NCBI RefSeq assembly: GCF_017794765.1
Contig: NZ_CP051236.1
Location: 728,780-792,779, forward strand
Length of the DNA stretch: 64,000 bases
Reading direction: 5' to 3'
DNA from: Nitratireductor sp.
GTDB taxonomy: Bacteria; Pseudomonadota; Alphaproteobacteria; Rhizobiales; Rhizobiaceae
Positions 1 to 64,000 of the stretch are shown in pieces. Position 1 is the stretch's first letter. Every line of letters begins with the position of its first letter. Position numbers and translations under genes: made by a program. The notes below the pieces were generated by a model, which did not search any database, was not told where the DNA came from, and saw only the letters and a list, made by a program, of their open reading frames with translations.

Positions 1-1
1 G

Positions 2-85
2 GACCAGATCATGATCGTCAATTTCTCCGGGCGCGGGGACAAGGACGTCCACACCGTCGGAAAGATGCTCGGCATGGAGATGTGA
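2..85 (+). CDS. trpB: Tryptophan synthase beta chain, C-terminal end (partial)
   Basis: Only the last 27 codons are in the window. They contain the NFSGRGDKDV segment typical of the TrpB C-terminus (usually N-L-S-G-R-G-D-K-D), then a TGA stop. TrpB condenses indole with serine in the last step of tryptophan synthesis and acts as an alpha2beta2 complex with TrpA, which is encoded 360 bp downstream on the same strand. The protein is cut by the window edge, not truncated by mutation as far as can be seen. Confidence 0.9.
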   Translation, partial: DQIMIVNFSGRGDKDVHTVGKMLGMEM

Positions 86-87
86 AC

Positions 88-330
88 ATGTTCGAAATCT
101 ATCGTTCCAAGCAAAACCAGCACCACTACGTGGCCATTCGCCAGGACGACGATAGGGAAAACCCGAAGGGGATAAGGGCAAGCCAGAACCTTGCCTTCCT
201 GACCCGTGTGGCCGATGACGGCGAACCGCGCATCGCCTTCGACCCCGAAGAAGCGAAAAGCCGGATCGAGCGCGATGGCTTCTACGCCTTCACTGTCACC
301 ATTGAAATCCGCGAGCACGCCGAGGGATAG
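88..330 (+). CDS. Small protein of unknown function between trpB and trpA
   Basis: An 80-residue protein starting at the ATG two bases after the trpB stop. A GGAGA at 76-80 inside the trpB end gives good Shine-Dalgarno spacing, so translation is probably coupled to trpB. A GTG at 82 in frame is a less likely start. The product has no signal peptide, membrane segment or cysteine. It begins MFEIYRSKQNQHHYVAIR and is rich in charged residues, suggesting a small soluble mixed alpha/beta fold. I do not recognise the family. Its position inside the trp operon suggests co-expression with tryptophan synthesis, but nothing in the sequence ties it to the enzymes. Confidence 0.6.
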   Translation: MFEIYRSKQNQHHYVAIRQDDDRENPKGIRASQNLAFLTRVADDGEPRIAFDPEEAKSRIERDGFYAFTVTIEIREHAEG

Positions 331-444
331 GCTGATCGCATTGCATTGCCGCGTTCGTGATCGAGCGATAAGGCCGCTGCAACCGCAAGGACTGCAAGAC
401 GGCGTGGGGGCGCCGCGCTGGATGTACGAGGACCCAGGACCATC

Positions 445-1284
445 ATGACCACCCGCATTGACCGCCGCTTCGCGCGGCTGAAGGAAGAAAACCGCCCGGC
501 ACTCGTGACCTATTTCATGGGCGGGGATCCGGACTATGAGACCTCGCTGTCGATCATGAAGGCGCTGCCTGCGGCGGGCAGCGACGTGATCGAACTGGGC
601 ATGCCCTTTTCCGACCCCATGGCCGATGGCCCGGCCATCCAGGCCGCTGGCCTGCGCGCGCTCAGGGGCGGGCAGACGCTTGCGAAGACGCTCCAGATGG
701 CGCGTGACTTTCGTGAAGATGACGACGACACGCCCATCGTGATGATGGGTTATTACAACCCGATCTACATCTATGGCGTGGAACGCTTCCTGACCGATGC
801 GAAGGCCGCCGGAATTGACGGGCTGATCATCGTCGACCTGCCGCCGGAGATGGATCAGGAGCTTTGTGTTCCGGCGATCAAGGCGGGGCTGAATTTCATT
901 CGTCTGGCCACACCGACGACAGACGAGGATCGTCTCCCAAAGGTTCTGGAGAACACGTCGGGCTTTGTCTATTACGTCTCGATGACGGGTGTGACGGGAT
1001 CAGCATTGCCTGACACGAACAATGTTTCGGCGGCGGTTTCGCGCATCAAGGAGCACACGGACCTGCCGATCTGCGTCGGCTTTGGCGTGAAGACGGCGCG
1101 GCAGGCCAGGGCGATAGGCGAGGCGGCGGACGGTGTTGTGGTCGGCAGCGCCATCGTTGCGGCCATCGCCCAGTGCTACGACGACAACGGCAAACGGATC
1201 GAAGACCCCGCCGAGGCCGTGGCGACCCTTGTGAAGGGGCTGGCAGACGGGGTGCGCCAGGCGCGCCTTGCTGCTGCCCGATAA
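445..1284 (+). CDS. trpA: Tryptophan synthase alpha chain
   Basis: This 279-residue protein is full length for TrpA. It cleaves indole-3-glycerol phosphate to indole and glyceraldehyde 3-phosphate; indole is passed by channel to TrpB. The catalytic acids are present: Glu50 in [11 protein letters not shown] and Asp61 in MADGP, matching the E. coli Glu49/Asp60 pair. The C-terminal phosphate-binding glycines (GFGVKT and VVVGSAIV) are also intact. It follows trpB and a small ORF on the same strand, with accD 42 bases downstream, the order usual in rhizobia. Confidence 0.97.
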
Positions 1285-1326
1285 TTGGCGCATCTTCGGA
1301 ATGCGGAAAAACAGAAGGCATATGGA

Positions 1327-2283
1327 ATGAACTGGATCACCAGCTATGTGAGACCGAAGATCAACTCGATGCTCGGTCGCCGGGACATGCCGGAGAACCT
1401 CTGGATCAAGGATCCCGAGACCGGCGAGATGGTCTTTCACAAGGATCTGGAAGACAATCTCTGGGTCATTCCCTCCTCCGGCCATCACATGAAGATTTCC
1501 GCCCGCGAGCGGCTGAAAAGCTTCTTCGACGATGGCGAGTATGAGACGCTGGAAAACCCGAAGGTCGTGACCGACCCGCTGAAATTCCGCGATGAACGCC
1601 GCTATACCGAACGCCTGCGTGATGCCAAGGCCAAGACCAACATGGAAGATGCCGTGTTGAGCGGCGTTGGCCGGGTTCAGGGGCTTGAGCTACTGGCCAC
1701 GGTGCAGGATTTCGCCTTCATGGGCGGTTCCCTTGGCATGGCAGCCGGCGAGGCCATCGTTCGCGCTTTCGAGACGGCGGTCGAGCGCAGGCTCCCGCTG
1801 GTGCTCTATGCGGCCTCGGGCGGCGCGCGCATGCAGGAAGGCATCCTCTCGCTGATGCAGCTGCCGCGCACCACTGTTGCGCTGGACCGGCTAAAGGAAG
1901 CGGGGCTACCTTATATCGTGGTGCTCACCAACCCGACAACCGGTGGCGTGACCGCGTCCTACGCCATGCTGGGCGATGTCCACATCGCCGAGCCCGGCGC
2001 GCTGATCGGCTTCGCCGGCCCGCGCGTGATCGAGCAGACCATTCGGGAAAAGCTCCCGGAAGGCTTCCAGCGCGCCGAATACCTGCGCGATCACGGCATG
2101 GTCGACATGGTGGTTTCGCGGCTGGAGATGAAGGAAACCATCGCACGGCTGTTGAAGATTCTGCTCAGGGAGAAGGCGGAAGCTGCGCCGGAAGTCGTGG
2201 AAGACGCACCGGTGGACGAGACCGAAACGGCTCCGGTTCCTGTCGAGTCAAAACAGACAGCGGTGGAACAGCCGAAGGCTTGA
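1327..2283 (+). CDS. accD: Acetyl-CoA carboxylase, carboxyltransferase subunit beta (zinc ribbon lost)
   Basis: The 318-residue product starts [18 protein letters not shown], which is why the ATG at 1327 is preferred to a TTG at 1285. AccD pairs with AccA to move the carboxyl group from biotin to acetyl-CoA, the first step of fatty acid synthesis. The crotonase-like core is intact ([34 protein letters not shown]). The N-terminal region that forms a four-cysteine zinc ribbon in E. coli is aligned but has no cysteine, and the whole protein contains none. A Glu/Pro/Ala-rich tail follows residue 285. Confidence 0.95.
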
Positions 2284-2328
2284 TGACATAGATATTAGCC
2301 GGCTGAAAAACCTCCAGGCAGGACTCAG

Positions 2329-3672
2329 ATGACCATTCTCTCCGCCGAGCGGGAAATAGAGCGTCTTCTGTCGCTCCATCCCAAGGGCTTCGACCTGTCG
2401 CTCGAGCGCATCACGCGCCTGCTCGACCGGCTGGACAACCCGCATCTGAAAATGCCGCCAGTCATCCATGTGGCTGGAACGAACGGCAAGGGTTCGGCCA
2501 CGGCTTTCGCCCGCGCCGTTCTGGAAGCGTCGGGCCGCATCGTTCATGTCCACACCTCACCGCATCTGGTCAACTGGCACGAGCGCTACCGGCTCGGTGC
2601 CGAAGCTGGCGGAAGGCTGGTCGAGGATGCGGTTCTGGCGGATGCCGTGGCGCGGGTGGCTGAGGCGAATGCCGGTGAAAAGATCACCGTCTTCGAGATC
2701 CTCACGGCGGTGATGTTCGTGCTCTTTTCGGAGCATCCGGCGGATGTGGCGATTGTCGAGGTCGGGCTCGGCGGCCGGTTTGACGCGACCAATGTCATTC
2801 CCCATCCGGCAGCCAGCCTCATTATGCCGATTTCGCTCGACCACGAAGCCTATCTCGGCGACCGTGTAGAGCTGATTGCTGTCGAGAAGGCCGGCATCAT
2901 CAAGCGCGGTGCGCCTGTCGTGGTCGGGCAGCAGCCGTTCGATGCGGCGCGCGAGGTCCTTGTCGACACGGCGGAGCGGCTTTCCTGCCCGCTCACCGTC
3001 TATGGCGAGGACTTTCTGGCCTTCGAGGAAAACGGCCGCATGATCTATCAGGACAATGACGGTCTCTTTGACATGTCGCTGCCCCAGCTTTCGGGCCGGC
3101 ATCAGATCGCCAACGCGGCGGCAGCCATCGCCACCGTCAAGGCGGCGGGTTTTCCTGTTGGTCTGCGTGCGGCGGAGGCGGCGATGGAGCGCGTTGTCTG
3201 GCCCGGTCGCCTGCAGCGTCTCCCACAGGGGACGCTTTCGGAGCTCGGGCCGGAAGGCGCTGAAATCTGGATCGATGGCGGGCACAATCCCGGCGCGGGC
3301 GAAGCGATAGCCGAGGCGCTTGCTTCCGAGGAAGACCGCTCGCCGCGGCCTCTTTTCCTGATTGCCGGCATGATCAACACCAAGGACCAGACCGGCTATT
3401 TCCGCGCCTTCGAGGGCATGGCCAGGCATGTCTATACGGTCCCGGTGCCGTCGAGCGATGCGGGTGTGCCCAATGCCGAGCTCGCGGCGCGCGCCATGGA
3501 CGCGGGGCTTTCGGCCGAACCTGTCCATTCGGTCGCCAATGCGCTCAAGCTTTTGCGGGATACGCTCGATACCGGCCGCGAAGGCACCGAGCCCCCGCCG
3601 CGCATCCTGATCTGCGGTTCGCTCTATCTGATTGGTGCGGTCCTGGCCGAAAACGGCACCCCGCCGCGCTGA
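2329..3672 (+). CDS. folC: Bifunctional folylpolyglutamate synthase / dihydrofolate synthase
   Basis: A 447-residue Mur-ligase family enzyme. It adds glutamate to dihydropteroate and extends the polyglutamate tail of folates with ATP. The P-loop GTNGKGS lies at residues 50-56. Further Mur-ligase signatures are VEVGLGGRFDATN, the SLDHEAYLGD region, and WIDGGHNPGA in the C-terminal ligase domain. It lies 46 bases after accD, completing trpB-trpA-accD-folC. A hairpin just after its stop probably ends the operon. Confidence 0.95.
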   Translation: MTILSAEREIERLLSLHPKGFDLSLERITRLLDRLDNPHLKMPPVIHVAGTNGKGSATAFARAVLEASGRIVHVHTSPHLVNWHERYRLGAEAGGRLVEDAVLADAVARVAEANAGEKITVFEILTAVMFVLFSEHPADVAIVEVGLGGRFDATNVIPHPAASLIMPISLDHEAYLGDRVELIAVEKAGIIKRGAPVVVGQQPFDAAREVLVDTAERLSCPLTVYGEDFLAFEENGRMIYQDNDGLFDMSLPQLSGRHQIANAAAAIATVKAAGFPVGLRAAEAAMERVVWPGRLQRLPQGTLSELGPEGAEIWIDGGHNPGAGEAIAEALASEEDRSPRPLFLIAGMINTKDQTGYFRAFEGMARHVYTVPVPSSDAGVPNAELAARAMDAGLSAEPVHSVANALKLLRDTLDTGREGTEPPPRILICGSLYLIGAVLAENGTPPR

Positions 3673-3686
3673 TTCCGGCCCCCGTC

Positions 3687-3719
3687 TCGTCATCCTATGG
3701 TCTAGCCACAGGATGACGA
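3687..3719. terminator. Bidirectional hairpin between convergent folC and the TauE-type gene
   Basis: Arms at 3687-3700 and 3706-3719 pair over 14 positions with one mismatch around the loop TCTAG. It lies 15 bases after folC and 21 bases after the end of the facing gene, so it could stop transcription from both sides. There is no long T-run on either strand. The arm sequence TCGTCATCCT resembles short palindromic repeats common in Rhizobiales intergenic DNA. Confidence 0.6.
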
Positions 3720-3739
3720 ATGAGGACATGGAAAGCCGC

Positions 3740-4507
3740 TTACATCATCCCAATCACGCCGCGACGAATGAGGTCGAGTGCGAGAAGCGTGAGACCGATC
3801 CTGAACCAGCGGCGGAAGGTCTCTTCCGGCATTTTCTCAAGAAGGCGCGTTCCATAGACCGTGCCGAGATAGCCCGATGCGATCATCAGCGCGATGAAGG
3901 GAAGCCAGCGCCAGAAGGCGAAGCCTGCAAGGGCAAAGGCAATCACCTTGAGCGCGTGCTGCACCGTCATGCCGGCCGCGTGTGTGGCGATCAGCGCTTT
4001 CCGGTCGTCGGGAATGATCTGCGCGAAAAAGGCCGATAGCAGCGGGCCAGTTGCACCTACAAACATTGTCGCAAGCGCGAGCACCGCACTGCCGGCGGCG
4101 AGGCCTGCGTGGCTGAGTTGCGCCGCACCGGGGATTTTTGTCCACGTGACGGCGATGACGAAAACGCCCAGAACGAGCTTCAGGAGCGCGTCGGGCAATT
4201 GCACCACGAAATAGGCACCCACGGCAGCGCCGATCAGGCTACCGAGAATGAACGGCGTGGCGATGGAAAAGCGGATATGCGCCCGCTGATGCCAGGCGCG
4301 GCCGGTGTTGGAGCCGAGCTGTACCGCGCCATGAACGGGGATCAACGCCGCGACCGGGATGAAAAGGCCAAGCAGCGCCAGCATGGCCACACCGCCGCCC
4401 ACGCCAAAGGCGGCGGTGAGCGCGGAGGTGAAGAAGCTGGCGATCACAAGGAGAAGCGCCGGGACCGCGCCCAGCGCTTCAGGTAGAAGCGTATCCCAAC
4501 CGCTCAA
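3740..4507 (-). CDS. TauE/SafE (TSUP) family membrane permease
   Basis: A 255-residue, strongly hydrophobic protein with about seven to eight predicted membrane spans. TSUP proteins move sulfite, sulfonates or related anions across the inner membrane; the substrate here cannot be told. Typical features are the glycine-rich FGVGGGVAMLALLGLF stretch near the N-terminus and a second-half repeat with GATGPLLSAFF. The longer reading frame to 4612 overlaps the upstream gene, so I chose the TTG at 4507, eleven bases beyond the upstream stop codon and preceded by AAGGCGGGG. An alternative start cannot be excluded. Confidence 0.8.
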   Translation of the reverse strand: MSGWDTLLPEALGAVPALLLVIASFFTSALTAAFGVGGGVAMLALLGLFIPVAALIPVHGAVQLGSNTGRAWHQRAHIRFSIATPFILGSLIGAAVGAYFVVQLPDALLKLVLGVFVIAVTWTKIPGAAQLSHAGLAAGSAVLALATMFVGATGPLLSAFFAQIIPDDRKALIATHAAGMTVQHALKVIAFALAGFAFWRWLPFIALMIASGYLGTVYGTRLLEKMPEETFRRWFRIGLTLLALDLIRRGVIGMM

Positions 4508-4517
4508 GAGCCCCGCC

Positions 4518-5492
4518 TTACAGGAACTGTTTTCGGGTAAACTGGCCAGCCGGGCGGTAGCGCCAAAGATAGGTCGGCAGAATGGCAGCCAGTGAATGCT
4601 TCTGGATGCCAAGGCCGTCGAGCGTGCGACCAGCCGTTTTCGCCTCTTCGGAAACGATATTATCGGTCTTCAGGAGCTTCACCTGATCGAGCGTCAGCAT
4701 CGGATTCGGCAAAAGTCCGAGAATGCGGGCCTGAATGCGCGCGACGAACCAGGGCAGGGTGACGAACCAGCGCTTGCGATAGGTCGCTTCGAGCATTTCT
4801 TCGAGACACTCTCGGAAGGAGAGCACTTCCGGTCCACCCAGCTCGTAGATCTGGCCGCCTTTGAGATCTCCATCGACCGAGCGGGCATAGGCCTCGGCCA
4901 CATCACCAACATAGACAGGCTGGAACTTCGTCTCGCCACCACCGATCAGCGGCAGGAACGGCGAGAACCGCGCCATGTTGGCAAAGCGATTGAAGAAATC
5001 GTCTTCCGGACCGAATACGATGGAGGGGCGAATGATCACCGCATCCTTGACGGTTTCCAGCACCGCCTTTTCGCCCAGTGCCTTGGTGCGGGCATAGTCG
5101 GAATCGGACTCCGGATCGGCCCCGATGGCAGACCCGTGGGTCAGTTTCGCACCGGCGGCGCGGGCGGCTTCCGCCACCGCACGGGCACCGAAATGCTGAA
5201 CCGCGTCAAAAGACTGGCGGCCGGATTCATAGAGGATGCCAACGAGATTGATCACGTGATCGGCACCATCGACCGCGCGGTCGATCGAAGCGCGGTTGCG
5301 CAGGTTTGCCTGCACGGCCTGCACCTGGCCCACATTGCCGAGCGGCTGCAGGTGTATGGCCAGATTGGGATTGCGGCATGCAACACGCACCCGGTGGCCG
5401 CGTCGTGTGAGGGCCTGTACCAGATGTCGGCCGACAAAGCCGTTGCCGCCGAAAATGGTGATGAGCTTAGGTTTCTGGCTGATGGTGGCCAT
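4518..5492 (-). CDS. NAD(P)-dependent epimerase, complex I NDUFA9-like
   Basis: A 324-residue atypical short-chain dehydrogenase/epimerase. The N-terminal Rossmann motif is LITIFGGNGFVGRHLVQAL, close to the GxxGxxG pattern. The body matches the NDUFA9 (39 kDa accessory complex I subunit) group that is widespread in alphaproteobacteria, with HGSAIGADPESDSDYARTK and VIIRPSIVFGPEDDFFNRFA. In mitochondria this protein binds NADPH and stabilises complex I; the bacterial role is less defined. The ATG at 5492 follows AGAGGC and gives the conserved N-terminus; upstream in-frame ATGs add an unrelated extension. Confidence 0.85.
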   Translation of the reverse strand: MATISQKPKLITIFGGNGFVGRHLVQALTRRGHRVRVACRNPNLAIHLQPLGNVGQVQAVQANLRNRASIDRAVDGADHVINLVGILYESGRQSFDAVQHFGARAVAEAARAAGAKLTHGSAIGADPESDSDYARTKALGEKAVLETVKDAVIIRPSIVFGPEDDFFNRFANMARFSPFLPLIGGGETKFQPVYVGDVAEAYARSVDGDLKGGQIYELGGPEVLSFRECLEEMLEATYRKRWFVTLPWFVARIQARILGLLPNPMLTLDQVKLLKTDNIVSEEAKTAGRTLDGLGIQKHSLAAILPTYLWRYRPAGQFTRKQFL

Positions 5493-5597
5493 TTGCCTCT
5501 GTCTCCGGTTTCTCAACGGCTTCATAATCGGTTTCGCTCCAAAGGCAAAGGGTGCCCCGCGATAGTTTTCATCCCCAGGCGGAAATCGCTGCAAAAC

Positions 5598-8161
<2,564 letters not shown>

Positions 8162-8189
8162 CGCTGTTCCGCAGTCGGTTTCATGCAAG

Positions 8190-8219
8190 CGGCGCCGGGC
8201 AACCGGCGCCGTTTTCGTT
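8190..8219 (+). terminator. Rho-independent terminator after gyrB
   Basis: Perfect 9-bp GC stem (8190-8198 with 8203-8211), GCAA loop, then TTTTCGTTT. It sits 29 bases past the gyrB stop. Confidence 0.85.
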
Positions 8220-8247
8220 TGGCGCACATCCGTTTTTCGGTTCAATC

Positions 8248-8287
8248 ATTGACTAACCGGCAAAATGGCTTTAGCTGGTTAGTCAAT
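8248..8287. promoter_or_regulatory. Palindromic operator candidate before the CGNR regulator gene
   Basis: ATTGACTAACC at 8248-8258 and GGTTAGTCAAT at 8277-8287 are perfect inverted arms. Pairing continues inward with CCGGC against GCTGG (one mismatch). The right arm ends 14 bases before the regulator start codon, a position typical of an autoregulatory operator. TTGACT inside the left arm could also serve as a -35 element. Confidence 0.55.
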
Positions 8288-8301
8288 GGGAGACTGGAGC
8301 C

Positions 8302-8931
8302 TTGGCTGAGAACGCAGCGTGGCCAGTGCCGTTCTTTTTTGGCGGCAGGCTTTGCCTGGACTTCGTCAACACGGTGAATTGCCGTTCGAGGCCGGCAACG
8401 AAGGACTATATCCCCGATATGGCGGCACTGCTCGGCTGGTGCAGCCAACTGGCTGTGTTCGACACGGAAACTCTGACCCGTCTGCAGACGATGGCGGAAA
8501 CGAACCCTCCTGTGGCGGCGGCCGCACATGCCAGAGCCACGCAATTTCGCGAAACGCTCTTTGCGGTTTTCCAGAACACGATCATCGGAGAAGACCCGTC
8601 GAAGGATGCGCTCGGCGCGCTTGGCGAACTCGTGAGCGCGGGCCGGCAGCGTCAATGCCTGAAGAAGGACGCGGAGCGCTTTATCTGGAGCTGGGACAAG
8701 AGCCGCCTCGATCTCGATGTTCCTCTTCTGGCTGTTGCGCTCAGCGCTGAAGCGATGCTCACAGAAGGCGAGCTGCAGCGACTGAAGGCCTGTCCCGGGC
8801 CGGAAGGCTGCGGATGGCTGTTCTTCGATGAAACGAAAAATGCCTCCCGCCGCTGGTGCAGCATGGAGCATTGTGGGGGCGCGGCGAAAGCACGGCGCCA
8901 TGCTGCCCGTTTGAGGGAAAAAAGATCATGA
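8302..8931 (+). CDS. CGNR zinc-finger transcriptional regulator (ABATE domain)
   Basis: A 209-residue protein with an N-terminal ABATE domain (starting FFFGGRLCLDFVNTVNCR) and a C-terminal zinc ribbon of the CGNR family. These are putative stress-related transcription regulators. The zinc ligands are present as CPGPEGC and CSMEHC, but the name-giving C-G-N-R motif reads CGGA. The start is a TTG at 8302, with GGGAG at 8288-8292; no ATG fits better. The last codons overlap the next gene by ATGA, so the two are probably translated together. Confidence 0.8.
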   Translation: MAENAAWPVPFFFGGRLCLDFVNTVNCRSRPATKDYIPDMAALLGWCSQLAVFDTETLTRLQTMAETNPPVAAAAHARATQFRETLFAVFQNTIIGEDPSKDALGALGELVSAGRQRQCLKKDAERFIWSWDKSRLDLDVPLLAVALSAEAMLTEGELQRLKACPGPEGCGWLFFDETKNASRRWCSMEHCGGAAKARRHAARLREKRS

Positions 8932-9410
8932 AATTCATATCTTTACGCAGCATCGTCGTTGCCGCATTTGTGTTGTGTGGGCTGCTTTTTGCTGTGGGGT
9001 GGTTCACCCGCAATGATCCCTCGCAGGACCCCTACGTGAAGATCCTGGGCGGTGGTTTCATGTTCAACTACCGCCAGGGTGAGGTGTTCTATGGGTTTAC
9101 CGCTCAGGTGGTGCGACCGCTGGCCAGTGGCTCAATCATCGAGGCGACATTCGAGAACCCGGCGGGCGGCGCGCCGCTCGTGGTGTCGGAGCGGGTGAGC
9201 ACGATGACCGACCGCTACGCGCTCAGAACACCGCCGGTTCGCGGGGTCGAAGCGAAGAAGCCGTACAAGGTATCGATCCGTGTCTACGACCGCGAGAAAA
9301 CCAGCATGATCTGGGAAGGGGACACGACCTTTGCGAGCCAGATCAGCGACAAGGTCGTACCAGACAGGCCGCTCACCGTCGGGCCGGGCTACCATCTCAA
9401 CCCCAACTGA
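8928..9410 (+). CDS. Membrane-anchored protein of unknown function coupled to the CGNR gene
   Basis: A 160-residue protein with one N-terminal hydrophobic segment (about residues 8-26, SIVVAAFVLCGLLFAVGWF). The rest is a predicted periplasmic beta-rich domain containing YRQGEVFYGFTAQVVRPL and a C-terminal PGYHLNPN. A signal anchor seems more likely than a cleaved signal peptide. The start overlaps the CGNR stop by ATGA, implying a two-gene operon. I do not recognise a characterised family. The pairing suggests that it is the main target of the upstream regulator. Confidence 0.7.
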   Translation: MKFISLRSIVVAAFVLCGLLFAVGWFTRNDPSQDPYVKILGGGFMFNYRQGEVFYGFTAQVVRPLASGSIIEATFENPAGGAPLVVSERVSTMTDRYALRTPPVRGVEAKKPYKVSIRVYDREKTSMIWEGDTTFASQISDKVVPDRPLTVGPGYHLNPN

Positions 9411-9500
9411 GAAGCGAACGTCCATCAGAATTTTCCTGATGAACCTTTCTCCAGACCACGGCGACTAACGGATGTCGGGGCGCGATTGCCCCTTCCCGAA

Positions 9501-9522
9501 ACCCGAACTGGACCCGAACTGG
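9501..9522 (+). repeat. 11-bp perfect tandem duplication
   Basis: ACCCGAACTGG occurs twice in direct succession immediately before the GGAG ribosome site of the next gene. It looks like a recent slippage duplication in the leader. Confidence 0.8.
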
Positions 9523-9530
9523 AGATGACA

Positions 9531-9887
9531 ATGCCCTATTCTTTCAAGGCCAACCGCATCGCAATGGCTGCAGCCTCACTGGTCATGCTGTCAGCCACTG
9601 GATTACCCACCACCGGCGTTGCCGGTCAATTCGCCCTTGCGCCGCAGATGGCAGGGCCGTCCATGAATTGTTCAGTGCCCAACCACGTCGTCTGCACCAT
9701 CAGCAGCGCCAAGGGACTGAAGCTGGTCAAGATCACCGCCAACACCCCGCAGGGCAGCGTGAACCTTGTAGACAAGACCTATCGCAGCTGTCCGAAGACG
9801 GTGAAAGTCTCATGGGACTCTGCTTATCAGATGGCCGGCAAGCAGATCGTCGAATGCAGCGGAAGCTTGAAGCTCAAGGCCCGCTGA
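9531..9887 (+). CDS. Small secreted protein of unknown function
   Basis: A 118-residue protein starting at the ATG at 9531, six bases after GGAG. A signal peptide is clear: basic NRIAM, hydrophobic AAASLVMLSATGL, then a likely cut near GVAGQFA. The mature part is about 85 residues and has four cysteines (NCSVPNHVVCTI, RSCPK, VECSG), which could form two disulfide bonds in the periplasm. No family is recognised. The gene stands alone between the CGNR operon and convergent lepA. Confidence 0.65.
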   Translation: MPYSFKANRIAMAAASLVMLSATGLPTTGVAGQFALAPQMAGPSMNCSVPNHVVCTISSAKGLKLVKITANTPQGSVNLVDKTYRSCPKTVKVSWDSAYQMAGKQIVECSGSLKLKAR

Positions 9888-10030
9888 ACAAGAAACGGTG
9901 CCGCCGGGCCCGGGTGGCGGGGCAGCCCGTTTCAGCGGCATCGGGGTGGGTTTGTCTGCCGTGGCAGCAAGCCCGCCCGCTTTCCGCTCTTGTGCGCAAA
10001 TCAGGTGTTTCCACCTGACTGCGAGATGCT

Positions 10031-11839
10031 TTAGTCACTCATCTTCAGGGCCTGGATGAAGGCTTCCTGCGGAATCTCGACCTTGCCGAACTGGCGCATG
10101 CGCTTCTTGCCCTCTTTCTGCTTCTCGAGCAGCTTGCGCTTGCGGGTCACGTCGCCGCCGTAACACTTGGCCGTCACGTCCTTGCGCATGGCCGAGATGG
10201 TTTCGCGTGCAATGACCTTGCCGCCGATGGCTGCCTGGATCGGGATCTTGAACATGTGGCGAGGGATAAGCTCTTTCAGCTTCTCGCACATGACGCGACC
10301 GCGCTTTTCCGCGGCCTGCCGGTGCACGAGCATGGAAAGCGCATCCACCGGCTCCTCATTGACGAGGATCGACATCTTGACGAGGTCGCCTTCACGGTAG
10401 CCGGTGAGCTGATAGTCGAAGCTCGCATAGCCCTTGGTGATGGATTTCAGCCGGTCGTAGAAATCGAACACCACCTCGTTGAGCGGCAGCTCATAGGTGA
10501 CCATGGCGCGCTTGCCGACATAGGAAAGATCCGTCTGGATGCCGCGCCGCTCCTGGCAGAGCTTCAGGATCGCGCCGAGGTAATCGTCCGGTGTGAGGAT
10601 GGTCGCCTTAATCCACGGTTCCTCGATGGAGGCGATCTTCACCACGTCCGGCATGTCGGCTGGGTTGTGAAGTTCGACCTGATCACCGGATGTCAGGTTC
10701 ATGCGGTAGACCACCGAGGGCGCGGTGGCGATGAGGTCAAGATTGAACTCGCGCTCCAGCCGCTCCTGAATGATTTCCAGATGCAGAAGGCCGAGGAAGC
10801 CGCAGCGGAAGCCGAAACCAAGGGCTGCGGAGGTCTCCATCTCGAAGGAGAAGGAGGCATCGTTGAGGCGCAGCTTGCCCATGGCGGCACGCAGGTCTTC
10901 AAAATCTGCCGCATCGACGGGAAACAGACCACAAAAGACCACTGGCTGCGCGGGTTTGAAGCCCGGTAGCGGTTTATCCGTCTGCCGTTTGTCCTCGGTG
11001 ATAGTGTCGCCGACACGGGTGTCGGCCACTTCCTTGATCGAGGCGGTGATGAAGCCGATCTCACCGGGACCAAGCTCCTCCACCATCACCATCTTCGGGG
11101 TCATGACGCCAACCCGGTCTACCGGATATTTGGCGTCCGTGCCCATCATGCGGATGGTCTGGCCCTTCCGAAGCTTTCCGTCGATCACCCGCACCAGCAC
11201 GATCACGCCGAGATAGGCATCGTACCAGCTATCGACCAGCAACGCCTTGAGTGGAGCCTCACGGTCACCGCCCTCGGGGGCGGGCAGGCGTGTCACGATG
11301 GCTTCCAGAACCTCGGCGATGCCCACGCCGGTCTTTGCGGAAATCGGTATCGCATCTGAGGCATCAAGCCCGATCACCTCTTCGATCTGTTCCTTGACGC
11401 GATCGGTGTCGGCGGCCGGCAAATCGACCTTGTTGAGGACAGTCACGATCTCATGATCGTTGTCGATGGCCTGATAGACATTGGCAAGTGTCTGAGCCTC
11501 GACGCCCTGGCTGGCGTCGACCACCAGAAGCGAACCCTCGCAGGCCGAGAGCGAGCGCGAGACCTCGTAGGCAAAGTCCACGTGGCCGGGCGTGTCGATC
11601 AGGTTCAGCACATAGTGCTGCCCGTCGCGCGCATCATATTCGAGACGCACGGTCTGCGCCTTGATGGTGATGCCGCGTTCACGCTCGATATCCATCGAGT
11701 CGAGGATCTGATCCTTCATCTCGCGGTCTTCCAGGGATCCGGTCATCTGGATCAGCCGGTCGGCGAGCGTCGACTTGCCATGGTCGATATGCGCGACGAT
11801 GGAAAAGTTGCGAATATTGGAAAGTGGCGTGTTCGTCAT
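10031..11839 (-). CDS. lepA: Elongation factor 4 (LepA), ribosomal back-translocase GTPase
   Basis: The 602-residue protein matches LepA length. It binds the ribosome and acts on stalled or mistranslocated complexes during initiation or elongation. The P-loop is [10 protein letters not shown] near the N-terminus, followed by [12 protein letters not shown] (switch I), DTPGHVDF and NKVDLP. The LepA-specific C-terminal domain has [24 protein letters not shown]. The frame continues upstream to 12157, but the ATG at 11839 ([17 protein letters not shown]) gives the conserved N-terminus. Divergent from the MarR gene. Confidence 0.97.
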
Positions 11840-11967
11840 GCCGCTGGCCTTAGCAGGCAGTCCGTTCTTCGACAAGCAGATTGCTGCAGCAGATCGACGT
11901 CGTGGCGTGTCAGGAGCAAAAAGTTCGCGACATTGCGCATGGGAATGGGCGACCATATATCCCGCCC

Positions 11968-12465
11968 ATGAACGATCCCGATGAAACCAAGCTGGGTTTC
12001 CTGATCCATGACGTCGCGCGCCTGATGCGCAAGCGTTTTCAGGAAATAGACAATGAGTTCGGCCTTTCATCCGCTCAGTGGCGGTTGCTCTTTGGCCTTT
12101 TGAAGGCAGATGGTATGCCGCAGGTGCGGCTGGCCGAGCTTCTGGAAGTAGAGCCAATCAGCGTTTCGCGTATGGTCGACCGTTTGGCGGAAAGCGGCTG
12201 GGTGGAGCGCCGTCTAGCTCCTACAGACCGCCGCGTCCGCATGATCTACGCCACGCGCAAGGCTCGTGAAGCGTGCTCCGGTATTCGGGCGATCACCGAG
12301 ACTGTGCGTGATGAGGCGCTTTCCGGCCTCGCCGATGATGAACGGCGCATCCTGATCGACGCGCTGGGCAAGGTCGCGCACAATCTCTATGGAGCTGCGG
12401 CAGAAGAGCCGGCGGTGATCGCTCCCTGTGCCTCACCGGCGCCACGCAACGGGGCTTCCGCTTAG
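11968..12465 (+). CDS. MarR-family transcriptional regulator
   Basis: A 165-residue winged-helix protein. The DNA-binding region runs from [12 protein letters not shown] through [28 protein letters not shown], with the wing at [10 protein letters not shown]. MarR proteins repress genes until a small ligand or oxidant releases them. The start at 11968 is preferred to an upstream in-frame extension because it gives the usual short N-terminal helix. It diverges from lepA across a 128-base gap; no dedicated target gene is adjacent, so its ligand and regulon are unknown. Confidence 0.85.
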
Positions 12466-12484
12466 ACGGCAACAGGACGGCCGA

Positions 12485-13279
12485 TCAATCGGCCACCAGT
12501 TTGCGGTAGAGGTGCCATGTGGCGTGACCGAGAATTGGCATCACCACGGCAAGACCGGCAAAGAGCGGCAGAGACCCGACAATGAGCGCGCCCGCCACCA
12601 GCACACCCCAGAGAGCGATGGGTACGGGGTTGGCGCTGGCCGCCCGTACGGAGGTGACAATTGCAGCCACCGCCCCGCAATCCCGGTCGAGCAGGATGGG
12701 AAAGGCTATGACTGTGGTGATCAGCACAAAGAGCGCAAAAATGAAGCCGATCGCATTGCCGAGTGTCAGGAGCATCAGGCCGGCATCGGTTGTAAACAGC
12801 AATTCAAGGAACTGTGAGAACGATGCGGGCGGTTCGGGACCGAGAAGGCGCACATACAGTCCCTGCGCCACCAGAAGCCAGGTCACGAAGACGGCAAAGA
12901 GCATTGCGCCCACAGCCATGATGGAAGGGATCGCCGGCGATCTACGCACCGCCAGAGCGTACCGCCAGGACGTGTTGAGCCCGGCCTCGCGTCTGCGGCT
13001 GATCTCATAAAGACCGATGGCGGCAAAGGGGCCGATAAGAGCAAAGCCGGAAGCAAGCGGAAAAAGAAGCGGCAGCGCATTCGCGCCCGAAGCCCAGTAT
13101 ATCAGAACCACTCCGACCAGCGGGTAGATGACACAAAGGAACGCGTAATGTGAGGGTTTCTGCCAGAAATCATCCAGCCCACGTCCAAGCGCATCGACCA
13201 CATCCGACGTGTTAATCTTGCGAACAGCCGGCAAAGACAGGGTCTTCTCGGTTCCTGCCATGACATGAAAATCCGTCAT
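12485..13279 (-). CDS. DUF2189 integral membrane protein
   Basis: A 264-residue protein with about six predicted transmembrane helices, matching the DUF2189 type (conserved start LPAVRKINTSDVVDALGRGLDDFWQKPSHY, then hydrophobic blocks). Function is not established for this family. The ATG at 13279 is preceded by GGGAGGT. It is convergent with the MarR gene; a short perfect hairpin GGCCGAT/ATCGGCC (12479-12494) overlaps its stop codon. Confidence 0.8.
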   Translation of the reverse strand: MTDFHVMAGTEKTLSLPAVRKINTSDVVDALGRGLDDFWQKPSHYAFLCVIYPLVGVVLIYWASGANALPLLFPLASGFALIGPFAAIGLYEISRRREAGLNTSWRYALAVRRSPAIPSIMAVGAMLFAVFVTWLLVAQGLYVRLLGPEPPASFSQFLELLFTTDAGLMLLTLGNAIGFIFALFVLITTVIAFPILLDRDCGAVAAIVTSVRAASANPVPIALWGVLVAGALIVGSLPLFAGLAVVMPILGHATWHLYRKLVAD

Positions 13280-13410
13280 TTCAGACCTCCCGGATCTGCC
13301 GGGACGCAGGCCGCACCCCGACGGCAAAGTGTAGCCGGATTATAGGCCCTCCGCCGGCTCGCGGCGAGGTTGTTGCCGGTAACATCTTCCGGAGCGGTTG
13401 GTGACCGGCG

Positions 13411-14619
13411 TCAGGACCGCACGGGGAAGAATGTCTTCTGCGCGAAGGGCGCCGTCGCCCCGTGAAGGAGCACTGAAAGAAGAATCGCGAAGACGGCTAT
13501 GTTGGTAATCGCCTGCGCCACATCGAAGCCGGACTGGTCCACCACAAGAATGAGATAGAGGACCGAGGCGAGCCCGCGCGGACCGAACCAGCCAACGAAC
13601 AGCTTGGCTCTGGTGTCGGTTCCCGTACCCAGCATGGCGACGAAAACGGGAACAATGCGAATGACGGTGAGACTGAGTGCTGCATAAAGCAGTGCCGGCA
13701 AAGCGGGTGCTTGCAGCGCCTGCGGAAGCATTGCCATGCCAAAAAGGAGAAAGGTGAGATTGGTGAGGATCGAGCCTTCCGTCATGGCGAAATTGCTGGC
13801 TTTTTCGACGGTTTCGGTGGGCAGCCGCCATCCAAACGCCAGCCCGGCCGCGAAGGCCGCAAGAAACCCGTTGCCGCCGGTCAGTTCCGCACCGAGATAG
13901 GCGAGCCCCGCAAGACCGACCATGATGGGCGTACGCCCGGCGGGATTTGAAAGTGAATGCGTAAATGCATGGGCAGCTGCCGCTGCACCGGCGTAGCCGA
14001 CAGCGAGACCGGCGAGCGGACCGAGAACCACCTGCTTTAGGAAAAACGTGGCGTGACCGGCCATGCCTTCGCCGCTGCCGGTATCGGCTGCGAGCGCCAG
14101 GGCGATCAGCAGGAGAGGCAGGCACAGGCCATCGTTCAGCCCGCTTTCGACATCCAGAGCCTCGCGCTCGACCTCGGGGAGACCGTCATTTCCGAAGACC
14201 GGCTGCGCCAGCGCCGCGTCTGTCGGTGTCAGAACAATGGCGAGCACGAGCGCACCGAAAACGCCGAGTGCCGGAAAAAGAACCATTCCCGCAGCGGTCC
14301 CGGCAAGGATCGTGAGCGGAATGCCGATGAAGAGAAGGCGTGCGGAAAGGAGGGCCGTTGCGCGCTTGGCCATGACGCTCGAGATACGAATGTTCGCGGC
14401 ATCGCGGAAAAGGATAATCGCAAGCGTTGCCGTCGCGAGGAACTCTACAACTGAACTATCCAGCGGCGAAGCGAGTGTGGCGTCGGCCATGTAGAAGCCA
14501 TAACCCAGCGCGGTAAAGAGCATTGGGCCTGACAGAACGGAGGCTTCAAGCTTTCGCGAGATGAGCGAGTAGCCGGTGAATGCGACAAAAAGCAGAACAA
14601 GCGCCACGTGAGTGTCCAT
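13411..14619 (-). CDS. Cation/proton antiporter, CPA1 (NhaP-like) family
   Basis: A 402-residue protein with about twelve predicted membrane spans. It should exchange Na+ or K+ for protons across the inner membrane. Signature regions are LTPTDAALAQPVFGNDGLPEVE and VESGLNDGLCLPLLL, where the conserved aspartates of CPA1 exchangers lie, and FVGWFGPRGLASVLY near the C-terminus. The ATG at 14619 follows AGGGGA and overlaps the stop of the upstream YiiX-like gene as TGATG, so the two are translationally coupled. Confidence 0.88.
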   Translation of the reverse strand: MDTHVALVLLFVAFTGYSLISRKLEASVLSGPMLFTALGYGFYMADATLASPLDSSVVEFLATATLAIILFRDAANIRISSVMAKRATALLSARLLFIGIPLTILAGTAAGMVLFPALGVFGALVLAIVLTPTDAALAQPVFGNDGLPEVEREALDVESGLNDGLCLPLLLIALALAADTGSGEGMAGHATFFLKQVVLGPLAGLAVGYAGAAAAAHAFTHSLSNPAGRTPIMVGLAGLAYLGAELTGGNGFLAAFAAGLAFGWRLPTETVEKASNFAMTEGSILTNLTFLLFGMAMLPQALQAPALPALLYAALSLTVIRIVPVFVAMLGTGTDTRAKLFVGWFGPRGLASVLYLILVVDQSGFDVAQAITNIAVFAILLSVLLHGATAPFAQKTFFPVRS

Positions 14620-15434
14620 CAGTGCGTTCCCCTGTCTTCCGTGGTGGCGCCAGCACTTTTCGGCGTGCCCCATTTCAGTGTCTTGTAGTCGAAGCCGAAG
14701 GCGAGGGTCGGCTTGACGATGGCAAAATAGGGAGAAAGGTCGAAATCACGCGGCGTGAAAAGGCTGTGATGACGGATGTGGAGAATCTCCTGCCGCGAGT
14801 AGGGGGATTCGGCGGAAGCATGCCCTTTGGCTTTGGTAGTTTCGGGCAGGATCGGATAACCCACGTTTTGAAATGCCTGGGCAATGAGCGATGAACAGAT
14901 GGCGCGCGTCGGATCGCCGGAGCCGATGGCGATCATTCGGCGGCGCCAGCGAACCGGCACGGGAGGCGTCGGCAGGAAGTAGCGCATCAGATCGAATATG
15001 TTGCGCATGTCGTAACGCAGGCCGAGCTTCTCGATCATGAATGCGACGATCGAATCCCGATCATCCGGTGTAAGACCGTTCGCGCGACAGATGCGTGTGT
15101 TGTAGGTTCTGTATTTGGACAGGGGCACGGCAATGCAGCCATCGCCCAGGATGACTTCTACGAGACGAGGGCGTTCGGAGCCGTCGTCAGGCTCCGGCAG
15201 GGCATCGCCTACATAGAGCGCTGCGTGGCTCCAGGTGGACTGGGTAAGATATTTGATCGCTGCTGAAATGCGCTGATTGCCCTCGATCAGCAGAATATCG
15301 CCGGGCTGCAGGGTGCGATGCAGGGTTTCCGGGTCCGACGGCGTGTAGGGTTGATACCCCGAGGATTCGCTTTGCAGCCGCCGCGCCAGGAAACGGCCGA
15401 ACCGGTCGAGCAGGGTGCTGGGTTGTTCGCTCAT
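14619..15434 (-). CDS. YiiX/YebB-like permuted papain-fold protein (NlpC/P60 superfamily)
   Basis: A 271-residue protein with the circularly permuted NlpC/P60 arrangement: GDILLIEG, then the catalytic-type histidine His70 in WSHAALYVG, and Cys180 in AICSSLIAQAF. Family members are predicted amidases or peptidases acting on cell wall or lipid-linked substrates. No signal peptide is visible, so a cytoplasmic or membrane-associated role is more likely. It starts at 15434 after GGGAGCG and is coupled to the antiporter gene through a TGATG overlap. Confidence 0.75.
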   Translation of the reverse strand: MSEQPSTLLDRFGRFLARRLQSESSGYQPYTPSDPETLHRTLQPGDILLIEGNQRISAAIKYLTQSTWSHAALYVGDALPEPDDGSERPRLVEVILGDGCIAVPLSKYRTYNTRICRANGLTPDDRDSIVAFMIEKLGLRYDMRNIFDLMRYFLPTPPVPVRWRRRMIAIGSGDPTRAICSSLIAQAFQNVGYPILPETTKAKGHASAESPYSRQEILHIRHHSLFTPRDFDLSPYFAIVKPTLAFGFDYKTLKWGTPKSAGATTEDRGTH

Positions 15435-15541
15435 TCGCTCCCGTCCGCGATTCTTCGATCAATGGCAGGTGGAACTTAGAGGTTTTATTCCGTTGGGCAA
15501 ACGGGCTGATGTGACCGATCTCTCTCGGAGATCAGCTTGAC

Positions 15542-15562
15542 TTAATTCAATCGTTTGATTAA
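15542..15562. promoter_or_regulatory. Imperfect palindrome, probable operator of the TetR/CecR regulator
   Basis: TTAATTCAA-TCG-TTTGATTAA, with seven of nine positions symmetric. It lies 9 bases before the TetR start codon, the normal place for TetR-family autorepression. Confidence 0.5.
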
Positions 15563-15571
15563 ATCAGAGAC

Positions 15572-16273
15572 ATGATGCAGAATTATGGCAATACGCAAAA
15601 TGCCGAAGCGCGGCTTTCATCGGCGGAGCACACGCGGCTCTCGCTCATTCGAGCGGGTTTGAAGCTCTTCGGTGAGAAAGGGTTTGACGGTACGACAACG
15701 CGCGAGATTGCGCGGGCGGCCGATGCGAATATTGGCTCCATCTCCTATCATTTCGGCGGCAAGGAGGGCCTGCGCGCGGCGTGTGCCGACCACATCGTCG
15801 AGTTGATCGGCAGGATTGCCGGCAGTGCCGTCAACCTCGAGCCGGACCATGGGGCGACCCTGACGCCTGCTGAGGCACGCGCGGTGCTGATGCAGGTGCT
15901 CGAAACGATGACCGGGTTTATAGCCGCGCGGCCCGAAGCCGGGCTGATCGTCAAATTCGTTCTGCGGGAACTCTCCCATCCCACGGTCGCACTCGATCGC
16001 ATCTATGAAGGCATGTTCGCCCCGGTTCACAAACGTCTCTGCGTGGTCTGGGAGGCGGCGACTGGCGAGCCTGCGGAGAGCGACGAGACAAGGCTGACCG
16101 TCTTCACGCTGATCGGCCAGCTTGTTTACTTCCGCATTGCCAGCGAGGCGGTGCAGCGGCGCATGGGCTGGAGCCGGATCGGTGCGCGGGAAGCAGCCGC
16201 CATTACGGCCATAGCCAGCGGAAATCTCGACGCCATACTTGCCGCGCGGATGCGCGAGAAGGAAACACCATGA
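15572..16273 (+). CDS. TetR-family regulator, CecR (YbiH)-like
   Basis: A 233-residue regulator. The helix-turn-helix is TTTREIARAADANIGSISYHFGGKEGL (about 44-70), and the C-terminal part resembles the DUF1956 ligand domain of E. coli CecR. CecR controls the ybhGFSR efflux operon, and here the next three genes are the same kind: HlyD lipoprotein, ABC ATPase and ABC-2 permease. The stop overlaps the next start by ATGA, so the regulator is the first gene of its own operon. An ATG at 15575 is an alternative start. Confidence 0.88.
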   Translation: MMQNYGNTQNAEARLSSAEHTRLSLIRAGLKLFGEKGFDGTTTREIARAADANIGSISYHFGGKEGLRAACADHIVELIGRIAGSAVNLEPDHGATLTPAEARAVLMQVLETMTGFIAARPEAGLIVKFVLRELSHPTVALDRIYEGMFAPVHKRLCVVWEAATGEPAESDETRLTVFTLIGQLVYFRIASEAVQRRMGWSRIGAREAAAITAIASGNLDAILAARMREKETP

Positions 16274-17223
16274 GCATGCTTTGTGCCATACCGGTTCTGG
16301 CTGGTCTGATCACCGGTTGCGGTTCAGCCGAGCCCCTGGCAGTCGGCTATGTGGAAGGCGATTATGTGCTGCTCGCACCAACGGAAGTGGGGCAGCTGAG
16401 CGCCGTTCCGGTGCGGCGCGGCGCGATCGTGGAAGCCGGTGCGACAGTTGCCGTTATGGATGACACGGATGCACGCATCGCCGTTCGACAGGCTGAGGCG
16501 GGACTGGCAGAAGCAGAAGCGCAGCTCGCCGACCTCAAGGAGCCGAAGCGGCCAGAAGAGATCGCCGTGCTGGAGGCAGCGCTGGCCTCCGTGAAGGCTG
16601 AGGCGGCGGAGGCGGGACGCGTGCTCTCGCGAACCGAAGATCTCTCTCGCCGCGGCATCGCCACGCAGGCCGAGCTCGACAAGGCACGCACGGCAAAGGA
16701 ACTGGCGGACACGCGCGTCGGCCAGGCCGAAGCCAATCTGGCGGTCGCCAGACTGCCGGCCCGCGCCGAGGCGATCAGGGCCGCAGCCAGGCGTCGCGAC
16801 CAGATGCAGGCAGCGCTGGAGCAGGCGCGCTGGCGGCTTTCCGAACGCGCCATCACCGCGCCTTCCGCCGGTCGCATCGATGATGTGATCCGCAATGCGG
16901 GCGATGTGGCAGGACCCTCTGCGCCGGTGGTCTCGCTTCTGCCGGATGGCGGGGTAAAGCTGAAGGTCTATGTGCCGGAAGCAGCTTTCTCCAGTCTTGA
17001 ACCCGATGCGCTGCTGGTCGTGAACTGCGATGGTTGCGCGCCGGGGCTGACGGCACGCATCTCCTATATTTCCCCGGACCCGGAGTTCACACCGCCGGTC
17101 ATCTACTCGCTTGAGACGCGCCAGAAGCTGGTTTATCTCGTGGAGGCGCGGCCGGAGGGTGAGGCGCGCAGTCTGCAGCCGGGACAGATCGTGGATGTAC
17201 GTCTGAAAGCCGACGCGCCATGA
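16270..17223 (+). CDS. HlyD-family membrane fusion lipoprotein (YbhG-like)
   Basis: A 317-residue periplasmic adaptor. It starts with a short hydrophobic leader ending LAGLITGCGS, a lipobox, so it is probably lipid-anchored. A lipoyl-like half (GQLSAVPVRRGAIVEAGATVAVMDD) is followed by a long Ala/Glu-rich coiled-coil hairpin (about 70-185) and the second lipoyl half (ITAPSAGRIDDVIRNAGDV). It should link the ABC exporter to the outer membrane. ATGA overlaps join it to the genes on both sides. Confidence 0.87.
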   Translation: MSMLCAIPVLAGLITGCGSAEPLAVGYVEGDYVLLAPTEVGQLSAVPVRRGAIVEAGATVAVMDDTDARIAVRQAEAGLAEAEAQLADLKEPKRPEEIAVLEAALASVKAEAAEAGRVLSRTEDLSRRGIATQAELDKARTAKELADTRVGQAEANLAVARLPARAEAIRAAARRRDQMQAALEQARWRLSERAITAPSAGRIDDVIRNAGDVAGPSAPVVSLLPDGGVKLKVYVPEAAFSSLEPDALLVVNCDGCAPGLTARISYISPDPEFTPPVIYSLETRQKLVYLVEARPEGEARSLQPGQIVDVRLKADAP

Positions 17224-18137
17224 ACGCGATCGATGTCCACGGCCTGGTGAAACGCTTCGGCGACAAGACCGTCGTCAACAATGTGACGATGCAGGTGGCG
17301 AAGGGCGAGATAGTCGGCTTTCTCGGCCCGAACGGATCTGGCAAGACAACGACCATCCGCATCATGTGCGGGCTTCTGACACCGGACGAGGGCGATGGCA
17401 CGGTTCTGGGCTTCAACCTGCGAACCGAAGGCCTGAAGATCAAGCGTGAAGTCGGCTACATGACTCAGCGTTTCTCCTTCTATGAAGACCTGACCATCGC
17501 CGAGAATCTGGCCTTTGTCGCAAGGCTCTACGATCTCAGACCGGTGGGCGCGCATGTAGACCGGACACTTGAGGATCTCGGACTTTCCTCACGGCGCAAC
17601 CAGCTTGCCGGAACACTTTCTGGCGGCTGGAAGCAGCGGCTGGCGCTGGCGGCCTGCATCATGCATCAGCCGAAACTTCTCCTGCTCGATGAGCCGACGG
17701 CGGGTGTCGACCCGAAGGCGCGGCGCGATTTCTGGGACGAAATTCATCGTCTTGCCGCAGACGGGCTGACGGTTCTGGTCTCCACCCACTACATGGATGA
17801 GGCCGAGCGCTGCCACCGCATTTCCTATATCTCCTACGGAACCATGCTGGCCACGGGGTCCGTGACAGACGTGGTGCGCGATGCCGGGCTTGTCACCTAT
17901 CTCGTTGACGGGCCGAAGCTTGAAAAGCTGGCTGACGAACTGCGGGAGCGGCCCGGCGTGGAGCAGGTCGCGCCCTTCGGCGCAAGCCTTCATGTGGTGG
18001 GGTCGGATGAAGACGCGCTGAAGGCGGCGCTACAGGATCTCGACGGGCGCGAGGGCGTGAGCGTGTCACGTGGCGAAACGAGCCTTGAGGATGTGTTCAT
18101 CCAGTTCATGGCCAATTCGACGGACAACATGCAATGA
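17220..18137 (+). CDS. ABC exporter ATP-binding protein (YbhF-like, single domain)
   Basis: A 305-residue ATPase. Walker A is GPNGSGKT (36-43), the signature is LSGGWKQRLALA, and Walker B is LLLLDEPTAGVDP followed by the H-loop STHYMDEAERC. The C-terminal extension (about 215-305) is typical of ABC-2 type export ATPases. E. coli YbhF has two ATPase domains; this protein has one, so the transporter probably uses a homodimer. ATGA overlaps at both ends tie it to the HlyD and permease genes. Confidence 0.9.
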   Translation: MNAIDVHGLVKRFGDKTVVNNVTMQVAKGEIVGFLGPNGSGKTTTIRIMCGLLTPDEGDGTVLGFNLRTEGLKIKREVGYMTQRFSFYEDLTIAENLAFVARLYDLRPVGAHVDRTLEDLGLSSRRNQLAGTLSGGWKQRLALAACIMHQPKLLLLDEPTAGVDPKARRDFWDEIHRLAADGLTVLVSTHYMDEAERCHRISYISYGTMLATGSVTDVVRDAGLVTYLVDGPKLEKLADELRERPGVEQVAPFGASLHVVGSDEDALKAALQDLDGREGVSVSRGETSLEDVFIQFMANSTDNMQ

Positions 18138-19267
18138 GCGGCTTCTTTTCACTTAGCCGGCTTATAGCTATGCTGATCAAGGAATTCATCCAGATGCGGC
18201 GCGACCGCATCACCTTCGGCATGATGCTGGGCGTTCCGCTGATGCAGCTCGTCCTTTTCGGCTATGCGATCAATTCCGACCCAAAGGCTTTGCCGGCGGC
18301 ACTCGTGTCGCTCAGCCAGGACCATTACAGCCGGGCCATGGTCTCGGCGCTCGAAAACACCGACTATTACCGCTTCGATCATGTGGTGGAGAGCGCAGCA
18401 GAGGCTGAGCAGCTCATTGCGAGCGGAGCGGTGGTTTTTGTGGTCACCATCCCGTCAGATTTCGCCCGCCGTGTCGACAGGGGGCAGCGGCCACAGATCC
18501 TGATCGAGGCGGATGCGACCGACCCGTCGGTGGCCTCCGGGGCGATTTCCACGCTCGGAACGGTGGTCTCGGAAGCGCTTTTGCGCGAACGCGGCGTGCC
18601 GGCTTCGGAAGCGACGCCGGCTGATCGGCTGGAGGTGATCGTTCACCGCCGCTACAATCCCGAAGGCATTTCGCAATACAACATCGTGCCGGGGCTGCTG
18701 GGCGTGATCCTGCAGATGACCATGGTGATGATGACATCCATCGCGCTCACCCGTGAACGCGAGCGCGGCACGATGGAGAACCTGCTCGCCATGCCGGCAA
18801 GCCCGCTGGAGATCATGCTCGGAAAGGTTCTGCCATATCTGGTGGTGGGAGCGGTGCAGGTGGCGGTGATCCTTGGTGCCGCGAAACTGCTTTTCGGCGT
18901 TCCCTTCATCGGCAGCCTGTGGCTTCTTCTGACGGCGGTCCTTGTCTTCGTTCTGGCGCTGGTTCTGCTGGGCTACACGATCTCGACCATCGCCCGCACG
19001 CAGATGCAGGCCATGCAGCTCACCTTCTTCTTTTTCCTGCCATCACTTCTTCTTTCCGGCTTCATGTTTCCATTTCGCGGCATGCCCCTTTGGGCACAGT
19101 GGCTCGGAGAAACCTTTCCGCTCACGCATTTCCTGCGCGTCATCCGCGCCATCATGCTCAAGGGAGCGGATCTGCCGGCAGTGGCATTCGAGACGGGAAT
19201 CCTCGCTCTCTTTATCCTTGTCTATGCCGGCCTGGCGTTGATGCGATTTCGCCGGACACTGGATTGA
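18134..19267 (+). CDS. ABC-2 type permease of the efflux operon (YbhS/YbhR-like)
   Basis: A 377-residue ABC-2 membrane protein: one N-terminal span (LIKEFIQMRRDRITFGMMLGVPLMQLVLFGYAI), a large periplasmic domain (about 45-180), then five C-terminal spans with the TRERERGTMENLLAMP motif. Only one permease gene is present, whereas E. coli has ybhS plus ybhR, so a homodimer is expected. Substrate unknown; relatives export drugs or cholate-like compounds. Confidence 0.9.
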   Translation: MSGFFSLSRLIAMLIKEFIQMRRDRITFGMMLGVPLMQLVLFGYAINSDPKALPAALVSLSQDHYSRAMVSALENTDYYRFDHVVESAAEAEQLIASGAVVFVVTIPSDFARRVDRGQRPQILIEADATDPSVASGAISTLGTVVSEALLRERGVPASEATPADRLEVIVHRRYNPEGISQYNIVPGLLGVILQMTMVMMTSIALTRERERGTMENLLAMPASPLEIMLGKVLPYLVVGAVQVAVILGAAKLLFGVPFIGSLWLLLTAVLVFVLALVLLGYTISTIARTQMQAMQLTFFFFLPSLLLSGFMFPFRGMPLWAQWLGETFPLTHFLRVIRAIMLKGADLPAVAFETGILALFILVYAGLALMRFRRTLD

Positions 19268-19280
19268 GACGGGGTATTTT

Positions 19281-19295
19281 TTAGAAGCATTCTAA
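19281..19295. promoter_or_regulatory. Irr-type iron control element, upstream copy
   Basis: TTAGAAGCATTCTAA, a perfect 6+3+6 palindrome of the iron control element type bound by Irr in Rhizobiales. It lies just upstream of the -35 element of mbfA. Confidence 0.75.
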
Positions 19296-19299
19296 TCTA

Positions 19300-19328
19300 T
19301 TGACGGTCACTGCGCCGCCTTCTATCTT
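19300..19328 (+). promoter_or_regulatory. mbfA promoter
   Basis: TTGACG at 19300-19305 and TATCTT at 19323-19328 with a 17-base spacer. The -10 element overlaps the start of the downstream iron box, so a bound regulator would block polymerase. Confidence 0.6.
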
Positions 19329-19341
19329 AGAATCATTCTAA
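19327..19341. promoter_or_regulatory. Irr-type iron control element, downstream copy
   Basis: TTAGAATCATTCTAA, a second perfect 6+3+6 palindrome centred 46 bases after the first. It overlaps the mbfA -10 box and likely transcription start. Confidence 0.78.
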
Positions 19342-19360
19342 ACAGTGGACTGCTCTTTTC

Positions 19361-20344
19361 ATGTTTTCACGATTCTTCGGTTCCCAGCGCCGCGCGTTCT
19401 CCTCACTCAGCGAGCAGGAAGTTCTCGCCCTTGCAATTTCGTCGGAAGAGGACGACGCCCGCATCTATCGCGCCTACGCGGACGGGCTGCGCGATGAATA
19501 TCCGCATTCAGCAGCCGTTTTCGATGACATGGCGGAGGAAGAGGACGGACACCGTGCGGCGCTGATCGAGGCGCATCGCGCGCGTTTCGGCGAGCGCATC
19601 CCCTTGATCCGCCGCGAGCATGTGCGCGGCTATTATGAGCGCAAGCCCGACTGGCTGGTGCGGCCGCTCGGGCTCGACAGGGTGCGCGCGCAGGCCGAGC
19701 GGATGGAGGAGCAGGCGCATCGCTTCTACGTTGAAGCGGCCAGGCGAACCGAGGATGCCGGCATTCGCAAACTGCTTGGCGATCTGGCGATCGCCGAAAA
19801 GACACATGAATCTCTGGCCCACCGGCTCTCCGAAAAACATCTTGGCGAAGACGAACGCGCCGAGGAAGAGCAGACCGAGCGCAAACAGTTCATCCTGACC
19901 TATGTGCAGCCTGGCCTTGCCGGCCTGATGGACGGTTCAGTCTCCACGCTGGCACCTATCTTCGCTGCCGCTTTCGCAACGGGCGACACATGGCAGACTT
20001 TCCTCGTTGGCCTTGCAGCATCCATCGGCGCGGGCATCTCCATGGGTTTCACGGAAGTGGCCTCCGACGACGGCGTGATCTCGGGGCGGGGCTCACCGAT
20101 AAAGCGCGGCCTTGCCACGGGTATCATGACGACCGTGGGTGGTCTCGGCCATGCGCTTCCCTATCTGATCCCGCATTTCTGGACCGCGACGATCATCGCT
20201 TTCATCATCGTTTTCATCGAGTTGTGGGCGATCGCCTGGATCCAGAACCGCTACATGGAGACCCCGTGGAGCCGCGCCACCTTTCAGGTGGTGCTTGGCG
20301 GTGCGCTTGTCTTCGCCACGGGCATGCTCATCGGCAATGCCTGA
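19361..20344 (+). CDS. mbfA: Membrane-bound ferritin A, iron exporter (rubrerythrin-VIT fusion)
   Basis: A 327-residue fusion. Residues about 15-165 form a ferritin-like four-helix domain with metal-ligand motifs EEDGH (60-64), EEQAH (116-120) and EKTHE (146-150). Residues about 175-327 form a VIT1/CCC1-type membrane domain with MDGSVSTLAPIFAAAF and MGFTEVASDDG. MbfA in Agrobacterium and Bradyrhizobium exports iron and protects against iron and peroxide stress. Two Irr-type boxes flank its promoter, matching the known Irr control of mbfA in those genera. Confidence 0.92.
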   Translation: MFSRFFGSQRRAFSSLSEQEVLALAISSEEDDARIYRAYADGLRDEYPHSAAVFDDMAEEEDGHRAALIEAHRARFGERIPLIRREHVRGYYERKPDWLVRPLGLDRVRAQAERMEEQAHRFYVEAARRTEDAGIRKLLGDLAIAEKTHESLAHRLSEKHLGEDERAEEEQTERKQFILTYVQPGLAGLMDGSVSTLAPIFAAAFATGDTWQTFLVGLAASIGAGISMGFTEVASDDGVISGRGSPIKRGLATGIMTTVGGLGHALPYLIPHFWTATIIAFIIVFIELWAIAWIQNRYMETPWSRATFQVVLGGALVFATGMLIGNA

Positions 20345-20350
20345 CGCCGC

Positions 20351-20698
20351 TCATGCGTCATGCAGCGCGCGGCTGTCTTCCGGCACTTCCGCGCGCTCGG
20401 CCATGCCATAGTCGCGCAGGACATGGGCGATGCGCAGACGGTAGCCGGCAAATATCCCGCCGCGACCCGCGCGCTGGGCCTGCCTGTGCTCCTCCGTGTT
20501 GCGCCAGGCCCTGACCGCTTCCTCGTCACGCCAGAACGACAGTGAAAGAATGCGGTTTTCATCGCTGAGGCTCTGGAAGCGTTCGATAGAAATGAAGCCG
20601 TCGATCCCGTCGAGCAGCGGACGCAGATCGGCGGCGATGCCGAGATAGGCATCGCGCCTGCCATCAGCCGGCTCAACCTCGAAGATGACCGCGATCAT
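20351..20698 (-). CDS. Antibiotic biosynthesis monooxygenase (ABM) domain protein
   Basis: A 115-residue ferredoxin-like alpha+beta protein of the ABM family, which includes quinol monooxygenases and IsdG-type heme-degrading enzymes. Visible signatures are MIAVIFEVEP at the start, FISIERFQSLSDENRILSLSFWRDEEAVRAWR in the core, and a C-terminal region about 25 residues longer than the minimal domain. The ATG at 20698 overlaps the NIPSNAP stop by ATGA. Its 3' end almost abuts convergent mbfA (6-base gap). Substrate unknown. Confidence 0.82.
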   Translation of the reverse strand: MIAVIFEVEPADGRRDAYLGIAADLRPLLDGIDGFISIERFQSLSDENRILSLSFWRDEEAVRAWRNTEEHRQAQRAGRGGIFAGYRLRIAHVLRDYGMAERAEVPEDSRALHDA

Positions 20699-21027
20699 GG
20701 CCGCACCCATTCGGCATGGGGCGTGGAAGCGCGTTTCAGGAACATGCGATCCTCCTTGAGAATAAAGCGCTCGCGCCTTGCGAACTCGTAATTTGCGCGA
20801 CCTTCGGAGCTCGCCGCAAGCCGTGTCCGATAAGCCTCATAGGCAGCGAGACTGTCGACATTATAGACGCCATAGGCGGTCGTCGCCGAGCCCTCATATG
20901 GCGCGAAATAGCCGATGAGATCGACACCGGCGCGCGGGATCGCCTGCCCCCAGTTGCGGGAATATTCCTCAAAAGCGTCCCGCTTGAACGGGTCGATCTC
21001 GTAGCGGATGAAACACGTGATGGTCAC
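20695..21027 (-). CDS. NIPSNAP family protein
   Basis: A 110-residue dimeric alpha/beta-barrel type protein matching NIPSNAP: MTITCFIRYEIDPFKRDAFEEYSRNW, then GYFAPYEGSATTAYGVYNVDSLAAYEAYRTRL. The molecular role of bacterial NIPSNAPs is not settled. The start is a GTG at 21027, preceded by AAGGAA. It overlaps the ABM gene (ATGA) and follows the DUF1127 gene by 63 bases, so the three probably form one transcript divergent from the ArsR gene. Confidence 0.82.
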   Translation of the reverse strand: MTITCFIRYEIDPFKRDAFEEYSRNWGQAIPRAGVDLIGYFAPYEGSATTAYGVYNVDSLAAYEAYRTRLAASSEGRANYEFARRERFILKEDRMFLKRASTPHAEWVRP

Positions 21028-21090
21028 GGGTATGATTCCTTTCTGCCGGCATGCTTCGATGAGCGTGGAAGCATTTTCAGGTTTTCTGTG

Positions 21091-21306
21091 TCAGACGTCC
21101 CAGAAGGGCTTAGCGCATTCGCGTTCCACATCACGGCGGGTGAGGCCGACATCGCGGAGCTGCTCGTCGGTGAGATCGGCGAGGTCTCGCCGCTGGCGGT
21201 ATCGCTCCCAAGCAAGCGCGAGTCGGTAGAACCACGACAGGATCCACGTTCGGCGGATTTTGGCCTGTCCCACGGGGGGAACGATCGATCTCTCATATGC
21301 CCGCAT
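21091..21306 (-). CDS. DUF1127 small basic protein
   Basis: A 71-residue Arg-rich protein with a C-terminal DUF1127 module: RDLADLTDEQLRDVGLTRRDVERECAKPFW. DUF1127 proteins are common in alphaproteobacteria, and some bind RNA or affect phosphate and small-RNA turnover. The ATG at 21306 follows AGGGAGAGA; the longer frame to 21357 would run into the divergent promoter region. It is the first gene of a probable DUF1127-NIPSNAP-ABM operon. Confidence 0.85.
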   Translation of the reverse strand: MRAYERSIVPPVGQAKIRRTWILSWFYRLALAWERYRQRRDLADLTDEQLRDVGLTRRDVERECAKPFWDV

Positions 21307-21377
21307 CGCTTCTCTCCCTGTTCGTCGGTCCGAGAATAGCGCTTGTCGAACATTCATACTTTGGTTAGCATCGAACT

Positions 21378-22061
21378 ATGAAAGCAGGAACGGACCTCGC
21401 CCAGATTGCAAGCCTTGTAGGCGATCCTGCGCGCGCCAACATGCTGGCGGCGCTGATGGGTGGCACAGCGCTCACGGCCAGTGAACTCGCCATGGAAGCC
21501 GGTGTCACTTTGCCGACAGCCAGTGCGCATCTTGCCAGGCTGTCAGATGGCGGCTTGCTGCGGATGACGCGGCAGGGCCGTCACCGCTACTACGCGCTGG
21601 CAGGCCATCAGGTCGCCGGTATGCTGGAATCGATAATGGGCGTGGCCGCGGAGCTTGGACCGCGAAAGGTTTTACCTGGTCCACGCGACACGGCCATGCG
21701 CGAAGCCCGGATATGCTATGACCATCTAGCGGGCGAGGCAGGCGTCGCCATGTTCGATGCGTTTGCCGCGCGTGATTTGATCGCGATTGAGGGTGACGAG
21801 GTTAACCTCACGACCAGGGGCGCCATCTATTTCTCCGGTTTCGGTCTCGACATCGAGGCCATGTTGGAGAAGCGCCGCCCGGTATGCCGCTCATGCCTTG
21901 ACTGGAGCGTGCGGCGCTCTCATCTGGCTGGAAGCCTGGGGGCCGGGCTTCTCGATCGGTTTATCGCTTTGCGCTGGGTGCGGCGGGAGAAAGACAGCCG
22001 CGTCATCCGCTTTACCCCACCCGGACGCACCGCCTTCGAGAAATTGCTGCGCGAGGCTTGA
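21378..22061 (+). CDS. ArsR-type winged-helix regulator with extended C-terminal domain
   Basis: A 227-residue regulator, about twice the length of a minimal ArsR protein. The N-terminal winged helix spans about 8-80 (GDPARANMLAALMGG, LTASELAMEAGVTLPTASAHLARLSDGGLL). The C-terminal part carries a CRSCLDWSVRRSHLAGSLGAGLLDRF segment with a Cys-x2-Cys that could sense metal, redox state or heme. Only 71 bases separate it from the divergent DUF1127 gene, its obvious target. Confidence 0.85.
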   Translation: MKAGTDLAQIASLVGDPARANMLAALMGGTALTASELAMEAGVTLPTASAHLARLSDGGLLRMTRQGRHRYYALAGHQVAGMLESIMGVAAELGPRKVLPGPRDTAMREARICYDHLAGEAGVAMFDAFAARDLIAIEGDEVNLTTRGAIYFSGFGLDIEAMLEKRRPVCRSCLDWSVRRSHLAGSLGAGLLDRFIALRWVRREKDSRVIRFTPPGRTAFEKLLREA

Positions 22062-22160
22062 GCCAGCGCGAAACGGAAACGTGGCCGTTTCCTTCCGCGT
22101 CTCTTTGCGCCATGGTCGCGCTTCACCGATGATTCCAACAACACTCTGCCGGGGACACTG

Positions 22161-23207
22161 ATGAACACCGAATTGCTGCGCAGGCTTTGTGAGACACCGG
22201 GTGCACCGGGCCACGAAACGCGCGTCCGCGCCCTGATCGAAAAAGAGATCGATGGACTGTTCGATGAAGTGCGGACCGACCCGATGGGCTCGCTCCTGTG
22301 TGTGCGCAGGCCACGCAAGAAGGTGAAGGGCGACCCGCTCAAAATCATGCTTCTTTGCCACATGGACGAGATTGCCTTTCTCGTCACCCATGTGACCGAA
22401 AAGGGCTTCCTGCATCTCGACCCGGTGGGTGGCTTTGATCCGCGCAACCTGTTTTCCCGCCGCGTGCTCGTCTGTACCGAGAGTGGCGACTACAAGGGTG
22501 TGATGAACCCCGCCGGCAAGCCCATTCACATCCAGAGTGCGGAAGAGCGCAAGAAGGTGCCTGAGCCCGGTGACTTTATCGTCGATATGGGGCTCGGCGA
22601 AAAGGCGCGCGATCTCGTTCAGGTTGGCGACTTCGTGGTGATGGACGAACCATTCCTTGAGATGGGCGAGAAATTCGTCTCCAAGGCGCTCGACAATCGT
22701 GTCGCCTGCTGGCTCGGCATCGAGGCAATTCGCGCGCTTGAAGAAGCCGGCACGAAGCATAACTGCGAGATCCATGTGGCCTTCACCGCACAGGAAGAGG
22801 TGGGACTGCGCGGGGCGCGCACGGCCGCCTATGCGGTGAAGCCCGACATCGGGCTCGGCATCGACACCACACTCTCCTGTGATACGCCGGGCATTGGCGA
22901 GCACGAGGCGGTTACGAAGCAGGGACAAGGCTTCGGTCTTCACGTGAAGGATTCCTCCTTTATCGCCGACCAGGCGCTGGTACGCGAGGTCGAGCAACTG
23001 GCGAAGAAAAGGGCGATCCCCTATCAGCGGACCATCCTTGCCCGCGGTGGGCAGGACGGCGCGGCAGCCCAGCAGGCAGCCGCAGGCGCGCGCGCCGTGG
23101 GCATCGTGGTCGGTACGCGCTACATCCACACTGTCACCGAGATGATCGACCGCAACGACCTTCAGGCCGCGCTCGACATCATCGTCGCTTATCTCGGAGA
23201 AAACTGA
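22161..23207 (+). CDS. M42-family metallopeptidase (glutamyl aminopeptidase / tetrahedral aminopeptidase type)
   Basis: A 348-residue cytoplasmic zinc/cobalt aminopeptidase forming large oligomers in known relatives. Metal ligands are recognisable: His67 in CHMDE, Asp178 in LDNRVACW, Glu212/Glu213 in TAQEEVGLRGA (one catalytic, one ligand), Asp235 in GIDTT, and a C-terminal His in RYIHTVTEM. The gene is monocistronic, 99 bases after the ArsR gene and followed by a 365-base gap. Confidence 0.92.
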   Translation: MNTELLRRLCETPGAPGHETRVRALIEKEIDGLFDEVRTDPMGSLLCVRRPRKKVKGDPLKIMLLCHMDEIAFLVTHVTEKGFLHLDPVGGFDPRNLFSRRVLVCTESGDYKGVMNPAGKPIHIQSAEERKKVPEPGDFIVDMGLGEKARDLVQVGDFVVMDEPFLEMGEKFVSKALDNRVACWLGIEAIRALEEAGTKHNCEIHVAFTAQEEVGLRGARTAAYAVKPDIGLGIDTTLSCDTPGIGEHEAVTKQGQGFGLHVKDSSFIADQALVREVEQLAKKRAIPYQRTILARGGQDGAAAQQAAAGARAVGIVVGTRYIHTVTEMIDRNDLQAALDIIVAYLGEN

Positions 23208-23572
23208 ACACCAGGCGCCGCTGCGCCCAGACGAGCTGTGGCGCGGCGGCCACACCGAAACTGTTTGCTGCAACAAGACCCGATTTCAGCCATCAAACCG
23301 GCACAAATCCCGGCGAAATCCGATCGGCATTCACGGAGCGTTCACTTCGTGCGTGTATTTTTGACCCGATACTTCACACAGGCGGTTTTGGAGGAGCCGC
23401 CACCGGTTGGACATGACCCATGGCTCTTATCATTCGACTCGCTGCCGTTCTTCGCGACTTCTTCGCCCCTCGCTATCATCCCGAGCGTCACTATATGCGT
23501 GGCCCCGGCCCTGCATGCCAGAAGCGTGGTGGCGGTTCCCCCACGGGTACACCGACTGCGGCCTGACGCTAC
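23208..23572. other. 365-base stretch without a confident gene
   Basis: This gap between the M42 gene and the convergent DUF1850 gene has a longer open frame (23238-23693) that runs antisense into DUF1850 and looks random. The only plausible gene is a 48-codon frame at 23420-23566, listed separately. No hairpin with a T-run and no repeat was seen. Confidence 0.5.
23420..23566 (+). CDS. Possible small basic protein (48 aa), weak
   Basis: A 48-residue frame (MALIIRLAAVLRDFFAPRYH to a Gly/Pro/Thr-rich tail) just after an in-frame TGA. It has an amphipathic or hydrophobic N-terminal helix and a basic tail, the look of a small membrane-associated peptide. The ribosome site is poor: GGAGGAG lies at 23390-23396, 23 bases upstream. 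It could equally be chance. Confidence 0.25.
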   Translation: MALIIRLAAVLRDFFAPRYHPERHYMRGPGPACQKRGGGSPTGTPTAA

Positions 23573-23932
23573 CTATTCACAATATTTCACGATGACAGGC
23601 TCGCCTGCTTCAGTGCCGATCTCATGGCATGATCCGGCGGCGCATAGCCGCCAGCCGGAGCCTGTTGCGCCCGACGCCGCCAGTGCAAGCTGAACCCGCG
23701 GCGGCAGGGAGGGGCGATAGCGCCACCAGCCTTCTGAAAATCGTGCTTCGGGCGGTGGCTCCATGCCGGCACCCGAGCCCTGAACACGCGCCTCGATAAT
23801 CTCAAGACCGGCGCGTGTCGCCCGCCAGTCTTCTTCCCAGCGGATTTTCTCCACCGAGTGTGTCCATGACAGGGTGAAAAGCGCAGCCCCAAGTGTGAGC
23901 GCCTTTCCTCCTGCCAGAACACATATGCTCAT
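23573..23932 (-). CDS. DUF1850 protein of the TAXI-TRAP operon
   Basis: A 119-residue protein with an N-terminal hydrophobic leader (CVLAGGKALTLGAALFTLSWTHSVEKI). DUF1850 proteins are regularly encoded with TAXI-type TRAP transporters and are thought to be periplasmic helpers; the mechanism is unknown. Core features are the WTHSVEKIRWEEDW segment and a late Cys pair (RLCAAGSCHEIG). The start overlaps the stop of the fused permease as ATGA, so it is the last gene of the operon. Confidence 0.8.
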   Translation of the reverse strand: MSICVLAGGKALTLGAALFTLSWTHSVEKIRWEEDWRATRAGLEIIEARVQGSGAGMEPPPEARFSEGWWRYRPSLPPRVQLALAASGATGSGWRLCAAGSCHEIGTEAGEPVIVKYCE

Positions 23933-26046
23933 GTGTCGGCCTTCGTATCCGCCGGTGCCTCCGCTGCACGGGTGCGATACCAGTGCAGACCAAGGAAGAT
24001 CGCTGCCAGCCCAAAGCCGAGTTCATCGGTTATCGGCAGCGCGGCAATGAGCGTGAACGCTGCTGCGGCTGCGAGAACGCGCTCCCAGATTGCCAGTTTC
24101 GCGCGCAGAAACCCGATAACCGCCGCGCCCCAGAGCGCAATGGCAAGCAACGCCTTGAAGACGATATAGGCGACCGCCGGATAATAGCCCCAGGCCTCCG
24201 CCAGCGGCCCGCCATCCTGCAGCATCAACGCCGGCGTGTAGACGGCCATGAAGGGGATGACGAAACCGGCGGCAGCCACCTTGATGGCCTCCATGGAAAT
24301 CTTGAGGCCGTTCTCCCTGGCGATTGGGCCGGCGGCGAAGCAGGCAAGCGCAACGGGCGGCGTCAGGTCCGCCAGAATGCCGAAATAAAAGACGAACATG
24401 TGGCTGACGATCAGCGGCACACCAAGCGCCAGAAGCGCCGGGCCGGCGATCGACGATGTGATGATGTAGTTGGGAATGGTGGGGATGCCCATGCCCAGCA
24501 CGATGCAGGTTATCATGGTGAGAACGAGCGAAAGGAACAGACTCGTCTCGCCCACGGAGACGATGAACTGGCCGAATGTGTTCGCAACGCCGGTCAGGGT
24601 CATGGTTCCGATAATGATGCCGACCACGGCGCAGGCCACGCCGACCGGAAGTGCCGTCTTGGCACCCTCAGCGAGTGAATCCCGACAGACAATGAGTGTC
24701 CTGCGCCCGCCATCGACAAACAGGTTGGCGATGATGAGTGCAAGAGCGGCGATCAGGATGGCCGTGATGCCATAGCGAAAGAAGCTCGCGGCAACGAGAC
24801 CAAGGCCAACCCAGAAGATCACCCGCAGCACCTGCCCTGGAAGGCCGAGTGCGACCGAGCCGCCGAGAATAAGAAGCACTGTCAGCGAAAGGCCGATCGT
24901 GCCAGCGAAGAGCGGCGTGTATCCCGTGAACAGCAGATAGACCAGCACTGCCAGCGGCAGGATGAGGTACCAGCCTTTTCTCAGCGCGTTGCGGGCGGAA
25001 GGAAGCTCGGAGCGCGGCAGGCCATGCAGACCGTATTTGCCGGCTTCCAGATGCACCATCCAGAAGGCCGAGGCGAAATAGAGCACGGCGGGGATGATCG
25101 CCGCCTTGACCACCTCGTAATACTCCACACCCAGCGTCTCGGCCATGATGAATGCTACCGCACCCATGACCGGCGGCATGATCTGCCCGCCCATGGAGGC
25201 GGTGGATTCCACGCCTCCGGCGAAGGCCGCGCGGTAGCCAAACCGCTTCATGAGCGGGATGGTGAACTGGCCGGTGGTGACCACATTGGCAACGCCGGAG
25301 CCGGAGATCGTGCCCATCAGGCCCGACGAAATGACTGACACCTTGGCCGCGCCACCGCGTGCATGGCCAACGAGGCCGAGCGAGACATCCGTGAAAAGCC
25401 TGATCATGCCGGCACGCTCCAGGAAGGAGCCGAACAGGATGAACAGGAAGATATAGGTGGCCGATACATAGATCGGTATGCCGTAAATGCCTTCCGTACC
25501 ATAGGCCATGTGGTCGATGACCTGGCTGAAATCATAGCCGCGATGGTTGAGTGGCGCGGGCAGGTATTGGCCGAACAGGCAATAGGCGAGGAACGCGCCC
25601 GAGATTATTGGCAGCGCCGGTCCCATGAGCACATACGCGGCCGCAAAGACGGTGATGAGTGCGATCACGCCGAACACGATGTCGAGCGGCAGGGGATCGC
25701 CGGCCCGCAGAAGCAGCGGCTTGTATTCAACATACTGATAAAGCGCGACAGCTACACCGGCGAGCGCCAGCGCCCATGCCAGCGCCTTGATGGGAGGGGT
25801 GCTGTCACGCGCCTGCGCCACCAGCGGGAAAACCAGCAGTGTCAGGAAACCGACGTGGAAAGCACGGACCACCTGGCTTGGCAGGCTGATCACATGCGCG
25901 GCGGTGGCGATCTGGTACAGCGAGAACACCACGGCAATCCAGAACAGCAGCCGGCCGATGCGGTCCGCCCCGAATTCTCCGTGCGTATGGTCGTGCAATT
26001 CAGCCTCGGCCGGGCTCGCGGCCTGGCCAGTCTCTGTATTCGTCAT
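23929..26046 (-). CDS. TRAP transporter, fused 4TM/12TM permease (TAXI type)
   Basis: A 705-residue membrane protein fusing the small (DctQ-like) and large (DctM-like) permease subunits, as is usual for TAXI systems. The DctM part has FLIFILFGSFLERAGMI-like and GGQIMPPVMGAVAFIMAE segments, plus MGIPTIPNYIITSSIAGPAL. It imports a carboxylate, often glutamate or 2-oxoglutarate in this class, with sodium or protons; the substrate here is unknown. The ATG at 26046 follows GGAGCG; an upstream in-frame extension lacks homology. It is 160 bases after the receptor gene, with two hairpins between. Confidence 0.92.
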   Translation of the reverse strand: MTNTETGQAASPAEAELHDHTHGEFGADRIGRLLFWIAVVFSLYQIATAAHVISLPSQVVRAFHVGFLTLLVFPLVAQARDSTPPIKALAWALALAGVAVALYQYVEYKPLLLRAGDPLPLDIVFGVIALITVFAAAYVLMGPALPIISGAFLAYCLFGQYLPAPLNHRGYDFSQVIDHMAYGTEGIYGIPIYVSATYIFLFILFGSFLERAGMIRLFTDVSLGLVGHARGGAAKVSVISSGLMGTISGSGVANVVTTGQFTIPLMKRFGYRAAFAGGVESTASMGGQIMPPVMGAVAFIMAETLGVEYYEVVKAAIIPAVLYFASAFWMVHLEAGKYGLHGLPRSELPSARNALRKGWYLILPLAVLVYLLFTGYTPLFAGTIGLSLTVLLILGGSVALGLPGQVLRVIFWVGLGLVAASFFRYGITAILIAALALIIANLFVDGGRRTLIVCRDSLAEGAKTALPVGVACAVVGIIIGTMTLTGVANTFGQFIVSVGETSLFLSLVLTMITCIVLGMGIPTIPNYIITSSIAGPALLALGVPLIVSHMFVFYFGILADLTPPVALACFAAGPIARENGLKISMEAIKVAAAGFVIPFMAVYTPALMLQDGGPLAEAWGYYPAVAYIVFKALLAIALWGAAVIGFLRAKLAIWERVLAAAAAFTLIAALPITDELGFGLAAIFLGLHWYRTRAAEAPADTKADT

Positions 26047-26131
26047 CGGGCGCTCCGCTTCCCATGCTACGCGTCGGGGCCTTGCCGATTGTCCGCTCCC
26101 GCGCATCGCATGCGGGAGGGCTCGACATCTC

Positions 26132-26176
26132 GGGCCTTCCTGTCACGCCCCCAAGAGGAGAGTGACAGGAAGGCCC
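26132..26176 (-). terminator. Long intercistronic hairpin between TAXI receptor and permease genes
   Basis: Perfect 15-bp arms at 26132-26146 and 26162-26176 with a 15-base loop. The arm at 26162-26176 also takes part in the neighbouring hairpin, so only one can form at a time. It lacks a T-run, so it may act in attenuation or mRNA 3'-end protection. Confidence 0.6.
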
Positions 26177-26195
26177 CGTCGATTGACGGGGCCTT
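26170..26195 (-). terminator. GC-rich hairpin directly after the TAXI receptor gene, competing with the next hairpin
   Basis: Perfect 11-bp arms at 26170-26180 and 26185-26195 around a 4-base loop, beginning 11 bases past the receptor stop in the direction of transcription. Seven bases (26170-26176) are shared with the larger hairpin at 26132-26176. Confidence 0.65.
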
Positions 26196-26206
26196 TGCGT
26201 ATTGGA

Positions 26207-27163
26207 TTAGAGCAGGCCTTTTTCTTTGTAATAGCGCTCGGCACCGGGGTGCAGGGGCAGCGGCAGGCCCTTGGGGCCATTCTCTGCGGAGATCGCCTTG
26301 GCTGCAGCGTGTGCGGCCACCATATCGTCGAGGTTTTCGAAGAGCTGCTTGGTCATCTGATACGCGACCTCATCGGAAACATCCGAATGGGTAACGAGAA
26401 TGTTTGTGATGGCCAGCGTTGGCACATCCTCGCTCTGCCCCTCATAAGTGCCGGCGGGAATGGTGGCGGCAATGAATGGGGCACCGAGCGTCTCGGCAAC
26501 GCTGTTGGGCACGGACACGATCGTTACCGGAAGCGAAAGCGCGAGATCCTTGATGGACGCAACGCCAAGACCGGCCGACTGGAGCGTCGCATCGAGCTGG
26601 CGGTTCTTGATCAGTTCAACGGACTCACCGAACGGCAGATACTCCGTCTTGCCGAGATCGTCATAGCTCATATCCATGGCGCCGAAGATGCGCTGGGCGT
26701 TGAGCTCGGTGCCGGATTTCGGCGCACCGACGGAAAGACCCTTGCCCTTCAGGTCGGCGAATTCCTTGATGCCGGATTCCTGCGACGCAACGATCTGAAT
26801 ATAGTTGGGATAGATTGCGGCGATGGCGCGCAGCTTGTCGAGTTTCTTGTCGAAGCCTGCTTCTGCATCGCCTTCCCAGGCTGATTTGACGGAATCGCCA
26901 AGTGCAAATGCAATCTCGCCACGGCCCTGCTGAAGCAGGTTCAGGTTCTCGACCGATGCCTTGGTCGACTGCACCTGCGTACGCACGCCGTCGATGTTTT
27001 CGCCATAGATTTTGGAAAGCTGTGAGCCGAGCGGGTAATAGACGCCCGAAGTGCCGCCGGTCAGCACGTTGATGAAGTCCTGCGCCATGGCGCCGGCAGG
27101 TGCAAGGCTCAGCGATAACGCCACGGCACCGGCTGCGAGATACTTCCTGCTTGCATGTAACAT
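26207..27163 (-). CDS. TAXI-family TRAP transporter solute receptor
   Basis: A 318-residue periplasmic binding protein. The signal peptide runs MLHASRKYLAAGAVALSLSLAPAGAMA with a cut before QDFINVLTGG. The TAXI signature is GGTSGVYYPLGSQLSKIY near the mature N-terminus, followed by VQSTKASVENLNLL. It captures the substrate for the fused permease downstream. The ATG at 27163 follows a strong GGAGGAG; the in-frame extension upstream has no signal sequence. Confidence 0.93.
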   Translation of the reverse strand: MLHASRKYLAAGAVALSLSLAPAGAMAQDFINVLTGGTSGVYYPLGSQLSKIYGENIDGVRTQVQSTKASVENLNLLQQGRGEIAFALGDSVKSAWEGDAEAGFDKKLDKLRAIAAIYPNYIQIVASQESGIKEFADLKGKGLSVGAPKSGTELNAQRIFGAMDMSYDDLGKTEYLPFGESVELIKNRQLDATLQSAGLGVASIKDLALSLPVTIVSVPNSVAETLGAPFIAATIPAGTYEGQSEDVPTLAITNILVTHSDVSDEVAYQMTKQLFENLDDMVAAHAAAKAISAENGPKGLPLPLHPGAERYYKEKGLL

Positions 27164-27190
27164 TACGTCTCCTCCGCAATATAGCTGCTC

Positions 27191-27247
27191 CGCAGGCACC
27201 ACCGCCTGCGCTGACTCTGACTGTAGACAACCGCGCCCTTTTGCCAA
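27191..27247 (-). promoter_or_regulatory. Candidate TAXI operon promoter with leader hairpin
   Basis: On the minus strand, TTGGCA (27247-27242) and TACAGT (27225-27220) are 16 bases apart. About ten bases past the -10 element the transcript would form a 7-bp hairpin (27210-27204 with 27197-27191), ahead of the receptor ribosome site. Confidence 0.4.
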
Positions 27248-27400
27248 CCGGAAAGCGACAGGCAACAGGGTGAACGGCCCTGGAAAGCCGATAATCGGAC
27301 AGGATATTGCGCGCAACCCCCTGCGTGTGGGCAATCAACCGGCGTCCCTTAGACCAAAGTATAGGGCGCGGTGTGGTTACGCGTGGAGAGGAACCGAATG

Positions 27401-27886
27401 TCAGGCGATCCCGGTCGAACCGAACCCTCCGGCGCCGCGCACGGTGTCGCTGGCATGGCTGCGCTCTTCCAGCCGGACCTGAACCACCGGGGCAATCACG
27501 AGCTGCGCAATCCTGAGGCCGCGCGTGATGGCGAAGTCATCTTCACCATGGTTGATCAGCAGGACCTGAACCTCACCGCGATAGTCCGCGTCGATGGTGC
27601 CAGGTGCGTTGAGACAGGTAATGCCATGCTTGAGCGCGAGACCCGAACGCGGCCGCACCTGCCCTTCGAGACCCTCTGGAAGTTCGAGGATGAAGCCGGT
27701 GGGGACCAGCACCCGCTTTCCCGGAAGCAGAACGATGCGGCGGTCTTCCGAGACGGCTGCGCGCAGGTCCATACCGGCAGCGGCGGCACTCTCATAGGCC
27801 GGCAGCGGCAATCCCTCCCCGTGAGGCAAACGGACAATGCCGACATTGGGGCCGATAACGGGCATGGAGGAAACGGTGTTCGACAT
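27401..27886 (-). CDS. dut: Deoxyuridine 5'-triphosphate nucleotidohydrolase (dUTPase)
   Basis: A 161-residue trimeric dUTPase that hydrolyses dUTP to dUMP and pyrophosphate, keeping uracil out of DNA. All five motifs are visible: [38 protein letters not shown] and the C-terminal GAGGFGSTG. In related genomes dut usually sits next to coaBC. Here both are on the minus strand but about 6.6 kb apart. Divergent from prfC. Confidence 0.96.
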
Positions 27887-28087
27887 GGCTTGATCCTGTG
27901 CGCTGCAGTCCGGGGGGCGATGATCACGACCCTTTCCGTCTGGCGCGTTTTGCCGATGAATTCAACCGTGGCGTGGCGGCCAGACGGATCTCTGCACCAT
28001 TATGTGGGCAAGGAAGCGGCCACTTTCTGTTCGACACGCGCCCTGCCGCTTGTTACAAGCGCCCGGCCTCAGGAAAACCATATCAAG

Positions 28088-29677
28088 ATGACCGACAAAA
28101 TCGCCGATGCGGTGGCCCGCCGCCGCACCTTCGCAATCATTTCGCACCCGGACGCGGGTAAGACCACGCTGACCGAGAAGCTGCTTCTTTTTGGCGGCGC
28201 CATTCAGCTTGCCGGCGAGGTGAAGGCGAAGAAGAACCGTGTCCAGACCCGTTCGGACTGGATGAACATCGAGCGCGAACGCGGCATCTCCGTCGTCACC
28301 TCGGTAATGACGTTCGAGTATGGCGATCACGTCTTCAACCTGCTCGATACGCCAGGCCACGAAGATTTTGCCGATGACACCTATCGCACGCTGACGGCGG
28401 TCGACAGCGCGATCATGGTCATCGATGCAGCCAAGGGCATCGAGCCGCGCACGCTGAAGCTGTTCGAGGTGTGCCGCCTGCGTGACATCCCGATCGTCAC
28501 CTTCGTCAACAAGCTCGACCGTGAAAGCCGCGACCCGTTCGAGATCCTCGATGAGATCGAGCAGAAGCTGGCGCTCGATACGGCACCCATCACCTGGCCG
28601 ATTGGCAGGGGCAAGAGCTTTGCCGGCACCTACAATCTTGCCAACAACACGATGCGCCGCTCGGATGACGATGTGGAGCCCATCGCCGTCAACGGGCCGG
28701 AATCCGATGCGGTTGCCGGACTCCTGCCCGAGCATGAGCGCGAGATGCTGGTGGAAGAGATGCTGCTCGGCAAGGAGGCGTGCCGTCCGTTCGATGTCCA
28801 GGCCTTCCGTGAGGGGCACCTGACGCCGGTTTATTTTGGGTCGGCGTTGCGCAATTTCGGTGTACGCGACCTGATCGAAGCGCTTGGCACTTTCGGTCCT
28901 GCGCCGCGCGCGCAGGATGCGGATTCGCGCAGGGTGGAAGCAACCGAGGAGAAGATGACCTCCTTTGTTTTCAAGATCCAGGCCAACATGGATCCCAACC
29001 ACCGCGACCGCATCGCCTTTGTGCGAGTATGCTCCGGCAAGCTCCAGCGCGGCATGAAGGCCAAGCTCGTGCGCACTGGCAAACCCATCAGCCTTTCTGC
29101 GCCGCAGTTTTTCTTCGCCAAGAGCCGCATTACCGCAGATGAGGCCTTCGCCGGCGACGTGGTGGGCATTCCCAATCACGGCACGCTGCGCATCGGCGAC
29201 ACGCTGACCGAGGGCGAGGAGCTGCTGTTTCGGGGCGTGCCCAATTTCGCGCCGGAAATCCTGCGCCGCGTCCGGCTTGGCGATGCCATGAAGGCCAAGA
29301 AGCTCCGGGAGGCCCTTCAGCAGATGGCCGAAGAGGGCGTGGTTCAGCTCTTCACACCGGAAGACGGGTCGCCCGCCATTGTCGGCGTGGTCGGAGCGTT
29401 GCAGCTTGATGTGCTCAGGGAGCGGCTCAAGGTCGAATATTCACTTCCGGTGGATTTCGAGATGGCTCGCTTCAGCGTGTGTCGCTGGATTTCGTCCGAT
29501 GAGCCAGGCGAAGTGGATCGATTCATAGCCAGTCATCGCGGCGACATTGCGCGCGATCTGGACGACGATCCGGTGTTTCTTGCGCCGCACGAGTTCGGTC
29601 TGAACTACGAGGCCGACCGCTGGAAGGCCGTACGCTTTGCCACGGTGAAGGACTACCAGACACGCAAGGCGGCCTGA
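28088..29677 (+). CDS. prfC: Peptide chain release factor 3
   Basis: A 529-residue translational GTPase that removes RF1 and RF2 from the ribosome after peptide release. G-domain motifs are SHPDAGKT (19-26), RGISVVTSV, DTPGHEDF and NKLDRE. The RF3-specific parts include SFVFKIQANMDPNHRDRIAFVRV in domain II and a C-terminal domain ending TVKDYQTRKAA. The frame is open upstream to 27371, but the ATG at 28088 gives the conserved N-terminus. The ribosome site is weak. Confidence 0.95.
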   Translation: MTDKIADAVARRRTFAIISHPDAGKTTLTEKLLLFGGAIQLAGEVKAKKNRVQTRSDWMNIERERGISVVTSVMTFEYGDHVFNLLDTPGHEDFADDTYRTLTAVDSAIMVIDAAKGIEPRTLKLFEVCRLRDIPIVTFVNKLDRESRDPFEILDEIEQKLALDTAPITWPIGRGKSFAGTYNLANNTMRRSDDDVEPIAVNGPESDAVAGLLPEHEREMLVEEMLLGKEACRPFDVQAFREGHLTPVYFGSALRNFGVRDLIEALGTFGPAPRAQDADSRRVEATEEKMTSFVFKIQANMDPNHRDRIAFVRVCSGKLQRGMKAKLVRTGKPISLSAPQFFFAKSRITADEAFAGDVVGIPNHGTLRIGDTLTEGEELLFRGVPNFAPEILRRVRLGDAMKAKKLREALQQMAEEGVVQLFTPEDGSPAIVGVVGALQLDVLRERLKVEYSLPVDFEMARFSVCRWISSDEPGEVDRFIASHRGDIARDLDDDPVFLAPHEFGLNYEADRWKAVRFATVKDYQTRKAA

Positions 29678-29771
29678 GTGGACAGGTTTATCTCGCGGCT
29701 CTCCTGATAGAGGTATTTTCCTCATTCTGTCGCTTTTTGGGTATGAAATTCCAAGCGCGAATAGAGAATAG

Positions 29772-29796
29772 CGCCTAGATGAGGTTCATCTAGGCG
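29772..29796. repeat. Perfect inverted repeat upstream of the peroxiredoxin gene
   Basis: CGCCTAGATGA / TCATCTAGGCG, perfect 11-bp arms with a 3-base centre, about 95 bases after prfC and 70 bases before the peroxiredoxin start. It has no T-run, so it could be a weak prfC terminator or a regulator site. Confidence 0.6.
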
Positions 29797-29865
29797 TGTG
29801 CGGGTTGCTATCCTGCAGCGTCAGGAACACCAATCGCGTTTCATCTCATCCAGGAGGAGAGAACG

Positions 29866-30525
<660 letters not shown>

Positions 30526-30556
30526 TCCGTTCGCAGGAGAGGTATCGAGAACATCG

Positions 30557-30588
30557 GCCCCGGAAGCATTGTTGCTTCCGGGGCTCTT
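30557..30588 (+). terminator. Terminator after the peroxiredoxin gene
   Basis: An 11-bp stem (30557-30567 with 30574-30584), extended by one A-T pair, loop TTGT, followed by TCTTC. It lies 31 bases beyond the stop. Confidence 0.75.
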
Positions 30589-30676
30589 CATGTGCGCGCC
30601 AGGCCCGGCCTTGTCTTCAAATCGACACGCTGTCACGGTCTCATGATTCCATATGAAACCGTTTCAGGAGTCCGCC

Positions 30677-31027
30677 ATGCGCCGCCCCGCTCTTTCACTG
30701 ATCGCCCTCCTCGCAATCGGTTCCCCGACTTATGCGGCAACGCTGGAGATCGATCTGCCCGATGCGGAAACCGTGGAGACCGTCACGGTAACCTATGCGT
30801 GCCCGGACGGCGATATCGACGCCACTTATTATAATGCTGAAGACAATTCGCTTGTGGTGGTCACGATCGACGGCGGCCCGGTGGTGATGAGCAGCGTTCT
30901 TGCCGCCTCGGGTGTCAAATATGCCGGTGGCCCCTATGTCTGGTGGACCAAGGGTGACGATGCCGATCTCTACGATCTGATGAAGGGTGAGGACGCGGAG
31001 CCGGTGTCCTGCGCCGCAAAAAACTGA
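30677..31027 (+). CDS. MliC-family lysozyme-inhibitor-like periplasmic protein
   Basis: A 116-residue protein with a signal peptide (RRPALSLIALLAIGSPTYAA). The mature part resembles MliC/PliC inhibitors of C-type lysozyme: VTYACPDGDIDATYYN, NSLVVVTIDGGPVVM, SGVKYAGGPYVWWTKGDDADL and a final cysteine that would pair with the first. The start at 30677 is used because AGGAG lies eight bases upstream; an ATG at 30653 in frame is weaker. The gene appears to stand alone. Confidence 0.8.
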   Translation: MRRPALSLIALLAIGSPTYAATLEIDLPDAETVETVTVTYACPDGDIDATYYNAEDNSLVVVTIDGGPVVMSSVLAASGVKYAGGPYVWWTKGDDADLYDLMKGEDAEPVSCAAKN

Positions 31028-31044
31028 CCTGACCGGCGGCGAAA

Positions 31045-31104
31045 GTAAACCATTAGGTTGACTATCTGGGTTGTGACTGATAGGTAAACCACATGGTTGA
31101 ATAT
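31045..31104 (+). promoter_or_regulatory. Paired direct-repeat operators of the ArsR operon
   Basis: Two 21-base copies, 31045-31065 and 31084-31104, match at 17 of 21 positions (GTAAACCA-N3-GGTTGA-N-TAT) and are 39 bases apart. Each has a symmetric AACC-N4-GGTT core. The second copy covers the ArsR start codon, so a bound regulator would block its own expression. Confidence 0.65.
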
Positions 31105-31446
31105 CAGTCACCCCATCTCGATGCCGTTTTCCACGCCCTGTCGGACCCGACCAGGCGGGCCATGCTGCACCGTCTTTCCGGCGGTGAGCAAAGTGTCTCG
31201 CAACTGGCGCAGCCCTTCGACATGTCGCTGGCCGGCGCCTCCAAACATGTGAAGGTTCTGGAAGGGGCGGGCCTCGTCAGCCGGCGCGTGGACGGCCGCA
31301 CCCATTATTGCCGGCTGGAGGCAGCGCGGCTTGCCGAAGCACAGGCGTGGTTCCGCTACTACGAACGCTTCTGGTCCAACCGGCTCGACAAGCTGCAGGC
31401 GATCCTGGAAGCGGAGGATCGGGAGAGTTACGCCGGAAGAGACTGA
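31093..31446 (+). CDS. ArsR-family regulator of an SRPBCC/VOC operon
   Basis: A 117-residue winged-helix repressor: HALSDPTRRAMLHRLSGGEQSVSQLAQPFDMSLAGASKHVKVLEGAGLVSRR. No metal-binding CxC motif is present, so it is probably of the SdpR/aromatic type often paired with SRPBCC proteins rather than a metal sensor. The ribosome site is weak (TAGGT). An SRPBCC gene follows at 42 bases, then two VOC genes. Confidence 0.88.
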   Translation: MVEYQSPHLDAVFHALSDPTRRAMLHRLSGGEQSVSQLAQPFDMSLAGASKHVKVLEGAGLVSRRVDGRTHYCRLEAARLAEAQAWFRYYERFWSNRLDKLQAILEAEDRESYAGRD

Positions 31447-31488
31447 CGTGCCGCCCCCTCAGCCACCTCAACCTTTGAGAGGAAGATG

Positions 31489-32037
31489 ATGAGACAGATC
31501 GAGGAAAGTGATTATGGCGTCGCCACGGCACCCAATGAGGTGCGCTTCGAGAGATCTCTCCCGGGCCCTGTCGAACGCGTTTGGGCCTATCTGACCGAGG
31601 CGGACAAGCGCCGGCAATGGCTGGCGGGCGGAGAGATGGAGCCGCGTGCAGGCGGTTCCGCAAAACTCCTGTTCCGCCATTCCGAATTCACCGACGAGGA
31701 CCCGCCCGAGGCCTATAGGGAGATGAATGAGAAGGGATTTCTCTCCGAGGGGCGGATCATTGCCTGGGATCCACCGCGGCATCTGGCCATGACCTGGCCG
31801 GGAGACGGTGCCGATAGCCAGGTAGAGTTCGAGCTCTTTCCCGAGGGCGACAGGGTTCTCCTTGTCGTGACCCACAAACGCCTCGCCGACCGGGAGGAGA
31901 TGATCAATGTCTCCGGTGGCTGGCATGCCCATCTCACTGTTCTGCAAGCGGTGCTCGCAGGTGAGAAGACGCCGCCATTCTGGTCGCAGATCAAGGCGCT
32001 GGAAGCCGCATACACCGCACGCTTCAACGAACGGTGA
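31489..32037 (+). CDS. SRPBCC (AHSA1-like) domain protein
   Basis: A 182-residue START/Bet v1-fold protein (EVRFERSLPGPVERVWAYLTEADKRRQWL at the start, then ISEGRI-like LSEGRIIAWDPPRHLAMTWPG). The fold makes a hydrophobic ligand pocket; members paired with ArsR regulators are of unknown function. AGGA precedes two consecutive ATGs (31486 and 31489); the second has better spacing. It is the second gene of the ArsR-SRPBCC-VOC-VOC operon. Confidence 0.83.
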   Translation: MRQIEESDYGVATAPNEVRFERSLPGPVERVWAYLTEADKRRQWLAGGEMEPRAGGSAKLLFRHSEFTDEDPPEAYREMNEKGFLSEGRIIAWDPPRHLAMTWPGDGADSQVEFELFPEGDRVLLVVTHKRLADREEMINVSGGWHAHLTVLQAVLAGEKTPPFWSQIKALEAAYTARFNER

Positions 32038-32071
32038 GACCCCTTTCGCTATTGGCACCAAGGAGCATGAC

Positions 32072-32482
32072 ATGAACGTTTCCGCTACGCCGCCCAAGGC
32101 TGGCGCCCAGCCCGACACAGCACCGAAGCTCGCCGGCGGGCGCAATATCGCGATGAAGGTGCCACCGCATCAGTATGACGAGACGGTACGCTTCTACCGG
32201 GACGTACTCGGCATGGAGCAGATCGAGGAGCTTCTGCCCGCTGTCGGCTTTCGCTTCGGAGCCAACCAGCTCTGGATCGACAAGACCCCTGGCATGAGCC
32301 AGTCGGAACTCTGGCTGGAAATCGTGACTGACGACACCAAGGCCGCCGCCGCTCGGCTGGAAGCGGCAGGCATCGCGCGCTGTGACGAAATTGAACCGCT
32401 GGGCGAAAATTTCGACGGGTTCTGGATATCGAGCCCCGCCCAGATCATCCATCTGGTCGACCATAAATCCGGCGCCTGGTGA
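32072..32482 (+). CDS. VOC (glyoxalase/bleomycin resistance) superfamily protein, first copy
   Basis: A 136-residue protein with the VOC beta-alpha-beta-beta-beta layout: YDETVRFYRDVLGMEQIEE, WLEIVTDDTKAAAARLEAAGI and SSPAQIIHLVDH. VOC proteins bind metals or small molecules and act as lyases, dioxygenases or drug-binding proteins; the substrate is unknown. AGGAGC lies just before the ATG. It follows the SRPBCC gene by 34 bases and precedes a second VOC gene by 7 bases. Confidence 0.8.
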   Translation: MNVSATPPKAGAQPDTAPKLAGGRNIAMKVPPHQYDETVRFYRDVLGMEQIEELLPAVGFRFGANQLWIDKTPGMSQSELWLEIVTDDTKAAAARLEAAGIARCDEIEPLGENFDGFWISSPAQIIHLVDHKSGAW

Positions 32483-32489
32483 AGACGAT

Positions 32490-32882
32490 ATGTTGAAAAT
32501 AGCTCTGATGAGTATCCTTGTGGACGACCAGGACAAGGCTGAGGCATTTTACACGGATGTGCTGGGCTTCCGGAAGAAGCAGGACTTTCCGGCCGGCGGC
32601 GCCCGCTGGCTGACGGTGGTTACACCGGGAGCCGAGAACGGCACCGAGTTGCTTCTGGAACCCATGGGATACGACTTCGCGCGCACCTACCAGAAGGCGC
32701 TTTATGATGCCGGCATACCCTGTACGACTTTTGCCTGCGAGGACGTGCAGGCAGAGTATGAGCGGCTGAAAGCGCGCGGCGTGGTGTTTCGCGCAGAGCC
32801 GACCCGGATGGAGGGGATGCCCACCATCGCCGTGTTCGAGGATACGTGCGGCAACCTCGTTCAGATGTTCGAGGCATCTTGA
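32490..32882 (+). CDS. VOC (glyoxalase-like) superfamily protein, second copy
   Basis: A 130-residue VOC protein (MLKIALMSILVDDQDKAEAFYTDVLGF, TVVTPGAENGTELLLEP, MPTIAVFEDTCGNLVQMFE). The terminal CGNLVQ region with E88-type glutamates resembles the common glyoxalase-like metal site. It is not a close copy of the preceding VOC protein. Last gene of the ArsR operon; a hairpin follows. Confidence 0.85.
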   Translation: MLKIALMSILVDDQDKAEAFYTDVLGFRKKQDFPAGGARWLTVVTPGAENGTELLLEPMGYDFARTYQKALYDAGIPCTTFACEDVQAEYERLKARGVVFRAEPTRMEGMPTIAVFEDTCGNLVQMFEAS

Positions 32883-32888
32883 GAAGAA

Positions 32889-32913
32889 AGGGCGGACACA
32901 AGGCGTCCGCCCT
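32889..32913. terminator. Bidirectional terminator between the VOC operon and pirin
   Basis: AGGGCGGAC / GTCCGCCCT, 9-bp perfect stem with a 7-base loop, placed 7 bases after the VOC stop and 16 bases before the end of convergent pirin. Confidence 0.65.
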
Positions 32914-32928
32914 CCATTCAGTCTGACG

Positions 32929-33846
32929 TCAGAACTTCGCGCCTTCGCGGATGAACGTCCCGGCATTCAGTTCGTTGAACGCCTGCACCAGTTCCTGGCG
33001 CGTGTTCATGACGATGGGACCGTGCCAGGCGACGGGCTCCTGGATGGGCTTGCCCGAAACGAGCAGAAAGCGGATGCCTCGTTCGCCGGCCTGCACCACC
33101 ACTTCGTCGCCCGTGTCGAAAACCACGAGCGTGCGGTCACCGCTCATGTCGCGGAGATGCACTTCCTCGCCTGCGACCTCCTTTTCGACCAGCACCCCGA
33201 ATGGTTTCGAGGCATCGCGGAACGTGCCGGAGCCTTCGAAGATGTAGGCGAAGGCGCTGCGGTAGGTGTCGACCGGCAGGACCTTGCGCTTTCCCGGCGG
33301 CACCCAGACATCGAGATATTGCGGATCAGCCGCAATACCATCGACGGGACCACGCTTGCCCCAGAACTCACCGACCACGACACGCACGCGCGTCCCGTCA
33401 TCGTCGATCACTTCAGGAATGTCGCCGGCTTTCACGTCCTGATAGCGTGGCGTCGTCATCTTCTCGCTCGATGGCAGGTTGGCCCAGAGCTGGAAGCCGT
33501 GCATACGGCCCTGCCTGTCACCATGCGGCATTTCCTGATGGAGGATACCGCTGCCGGCCGTCATCCATTGCACATCCCCGGCGCCAAGTGAGCCGGCATT
33601 GCCGAGACTGTCTGCATGATCGACGCTGCCCGCCAGAACATAGGTGATTGTTTCGATGCCGCGATGCGGATGCCAGGGAAAGCCGGCCTGATAGTCTTCC
33701 GGCCGATCGTTGCGGAAGTCATCGAGCAGAAGGAACGGATCGGCCAGCTTCGGATCGCCAAAGCCGAACGCTCGGTCAAGTCGAACACCTGCACCTTCCA
33801 TCGTGGGCTGGGCCTGCGAAATCTGCTTTACGGGACGAATGGACAT
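32929..33846 (-). CDS. Pirin family protein
   Basis: A 305-residue bicupin. The N-terminal metal site is visible as His59 and His61 in FPWHPHRGIETITYVL, with further candidate ligands at His77 and a downstream Glu. Some bacterial pirins are quercetinases or modulate pyruvate dehydrogenase; the role here is unknown. The ATG at 33846 follows GGAGAG and gives the conserved MSIRPVKQI start. Convergent with the VOC operon. Confidence 0.93.
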   Translation of the reverse strand: MSIRPVKQISQAQPTMEGAGVRLDRAFGFGDPKLADPFLLLDDFRNDRPEDYQAGFPWHPHRGIETITYVLAGSVDHADSLGNAGSLGAGDVQWMTAGSGILHQEMPHGDRQGRMHGFQLWANLPSSEKMTTPRYQDVKAGDIPEVIDDDGTRVRVVVGEFWGKRGPVDGIAADPQYLDVWVPPGKRKVLPVDTYRSAFAYIFEGSGTFRDASKPFGVLVEKEVAGEEVHLRDMSGDRTLVVFDTGDEVVVQAGERGIRFLLVSGKPIQEPVAWHGPIVMNTRQELVQAFNELNAGTFIREGAKF

Positions 33847-33927
33847 GATCGTCTCTCCATCTGTTGCTTGGAGCAAAGATAGTGCGTGCCTGCGGTTATG
33901 ACATCCGCGACAGCGAAGACGCGCTGT

Positions 33928-34503
33928 TTACATATTGGAGACAATCGGCGGCATTGACGCTGTGCGTGGTCCAATGCTCTGGTCACGCCAGAACACGATT
34001 GTCGGGCGGTCCTTGTACTCGGTGCGCGCTTTTTCAACAAAGCCGAGGCGCTCCGCGAGCCTGCGTGACGGAGCGTTCTCCTCATCGATGATGCAGGTAA
34101 CGGTTTTGTCCCGGTGTGCTCGCGAGCACCAGGAAAACACGGCTTCCATGGCTTCTTTCGCATAGCCTCTGCCGTGGACCTCCGGCAGGAAGACCCATCC
34201 GGCCTCCAGCGTGCCTTCAACAGAAGGGGTAATAGCGCGCCGTGCTTCCTGAACACCGGCATCGCCCAGAAAAGCACCCGTCGCCTTCTCCGTTACGGCA
34301 AAATAGCCGAAACCCACCAGATCCCACATGCCCCGATGCATGGCGAGACGGCGCCAGGCATCTTCACCCGTGAGTGGTTTGCCCGAGGTAAAGCGCGTGG
34401 CCTCCGGCAGCGACCAGAGGTGGGCGAAGGCATCGAAATCGGTGCTGGAGTGCGCACGCAGCACGAGGCGCTCCGTTTCGAGAACCGGAGTCTGCAGGGT
34501 CAT
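33928..34503 (-). CDS. GNAT-family N-acetyltransferase (RimJ/RimL type)
   Basis: A 191-residue acyltransferase. The N-terminus LETERLVLRAHSSTDFDAFAHLW is typical of the RimJ/RimL group, and the acetyl-CoA site appears as WVFLPEVHGRGYAKEAMEAVFSW, followed by ENAPSRRLAERLGFVE. The acceptor substrate is unknown. The ATG at 34503 overlaps the coaBC stop as ATGA, so the gene is an appended member of that operon. Confidence 0.88.
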   Translation of the reverse strand: MTLQTPVLETERLVLRAHSSTDFDAFAHLWSLPEATRFTSGKPLTGEDAWRRLAMHRGMWDLVGFGYFAVTEKATGAFLGDAGVQEARRAITPSVEGTLEAGWVFLPEVHGRGYAKEAMEAVFSWCSRAHRDKTVTCIIDEENAPSRRLAERLGFVEKARTEYKDRPTIVFWRDQSIGPRTASMPPIVSNM

Positions 34504-35744
34504 TCTTTCGGTCCAAGCCGATCGGCGATCAGTAGTGCCAGGCGTTCGGCAACATCGTCCTTGCCCATCTCCGGCCATTCGTCGTGTCCGTCCTGGCTGA
34601 CGATCACCACGCTGTTGCGGTCGCCGCCCATCACACCACCGGGGCCGACGCCGCTGTCATGCGAGACGTCGTTGGCGACGATGATGTCGGCGCCTTTCTT
34701 GTTCAGCTTTGCGCGCGCATTCTTGAACAGATCCTGCGTTTCGGCAGCGAAGCCGATGACGAGCGCCGGGCGCTTTTCATGATGCCCGATCCCCGAAAGG
34801 ATGTCGGGATTTTCGGTGAGCTCGAGCGTGGGAGCGCCCTGTCCGGGTTTCTTCTTGATCTTCTCGGCGGTCTCGACAGCCGGACGCCAGTCGGCGACGG
34901 CAGCGACGAAGACCCCGGCATCTGCCGGAAGTGCGGCTTCCACCGCTTCGCGCATCTGGCGTGCTGTCTCCACATGGGTGGTCGTGACACCCTGCGGGTC
35001 CGGAATGGAAACGGGGCCCGAAACGAGGTGAACCGATGCCCCGAGGCGGGCAAGTGCCGCAGCGATGGCGTGTCCCTGTTTGCCCGAAGACCGGTTGGCA
35101 ATGTAGCGAACCGGGTCGATCACCTCATGGGTTGGTCCCGAGGTAACGATCACCTTGCGCCCCGCAAGCGGCTTTTCGCCGGTGTCGAGCAGGGCCTCTA
35201 TGGCTGCCACGATCTCCATCGGCTCGGCCATGCGACCTTCGCCTGCTTCGCCGCTTTCGGCCATCTCTCCCCGGTTGGGGCCGACAAAATGCACCCCGTC
35301 TTCCCGGAGCGTCCTTGCATTGCGCTGCGTGGCCGGGTGCTCCCACATACGGGGGTTCATGGCGGGCGCCAGGAGAACAGGCTTGTCGGTGGCGAGCAGC
35401 ACCGTCGAGGCGAGGTCATTGGCCTGACCGGTGGCGAGCTTTGCCATCAGGTCGGCTGTCGCGGGCGCGACGACGAGAAGGTCGGCCTCGCGCGAAAGAC
35501 GGATATGGCCGACATCGTGTTCGTCCTGACGGTCGAACAGATCGGTGAAGACGTGGTCTGCCGAAAGCGCGCCCACGGATAGCGGGGTGATGAACTCCTG
35601 TGCGGCCTTTGTCATGACGCAACGCACGCTCGCCCCGCGCTCGCGCAGGCGGCGGATCAGGTCGAGGCATTTATAGGCTGCGATGCCGCCCCCGATCAGA
35701 AGCAGGATGCGCGTTTTGCGAAGGGTCTGCTGGGGGGCTGTCAT
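34500..35744 (-). CDS. coaBC: Phosphopantothenoylcysteine synthetase/decarboxylase (CoaBC)
   Basis: A 414-residue bifunctional coenzyme A enzyme. The N-terminal flavoprotein decarboxylase (CoaC) has [15 protein letters not shown], the [16 protein letters not shown] motif and a substrate-clamp region. The C-terminal synthetase (CoaB) has [21 protein letters not shown] and the [22 protein letters not shown] region. It joins 4'-phosphopantothenate to cysteine, then decarboxylates the product. Preceded by a vapBC pair and followed by an overlapping GNAT gene. Confidence 0.95.
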
Positions 35745-35758
35745 GGATGCAGGCTCTC

Positions 35759-36184
35759 TTACGACGGCTTCATGGCTGGCTCGATATCGGTATGAACGAA
35801 ATCGTCGCCCTTGAAAAGAAGCGGCAGGTTAGCGCTGCGGGCGAGAGCGTAAGCGAAGCAGTCTCCAATGTTGAGCGCGGCTTTGTGGCCGGTGCCCGGA
35901 CCATAGATCGCGTAGGCCCTGCGTGCGATGCTCAATTGCCGGTCGTCGAAGTCGATCGTTTCCACGTCGAGAGCCTTGAGCAGTGTGTTGAGACGCGTGG
36001 TTCCTTCGATCATCGCAATGTGCCTTGCAACGCAATGCGCTTCGAAGGTGGTGGTGCTGCTGATAAGGATTCGTTCGGCATGTACGAAAGCCTGACGAAA
36101 CATGTCCGCATCCGCATCGCCGTTCAGAACGGCGATTAGCGCCGACGTGTCGACGACGAATTTCGCTTCACAATGTACGGCCAT
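35759..36184 (-). CDS. VapC/FitB-type PIN-domain toxin ribonuclease
   Basis: A 141-residue PIN-domain protein. Conserved acidic residues are Asp12 in FVVDTSALIAVL, Glu48 in TTTFEAHCVA, Asp108 in NIGDCFAYALA and Asp127 or Asp128 near the end, which would hold Mg2+. VapC toxins cut tRNA or rRNA and are neutralised by the co-transcribed antitoxin. It overlaps the antitoxin gene by 17 bases. The LNIGDCFAYALAR signature is of the rhizobial NtrPR/FitAB kind. Confidence 0.9.
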   Translation of the reverse strand: MAVHCEAKFVVDTSALIAVLNGDADADMFRQAFVHAERILISSTTTFEAHCVARHIAMIEGTTRLNTLLKALDVETIDFDDRQLSIARRAYAIYGPGTGHKAALNIGDCFAYALARSANLPLLFKGDDFVHTDIEPAMKPS

Positions 36185-36422
36185 TCCAGATCTCGTCGGT
36201 GATGGCTTTCAGATTGAAAGGGCCGATGGGGCTCATCGAGACCGATTCGATCAGCTCGATGCGATGACGGATTTTCTGAGTGCGGGTATTCTGGTGAGGC
36301 TGTACACTTTTTGCGAGTATGCGACGGACCTCTTCCTCCATCGAGACGTCGTTTTCGGCCGCGCGTTTTTTTAGAGCGCGCCGCACCTTCTCGTCCACAT
36401 TTCGAATGGTCAGTGTCGCCAT
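36168..36422 (-). CDS. FitA/VapB-type ribbon-helix-helix antitoxin
   Basis: An 84-residue protein with an Arc-like ribbon-helix-helix at the N-terminus (MATLTIRNVDEKVRRALKKRAAENDVSMEEEVRRIL). The C-terminal tail would wrap and inhibit the PIN toxin. The ATG at 36422 follows GGAG; the longer frame to 36491 lacks homology and runs through a palindrome that is probably its operator. Such antitoxins repress their own operon together with the toxin. Confidence 0.9.
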   Translation of the reverse strand: MATLTIRNVDEKVRRALKKRAAENDVSMEEEVRRILAKSVQPHQNTRTQKIRHRIELIESVSMSPIGPFNLKAITDEIWNGRTL

Positions 36423-36458
36423 TGTTACTCCGTTACAAAACACTTCAGCCTTAACGCA

Positions 36459-36485
36459 GCGGCAGGCATGCTGCATGCCTGCCGC
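36459..36485. promoter_or_regulatory. 27-bp perfect palindrome upstream of the toxin-antitoxin genes
   Basis: GCGGCAGGCATGC and its exact inverse flank a single T. It lies 37 bases upstream of the antitoxin start and about 200 bases past the ubiB stop, so it could be the VapBC operator or, less likely, a ubiB terminator (no T-run). Confidence 0.65.
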
Positions 36486-36682
36486 ATTCACGTCTGGGCA
36501 TAACCCAATGACAGCATGACTGTCAGTGCTGGCGTTGCATTATGCACACTTCTTCGGCGTGGAATAATGAGGCGAATCCGTGTCTTAGGTGTGGTTTGCT
36601 AGCATTGCTGTCATTGCCTTCAGGGTAAGCCTGGCGCGACTGAAGGCCGATGCTCGAACGAACGGATACGGGCTGGATTGGA

Positions 36683-38260
36683 TCAGGAGATCTGCCACGC
36701 GATAACGGCAAGCGCAATCGCGATCACCCACAGGGCGAAACGCCCGCCGCGTGAATGGCGGGCTTCTGCCCTGCCAATCGCTTCGGCGGTCTCGGGATCA
36801 AAGCGCAAACCCTTCTGGGCCATCGTGTCGATCTCACGGGAGAGGCGCTCCGTACGGGCGGCCAGATCCGGGGCCTGACGAACGAGCGCGACGAGCGCCC
36901 CCACGCCTTCGCCTGCATCCCTTATGATGCCGCGTGGCCCGAGATTGGCGGCGATCCAGTCGGACACCACCGGCTCGGCCGTCTTCCACATATTGAAATG
37001 CGGATCGAGCGTGCGCGCCACACCTTCGACCACCACCATGGTTTTCTGCAGCAGCAGAAGCTCCGGGCGGGTCTGCATGTCGAAGAGTTCGGTGACTTCG
37101 AAGAGAAGTGTGAGAAGGCGCGCCATGGAAATGGTCTCGGCAGACTGGCCGTGGATCGGCTCACCAATGGCGCGCAGCGCCTGCGCAAAAGCGGCGACGT
37201 CGTGGTGCGCCGGTACATAACCCGCCTCGAAATGCACCTCCGCCACCCGGCGGAAATCGCGGGTAATAAAACCGTAGAGGATCTCGGCCAGGAAATGCCG
37301 CTCCTTGCGTCCAATCCGTCCGGTGATGCCAAAATCGACGGCAACGATCGTGCCGTCATCCTCGACAAACAGGTTGCCGGGATGCATGTCCGCGTGAAAG
37401 AAGCCGTCGCGCAGTGTATGGCGCAGGAAGGACTGGATCAGCGTTCTGGCGAGCGCTTCGAGGTCGTGACCTGCTTCCCGCAACGCGTCGATGTCCGACA
37501 TCTTCGTGCCGTTGACCCATTCGAGTGTCATCACATCGCGACCGGTGCGCTGCCAGTCGACAGCCGGAACGCGGAAACCCGGGTCGTCCCTGGTGTTTTC
37601 CTGTATCTCTGAAATGGCAGCGGCTTCCAGCCGCAGATCCATCTCGATCTTCGTCACCTGCGCCAGCGTCTCCGCCACCTTCACAGGCTTGAGACGACGC
37701 GTGGACGGCATGAACCGTTCCTGCAGGTGTGCAGCCAGAAAATAGCTTTCGAGATCGTTCTGAAACCGGCGCCTGACGCCGGGCCTGATGACCTTCACGG
37801 CCACCTTCCGGGGCTCTGATCCACCGACATCAACAAGCGCCTCGTGCACCTGAGCAATGGAAGCGGCGGCAACAGGCCCGTCGAACTGCACAAAGAGCTC
37901 CTCAACCGGTCTCCCGAGCGAAGTTTCTATGGCCGCCCGCGCCTGGGTCTCCGGGAACGTATCCATCCGGTCCTGAAGGCGGGAAAGGTCCCGAGCCATG
38001 TCATGGCCGACGACATCAGGTCGGGTTGCCAGGAACTGACCGAGCTTCACATAGGAGGGCCCCAGTCGGTTCACCGCCTGCGCAAGTCGTTCAGGGCGGT
38101 CGCGTCGTGCCGAACGACGCCGAGACATCAGCTTTGCGACACGCCAGCCAAAGCGCGGCATGCCTTCCAACTGGTCGCCCGGCATGGCCGCAACCACACC
38201 TTCGCGAATGAGAATCCAGCCCGCGCGTGCAAGCCTCAGATATGCGCCGACCGTACTCAT
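36683..38260 (-). CDS. ubiB: Ubiquinone biosynthesis kinase-like protein UbiB
   Basis: A 525-residue atypical kinase (ABC1/UbiB family) needed for ubiquinone synthesis. The family KxGQ motif is present as YVKLGQFLATRPDVVG, followed by the Ala-rich loop AAASIAQVHEA, VAVKVIRPG, the catalytic loop GFFHADMHPGNL and the DFG motif in VAVDFGITGRIG. A C-terminal hydrophobic segment (LWVIAIALAVIAWQ) anchors it to the membrane. It follows ubiE by 10 bases in the same direction. Confidence 0.95.
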   Translation of the reverse strand: MSTVGAYLRLARAGWILIREGVVAAMPGDQLEGMPRFGWRVAKLMSRRRSARRDRPERLAQAVNRLGPSYVKLGQFLATRPDVVGHDMARDLSRLQDRMDTFPETQARAAIETSLGRPVEELFVQFDGPVAAASIAQVHEALVDVGGSEPRKVAVKVIRPGVRRRFQNDLESYFLAAHLQERFMPSTRRLKPVKVAETLAQVTKIEMDLRLEAAAISEIQENTRDDPGFRVPAVDWQRTGRDVMTLEWVNGTKMSDIDALREAGHDLEALARTLIQSFLRHTLRDGFFHADMHPGNLFVEDDGTIVAVDFGITGRIGRKERHFLAEILYGFITRDFRRVAEVHFEAGYVPAHHDVAAFAQALRAIGEPIHGQSAETISMARLLTLLFEVTELFDMQTRPELLLLQKTMVVVEGVARTLDPHFNMWKTAEPVVSDWIAANLGPRGIIRDAGEGVGALVALVRQAPDLAARTERLSREIDTMAQKGLRFDPETAEAIGRAEARHSRGGRFALWVIAIALAVIAWQIS

Positions 38261-38270
38261 GAATATGCCG

Positions 38271-39047
38271 TCAAATCTTCCAGCCGGAGTGCAGGGCGGC
38301 GATCCCGCCAGTATAATTGCGCCATGTCACGCGCGAGAAGCCCGCATTTGTGATCATCGCGGCAAAATTCTGCTGGTTTGGGAACTTGCGGATGGATTCG
38401 ATCAGATACCGATAGGGCTCGCCGTCGCCTGTCACCGCCTGCCCGATGCGCGGAATCGCATGGAAGGACCAGTTTTCATAGACCTTGTCGAGGAGCGGCA
38501 TTTCGACTTCGGAAAATTCGAGGCACAGAAAGCGCCCGCCGGGTTTCAGAACGCGAAAAGCCTCATCGAGTGCCCGGTCGATATGCGGCACATTGCGAAT
38601 GCCAAAGGCAATCGTATAGGCGTCAAAAGTGTTGTCCTCGAAAGGCAGATCTTCTGCGTTGGCTTCGACGAAAGTCAGATTTTCGGCAAAGCCTCTCTTT
38701 TCGGCGCGTTCCCGTCCGACTTCCAGCATCGAGCCATTGATATCGAGCACGGTCACGTCCGCATTGCGGCGGGATGCCTCGACGATACGGAATGCGATGT
38801 CACCCGTGCCACCGGCCACGTCAAGGGCGCGATAGCCCGGTCGCTTCGAAGGTGCGAGCCATGAAATCATGGCATCCTTCCAGGCCCGATGCAGCCCGGC
38901 GGACATGAGGTCGTTCATCACGTCATAGCGTTTTGCAACGCGGTGGAACACCGTGTTGACCAGACCCTGCTTCTCGTTCTCGTCAACCTGACGAAAACCG
39001 TAGGCCGTCTCCATGCCGCCCTGGGCGGTGGTACGTTGATCTGACAT
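38271..39047 (-). CDS. ubiE: Ubiquinone/menaquinone C-methyltransferase UbiE
   Basis: A 258-residue SAM-dependent methyltransferase acting on the quinone ring. Motif I is [15 protein letters not shown], and the UbiE signatures [18 protein letters not shown] and [26 protein letters not shown] are intact. The start is one of two adjacent ATGs (39050 and 39047); the second has better spacing to AGGG. First gene of ubiE-ubiB, divergent from add. Confidence 0.95.
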
Positions 39048-39155
39048 CATCACCCTTTCGAAATCGCCGGGACCATAGCTCATTGCCGCTTCTGGCGCTA
39101 TTGTCAAAAGCGCGATGAACAGCCGCGCCGGCGGACTGGTTAAAACGGAGCGCAC

Positions 39156-40136
39156 ATGGTCCCAAAAGCCGAGCTTCACTGTCATATCGAAGGTGCTGCC
39201 TCGCCTGAGCTTGTTTTGTCCCAGGCCCGCAAATATGGCGTCGATACATCCGGCTTTCTTCGTGACGGGGCGTATCACTGGTACGATTTTACGAGTTTTC
39301 TGGCCGCTTATGACGCCGCGGCGAACCTCTTTCGAAGCGAGGAGGATTACGCGCTTCTGGCCGAGGATTACTTGACCGGCCTGTGGCGCGAAGGGGCCGT
39401 TTACTCGGAGATCTTCACCTCACCCGATCATGCCGAACGCGCCGGTTTGTCCCGCATGGACTACACAAATGCCCTCGGCGAGGGGATTGAGCGGGCGCGG
39501 GCGAAAACCGGCATCGAGGGAAGGATCATCGTCACGGGCGTGCGTCATTTCGGTGCGGCTGCGGTTGAGGATGCGGCCCGCTTTGCCGCCGCCTGCAGGC
39601 ATCCTCTGGTGACCGGTTTCGGCATGGCTGGAGACGAGCGTTTCGGCAATGTGCGTGACTATGAACATGCATTCGAGATCGCCCGCGAGGCCGGGTTGGG
39701 CCTGACTGTCCATGCCGGGGAATTCGGTGGCTGGGAGAGTGTGGAGGCAGCGCTGAACCATATTCGCCCCGCGCGCATCGGCCATGGCGTGCGCGCCATC
39801 GAAAATCCCGATCTGGTGCGCCGGCTCGCAGACGAAGGTGTGGTACTGGAGGTATGTCCGGTCTCCAACATCGTGCTGAAGGTCTACCCCGATTACGCCA
39901 GTCACCCGTTACCAGACTTGCTCGAGGCTGGGTGCCGCGTCACCCTCAACTCGGATGACCCGCCGCATTTCCATACTTCGCTCGGTTACGAATATCACGT
40001 GGCACGGGAGCATTTCGGCCTGGACGATGCGACCTTGCGTAGCCTCACGCGTACGGCCATAGAGGCGGCTTTTGTCGACGATGCCACCCGCAGACGCCTG
40101 CTCGATGCTCTTGAAGACAAAACTGTGGCTCAATGA
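39156..40136 (+). CDS. add: Adenosine deaminase family protein
   Basis: A 326-residue amidohydrolase converting adenosine to inosine (adenine as substrate is a known variation). Zinc ligands and catalytic residues are visible: His8 and His10 in [20 protein letters not shown] (zinc His and catalytic Glu region), [11 protein letters not shown], and NSDDPPHF with the final Asp pair. GGAGCG precedes the ATG. It starts the nucleoside salvage island, with upp next on the same strand. Confidence 0.92.
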
Positions 40137-40208
40137 GGCATGCGGTATGCTGAAACGTTCGTGTTGGTTAGTATCGGCAACAAGAAACCAGCATCCGGGG
40201 AACTTCAC

Positions 40209-40838
40209 ATGCAGGGCGTGACTGTCGTCGACCACCCGCTTGTCCAGCACAAGCTCACAATCATGCGCGACAAGGAGACGTCGACGGCCGGCTTTCGGCG
40301 TCTTCTGCGCGAGATTTCGCTATTGCTGTGTTATGAGGTCACGCGTGATCTGGAACTCACCACCAAGCGAATAGAAACACCTCTTCAGCCCATTGATTCG
40401 CCAACGCTGGAAGGAAAGAAACTCGTGTTCGCCTCGGTGCTGCGTGCCGGGAACGGGCTCCTGGACGGCATGCTCGATCTAGTACCGGCAGCGCGTGTAG
40501 CGCATGTGGGCATGTATCGCGATCATGAAACGCTGGAAGCGATCGAGTATTTTTTCAAGGCGCCGAGTGATCTCGGTGACCGGCTGGTGATCGTGGTCGA
40601 TCCGATGCTGGCGACGGCCAACTCCGCCATCGCCGCCGTTGATAAACTCAAGGAGCGGGGCGCCACCAATCTGCGCTTCCTGTGCCTGCTGGCAGCCCCG
40701 GAAGGTGTTGAGAACTTCCGTAGATCCCACCCCGATGTGCCGATTTTCACAGCTTCAATAGACGAGCGCCTGAACGAGAAGGGCTATATCGTGCCCGGTC
40801 TCGGCGATGCAGGTGACCGCATGTATGGGACCAAGTAA
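40209..40838 (+). CDS. upp: Uracil phosphoribosyltransferase
   Basis: A 209-residue enzyme making UMP from uracil and PRPP. Typical segments are [28 protein letters not shown] at the start, [17 protein letters not shown], the PRPP loop [19 protein letters not shown], and the C-terminal [16 protein letters not shown]. The ATG at 40209 follows GGGGAA; an upstream in-frame ATG at 40140 adds an unrelated extension. Probably co-transcribed with add. Confidence 0.96.
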
Positions 40839-40934
40839 CCCACACTTAACCAACCGGAATGGTTGTCGGCGCCGTTAAGCGAATGATCGGCGGTGGTTCT
40901 TATGGTTCTTCCAGCAGCAAACTGGAAGGAACAG

Positions 40935-41510
40935 ATGTTTCGCAAGATGATCATGCTGGGGGTGGTGGCTGGCGCTGCAGGGGGCGTTCCCGCTCTCTAT
41001 CAGAGCAATCCGGAGTTCTACCGGGAGCTGCTGCACGCGGCGTTGACTTTGAGCGCGAATGAAAACCCACAACAGGTCGCAGCCTCGCGCCCTGCTTCCA
41101 GTCCCTTGCCGATGAACAGCGAAACGTCGGTTCTTCTGGGCAGAAAGGTCAGCATCACTGCCGATGAGACGGGTCATTTCGTGGGGCGGTTCAAATTGAA
41201 CGGTCGTGAGCTGAGTGCGATGATTGATACGGGTGCGACCTATGTGGCGATCAACCGGGATACCGCGCGCCGGATCGGAGTATCTTTGAACTCCTCTGAC
41301 TTCAAATATGAAGTGAACACGGCCAACGGCAAGGTACGCGCGGCGGCGACGACGATCGATAGCCTCCAGATTGGCCGCATCTATGTAGAAAACATCGATG
41401 CGGTGGTGCTCGATGATCGGGCGCTGGACAAGATCTTGATAGGTATGAGCTTTCTTGACCGTCTTGCCCGCTTTCAGGTGGAAAACCGGGCGCTGGTGCT
41501 CGAACAATAG
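40935..41510 (+). CDS. Retropepsin-like clan AA aspartic protease (TIGR02281 type)
   Basis: A 191-residue protein with an N-terminal hydrophobic anchor (MLGVVAGAAGGVPALY). A linker is followed by a retropepsin-like domain, with the single catalytic DTG at 98-100 in AMIDTGATYVAINRDTARRIG. Members are expected to dimerise to form an active site; rhizobial relatives (perP/aspartyl protease group) are membrane-linked and poorly characterised. AAGGA precedes the ATG. Confidence 0.85.
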   Translation: MFRKMIMLGVVAGAAGGVPALYQSNPEFYRELLHAALTLSANENPQQVAASRPASSPLPMNSETSVLLGRKVSITADETGHFVGRFKLNGRELSAMIDTGATYVAINRDTARRIGVSLNSSDFKYEVNTANGKVRAAATTIDSLQIGRIYVENIDAVVLDDRALDKILIGMSFLDRLARFQVENRALVLEQ

Positions 41511-41540
41511 AAAGACTTTGATTCCACAGCCCGATCTGCT

Positions 41541-42860
41541 TCAAATCTCTGCCGTTACCCGACGCAGGATCGTTTTGCGCGTACGCGGTTTCGCATCAGT
41601 GATGTCGTAGGCGCTGCTCACAATGCGCGCTGCGCGCCGGGCGCTTTCTTCCGATGATGCATGCACCATGCAGAGCGGTTCGCCATGTTTCGTTTCGGCC
41701 CCAAGAGGCAAGAGATCGGTGAAGCCGACGGAATGATCGATCGTGTCCTGGGGAGTTCGCCGACCGCCACCGAGCCCGATCACACCAATGCCAACCGCAC
41801 GCGCGTCAATCGCGCTCACAAAGCCATCATTCGCAGCAGGAACGGGGAGGGTTACAGACGCACGAGGCAGATACTTGTCCGGATTTTCAACAAAGTCACC
41901 CGGTCCGCCAAGCGCGGACACCATCTGGCCGAATCGTTCTGCAGCACGCCCGCTCTCGAGCGCTTCATGGGCCCGGTCGTAGGCTTCGCGCGTGGTTGTC
42001 GCGATGCCGGAGGCAAGCAGCATCTCGCTGGCAAGCGCCAGTGTGACGTCCTCCAGCCTGCGGTCGCGCTTCTCGCCCGTGAGAAAGTCGACCGCATTGA
42101 CAACTTCCACCGCATTGCCGGCGGCGGATGCGAGTGGCTGGTTCATGTCGGTTATGAGCGCGGAGGCCGAAAGGCCCGCTTCGCCCGCAACGCGCACCAG
42201 ATTTTCGGCTAGCTTGCGCGCCGCACGGGCATCGCCCATGAAGGCGCCATTGCCGGACTTCACATCGAGCACCAGCGATGAAAGGCCGGCGGCCAGCTTC
42301 TTCGACAGGATGGAGGCGGTGATGAGCGGGATCGATTCCACCGTGCCGGTAACATCGCGCACGGCATAGAAGCGCTTGTCGGCAGGCGCGAGATCGCCCG
42401 TCTGCCCGATGATCGCGCAGCCCACCTTTCGCACCGTTTCGGCAAAGCGTTTCTGGTCTGGCTGGCTCGTGTAACCGGGGATGGAATCCATCTTGTCGAG
42501 CGTGCCGCCGGTGTGGCCGAGGCCGCGTCCGGAGATCATCGGCACAAAGGCGCCGCAGGCCGCCACGATGGGGGCAAGCATGAGGGAGACATTGTCACCT
42601 ACACCGCCGGTGGAATGCTTGTCGGTCACGGGGCCAGGCAGGTTCGACCAGTCGAGCACGCTGCCGGAATCGCGCATGGCGAGCGTGAGGGCCGCCCCTT
42701 CCGCGGCATCCATGCCGTTCAAAAGAACTGCCATGGCGAGCGCCGCGATCTGCCCCTCGCTCCATGAACCATCTGCGAGTCCGGCGGTGAACGCGCAGAT
42801 TTCCTCGCCTGTCAGCGCCTTGCCGTCGCGCTTCCTGCGGATGATTTCCTGAGGGAGCAT
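41541..42860 (-). CDS. deoA: Thymidine phosphorylase
   Basis: A 439-residue enzyme splitting thymidine or deoxyuridine with phosphate into base and deoxyribose 1-phosphate. The family signature is SGRGLGHTGGTLDKMDSIPG, preceded by TDKHSTGGVGDNVSLML (phosphate loop) and followed by LDVKSGNGAFM. It is the last gene of the ABC-cdd-punA-deoA operon, 7 bases after punA. Confidence 0.96.
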   Translation of the reverse strand: MLPQEIIRRKRDGKALTGEEICAFTAGLADGSWSEGQIAALAMAVLLNGMDAAEGAALTLAMRDSGSVLDWSNLPGPVTDKHSTGGVGDNVSLMLAPIVAACGAFVPMISGRGLGHTGGTLDKMDSIPGYTSQPDQKRFAETVRKVGCAIIGQTGDLAPADKRFYAVRDVTGTVESIPLITASILSKKLAAGLSSLVLDVKSGNGAFMGDARAARKLAENLVRVAGEAGLSASALITDMNQPLASAAGNAVEVVNAVDFLTGEKRDRRLEDVTLALASEMLLASGIATTTREAYDRAHEALESGRAAERFGQMVSALGGPGDFVENPDKYLPRASVTLPVPAANDGFVSAIDARAVGIGVIGLGGGRRTPQDTIDHSVGFTDLLPLGAETKHGEPLCMVHASSEESARRAARIVSSAYDITDAKPRTRKTILRRVTAEI

Positions 42861-42867
42861 TTGATCC

Positions 42868-43674
42868 TCAGCCTACCGGCAGGCCATCGGCGCACAACTG
42901 GCCGAGAATGGTGGCGAGCCGCTGCCCGCCAATGGGCGCCATGTCCTTCGTTTCCTGATGCGAAAGCTCGCCTGCGCTCATCCCGGCCCCAAGATTGGTG
43001 ATAACCGAACAGGCCGCGACACGAAGCCCGAGATAGCGCGATAGAATAACCTCGGGAACCGTCGACATGCCGACAGCATCGGCCCCCAGAGTGCGGGCCA
43101 TGCGGATTTCCGCCGGTGTTTCGAAGGTCGGGCCGGAGAACCACATATAGACGCCCTTGTGCAATTGCGTGCCGGTTTTGCGCGCGGCGTTCTCAAGGCG
43201 CGCGCGCAGGCCCGCATCATACGCCTCGCTCATGCCCACGAACCGGCGGTCGCTGCCTTCACCGATCAGCGGGTTGGCGCCCGAGAAATTGATGTGATCC
43301 TCGATCAGCATGACCGAGCCAGGCGGCATGTCTTCGCGCAGGGATCCGGCGGCATTGGTGAGGATGAGCTGCGTGATGCCTATGCCCCATAAGGTTTCGA
43401 GCGCCGGGCGCATGGCGGCGGGATCGCCGTGCTCGTAATAATGGGCGCGCCCCGCCAGCATCAGGACCGGAGTACCGGAAAGCCGGCCCGCGACGATCTC
43501 GCCCGCATGGCCCGTCACGCCGCTTTGCGGAAAGCCCTGTAACTCGGAATAGGAGATGCGCACGGCATCCTCCACATCATTGACAAGCCCGCCGAGCCCC
43601 GAGCCCAGCACAAGAGCAAGCTGCGGGGCAAGCCCGTTGAGCCGCTCGGTCAGACGGTCCACGGCCTGTTTCAT
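42868..43674 (-). CDS. punA: Purine nucleoside phosphorylase
   Basis: A 268-residue trimeric-type PNP that splits inosine and guanosine with phosphate. Motifs are LVLGSGLGGLVND (phosphate site), HAGEIVAGRLSGTPVLMLAGRAHYYEH, and the late GADAVGMSTVPEVILSRYLGLRV and ITNLGAGMS. The ATG at 43674 overlaps the cdd stop by ATGA. Together with add it would handle purine nucleosides brought in by the ABC importer. Confidence 0.95.
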   Translation of the reverse strand: MKQAVDRLTERLNGLAPQLALVLGSGLGGLVNDVEDAVRISYSELQGFPQSGVTGHAGEIVAGRLSGTPVLMLAGRAHYYEHGDPAAMRPALETLWGIGITQLILTNAAGSLREDMPPGSVMLIEDHINFSGANPLIGEGSDRRFVGMSEAYDAGLRARLENAARKTGTQLHKGVYMWFSGPTFETPAEIRMARTLGADAVGMSTVPEVILSRYLGLRVAACSVITNLGAGMSAGELSHQETKDMAPIGGQRLATILGQLCADGLPVG

Positions 43675-44066
43675 TTGCCATCCTCGAAGCTGAAACCGCG
43701 TGGAAAGACCGCCGAAAACGGCACCGTTTCCAGAACACCTCCGGTATCGCACAGGTGCAGCACCGCATTCTCTGTAGCGAATTCCGCCAGCCGCTGCCGG
43801 CAGCCGCCGCAGGGCATGATCTTCGGCATCTTTTCTGCCACGACGGCGATCTCCGTCACGCGGCCGCCGCCAGCCATGACGAGATGGCCAAGTGCCGTGG
43901 TCTCGGCACACCAGCCTTCGGGATAGGAGGCGTTTTCGATGTTGCAGCCGGCGTGAATGGCGCCGGTCTCGGTTTTCACCGCAGCCCCCACGGGAAAGCG
44001 GGAATAGGGAGCATAGGCGTTCTTCATTGCCGCGCTGGCGGCGGAAAACAGATCTTCGGCGCTCAT
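43671..44066 (-). CDS. cdd: Cytidine deaminase
   Basis: A 131-residue homotetrameric-type cytidine deaminase. Catalytic Glu55 and zinc ligand Cys53 lie in GWCAETTALGH; the other zinc ligands Cys86 and Cys89 are in MPCGGCRQRLAEF. It converts cytidine and deoxycytidine to uridine forms. Its start overlaps the permease stop as TGATG and its end overlaps punA as ATGA. Confidence 0.95.
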   Translation of the reverse strand: MSAEDLFSAASAAMKNAYAPYSRFPVGAAVKTETGAIHAGCNIENASYPEGWCAETTALGHLVMAGGGRVTEIAVVAEKMPKIMPCGGCRQRLAEFATENAVLHLCDTGGVLETVPFSAVFPRGFSFEDGK

Positions 44067-45037
44067 CAACGCTCCTTCACATAGGGCACGCCGCCGGCGC
44101 GCGGTGGCACGGCCTTGCCGATAAAGCCGGCCAGAAGCACTACGGTGAGAATGTAGGGCAGCGCCTGCATGAACTGCACCGGCACCTGGCCGATCAAGGG
44201 CAGGGGCGTGCCCTGAATGCGGATGGCGAAAGCATCGAGGAAACCGAACAGGAGGCAGGCAAACATGACCGGCACGGGTTTCCACTTGGCGAAGATGAGA
44301 GCGGCCAGCGCGATGAAGCCGCGCCCTGCCGTCATGTCCTTCACGAAGCCGGCATTCTGCGCCAGCGACAGATAGGTGCCGGCCATGCCGGTAAGGATGC
44401 CGGTGCAGATGACAGCGCGGTAGCGCAGCCATGAGACGGAAACGCCTGCCGTGTCGACCGCTGCCGGGTTTTCACCCACCGCCCGGAGCCTGAGGCCGAA
44501 GCGGGTGCGGAACAGCACCCACCAGGTGAAGGGCACGAGCAGGAAGGCCGCGTAGGTGAGAAGCGAATGGCCGGAGATGAGTTCGGAGTAGATGTCGCCG
44601 AGGATCGGCACATCGCGCACCGCCCCTGCAAAGGGGAGTTCGACGGCGCCAAACCGGGCGTCGCCCGGCAGCGAGGGTGTGCGCCCACCCTGCCGGAACC
44701 ATGCCTGGCCCAGAATGATGGTCGAGCCGGCGGCAATGAAGTTGATGGCGACGCCCGAGACGATCTGGTTGCCGCGATGGGTGATCGAAGCAAAGCCATG
44801 CACGAGCGCGAGGAAGACCGAGATCAGCATGGCCGCCCCAAGCCCGGCCCAGGCAGAGCCGGTGACGGCCGCCGCCGCGCCGGCAGCAAATGCGCCGGCC
44901 AGCATCTTGCCCTCAAGGCCGATGTCGAACACGCCCGACCGCTCCGAATAAAGCCCGGCGAGCGCGGCCAGCAGGAGCGGTATGGACAGCCGCACGGTGG
45001 AATCGAGAACGAGGATCAGGGAATGAAAGAAATCCAT
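44066..45037 (-). CDS. Nucleoside ABC transporter permease, second subunit
   Basis: A 323-residue BPD-2 (branched-chain/sugar type) permease with about eight spans (LILVLDSTVRLSIPLLLAALAGLYSERSGVFDIGLEGKML at the start). This pair of permeases plus a double ATPase is the layout of Bmp/Nup-type nucleoside importers. One base separates it from the first permease gene. Confidence 0.9.
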   Translation of the reverse strand: MDFFHSLILVLDSTVRLSIPLLLAALAGLYSERSGVFDIGLEGKMLAGAFAAGAAAAVTGSAWAGLGAAMLISVFLALVHGFASITHRGNQIVSGVAINFIAAGSTIILGQAWFRQGGRTPSLPGDARFGAVELPFAGAVRDVPILGDIYSELISGHSLLTYAAFLLVPFTWWVLFRTRFGLRLRAVGENPAAVDTAGVSVSWLRYRAVICTGILTGMAGTYLSLAQNAGFVKDMTAGRGFIALAALIFAKWKPVPVMFACLLFGFLDAFAIRIQGTPLPLIGQVPVQFMQALPYILTVVLLAGFIGKAVPPRAGGVPYVKER

Positions 45038-45038
45038 C

Positions 45039-46178
45039 TCAGCCACCCTCGCCCTGCTGGGCCTCAATCCCCGCCGAACGCGGGCTGAGACTGGCGAAAA
45101 GCGCCTGTATCGAAGGCCGGAACATGTGCTCCAGCGCGCCGGCGAACAGGATGACGAGGCCCTGAATGATGACGATCATGTCGCGCGAGATGTTGGGCAT
45201 CTCGAAGGCGAGCTCCGCCCCGCCCTGATAGAGCATGCCGAACAGGATGGCCGCCGGCACGATGCCTGCCGGATGCGAGCGCCCCATCAGCGCCACGGCG
45301 ATGCCCACAAAACCCGCGCCGGTGACGAAATCGATCTGCAAACGGTTCTGGTCGCCCATCACCGGGTTGAGCGCCATCATGCCGGCAAGCGCGCCGGAGA
45401 TGAGCATGGTGATGATGATGATCTTCGTTTCGCTGACGCCGGCATAGCGCGCCGCCTTGGGGCTGAAACCGCGCATGCGGATCTCATAGCCGAGCCGCGT
45501 GCGCCAGATCAGAACCCAGACGAGAAACGCCGCCAGAAGCGCCAGCAGAAAGGAGAGGTTGAACGGGGCGGAGCGGATGGAAAAGCCCATTGCCTCCAGC
45601 ACCCAGTTGAGCTTGGGCAATTGCCCGCCTTCGAGGAAATTGCGGGTCTGCGGGGCCTGCGCGCCGGCGGGTTTGAGCACATTCACCAGCAGATAGACCA
45701 TCAGGCTTGCGGCAATGAAATTGAACATGATCGTCGTGATGACGATATGCGAGCCGCGCTTTGCCTGGAAATAGGCCGGGATGAAGGCCCACGCCGCACC
45801 GAACAGCGCAGCACCCACAATGGCCAGCGGAAACACCAGCCACCAGGGCAGAATGCTGTCGAAGGCGAGGCAGACCACCGCCACGCCCAGCCCGCCCACA
45901 TAGGCCTGCCCCTCGCCGCCAATGTTGAACAGGCTGCAATGGAAGGCGACGGCCACGGCAAGCCCGGTGAAGATGAAGCTTGTCGCGTAATAGAGCGTAT
46001 AGGCGATGTTCTGCCCGCGGCCGAGCGCCCCTTCCACCAGAATGGCGGCGGCGCGGAAGGGGTTTTCTCCCACAAGCATCACCACCAGCCCGGCCACCAG
46101 AAAGGCGACGGCGAGATTGATGAGCGGGATCAGCCCGTAATCGGCCCAAGCGGGCAGTTTCGCATAAGGCGCACTCAT
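45039..46178 (-). CDS. Nucleoside ABC transporter permease, first subunit
   Basis: A 379-residue BPD-2 permease, longer than its partner. Features are the HCSLFNIGGEGQAYVGGLGV segment typical of this family and GFSPKAARYAGVSETKIIIITMLISGALAGM. It overlaps the ATPase gene by ATGA. It should form the heterodimeric channel with the following permease. Confidence 0.9.
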   Translation of the reverse strand: MSAPYAKLPAWADYGLIPLINLAVAFLVAGLVVMLVGENPFRAAAILVEGALGRGQNIAYTLYYATSFIFTGLAVAVAFHCSLFNIGGEGQAYVGGLGVAVVCLAFDSILPWWLVFPLAIVGAALFGAAWAFIPAYFQAKRGSHIVITTIMFNFIAASLMVYLLVNVLKPAGAQAPQTRNFLEGGQLPKLNWVLEAMGFSIRSAPFNLSFLLALLAAFLVWVLIWRTRLGYEIRMRGFSPKAARYAGVSETKIIIITMLISGALAGMMALNPVMGDQNRLQIDFVTGAGFVGIAVALMGRSHPAGIVPAAILFGMLYQGGAELAFEMPNISRDMIVIIQGLVILFAGALEHMFRPSIQALFASLSPRSAGIEAQQGEGG

Positions 46179-47707
46179 TCCGCCGCCTCCTTTTCCTCGA
46201 CGCCGGCCATGAGCAGGCCAAGCTCGCCTTCGCTGGCTTCGGGCCCGCGCTCGCCCACTACGCGGCCGGCGAACATGACCAGGATGCGGTCGGAGAGCGA
46301 GCGGATTTCATCGAGCTCCACCGAGACCAGAAGCACCGCCTTGCCCTGATCGCGCATGTCGATCAGCCGTTTGTGGATGAACTCGATGGCGCCCACATCA
46401 ACGCCGCGCGTCGGCTGGCCGACGATCAGCACCTTGGGGTCCTGCTCCATCTCGCGCGCCAGCACAATCTTCTGCTGGTTGCCGCCGGAGAAGTTCGCCG
46501 TCTTCAGCCGGCAATCCGGCGGGCGAATGTCGTATTTCTCGATCTTCTCGCGCGCATCGGCGCGGATCGCCTCGATGTTGAGGAAGGGGCCGTTCAGATA
46601 TTTCGCCTGCCGATGATAGCCGAGCATGGCGTTCTCGTTTTCCTCAAAGGGCAGAACGAGACCCACATGATGCCGGTCTTCGGGCACATGGGCCATGCCG
46701 CGCGCGCGCAGGTCTGCGGGGTCTGCAGCGCCCGTCAGGTCCACCGGCTCGCCACCCAGCGTCACCGTGCCGGAAACGGCCCTGCGCACGCCGGTGATGG
46801 CATCGAGAAGCTGCGATTGCCCATTGCCCGCCACGCCGGCAATGCCGACGATCTCGCCCGCGCGCACATCGAGCGACACATTGTCGACCATGGTGACGCC
46901 GCGCGAATCCTTCACGGTCAGATTGCGCACCGAAAGCAGCACCTCGCCGGGCTTCGCCTCGCCCTTTTCCACCTGAAGCAGCACGCGCCTGCCGACCATC
47001 AGTTCGGCCAGCTCTTCCACGCTGGTCTCGGCGGTCCTGCGGGTTGCCACCATCGTGCCCTGCCGCATGACCGAGACATTGTCGGTGATCGCCATGATCT
47101 CGCGCAGCTTGTGGGTGATGAGGATGATGGTTTTCCCCTCTTCCTTGAGCTGTTCGAGAATGCGGAACAAATGGTCCGCCTCTGCCGGCGTCAGAACGCC
47201 GGTCGGCTCGTCGAGGATGAGGATGTCGGCGCCGCGATAGAGCGCCTTGAGGATCTCCACCCGCTGCTGCAGGCCCACCGGCAGATCCTCGATGATGGAG
47301 TCGGGGTCCACCTCCAGCCCATAGTCGCGCTCCAGCCGCTCCAGCTCCGAACGCGCCCTGGCGATGGAGGTGTTGAGCAGCGCCTCGCCTTCCGCCCCCA
47401 GGATCACGTTTTCCAGCACGGAAAAATTCTGCACCAGCATGAAGTGCTGATGCACCATGCCGATACCCAGCGCGATGGCGTCGCTCGGCGTGTTGATCGC
47501 GGCCTTTTTGCCGCCCACATGGATCCGCCCGCGATCGGCCTGGTAGAAGCCATAGAGGATCGACATCAGAGTCGATTTTCCGGCCCCGTTTTCGCCGATA
47601 ACGCCGTGGATTGTCCCGGCCTCGATTTTCAGATCGATGTTGCGGTTTGCATGAACCGCGCCAAAGCTCTTGCTGATGCCCTTGAGCTCGATTGCCGTTT
47701 CAGCCAT
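46175..47707 (-). CDS. Nucleoside ABC transporter ATP-binding protein (double domain)
   Basis: A 510-residue ATPase with two nucleotide-binding domains. Domain 1 has Walker [10 protein letters not shown], signature-like [15 protein letters not shown] and Walker [14 protein letters not shown]. Domain 2 has a degenerate Walker A ([14 protein letters not shown]), the signature [14 protein letters not shown] and [13 protein letters not shown]. This asymmetry is normal for the BmpA/sugar-type family. It is the first gene of the operon; the expected BMP-family binding protein is not adjacent. Confidence 0.93.
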
Positions 47708-47901
47708 CGGCGGCCCGCTTCCCCGTTTTTATCGTTTGGTCAAATTCCTATCACGCGGGCCCGCCGCCTGCCAACCGGTGCGGGAAGACAAGGCGCAGGG
47801 CAGTCCGGGCGAAAGGCACCTCAGGCACTCTCGACAAATCAGGCCTTGCTTGTCAATTTCCGCAGGCGAGAATGCACCGAAACCGCAGAAAGAAGCGCGC
47901 C

Positions 47902-48105
47902 ATGAGCGAAGACCGCATCACGAAGCTGGAAATCCTGGCCGCCGAGCAGGAAAAGACCATCGAAGAGCTTTCCGCCGAGCTGACGCGCCAGTGGCGCGAG
48001 ACGGAAGCGCTGAAGAAGAAGCTCGAACGGCTCTCGGAGCGCTTCATGGAGCTGGAGGAGCAGACGGCGGGCGATGTGCCCGTGACCAAGCCGCCGCATT
48101 GGTGA
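47902..48105 (+). CDS. slyX: SlyX family protein
   Basis: A 67-residue coiled-coil protein: MSEDRITKLEILAAEQEKTIEELSAEL and LERLSERFMELEEQ, ending in the conserved PPHW tail. Function is unknown despite wide conservation. The reading frame is open upstream to 47692, but the ATG at 47902 gives the family N-terminus. Divergent from the nucleoside ABC operon; the gap of 194 bases holds no other feature I can support. Confidence 0.88.
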   Translation: MSEDRITKLEILAAEQEKTIEELSAELTRQWRETEALKKKLERLSERFMELEEQTAGDVPVTKPPHW

Positions 48106-48304
48106 GAGGGCCGGGGATAAAGGTGCGTCGCGGGCCACCGTGCCCGCTTTCGAGCTCATAGCGCCCGATTTCGCAGGATGCACGAATGTCAGACTTCATT
48201 GGTGCGGCCCGCGATTTCCAGAGGATCACCCGAAATTTTGTCGCCGCCCTGATTCAGACTCCTTGACCGGAGGCAAGCGTATCCAAGCCGCCGTTTTGCC
48301 GCAT

Positions 48305-48805
48305 CTAAGTCCCTCGGACAGCTCCGGTTTCAGCAAGCCAGGTTTGTGTCGCTTCGTTGACGCCCGGGACAGGTTCGGCGGTTGCTGACTGTCTCAGTTC
48401 CGCAAGGCTGGTTTCCGCAAGGACCCGCCGCCACTCCGCTTCAGCCTTGCGCATCACCCTCGCGATGTTGCAGGGCGCACGATAGTGCCTCGAAGCCGCA
48501 GCACAGGGGCCTTTCTGGCGAATTTCGGTACACCGGAAGAGAACCTGATGGTCCTCCAAGGCCATGACGATCTGAAGAAGTGAAACATCTTCGGCTGGCT
48601 TTCCCATAGCCAGCCCACCTGACCGCCCCTCGGTCGACTGCACGATCCCTGCCGCGACGAGTTTCTGCATAGCCTTCGAAAAATAGCTTGGTTTGATCCC
48701 GTGATATTCCGCCAAAGCGCGCGCCGGAATGCGCGCGCCATCGGGCAACATCGCCAATGCAAGACAAGCGTGAAGTCCCCACTCGACAGTTTCCGACAGC
48801 TGCAT
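48305..48805 (-). CDS. Rrf2-family regulator with three cysteines
   Basis: A 166-residue winged-helix regulator (LSETVEWGLHACLALAMLPDGARIPARALAEYHGIKPSYFSKAMQKLVAAGIVQSTEGRSGG). Three cysteines, Cys92, Cys101 and Cys112, sit where NsrR and IscR hold an iron-sulfur cluster, so it may sense NO, redox state or iron. Start at the ATG at 48805. It is 58 bases from the divergent GyrI-like gene, which is probably its target. Confidence 0.87.
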   Translation of the reverse strand: MQLSETVEWGLHACLALAMLPDGARIPARALAEYHGIKPSYFSKAMQKLVAAGIVQSTEGRSGGLAMGKPAEDVSLLQIVMALEDHQVLFRCTEIRQKGPCAAASRHYRAPCNIARVMRKAEAEWRRVLAETSLAELRQSATAEPVPGVNEATQTWLAETGAVRGT

Positions 48806-48863
48806 TACAAACTCCGATAGTAAATATCCTAGTTTAACATCTGCGCGATGAAAGGAAAGCGTA

Positions 48864-49301
48864 ATGTCTGATTTGCAAGAGGAAGAAGGCTTCTGTGTTG
48901 TCGGCGTGTCGGAGGTGGTCCGAAATGATGATCCGGCAGGGATTGGTGCTCTTTGGGAGGCTTTCCATTCGGACGATGTTCGCACGAAGGTCGGCGCTGA
49001 AGCGTCCAAAGAAGTCTACTGCGTTTATCACGACTACGAAGGTGGCTTTATGGACCCGTACCGCATGACAATCGGCTATCGTGCGCCGTCAGCAAACGTG
49101 CCCGAAGGCCTTCATCGCGCTGAAGTTCCCAGGCAGTCCGTGCTTGTTTACGATGTAAAAGGTCCGCAGCCGCAATCCTTGATCACTCAGTGGCAAAACA
49201 TATGGAATGGCGCTCTCAACCGATCATATCTCGCAGACTACGATGTATATGATGCCGACGACCCCGAAGCCGTCAAAGTAAGAGTTGGTGTCCGTTCATG
49301 A
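48864..49301 (+). CDS. GyrI-like small-molecule-binding domain protein
   Basis: A 145-residue stand-alone effector-binding domain (SOUL/GyrI superfamily): FCVVGVSEVVRNDDPAGIGALWEAF at the start, VYCVYHDYEGGFMDPYRMTIGYR in the middle, and VLVYDVKGPQPQSLITQWQNIWNG. GyrI-like domains bind small hydrophobic or cationic ligands. GAAAGGAAAG precedes the ATG. Divergent from an Rrf2 gene, a pairing seen in other proteobacteria. Confidence 0.8.
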   Translation: MSDLQEEEGFCVVGVSEVVRNDDPAGIGALWEAFHSDDVRTKVGAEASKEVYCVYHDYEGGFMDPYRMTIGYRAPSANVPEGLHRAEVPRQSVLVYDVKGPQPQSLITQWQNIWNGALNRSYLADYDVYDADDPEAVKVRVGVRS

Positions 49302-49510
49302 TAAGGTTAACCGAGGAAGCAGCCATTCGCGCAGTCGCAACGAAAGCTCACTTTGTCCGCATAGCTGTCGGATAACTGTTATCATGCGTTCGGTCGATTT
49401 TTGCCGCGAACCAGACATGCCGTCTGGTCAGGAAAGCGACAGCTTCCAGAATTTTCAAGAACACGTCCGACTACGTGACCAAGGCCAAGTAAATCTCTCC
49501 CCCATCATCA

Positions 49511-49544
49511 AAAAACCCCACCGGATCGCTCCGGCGGGGTTTTT
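49511..49544. terminator. Strong bidirectional terminator at the 3' end of rpsA
   Basis: AAAAACCCC and GGGGTTTTT arms around a CCGGA/TCCGG stem with one A-C mismatch and a TCGC loop (49511-49544). It has A-runs and T-runs on both sides, so it should work for rpsA and for any transcript from the GyrI-like side. The remaining part of the 270-base gap after the GyrI-like gene shows no gene. Confidence 0.9.
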
Positions 49545-49571
49545 CATTTTCGTTCAATAAAGCCCAGAGGC

Positions 49572-51278
49572 TTATTCGTCGTCGCCGCCCTTGTTCTTCA
49601 GGGCCGCGCCGAGGATGTCGCCGAGGGAGGCGCCGGAGTCGGTGGAACCGAACTGTGCGACAGCTTCCTTCTCTTCCGCGATCTCCAGAGCCTTGATCGA
49701 GACGCTGATGCGGCGGGTCTTCTTGTCGAAGACGGTGACGCGGGCGTCCACCTTCTGGCCGACGGAGAAGCGCTCGGGGCGCTGCTCGGCACGGTCACGC
49801 GACAGGTCGGAGCGCTTGATGAAGCTTTCGACATCGTGATCGACCAGGCGAACCTCGAGGCCACCGTCCTTCACGTCGGTCACTTCACAGGTCACCACGG
49901 CACCCTTGCGCAGCTCGCCGGAAGCAGCCGCTTCACCGATCGCGTCATGGCCAAGCTGCTTGATGCCGAGCGAGATGCGCTCTTTCTCGACGTCCACGTC
50001 GAGAACCTGCGCCTTCACCATGTCGCCACGGTTGTACTCCTCGATCACCTGCTCGCCCGGACGGTTCCAGTCGAGATCGGAGAGGTGAACCATACCGTCC
50101 ACATCGCCATCGAGACCGATGAACAGGCCGAACTCGGTCTTGTTCTTGACCTCGCCCTCGACAACGGAGCCGACGGTGTGATTGCGGGCAAATGCCTCCC
50201 ACGGATTCTCGAGCGTCTGCTTGAGGCCGAGCGAGATGCGGCGCTTGACCGGATCCACTTCCAGCACCACCACTTCGACTTCCTGCGTGGTGGACAGGAT
50301 CTTGCCCGGATGAACGTTCTTCTTCGTCCAGGACATTTCCGAAACGTGGATCAGGCCTTCGATGCCCGGCTCCAGCTCCACGAATGCACCGTAGTCGGTG
50401 ATGTTGGTGACGCGACCCAGAACCTTCTTGCCAAGCGGGTACTTGCCGCCGATGCCGTCCCAAGGATCGGCCTCGAGCTGCTTCATGCCCAGCGAGATGC
50501 GGTGGGTTTCCTGGTTGATGCGGATGATCTGCACCTTGACCGTCTGACCGATGTTGAGGATCTCGGTCGGATGGTTGACACGGCGCCATGCCATGTCGGT
50601 CACGTGCAGCAGGCCGTCGATGCCGCCCAGGTCCACGAACGCACCGTAATCGGTGATGTTCTTGACCACGCCTTCGACCACCTGACCCTCTTCGAGGTTC
50701 TGGACGATCTCGGAGCGCTGCTCGGCGCGGCTCTCTTCGAGAACCGTGCGGCGGGACACGACGATGTTGCCGCGGCGCTTGTCCATCTTGAGGATTTCAA
50801 AGGGCTGCGGGGTGTGCATGAGCGGGGTGACGTCACGGATCGGACGAATGTCGACCTGCGAACGCGGCAGGAAGGCCACGGCGCCGTCCAGATCGACGGT
50901 GAAGCCGCCCTTGACCTGGTTGAAGATGAAGCCCTCGACGCGCTCGCCGGCGTTGAACTTTGCTTCCAGCTTGACCCAGCTTTCCTCGCGGCGTGCCTTC
51001 TCGCGGCTCAGCATGGCTTCGCCAAGCGCGTTTTCGATGCGCTCGACATAGACTTCGACTTCGTCGCCGACCTTGAGATCGGTTTCCTTGCCCTTCGCGC
51101 CGAATTCCTTGAGCGGCACGCGGCCCTCGACCTTCAGGCCGACATCGACGATCGCCATGTCTTTCTCGATGGCGGTGACGATGCCCTTTACGACGGAGCC
51201 TTCTGCGGCGTCGCGTTCGGTGAAGGATTCTGCGAGAAGGCTCGCGAAATCATCGCGAGACGGATTGAGTTCTGACAT
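49572..51278 (-). CDS. rpsA: 30S ribosomal protein S1
   Basis: A 568-residue protein with six S1 RNA-binding repeats, easily seen from the repeated G-x-V-x-N-I-T-D-Y-G-A-F-V-x-L/I pattern (for example KNITDYGAFVDLGG and TNITDYGAFVELEPG). It helps the ribosome bind mRNA leaders. The ATG at 51278 follows AGGAG. It is downstream of cmk in the usual aroA-cmk-rpsA order, with a strong terminator after the stop. Confidence 0.97.
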   Translation of the reverse strand: MSELNPSRDDFASLLAESFTERDAAEGSVVKGIVTAIEKDMAIVDVGLKVEGRVPLKEFGAKGKETDLKVGDEVEVYVERIENALGEAMLSREKARREESWVKLEAKFNAGERVEGFIFNQVKGGFTVDLDGAVAFLPRSQVDIRPIRDVTPLMHTPQPFEILKMDKRRGNIVVSRRTVLEESRAEQRSEIVQNLEEGQVVEGVVKNITDYGAFVDLGGIDGLLHVTDMAWRRVNHPTEILNIGQTVKVQIIRINQETHRISLGMKQLEADPWDGIGGKYPLGKKVLGRVTNITDYGAFVELEPGIEGLIHVSEMSWTKKNVHPGKILSTTQEVEVVVLEVDPVKRRISLGLKQTLENPWEAFARNHTVGSVVEGEVKNKTEFGLFIGLDGDVDGMVHLSDLDWNRPGEQVIEEYNRGDMVKAQVLDVDVEKERISLGIKQLGHDAIGEAAASGELRKGAVVTCEVTDVKDGGLEVRLVDHDVESFIKRSDLSRDRAEQRPERFSVGQKVDARVTVFDKKTRRISVSIKALEIAEEKEAVAQFGSTDSGASLGDILGAALKNKGGDDE

Positions 51279-51440
51279 TGATGCTCCTGAAAAGCCCCTG
51301 TCTTTCAAGCGGGGCCAAGCGCCGGTGGTTCGTGTTGCGTTTGTCCGTTCATGCATCCGAGCGGATCGCTCTCAAGGCCGCGTGAAGCGGCAGATCCGGC
51401 GCAAAGAATGCGTGGCAGACGGTTCTTTCAGTTCTGACTT

Positions 51441-52091
51441 TCAGTCTTCGCTCCGGGCTGCCAGTCTGGCATTCACCAGTTTGCAGGCCGCCTGGAACGC
51501 CGTCTCTATATCCATTTCGCTCGTATCGAGCAAGTGCGCATCGTCCGCCGGCCTTAACGGACTGTCCTTTCGGCCCATGTCGCGGGCGTCGCGCCGCTCG
51601 ATATCGGCGAGGATTTGCACATAGTCGGCGCTGCCGCCACCGTCCATGATTTCGCGCCAGCGGCGCGTGGCGCGCACCTCGGCGCTTGCGATCACATAAA
51701 GCTTCACATCGGCGTTGGGGCACACCACCGTGCCGATGTCGCGCCCATCCAGCACCGCGCCGGGCGGGGCGCCCGCAAAGTCGCGCTGCTTCTCGACGAG
51801 CGCGCTGCGCACCGATGGCATCACTGCCACTTTCGAGGCAGCTTCGCCGATGCCGTGTTCGGAAAGTACGGTCCGGTCGAGTGAGCCGAGATCGAGCGCG
51901 CGGGCGGCCTTTTCGGCAATCGCCTCGTCGTCGAGCGGCTCGCCGGCCTCCATCAGCGCGCGAGCGACACCGCGATAGGTGAGGCCGGTGTCGAGATGGC
52001 GCAGGCCGTAATGCTCGGCCAGCCGGCGCGCGAGCGTGCCCTTTCCGGAGGCGGCGGGCCCGTCGATGGCAATCGTGAGTCTGTCGCTCAT
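51441..52091 (-). CDS. cmk: Cytidylate kinase
   Basis: A 216-residue kinase phosphorylating CMP and dCMP. The P-loop is [17 protein letters not shown] near the N-terminus; [11 protein letters not shown] and [22 protein letters not shown] are the other conserved blocks, and [16 protein letters not shown] is the lid. The ATG at 52091 is 4 bases after the SDR stop; the longer open frame overlaps that gene. Part of aroA-SDR-cmk-rpsA. Confidence 0.96.
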
Positions 52092-52095
52092 GCCG

Positions 52096-52800
52096 TCAGA
52101 CCGACCGTGTGATGCCGCCATCGATGCGGATGTTCTGGCCGGTGATGTAGCTGGATTTCTCGTCGGCAAGGAAGGCGATGAGTTCGGCAACTTCGTCCAC
52201 CGTGCCATAGCGGCCCATGGGAATGCGCGCGCGGCGGTCTTCCTTTTCCGGCAGGGAATCGATGAAGCCCGGCAGCACATTGTTCATGCGCAGGCCCTCG
52301 GCTGCGTATTTGTCGCAGAAAAGCTTGGTGAAGGCGGCGAGCCCGGCGCGGAACACGCCGGATGTCGGAAAGGCTGCTTCCGGCTCGAAGGTGGCATAGG
52401 TGGAGATGTTGACGATCGCGCCCGATTTCTGCGTCTGCATGATTGGCGTGACAAGCCGCGTCGCGCGCACAACATTGAGCAGGTAGACCTCCATGCCCTG
52501 GTGCCAGTCCGCGTCGGACATGTCGAGCACATCGCCCTTCGGCCCGTGGCCGGCGCCATTCACCAGCGCGTCGATGCGACCGAACCGCTCCATCGTTGCG
52601 TCGGTGAAGCGCTTGAGATCGTCCGGGGAGAGGTTTGAGCCGGTGAAACCCAGCCCACCGAGTTCTCTCCCGAGCGTTTCGCCCTTTCCGGACGATGACA
52701 TGACTGCGACCTCGAAGCCGTTTTCTGACAGTTTGCGGACTGCCGCGGCACCCATGCCGCTGCCGCCGCCAATGATCATGGCTACCTTTAGTCCGGTCAT
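52096..52800 (-). CDS. SDR-family protein with substituted catalytic residues
   Basis: A 234-residue short-chain dehydrogenase fold. The Rossmann glycines (GGGSGMG, 11-17), NGAG (81-84) and the C-terminal [35 protein letters not shown] are intact. By hand alignment the catalytic Y-x3-K is replaced by Ser147 and Arg151 (SGVFR), while Ser133 remains. It may be a non-catalytic or atypical member. It sits between aroA (27 bases upstream) and cmk (4 bases downstream) in one operon. Confidence 0.85.
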
Positions 52801-52827
52801 TTGCTCTCTCCCATTCCGATCCGGGTA

Positions 52828-54466
<1,639 letters not shown>

Positions 54467-54865
54467 GTGGCTAAACCGGAACTCGGAACAAAACGCGTCT
54501 GCCCGGAAACGGGCCGCAAATTCTATGACCTGAACAAGGACCCGATCGTTTCGCCCTACACGGGTCAGACCTATCCGCGCAGCTTCTTCGAGGCTGGCGG
54601 CGACACCTCCATGGATGAAGAAGAGGAAGTGGAGGAAAAGGAGCTGGATGGCGAGGAGGATGCACCGGAGGTGGTTTCTCTCGAGGATGCTGACGATGAG
54701 ACATCTTCCAGCGACAAGACGGAAATCCCCGATCTCGACGATGAAGACGATGATGTCGACCTCGGCGACGAAGACGATGACACGTTCCTCGATGATGACG
54801 AAGACGACGATGATGATGACGTGAAGGACTTCATCGGCGTCGGCGACGAGGACGAAGAAAGCTGA
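54467..54865 (+). CDS. TIGR02300-family protein with extreme acidic tail
   Basis: A 132-residue protein. The first 45 residues are the conserved TIGR02300 part (KPELGTKRVCPETGRKFYDL, then DPIVSPYTG). From about residue 49 on, the sequence is almost only Asp, Glu and Ser, a long disordered acidic tail. The function is unknown, and the family is almost restricted to alphaproteobacteria. The start is a GTG at 54467, with GAGG upstream. A tRNA-Ala gene follows on the same strand. Confidence 0.9.
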   Translation: MAKPELGTKRVCPETGRKFYDLNKDPIVSPYTGQTYPRSFFEAGGDTSMDEEEEVEEKELDGEEDAPEVVSLEDADDETSSSDKTEIPDLDDEDDDVDLGDEDDDTFLDDDEDDDDDDVKDFIGVGDEDEES

Positions 54866-55040
54866 TTTTTCAGCACGTGCGGGAAGAATGGCTTCGGCCC
54901 CGTGTCAAAAGTGGCGCGGGGGTGCAAATCGGGGCTTGATCTTCCCGCCGGGCGGGTTTAGAAGCCGCCCACACGGTTGGCCCGGCGGGCCTTCCGGACC
55001 TCTTCGCCGGAGACGGCGACCGGCCATATTGCCGGAGTGT

Positions 55041-55116
<76 letters not shown>

Positions 55117-55255
55117 TTTTTCATCTGAAATCTCGACAGATCAATCCTTCCTTTGCGGCACGTTTCCCCGAACCTTGATCCGCAGGGAAAATCAGGCAAT
55201 CGTGCCGGCGGCATCACGCCGCTTGGGGAGCGCCGGTTGAGCTGGATTGGATGTC

Positions 55256-55879
55256 ATGAGTGATCTGATTGTCTGGACGTATGACCAGGTTCCTGAAGGC
55301 CCCCGCGGTTTTGTGCGTGACATAAGGCTGAGATGGGCGTGCGAGGAAGCCGGATTGGCCTACACTGTTCGCACGGTTCCGTTCGACGGCCGCCGGCCCG
55401 AGCACTTTGCGCGTCAGCCCTTCGGTCAGATCCCGTTTCTGACGGATGGTGAGGTCGAACTGTTTGAAAGTGGTGCCTGCCTGCTCCATCTGGCCCGGAA
55501 AAGCGAAAAGCTGATGCCGCGTGATTCAGTCGGCGAAGCCCAGACTCATCAATGGTTGATCGCCGCGCTCAATTCGATCGAGATGGTTTCTGTGCCCTGG
55601 TGGTACCTGGAAGTGACTGGCGCAGAGCAGAATCACCTGACCGGCTGGCTGGAAAGCCGTCTTCAGCATGTGGAAAACGTGCTCGGCGAAAGGGAATGGC
55701 TGGCAGCTGACCGCTTTACCGTTGCAGATATGCTTATGGCTGATGCACTGCGGGTGCCAAGGGTCCGGTCATTTGGCGAGCGTCCGGCGACAGAAGCCTA
55801 TCTGAAGCGAATCTTGGACCGCCCGGCGTTTAAGAAGGCTCATGCAGATCAGATGGCGCATTTCGCAAAGGCTGTCTGA
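55256..55879 (+). CDS. Glutathione S-transferase family protein
   Basis: A 207-residue GST. The thioredoxin-like N-terminal half has RDIRLRWACEEAGLAY, FGQIPFLTDGEVELFESGACLLHLA (cis-Pro and the Glu-Ser glutathione contact). The helical C-terminal half has LTGWLESRLQHVENVLGEREWLAADRFTVADMLMADAL. The ATG at 55256 is preferred over a TTG at 55247. Monocistronic, between the tRNA and the hydroxyproline-type island. Confidence 0.9.
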   Translation: MSDLIVWTYDQVPEGPRGFVRDIRLRWACEEAGLAYTVRTVPFDGRRPEHFARQPFGQIPFLTDGEVELFESGACLLHLARKSEKLMPRDSVGEAQTHQWLIAALNSIEMVSVPWWYLEVTGAEQNHLTGWLESRLQHVENVLGEREWLAADRFTVADMLMADALRVPRVRSFGERPATEAYLKRILDRPAFKKAHADQMAHFAKAV

Positions 55880-55987
55880 GCACTTCGGTTTTGGGGCAGT
55901 GGAGGACAGTACGGGTTTCCCCTCCGCCCTTGACGATCGCACCCTTTCATTCCTAACAGTATTTTTCTTGTACACATGAGGTCAACC

Positions 55988-56692
55988 ATGCCCGAAACCG
56001 CCACGCGCAAACCCGCCGAACGCAAGCGCGGTTCCGGCGTTCAGTTCGTCTACAACGTGCTGCGTGACGAAATCCTCGACCTTGCATTGGCACCAGGAAC
56101 ACCGATCGACGAGATTCAACTGGCGCAGCGTCTTTCCATGTCGCGCACCCCCATCCGCGAAGCGCTTGTTCGGCTCGCTGGCGAGGGGCTGGTCACGACG
56201 CTGCCCAACCGCTCCACCGTGGTTGCAAATATCGACTTCCTGAACCTCCACACGTTCTTTGACGCGCTGACGTTGATGTATCGCGTAACCACACGGCTGG
56301 CCGCGCTCAATCATCAGGCCGACGATCTGGTCACGATTCGTGCGCGGCAGGCAGAGTTCGCCAAGGCGGTCGAGGAACAGGATGCGCTGGCCATGATCGC
56401 CACCAACCGGGAATTCCACGCCGCCATCGCTGCTGCGGCTCGCAACCCCTATTATGAAAGTCTCTTCCTGCGCCTGCTGGACGAGGGACGGCGCCTCCTG
56501 CGGCTTTACTATTCCTCATTCAACGATCAGCTGCCGAAGCGTTATGTGGTGGAGCACGAGGATATGATCGCTGCGATTGAGGCGCGCGATGTGGAAAAGG
56601 CCGATGCACTGGCCAATGAACATGCAGATCAGATCGTCGAGCAGATCCGCAACATGATCGCGCGGGACCATCGCCAGAAGATCGCACTTTAG
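55988..56692 (+). CDS. GntR-family regulator with FCD domain
   Basis: A 234-residue regulator. The winged helix spans about 10-75 (VLRDEILDLALAPGTPIDEIQLAQRLSMSRTPIREALVRLAGEGLVTTLPNRSTVV). The C-terminal FCD helices contain the metal-site histidines (NREFHAAIAAAARNPYY and YVVEHEDMIAAIEARD, NEHADQI). The ATG at 55988 has GAGG 6 bases upstream; another at 55976 is in frame. It precedes the catabolic genes and probably controls them through TGTCGACA or TGCATACA sites. Confidence 0.9.
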   Translation: MPETATRKPAERKRGSGVQFVYNVLRDEILDLALAPGTPIDEIQLAQRLSMSRTPIREALVRLAGEGLVTTLPNRSTVVANIDFLNLHTFFDALTLMYRVTTRLAALNHQADDLVTIRARQAEFAKAVEEQDALAMIATNREFHAAIAAAARNPYYESLFLRLLDEGRRLLRLYYSSFNDQLPKRYVVEHEDMIAAIEARDVEKADALANEHADQIVEQIRNMIARDHRQKIAL

Positions 56693-56752
56693 AAAAGCGC
56701 ATCATTGGCTCCGACCAGTCGTGGAGTGGCAACATCATCAAGTGAAAATTTG

Positions 56753-56769
56753 TGTCGACAAAAAAAATA
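56753..56769. promoter_or_regulatory. Shared 17-nt motif before the DapA-like gene
   Basis: TGTCGACA followed by an A-tract and TA. The identical 17 bases occur inverted at 60697-60713, upstream of the TRAP receptor gene. TGTCGACA is itself a perfect palindrome, the usual form of a GntR/FCD half-site pair. It lies 92 bases before the DapA-like start. Confidence 0.6.
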
Positions 56770-56860
56770 CAACTGTTATTTTGCTCTCGACCCAAACCGG
56801 GAAGCGACGGCCTGTAGAAGCCGCGCGGTGCACAAGATCGGGCATTTGAAGGAGATCGGC

Positions 56861-57823
56861 ATGACCAATCATATTTTTTCGGGATGCATTCCCGCTCTGA
56901 TGACCCCCTGCAAGGCTGATCGCAGCCCGGATTTCGACGCGCTGGTGCGTAAAGGCAAGGAGCTCATCGAAACCGGAATGAGGGCGGTGGTCTATTGTGG
57001 ATCCATGGGCGACTGGCCGCTTCTGACCGACGCGCAGCGCATGGAAGGCGTCGCCCGGCTGGTTGAGGCCGGCGTGCCGGTCATCGTCGGCACTGGTGCG
57101 GTCAACACGGCAAGCGCCGTGGCACATGCCGCCCACGCGGCCGAAGTCGGTGCCGAGGGTCTCATGGTTATTCCGCGCGTCCTGTCCCGCGGCAGCTCGC
57201 CGGCCGCGCAGCGGAACCACTTCAAGGCGATTCTTTCGGCTGCACCCGATCTGCCGGCGGTGATTTATAATAGCCCGTATTACGGGTTTGCCACCCGCGC
57301 GGACCTGTTCTTCGCTCTGCGCGCCGAGCATCCCAACCTGATCGGCTTCAAGGAATTCGGCGGTGCCGCAGATCTGCGCTATGCGGCGGAGAACATCACC
57401 AGCGGCGACCCTGACATCAAGCTCATGATCGGCGTCGACACCACGGTCTATCACGGGTTCGTGAACTGCGGCGCCGACGGAGCCATCACCGGCATAGGCA
57501 ATGTGCTTCCCCGCGAAGTTCTGCATCTCGTCGCGCTCAGTCAGGCTGCTGCGGCAGGCGATGCGGATGCGCGTCAGCGTGCCGCCGAACTCGATGCAGC
57601 GCTCGCTGTTCTGTCCTCCTTCGATGAAGGGGCGGATCTCGTTCTTTACTACAAATACCTGATGGTGCTGAACGGCGACGAGGAATATCGCCTGCATTTC
57701 AACGAGACGGATGCGTTGTCGGAGAGCCAGCGTGGCTATGCGGAAGCCCAGTACAAATTGTTCCGCGACTGGTACGCGAACTGGAGCAAGCTGCCTGGCG
57801 CGGTGGCAAAATACGCAGCCTGA
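56861..57823 (+). CDS. DapA-family lyase, probably 1-pyrroline-4-hydroxy-2-carboxylate deaminase (HypD-like)
   Basis: A 320-residue class I aldolase fold. The Schiff-base lysine is Lys164 in IGFKEFGG, and the tyrosine pair is in IYNSPYYG (residues 136-142). The whole sequence, including VVYCGSMGDWPLLTD and LMVIPRVLSRG, fits the rhizobial HypD group that deaminates the hydroxyproline intermediate to 2-oxoglutarate semialdehyde. The neighbouring imine reductase, dioxovalerate dehydrogenase and TRAP transporter support this. AAGGAG precedes the ATG. A classical DapA role is unlikely. Confidence 0.85.
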   Translation: MTNHIFSGCIPALMTPCKADRSPDFDALVRKGKELIETGMRAVVYCGSMGDWPLLTDAQRMEGVARLVEAGVPVIVGTGAVNTASAVAHAAHAAEVGAEGLMVIPRVLSRGSSPAAQRNHFKAILSAAPDLPAVIYNSPYYGFATRADLFFALRAEHPNLIGFKEFGGAADLRYAAENITSGDPDIKLMIGVDTTVYHGFVNCGADGAITGIGNVLPREVLHLVALSQAAAAGDADARQRAAELDAALAVLSSFDEGADLVLYYKYLMVLNGDEEYRLHFNETDALSESQRGYAEAQYKLFRDWYANWSKLPGAVAKYAA

Positions 57824-57833
57824 TTTTATCGAA

Positions 57834-57858
57834 GAGCCCTCCCGGATCGGGAGGGCTC
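57834..57858. terminator. Bidirectional terminator between convergent HypD-like and Ldh-family genes
   Basis: GAGCCCTCCCG/CGGGAGGGCTC, 11-bp perfect stem with a 3-base loop, 10 bases past one stop and 6 bases from the other. Confidence 0.75.
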
Positions 57859-57864
57859 CTGCGT

Positions 57865-58893
57865 TTAAACGGCGTCGAGCCCTTTCTCGCGCAGACGCTC
57901 GAGCAACGTCATCTCCCCGGCTGTGAGGTGGATGCCTTCGGCAAGCGCCTTCTTCCGGGCCGCAAACCGGCGCTGGGAGGGGAGCCGCGCGCCCTGGCCC
58001 ACCATGGCTTCAAACAGGGTCTCGGCGCGCGCCATCGGGTCGCCCGCCCGTCCCTGTGCGAAGCGGGCCGGGTCGAAGGCGAGGATCAATTCGCCATGGG
58101 CTGGTGCCAGAGCGGTGGTGCCAAGGGCCTCCAGAGCCTCCGGGCTGGTCAGGTCGCCGATCATCACGCCGGCAAGCAGCTCAATCATCGTGGAGATGGC
58201 AGAGCCCTTGTGCCCGCCAAAGGGGAGCATTGCACCATCGAGAGCGGCTTCAGGGTCCGTCGTGGGCTTCCCTTCCCTGTCGATCGCCCAGCCTTCTGGT
58301 AGGGGTTTACCGGCGCGGCGATAGAGCTCGATCTCTCCACGCGCCGCCACGCTGGTTGCGAAATCGAACACGTAAGGGGTTTTGTCCCGCCGTGGCCACC
58401 CAAAGGCAAAGGGGTTGGTACCCAGAAGGGGCGCGCTGCCGCCGGATGGGGAGACGCTGGCATAGCTCGGGCACATGGCCATTGCGGCGAGGCCGTGTGC
58501 GGTAAGCGCTTCAATCTCGGGCCAGAGCGCGGAGAAATGGGTGCAGTCGTTGATGACAAGGGCTGCAAGCCCGAACTGCCGGGCTTTTTCCGCCAACACA
58601 GGTGCACCGAGCTCGAAAGCGGCATTGGCAAAGCCGCCCTTCGCAGCAACGCGCACGATGGCACTTTCATCGCTGGTCAGTTCTGGCTCTGCATCCGGCA
58701 CGACCTTTCCTGCCTTGATGGTGCGAAGGCAGCCTTCAATTCGATAGACGCCGTGAGATTTGCAGGCATCGCGCTCTCCGGCCACGATCACGCGCGTCAG
58801 CGCGTTGGCGTGGAGTGGGGAAAGGCCCCCCTTGAGCAGGATGGTCTCGACAAGCTGTGTCAGCTCATCGATGGCCAGCGTGGTTTCGGTCAT
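57865..58893 (-). CDS. Ldh-family NAD(P)H-dependent oxidoreductase, probable 1-pyrroline-2-carboxylate reductase
   Basis: A 342-residue member of the Ldh/malate dehydrogenase-type family (not the classical Rossmann fold). Motifs are SHGVYRIEGCLRTIK, INDCTHFSALWPEIEALTAHGL, LLGTNPFAFGWPR, and GGHKGSAISTMIELLAGVMIGD. Members reduce cyclic imines such as 1-pyrroline-2-carboxylate, produced in trans-3-hydroxyproline breakdown, or ureidoglycolate and sulfolactate in other branches. Context favours the proline-imine role. It is convergent with the HypD-like gene and divergent from the aldehyde dehydrogenase gene. Confidence 0.83.
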   Translation of the reverse strand: MTETTLAIDELTQLVETILLKGGLSPLHANALTRVIVAGERDACKSHGVYRIEGCLRTIKAGKVVPDAEPELTSDESAIVRVAAKGGFANAAFELGAPVLAEKARQFGLAALVINDCTHFSALWPEIEALTAHGLAAMAMCPSYASVSPSGGSAPLLGTNPFAFGWPRRDKTPYVFDFATSVAARGEIELYRRAGKPLPEGWAIDREGKPTTDPEAALDGAMLPFGGHKGSAISTMIELLAGVMIGDLTSPEALEALGTTALAPAHGELILAFDPARFAQGRAGDPMARAETLFEAMVGQGARLPSQRRFAARKKALAEGIHLTAGEMTLLERLREKGLDAV

Positions 58894-58929
58894 AAAGTTT
58901 CCTTTCCTCCAGTCTCCGGGTTGAAATTT

Positions 58930-58948
58930 TGCATACATTTTGTATGCA
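58930..58948. promoter_or_regulatory. GntR-type palindrome before the Ldh-family gene
   Basis: TGCATACA-TTT-TGTATGCA, a perfect 8+3+8 inverted repeat 36 bases upstream of the Ldh-family start, in the divergent gap to the aldehyde dehydrogenase gene. Confidence 0.65.
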
Positions 58949-58993
58949 TGAAGAAATGGTTGCAAGCGCTGCGCAGCTTATTGCCTGCGGCCC

Positions 58994-59030
58994 TTGTCCG
59001 CACCTGAATTGTCCGCACCTGAATTGTCCG
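58994..59030 (+). repeat. 15-bp tandem repeat, 2.5 copies
   Basis: TTGTCCGCACCTGAA twice (58994-59008 and 59009-59023), followed by a partial third copy TTGTCCG, just upstream of the aldehyde dehydrogenase gene. Confidence 0.85.
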
Positions 59031-59055
59031 AAACGCAAAGCATAGGAGGGAGCGC

Positions 59056-60573
59056 ATGCCCGTCGCGCCTCATGGAAAACATCTGATTGCCAGTGAATGG
59101 CTATCAGGCAGCAAGACTTTCGAAACATCACCCGCGCATGGCCCCGCACATCGCTTCGCCATGGGGACGGTAGAGCTCGTTGATGTTGCGGTAAAGGCGG
59201 CGGAGGCGGCGTTTGAGAAATATGCAGGCTCATCCCGCGAGGAGCGTGCGCGGTTTCTCGACACCATCGCCGATGAGATCGAAGCCCGTGCTGCCGACAT
59301 TACCGAGATCGGCACACAGGAGACCGGTCTCCCCGCCGCGCGTCTCGAAGGAGAGCGTGGCCGCACGTCTGGCCAGCTTCGCCTCTTCGCTGCCCACATT
59401 CGCAAGGGGGATTATCTCGACCGTCGCCATGATGTGGCCCTGCCGGATCGCCGGCCCGCACCGCGGCCCGAACTGGTGATGGTGCAGCGTCCCATCGGCC
59501 CGGTTGCCGTTTTCGGCGCCTCCAATTTTCCGCTCGCGTTTTCAACCGCCGGCGGTGACACTGCCGCTGCGCTGGCTGCCGGTTGTCCGGTCGTGGTGAA
59601 AGGACATGAGGCGCATCCGGGAACCGGCGAGATTGTCGCGGAGGCGATCAGGGTAGCCATTGAGAAATGCGGCATGCCGGCTGGCGTGTTCTCGCTCATC
59701 CAGGGCGGCGACCGCAGCGTCGGCCAGGCGCTGGTGCAGCACCCGCTGATCAAGGCCGTGGGTTTCACGGGCAGCCTGGCCGGCGGACGCGCGCTGTTCG
59801 ACCTGTGTGCGGCACGCCCAGAGCCCATTCCCTTTTTCGGTGAGCTGGGATCGGTCAATCCGATGTTTGTTCTTCCGCGCGCTCTTGAAGCCCGGGGCGA
59901 GGAGATCGGCCGCGGCTGGGCTGCATCATTGACGATGGGGGCGGGTCAGTTCTGCACCAATCCCGGTATCGCGATTGTGGTTGACGGCAACGCTGCCGAC
60001 CGCTTCGTGGACGCTGCGGCGGACGGGCTGAAGCAGGTGGAGGCGCAGATTATGCTGACCGACGGGATCGCGAAGGCTTTCAATGCGGGGCGCGATCAGG
60101 TTGCGCAAAGCGGTGCGGCGCGCCCGGTGATGGTGGCCAAAGCGGAGGGGCGCAATGCTTCTCCGGCGCTCTTCGAAACCACGGCGACGGAATTCCTTGC
60201 AAACCCGCAGCTTCATCACGAGGTCTTTGGCCCGCTCGGACTGGTGGTGCGCGCCAGCTCTGCTGAGGAGGTGGAGGCCATCGCCCGCGCTCTGGAAGGG
60301 CAGCTGACGGTAACGCTGCACCTCGACGAAAACGACGTTGCTGCGGCCAAGGCGCTTCGCCCCGTTCTTGAGCGCAAGGCGGGACGTCTGCTCGTCAACG
60401 GGTTCCCGACCGGCGTAGAGGTGGTCGATTCCATGGTTCATGGCGGTCCCTATCCGGCCAGCACCAATTTCGGCGCAACCAGTGTTGGCACGCTGTCGAT
60501 CAGACGTTTCCTGCGTCCGGTCTGTTACCAGAACATGCCGGCAGCGCTGCTGCCTGAGGACGCGAGGGGCTGA
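59056..60573 (+). CDS. NADP-dependent aldehyde dehydrogenase, 2,5-dioxovalerate (2-oxoglutarate semialdehyde) dehydrogenase type
   Basis: A 505-residue ALDH. The catalytic cysteine is Cys300 in GAGQFCTNPG, the general base is Glu263 in FFGELGSVNP, and the cofactor Lys182 is in VVVKGHEAHPG. The ELGSVNP and GQFCTNPG spellings are characteristic of the KGSADH/2,5-dioxovalerate group, which oxidises 2-oxoglutarate semialdehyde to 2-oxoglutarate, the last step of hydroxyproline and some sugar acid pathways. GGAGGGAGC precedes the ATG. A hairpin terminator follows. Confidence 0.93.
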   Translation: MPVAPHGKHLIASEWLSGSKTFETSPAHGPAHRFAMGTVELVDVAVKAAEAAFEKYAGSSREERARFLDTIADEIEARAADITEIGTQETGLPAARLEGERGRTSGQLRLFAAHIRKGDYLDRRHDVALPDRRPAPRPELVMVQRPIGPVAVFGASNFPLAFSTAGGDTAAALAAGCPVVVKGHEAHPGTGEIVAEAIRVAIEKCGMPAGVFSLIQGGDRSVGQALVQHPLIKAVGFTGSLAGGRALFDLCAARPEPIPFFGELGSVNPMFVLPRALEARGEEIGRGWAASLTMGAGQFCTNPGIAIVVDGNAADRFVDAAADGLKQVEAQIMLTDGIAKAFNAGRDQVAQSGAARPVMVAKAEGRNASPALFETTATEFLANPQLHHEVFGPLGLVVRASSAEEVEAIARALEGQLTVTLHLDENDVAAAKALRPVLERKAGRLLVNGFPTGVEVVDSMVHGGPYPASTNFGATSVGTLSIRRFLRPVCYQNMPAALLPEDARG

Positions 60574-60599
60574 CCCCGAGAGACCGCAATTGCGACAGT

Positions 60600-60637
60600 G
60601 GAGAGGCGCGGCGCACGACAATGTGCCGCGCCTCTCC
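60600..60637 (+). terminator. Hairpin after the aldehyde dehydrogenase gene
   Basis: A GC-rich 13-bp stem (GGAGAGGCGCGGC with its complement) extended by CAC/GTG across a 2-base bulge, 6-base loop GACAAT, 27 bases past the stop. T-run absent. Confidence 0.7.
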
Positions 60638-60696
60638 AGTTTCTGGCAGGTCGATTCAACGGCGCGAAGAGCGCAGGCTTGCTTAAAAAATTTAAT

Positions 60697-60713
60697 TATT
60701 TTTTTTGTCGACA
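60697..60713. promoter_or_regulatory. Shared 17-nt motif before the TRAP receptor gene (inverted copy)
   Basis: The exact reverse complement of 56753-56769: TA, eight T, then GTCGACA. It lies 82 bases upstream of the receptor start. Confidence 0.6.
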
Positions 60714-60794
60714 TGGAGAATTGGAGATGTATAAATTTTGAGTGCATCCCGGACGGGTTCACCGGGTTTAAAAAATAACAATGGAGGAGTTGAG

Positions 60795-61856
60795 ATGTTT
60801 CTCAGCCTTAAGCGATTGGCCCTTGCAGGGGCCGTGGCGTTTGCGACGTTTGGCGCGCAGGCGCAGGAAGTGACCTGGCGCGTTCCGACGTCTGTGCCAG
60901 AGGGGTCGCCTTTCTACGTGAATTTTCTCGAGCGTTTTGCCGACAATGTGGGTCTCCTGACCGATGGCGCTGTCGAAATCCAGCCCTTTGGTGCAGGCAT
61001 TCTGGTGCCGGCGCTGCAGGTCTATGACGGCGTCAAAGACGGCATTGTCGAGGCAGGTCACTCGACACCGAGCTATCTGGTCAATCAGGATCCGGTGAAC
61101 GCGATCTTCGCAGGGTTCCCCGGCGGCATGGGCCCCGAAGCCTATTCCACCTGGATCTTTGAAGAAGGCGGCAGGGAAAAGCTCGCCGAGATCCGTGCCG
61201 AAGAGGGGCTGAAGTCGCTCGTCGTGGGCATAGGCTCTTCAGAAATCATGGCGCACGCCAACAAGCCGATCAAAAGCGCGGCCGATCTCAAGGGCCTGAA
61301 ATACCGCACGTCCGGCCCCTGGGCCGAGGTGATGCGCGATTATTTCGACGCGGTGCCGACCGTTGTGCCCCCGGGCGAAATTTACACGCTTCTCGAGCGC
61401 AAGGGCGTGGACGCTATCGAATGGGGTCCGCCATCGGGCAACCTGCCGGAAGGTTTCCACGAAGCTGCCCCCTATATCGTCGTGCCGGGCGTTCATCAGC
61501 CCACCTTCCTCTGGGAAGTCGTGGTCAAGCTGGAAACCTGGGATGCGCTGGACGAGGCGCTCAGGGCGAAGATCGAAGCGGCAGCCGAGCTGACCACGCT
61601 TCAGTCGCTGGTCCACTTCTACGATCAGGACATGAAGGCGATGGAGACGCTGCGTGCCAGCAAGGCCGAGGTGATCGAGCTTGATGCGGCGTTCCAGAAA
61701 GAGCTGTCCGACGCTGGCCGCGACTGGATCAGGAAAACTGCTGAAGCCCAGAAGGCGGAGGGCAAGCCCCGCATGGCCGAAATCCTCGAAGGTTACTTTG
61801 CTTACGAGGATCGCTGGGCCGAACAGAGCGGCTATCTGATCCGCAACGAAAAGTAA
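60795..61856 (+). CDS. TRAP transporter substrate-binding protein (DctP family)
   Basis: A 353-residue periplasmic receptor. The signal peptide MFLSLKRLALAGAVAFATFGAQA is cut before QEVTWRVPTS. DctP signatures are ADLKGLKYRTSGPWAEVMRDYFDAVPTVVPPGEIYTLLERKGVDAIEWGPPS (the arginine-containing ligand region). Position in the hydroxyproline-type island suggests a hydroxyproline or related amino acid substrate, but this is inference. GGAGGAG precedes the ATG. First of dctP-dctQ-dctM. Confidence 0.93.
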   Translation: MFLSLKRLALAGAVAFATFGAQAQEVTWRVPTSVPEGSPFYVNFLERFADNVGLLTDGAVEIQPFGAGILVPALQVYDGVKDGIVEAGHSTPSYLVNQDPVNAIFAGFPGGMGPEAYSTWIFEEGGREKLAEIRAEEGLKSLVVGIGSSEIMAHANKPIKSAADLKGLKYRTSGPWAEVMRDYFDAVPTVVPPGEIYTLLERKGVDAIEWGPPSGNLPEGFHEAAPYIVVPGVHQPTFLWEVVVKLETWDALDEALRAKIEAAAELTTLQSLVHFYDQDMKAMETLRASKAEVIELDAAFQKELSDAGRDWIRKTAEAQKAEGKPRMAEILEGYFAYEDRWAEQSGYLIRNEK

Positions 61857-61873
61857 GCCGGCGGGAGGCGATC

Positions 61874-62395
61874 TTGAAACGTGCTCTCCTCGCGGTCGCG
61901 GATCGAATTTCGGCAAGTCTGAACATCGTCGCGCAGGCGATGGTGCTGATCCTGATCGCCTCCATGCTCTACGAAGTGGTGGCGCGCTATGTCTTCGGCG
62001 CGCCAACGCTCTGGGCCTTCGACATCGCTTACATGAGCACCGGTGTGCTCTTCGTTCTGGGTGCGGCTCAGGCCCTGCGCGAAGATGCGCATGTGCGGAT
62101 CGACTTCCTGTCGTCGCGGATGCCCAAACGGGTGCGCGGCGCGATCGATGGTCTGGCCTTTCTTGTCGTCCTCTTTCCGGTCTTTGTGTGGCTTGCATCC
62201 ATTGCGGGCCAGCGCGCCTGGCGCGCCTGGATGACCGGCGAAGTGGAGCATGTCAGCCCGTGGGCGCCCTTGATGTGGCCCTTCTACAGCGCGCTGGCGA
62301 TCGGGCTTTCCGCGCTGGCACTCCAGCTCTTCGCCGAAGGGCTGCGGGCTCTCACTGACCCGCGCGACGACGACAGCTTCAAGATCGAGACCTGA
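61874..62395 (+). CDS. TRAP transporter small permease (DctQ family)
   Basis: A 173-residue protein with four predicted spans (MVLILIASMLYEVVARYVFG, YMSTGVLFVLGAAQALREDAHVRIDFL). The start is a TTG at 61874, five bases after GGAGG. It lies 17 bases after the receptor gene, and the large permease starts one base after its stop. Confidence 0.9.
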   Translation: MKRALLAVADRISASLNIVAQAMVLILIASMLYEVVARYVFGAPTLWAFDIAYMSTGVLFVLGAAQALREDAHVRIDFLSSRMPKRVRGAIDGLAFLVVLFPVFVWLASIAGQRAWRAWMTGEVEHVSPWAPLMWPFYSALAIGLSALALQLFAEGLRALTDPRDDDSFKIET

Positions 62396-62396
62396 C

Positions 62397-63710
62397 ATGC
62401 TTATCGCAGGATTGATGTTTCCGGCGCTGTTCGCGCTGATCCTTCTGGGATTGCCGATCGCGTTTTCACTCACCATCGTTGCGGTTGGCGCGGGGCTGGC
62501 GGCTTTTGGGTCCGTCGCGTTCAACCAGCTCTATGGCTCGTTCTATTCGGCCTCGACGAATTTCATTCTCTCGGCGATCCCGATGTTCATCCTGATGGGT
62601 GCGCTGCTCGAACGTTCCGGCATTGCCGAGCGTCTGTTCCGGGTGATGAATCTCTGGCTCTCGCGCCTGCCCGGCGGGCTCGCGCTGGCGACCATCGCCA
62701 TGGGCGCGATCTTCGCCGCCGCCGCCGGTGTGGTCGGCGCGGTGGAGGTGATGATCGGCATGATGGCCATTCCCGCGATGCAGAAGGCGCGCTATGGCAA
62801 CACGCTGATTGCCGGCACGATCTGCGCCGGCGGATCGCTGGGCACGATGATCCCGCCCTCCGTCATTGCCGTCATGTATGCCTCGCTTGCGCAGATGTCG
62901 GTGGGCAAGCTGCTCGCCGGCATGATGCTGCCCGGCCTGCTCATGGTTGTGCTGTTTCTCGCCTATATCTTCATCCACGGCCTGCTCTATCCGGCCAAAC
63001 CAGCTGATGACGATCCAGTCGACGAGCCTGTGGAGCTTGCCGAGAAACTGCGGCTGACGGCCACGGTGCTGCTGCCGGTTGTACTTCTGATCGTCGCCGT
63101 CCTCGGTTCGATCCTGGCGGGCATCGCCTCGCCAACGGAGGCAGCCGCAGTGGGTGCCGCCGGCGCGCTTGTGCTCTGCATCGTCAACCAGCGCTTTTCG
63201 ATCGCAATGCTGCGGGAATCGCTGGCGATCACCGTGCGGATTTCCGCGATGATCCTCTTGATCGTCGCCGCCGGCACCATGTTCATGGGCGCCTTCGCCG
63301 CCAATGGCGGGGCGCGGCTGATCCGCGAGGTGATCGACGGTGCCGGGCTCGGCCCCACGGGCATGATCGTGTTCTTCCTGGCGGTGGTCTTCATCCTCGG
63401 CTTCGTGCTCGACTGGACCGCCAATGTGCTGATCTGCGTGCCGCTCTTCACGCCGTTCATCCGTGCCGCGGGCATTGATCCGGTGTGGTTTGCAACACTG
63501 GTGCTCATTGTCATTCAGACGGGCTATCTGACACCGCCAATGGCGTCTTCGATCTTCTATCTGAAATCGATCGCCCCACCGAACATGACCTATGGCCAGA
63601 TGTGCCGCGGCGTTTTGCCCTTCATCCTGCTGCAGGTCCTCACACTCCTGCTGGTCGTGGCGTTTCCGGCGTTGGCGACCTGGCTACCCAACAGGATTGT
63701 CGGATTCTGA
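62397..63710 (+). CDS. TRAP transporter large permease (DctM family)
   Basis: A 437-residue membrane protein with about twelve spans. Family signatures include FILMGALLERSGIAERLF, GTICAGGSLGTMIPPSVIAVMYASL and GYLTPPMASSIFYLKS. It is the transport channel working with the receptor and small subunit. The N-terminus MLIAGLMFPALFALILLGLPIAF fits the family start. Confidence 0.95.
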   Translation: MLIAGLMFPALFALILLGLPIAFSLTIVAVGAGLAAFGSVAFNQLYGSFYSASTNFILSAIPMFILMGALLERSGIAERLFRVMNLWLSRLPGGLALATIAMGAIFAAAAGVVGAVEVMIGMMAIPAMQKARYGNTLIAGTICAGGSLGTMIPPSVIAVMYASLAQMSVGKLLAGMMLPGLLMVVLFLAYIFIHGLLYPAKPADDDPVDEPVELAEKLRLTATVLLPVVLLIVAVLGSILAGIASPTEAAAVGAAGALVLCIVNQRFSIAMLRESLAITVRISAMILLIVAAGTMFMGAFAANGGARLIREVIDGAGLGPTGMIVFFLAVVFILGFVLDWTANVLICVPLFTPFIRAAGIDPVWFATLVLIVIQTGYLTPPMASSIFYLKSIAPPNMTYGQMCRGVLPFILLQVLTLLLVVAFPALATWLPNRIVGF

Positions 63711-63785
63711 CAGGCGTCGGCCGGTGTTCGGCCATCCTCTCAGTGGATTTTATCAGCACTTGCAGGTATGACCGGAGCAATGCGT

Positions 63786-64000
63786 ATGGTTCTGACCCTG
63801 TTGCTACTGGTTGTCATTGGCCTCGCGGGATCCATCCCCGGGGTCAAGGCGGTCGCGTCCGATAATGTGTCCATGGCAATGGCGCAGGCGGAAGGCGCGG
63901 GGTTCATGCAATGTTGTGCGCAGTCGGATGAAAGCAACGCCGACACACTCTCGAACTGTGTCACCGATTGCCATTATCTCACATCGGATCAGCCCCTGCT
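63786..64000 (+). CDS. Start of a small secreted cysteine-rich protein, cut by the window end (partial)
   Basis: Seventy-one codons are visible. The start at 63786 lies 8 bases after GGAG; in-frame ATGs at 63780 and 63768 are alternatives. A signal peptide (VLTLLLLVVIGLAGSIPGVKAVA) is followed by a short mature part with a Cys-Cys and two more cysteines (MQCCAQ, NCVTDCHYL), which could bind copper or form disulfides. No family is recognised and the C-terminus is missing. Confidence 0.5.
   Translation, partial: MVLTLLLLVVIGLAGSIPGVKAVASDNVSMAMAQAEGAGFMQCCAQSDESNADTLSNCVTDCHYLTSDQPL

Follow-up and report, generated by a model that had tools for sequence, protein, structure and literature searches.

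Known systems related to the cluster

In classical metal sensors of the ArsR family, a pair of cysteine residues (CxC) is located in helix alpha-3 of the DNA-binding domain. Several systems are also known for proteins with an ABM domain. The heme-degrading protein IsdG possesses the triad Asn-Trp-His (PMC6018153), the ABM protein ArqI of P. aeruginosa is encoded in the stress-induced operon arqI-gloA2 (PMC12274486), and YqjZ of Bacillus subtilis was deposited in the PDB (2go8) under the title 'hypothetical protein'. Furthermore, the genes for ABM, ACT-like and ArsR proteins of Tn10 were named jemA, jemB and jemC (PMC7767384, PMC5571418). In the papers searched, there was no description of a unit consisting of an ArsR gene and divergent NIPSNAP and ABM genes, as it occurs in the window (the whole analysed stretch of 64,000 nucleotides), in agreement with the original prediction of an undescribed module. 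Likewise, this set contained no paper in which NIPSNAP is paired with ArsR (plus DUF1127 or ABM), or with ABM and an operon.

Gene organization

All genes that had been proposed for this locus were identified with Pfam and NCBIfam profiles, including an ArsR gene divergent from the genes for a DUF1127, a NIPSNAP and an ABM protein (Table 1). The cluster is located tail to tail with the gene of the iron exporter MbfA, the end of which is 6 bp away. The three genes had been regarded as one operon; their presence was confirmed, but two dyads are located inside the cluster, so that NIPSNAP-ABM also appears to have a control site of its own. The start of the DUF1127 gene is most likely position 21306, because an alternative start at 21357 would fall within operator 1. 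The ABM gene most likely starts at position 20698, since the relatives start there and the ATG then overlaps the stop codon of the NIPSNAP gene (ATGA).

Table 1. Features of the ArsR-NIPSNAP-ABM locus and of the adjacent mbfA gene, with positions in the window.
Feature	Position	Strand	Evidence (cut-off)
227-aa repressor of the ArsR/SmtB family, extended by a C-terminal domain; C113, C170, C173	21378..22061	+	NF033788
DUF1127 small protein, 71 aa	21091..21306	-	PF06568 34.7 bits (23.3)
NIPSNAP protein, ferredoxin-like fold, 110 aa, GTG start	20695..21027	-	PF07978 77.6 bits (22.3)
ABM-domain protein, YqjZ-like, 115 aa	20351..20698	-	PF03992 67.5 bits (23.1)
mbfA, iron exporter, convergent neighbour	19361..20344	+	NF045676 579.6 bits (450)
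Predicted operator 1, ATACTTTGGTTAGCATCGAACTAT, reaching into the start codon of arsR	21356..21379	.	PSSM 29.7 bits
Predicted operator 2, ATGCTTCGATGAGCGTGGAAGCAT, immediately 5' of NIPSNAP	21051..21074	.	PSSM 26.0 bits
Inferred arsR promoter, TTGTCG, 17-bp spacer, TAGCAT	21343..21371	+	sequence
Box upstream of mbfA, TTAGAAGCATTCTAA	19281..19295	.	exact match
Second box upstream of mbfA, TTAGAATCATTCTAA	19327..19341	.	exact match

Conservation of the cluster

Two sets of relatives were compared. The first comprised 80 named loci, mostly from Rhizobiaceae, that ranked highest among at least 592 relatives. For the second, 60 regions were hand-picked for a wide spread of genera; 58 of these scored above 140 bits, and 57 remained after one duplicate of a named locus had been dropped, the lower-scoring L233 and L234 being left out of the counts. 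Among the named loci, a divergent ArsR gene and an ABM gene were each found at 76/80, and the core of ArsR with both partners at 74/80. The same core was present at 33/57 loci of the hand-picked wider sample, in which ABM was absent beside NIPSNAP at 16 of the 57 distinct loci. The genes therefore co-occur elsewhere and form a conserved unit, as had been suspected.

In 20/80 named loci, a DUF1127 gene separates ArsR from NIPSNAP, and its position beside ArsR is hence no peculiarity of the window. The mbfA gene was found nearby in 29/80 named loci and in none of the five plasmid loci. Judged from this distribution, mbfA and DUF1127 are lineage-specific neighbours, and mbfA lies outside of the regulon.

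The predicted operator

The start of arsR is overlapped by a 24-bp dyad with the consensus ATGCTTCG-N8-CGAAGYAT. Its strict core TTCG-N8-CGAA was detected at 108 of 125 ArsR loci, which are related to each other (81 distinct sites among the 118 recovered with a relaxed pattern), in comparison to 0.29 expected from mononucleotide shuffling; other spacings from 3 to 14 gave only 0-2 matches at these loci. The relaxed pattern found no match in 7/125 loci. In the window, the dyad pattern yielded four strand matches versus 0.32 expected, all of them within the two dyads, and operator 1 is one of the two sites with the fewest mismatches in the genome. By its position it would serve DUF1127 as well as arsR. 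The start codon abuts the end of the dyad in 109 of the 118 ArsR relatives with a site, and TTG occurs at the spacing of a -35 element in 78 of them. Since the putative -10 element of arsR lies within operator 1, the arsR mRNA would be leaderless.

A second dyad with a score of at least 15 was present in 14 of the 20 named loci possessing DUF1127 and in all ten loci with mbfA and without DUF1127 (nine named loci and L231). In addition, 17 of 20 distinct NIPSNAP loci without an adjacent ArsR gene, that is, with none within 500 bp (L189, L203 and L228 have one within about 3 kb), carried a dyad scoring above 99% of the null. These sites are located at -70 to -81, with one at -108. As a negative control, lower-scoring NIPSNAP genes were inspected, and no dyad was found in eight of the nine scorable upstream regions; the ninth, L233, adjoins an ABM gene. 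Since arsR-proximal sites recovered with the relaxed pattern served to train the PSSM, the scores of such sites are partly circular; the training set did not include the sites at NIPSNAP genes without adjacent ArsR, the Tn10 site or any of the second dyads. The role of the dyad as operator of an ArsR regulon is strongly supported by these comparisons.

Further putative targets

In 56 chosen genomes, the dyad gave 108 strand matches versus 12 for the reversed pattern. Off the clusters, 27 dyads were detected, of which 14 were picked by hand first and the remaining 13 were then also examined, so that all are covered. A gene for an EamA exporter is located beside seven of them (L302, L303, L305, L307, L310, L314 and L336), an MFS gene beside two (L304 and L312) and a glutathione transferase gene beside two (L306 and L311); at L306, a distance of about 195 bp separates the start of this gene from the dyad, and the same dyad is the own site of the ArsR gene there. 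The other 16 were assigned to other genes or showed no clear fit. No clear target was found at L308, L309, L313 and L315, with a SnoaL-like gene about 1 kb from the dyad at L309 and no PSSM site at 12 bits at L313. Single cases were a RidA-type gene (L329), a gene for a periplasmic binding protein (L324) and a DctP gene (L327), and no gene passed the filter at L325, L332, L333 and L335. A long reading frame encloses the dyad in five of the last 13 cases (L326, L328, L330, L331 and L334). Because of these five, and because 16/27 dyads are without a fitting gene, many of the one-mismatch sites probably occur by chance.

The next gene on the same strand within 200 bp after NIPSNAP/ABM encodes an exporter in 9/26 loci and no recognised exporter in 17/26. 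Altogether, the exporters among the examined targets belong to the EamA, MFS, LysE, TauE/SafE and Mem_trans families. Seven ArsR relatives occur without NIPSNAP, and an MFS gene is located beside three and DUF1127 beside two of these. In the genome of the window, no exporter gene with a strong dyad was found; the other two-mismatch sites (L267-L271) score 0.3-10.7 bits in comparison to 29.7 and 26.0 bits. One of them (L268) precedes a DUF411 gene, and the site of L270 (6.3 bits) is that of another ArsR gene, which lies upstream of an MFS gene.

The ArsR regulator

The regulator matched HTH_5 (26.3 bits, cut-off 22) and HTH_20 (42.2 bits, cut-off 27) as well as the NCBIfam model of ArsR/SmtB metalloregulators (56.2 bits, cut-off 55). 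The listed PDB fold matches, of the SmtB-like type, are confined to approximately the first 90-100 residues, with none listed for the C-terminal domain. The predicted C-terminal C-x2-C pair was confirmed as C170/C173. C113 is conserved in 122/122 relatives, and in ungapped rows C173 occurs in 121/121 and C170 in 119/121, being replaced by alanine in the other two. No cysteine is present in the first 112 residues, i.e. before C113, and the protein is therefore devoid of the alpha-3 CxC site.

The three near-invariant cysteines, together with the ArsR/SmtB fold and the score of the metalloregulator model, would be consistent with a thiol-metal or metalloid sensor, in which C113, C170 and C173 serve as ligands of As(III), Sb(III), Cd(II) or comparable ions and the enzymes act on organometalloids. 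The missing alpha-3 site argues against this function, as does the absence of any metal pump family from the examined targets, and it is thus considered unlikely.

The NIPSNAP and ABM proteins

The NIPSNAP protein was modelled with a pLDDT of 92.5, and its best fold matches in the PDB are NIPSNAP proteins (1vqy and 5kak); a search of the PDB by sequence returned mostly antibody chains at chance level. For the ABM protein, YqjZ is the closest solved relative (profile E 1.4e-12). Trp69 of the ABM protein is present in 122/122 relatives, and glutamine occurs ten positions after it in 121/121 ungapped rows, where IsdG possesses His77. The tabulated strand-1 columns 8 and 10 hold V/I and F/L, and the window protein has no asparagine in this strand. 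Of the Asn-Trp-His triad, only the tryptophan is thus kept. The module may be quinone-modifying.

Alternatively, the ABM protein might act in the manner of LsrG or ArqI, and the regulon might answer an alpha-oxoaldehyde or a signalling compound. LsrG and PA0709/ArqI, the latter with a glyoxal adduct, are among the fold neighbours of NIPSNAP, and arqI-gloA2 is induced by glyoxal (PMC12274486). A VOC-family gene near the Paracoccus locus and an alpha/beta hydrolase in the Methylorubrum operon also fit. However, no glyoxalase was recognised at the examined operator sites, and YqjZ is closer to the window ABM protein than any other PDB entry, which makes such a function quite improbable.

A scan of the window with up to two mismatches detected only the two boxes upstream of mbfA, which we take to be Irr-type (ICE-like), and none at the promoters of ArsR, DUF1127 or NIPSNAP. 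The original prediction had seen in the cluster a possible heme- or metal-handling or quinone-modifying module. In a heme- or iron-handling module, the ABM protein would degrade or bind heme, the NIPSNAP protein would bind heme, and iron control would be shared with mbfA. The close vicinity of mbfA would fit, as would the degradation of heme by certain ABM proteins and the in vitro heme binding of PA0709, an ABM protein of P. aeruginosa (PMC7857532). PA0709 does not, however, degrade heme (PMC7857532), and a later study considered its canonical pocket to be too small for this ligand (PMC12274486). Because two residues of the IsdG triad, Asn and His, are missing (PMC6018153), the HmuQ model gave a score of 18 bits (cut-off 130), the Irr-type boxes found are located at mbfA, and mbfA is near in 29/80 named loci, this function was rejected as very improbable.

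Proposed function

The cysteine-bearing ArsR probably represses a detoxification and efflux regulon directed against a small toxic organic molecule. Comparison strongly supports the conserved cluster, the operator and its presence at NIPSNAP genes without adjacent ArsR, the association with exporters and the relative on Tn10; the window would hold a local copy of the regulon, subject to autoregulation. Presumably as a dimer, ArsR would bind the dyad, in which the putative -10 element of the leaderless arsR promoter is located and which is also placed at the divergent promoter; the repressor would thereby silence its own gene and the target genes. It would come off the DNA when modified or bound by a small organic molecule that is reactive or toxic, upon which NIPSNAP and ABM, translationally coupled and both ferredoxin-like, would be formed in order to convert this molecule. 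Many relatives would co-induce an exporter of small molecules (EamA/DMT, MFS, LysE, TauE/SafE or AEC type), in two cases possibly also a glutathione transferase, and in the mbfA-linked lineage of Rhizobiaceae DUF1127 may have been added as a further output. Within this scheme, we infer binding and repression, sensing by the cysteines, an electrophile-like inducer, the substrate and the enzyme activity.

More tentatively, and with somewhat less than even confidence, a stress regulon with one ArsR type and one operator might extend from Rhizobiaceae to Vibrio plasmids, with an additional divergent ArsR-MFS pair on a Staphylococcus plasmid, and might detoxify a specific reactive small molecule via NIPSNAP (or ACT) and ABM, with interchangeable exporters and DUF1127 as output. 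If true, NIPSNAP and the YqjZ-like ABM proteins, families of unclear function in bacteria, would obtain a hypothesis on the level of function and a testable operator, the DUF1127 protein would be placed under a defined regulator, and a purpose would be suggested for the ABM-ACT-ArsR cargo beside tetR(B) in Tn10. The operator also allows a search for further targets, genome by genome.

Comparison with known systems

Among the closest known systems is the Tn10 cargo that adjoins tetR(B) in plasmid R100. Its ABM protein scored 132 bits and its ArsR protein 215 bits with the profiles of the module, both belonging to the same subfamilies as those of the window, and the same dyad (21.2 bits) is located 73 bp before the ABM start. 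The Tn10 ArsR protein also possesses cysteines equivalent to C113, C170 and C173. In contrast to the window, NIPSNAP is replaced by an ACT-like protein, the gene order is ABM, ACT-like, ArsR, and the ArsR gene is located downstream on the same strand instead of being divergent. The ACT-like protein scored 21 bits with Pfam ACT, below the cut-off of 27, and 125 bits with the ACT protein of L218. Since NIPSNAP precedes ABM and no ACT gene is present in the window cluster, the latter is, judged from its genes, a relative and not a member of the Tn10 type. In E. coli, 839 of 5,426 complete genomes hold at least part of the Tn10 stretch, and 588 hold at least 80% of it.

ArqI-GloA2 of P. aeruginosa combines an LsrG-like ABM protein with a glyoxalase partner, unlike the window cluster (PMC12274486); in the text of that publication, 'ArsR' and 'NIPSNAP' each occur 0 times. 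The ABM domain and Trp69 are shared with IsdG, MhuD and HmuQ, but the window protein has neither the strand-1 Asn nor the axial His and remains below the HmuQ cut-off. With YqjZ it shares the W-x5-H and GR motifs. Like SmtB, CzrA, CmtR and NolR, the ArsR protein has an N-terminal winged helix and a predicted operator at its own promoter; unlike these, it carries about 130 additional C-terminal residues with the motif CxxCLDW and lacks an alpha-3 CxC site.

Gene organization and conservation

The original prediction of an ArsR regulator divergent from DUF1127, NIPSNAP and ABM genes, next to the iron exporter gene mbfA, was confirmed, and Pfam and NCBIfam searches of the module genes verified the families. 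The end of mbfA lies 6 bp from the ABM stop codon. NIPSNAP and ABM are probably translationally coupled, since the ABM start common to the relatives (M at 20698) overlaps the NIPSNAP stop codon as ATGA. The source genome, one contig of 3.7 Mb with a stated completeness of 86%, contains a single NIPSNAP match, whose closest named relative among the best 80 is that of Nitratireductor aquimarinus (89%).

Features in the window
Feature	Position	Strand	Remark
DUF1127	21306-21091	minus	first in transcription order
NIPSNAP	21027-20695	minus	second in transcription order
ABM	20698-20351	minus	third in transcription order
ArsR	21378-22061		divergent from the minus-strand trio
Dyad	21356-21379		
Second dyad	21051-21074		between DUF1127 and NIPSNAP
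DUF1850 protein	23573-23932		PF08905, 78.3 bits
Large membrane protein	23929-26106		adjoins the DUF1850 gene; resembles a TRAP-type permease by eye

A search with one genome per species yielded at least 592 NIPSNAP relatives, the best 80 of which were retained as named loci. Of these 80 loci, 76 have ArsR as a divergent neighbour of NIPSNAP and 76 have ABM next to it in the same orientation; mbfA was nearby in 29, and DUF1127 occurred in 20, always together with mbfA. In evenly drawn samples, NIPSNAP matches at E<=1e-20 were found in 58 of 387 genomes of the class and in 82 of 397 of the phylum, and the matches listed scored either >140 bits (module type) or <=114 bits. In 57 distinct, hand-picked wider regions above 140 bits, ArsR was adjacent in 41 and ABM in 41. 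Both ArsR and ABM were beside NIPSNAP in 74 of the 80 named loci and 33 of the 57 wider regions. The cluster is also plasmid-borne in Burkholderia glumae, Rhodovulum, Paracoccus and Vibrio. These adjacency counts and the occurrence on plasmids indicate that the core is ArsR divergent from NIPSNAP-ABM, and that mbfA and DUF1127 are lineage additions.

Some loci deviate from this order. In L042 and L095 mbfA directly follows NIPSNAP and ABM is apparently lost, L058 and L083 show a split ABM frame (decay or assembly error), and in L115 and L227 ArsR is located downstream of NIPSNAP on the same strand, with Ala in place of C170.

The putative ArsR operator

Comparison of the loci supports an operator-defined regulon well. 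The dyad ATGCTTCG-N8-CGAAGYAT is common to the relatives upstream of arsR. Its strict core, TTCG-N8-CGAA, occurred in 108 of 125 ArsR loci (0.29 expected from shuffling), and other spacings from 3 to 14 occurred 0 to 2 times. The loci are kin, and the 118 sites matching a relaxed pattern represent 81 distinct sequences. By this pattern seven of the 125 loci had no site; the PSSM did detect one in L067 and L105. The arsR mRNA is probably leaderless, with the promoter inside its own putative operator, because the start codon abuts the site end in 109 of the 118 sites and, in 78, the TTANNAT within the site is preceded by a TTG at the distance of a -35 element.

The two window dyads (29.7 and 26.0 bits) have the fewest mismatches in the whole source genome, the remaining sites of which scored 0.3-10.7 bits. 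In 14 of the 20 named loci with DUF1127, the interval from DUF1127 to NIPSNAP holds another dyad of >=15 bits, and two dyads were present in all ten loci with mbfA and without DUF1127 (nine named, one from a sample). Elsewhere in the same genome (L270, C1:1478466), a different ArsR gene, which has its own TTCGAA-type palindrome, is located upstream of an MFS gene; the half-site is similar to that of the module dyad.

The dyad also occurs where ArsR is not adjacent. Of 20 distinct loci where NIPSNAP lacks an ArsR within 500 bp, 17 have a site that exceeds the 99th percentile of a first-order Markov null. The other three are L206, with 3.0 bits at the usual position, L228, with no dyad upstream of NIPSNAP by PSSM against this null, and L100, the contig of which begins 74 bp upstream, too short to score. 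An ArsR does occur within about 3 kb in L189, L203 and L228. Eight of nine scorable upstream regions of lower-scoring NIPSNAPs had no site; the ninth, L233, belongs to this group at 113 bits, yet has ABM and the dyad. In genome G178, ArsR is divergent from DUF1127 at one place and NIPSNAP-ABM is located at another, with a dyad at each (L261, 19.6 bits; L205, 22.4 bits). A pattern search of 56 chosen genomes gave 108 strand matches compared to 12 with a reversed control, and at least one match in 50 genomes.

Candidate targets of the regulon

The NIPSNAP-ABM regulon most likely handles a small organic molecule that is reactive or toxic; both what it senses and the roles of the two proteins are inferred. 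The main ground for this detoxification reading is that exporters for organic compounds recur. All 27 off-cluster dyads of the pattern search were examined. Their neighbours were EamA transporters in seven cases (L302, L303, L305, L307, L310, L314, L336; spread over five families and not seven independent events), MFS transporters in two (L304, L312) and glutathione transferases in two (L306, L311); the other 16, five of them within a long reading frame, had another neighbour or nothing clear. A second set of 13 of these sites comprised one EamA target and twelve without a supporting target, which leaves the likelihood of this reading as it was. In L305 and L306 the dyad doubles as that of a local ArsR.

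Among 26 loci with a gene <=200 bp after NIPSNAP or ABM on the same strand, nine had an exporter there: LysE (L116, L119), TauE/SafE (L117), EamA (L179, L212, L217), Mem_trans of the AEC type (L183, L191) or MFS (L198). An MFS gene was located beside three of seven examined ArsR relatives without NIPSNAP (L259, L262, L263), and two plasmid ArsRs face an MFS gene, the Staphylococcus one with a 19.1-bit dyad. DUF1127 was found beside two of the seven (L261 and, as a weak match, L254); at both it is divergent from the related ArsR without NIPSNAP or ABM, and the dyad lies between the genes or at the ArsR start.

In genome G677, a RidA-type (Ribonuc_L-PSP) gene has a good dyad of 27.2 bits (L329, C1:4542314) about 60 bp upstream and might be a further target.

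Protein features and comparison with known systems

In the alignment of relatives, C113, C170 and C173 of ArsR are nearly invariant. The winged helix is confidently predicted in the ArsR model; its C-terminal part had no PDB partner among the fold matches listed. The NIPSNAP model shows a confident ferredoxin-like fold; at residue 33, 103 of 143 loci have Cys, 36 have Asn and 4 have Ala, and the window protein has Ala.

The ABM protein retains W69, H75, Q79 and a GR motif, and W, H and GR are likewise kept in YqjZ. In contrast to heme-degrading ABM proteins, it does not possess the Asn and His of their triad, residues named in an excerpt of PMC6018153. With this difference, and with mbfA near only 29 of the 80 named loci, the suggested heme- or iron-handling function is unlikely.

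A relative of the module is found in Tn10. When plasmids were searched by tblastn for the window ArsR, 882 records matched (among them Escherichia 354, Salmonella 126 and Klebsiella 56), and tetR was named under the match in 19 of 25 rows spread down the ranking. On plasmid R100 the order is ABM, an ACT-like protein, ArsR and tetR(B) (L322, 3680-5151); an excerpt of PMC7767384 uses the name jemC for a gene beside tetR. Part or all of the ABM-ACT-like-ArsR stretch occurs in 839 of 5,426 complete E. coli genomes. Plasmids of Pantoea, Cronobacter and Haematobacter combine ABM and an ACT-type protein with the same type of ArsR, the Haematobacter locus also with a NIPSNAP-like frame that matches weakly (37 bits). 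NIPSNAP, ABM and ACT occur together in one alphaproteobacterial locus (L218), which links the two layouts. Against the module profiles, the R100 ABM scored 132 bits and ArsR 215 bits; this ArsR keeps all three cysteines of the module ArsR, and ABM is preceded at 73 bp by the module dyad, which scores 21.2 bits there.
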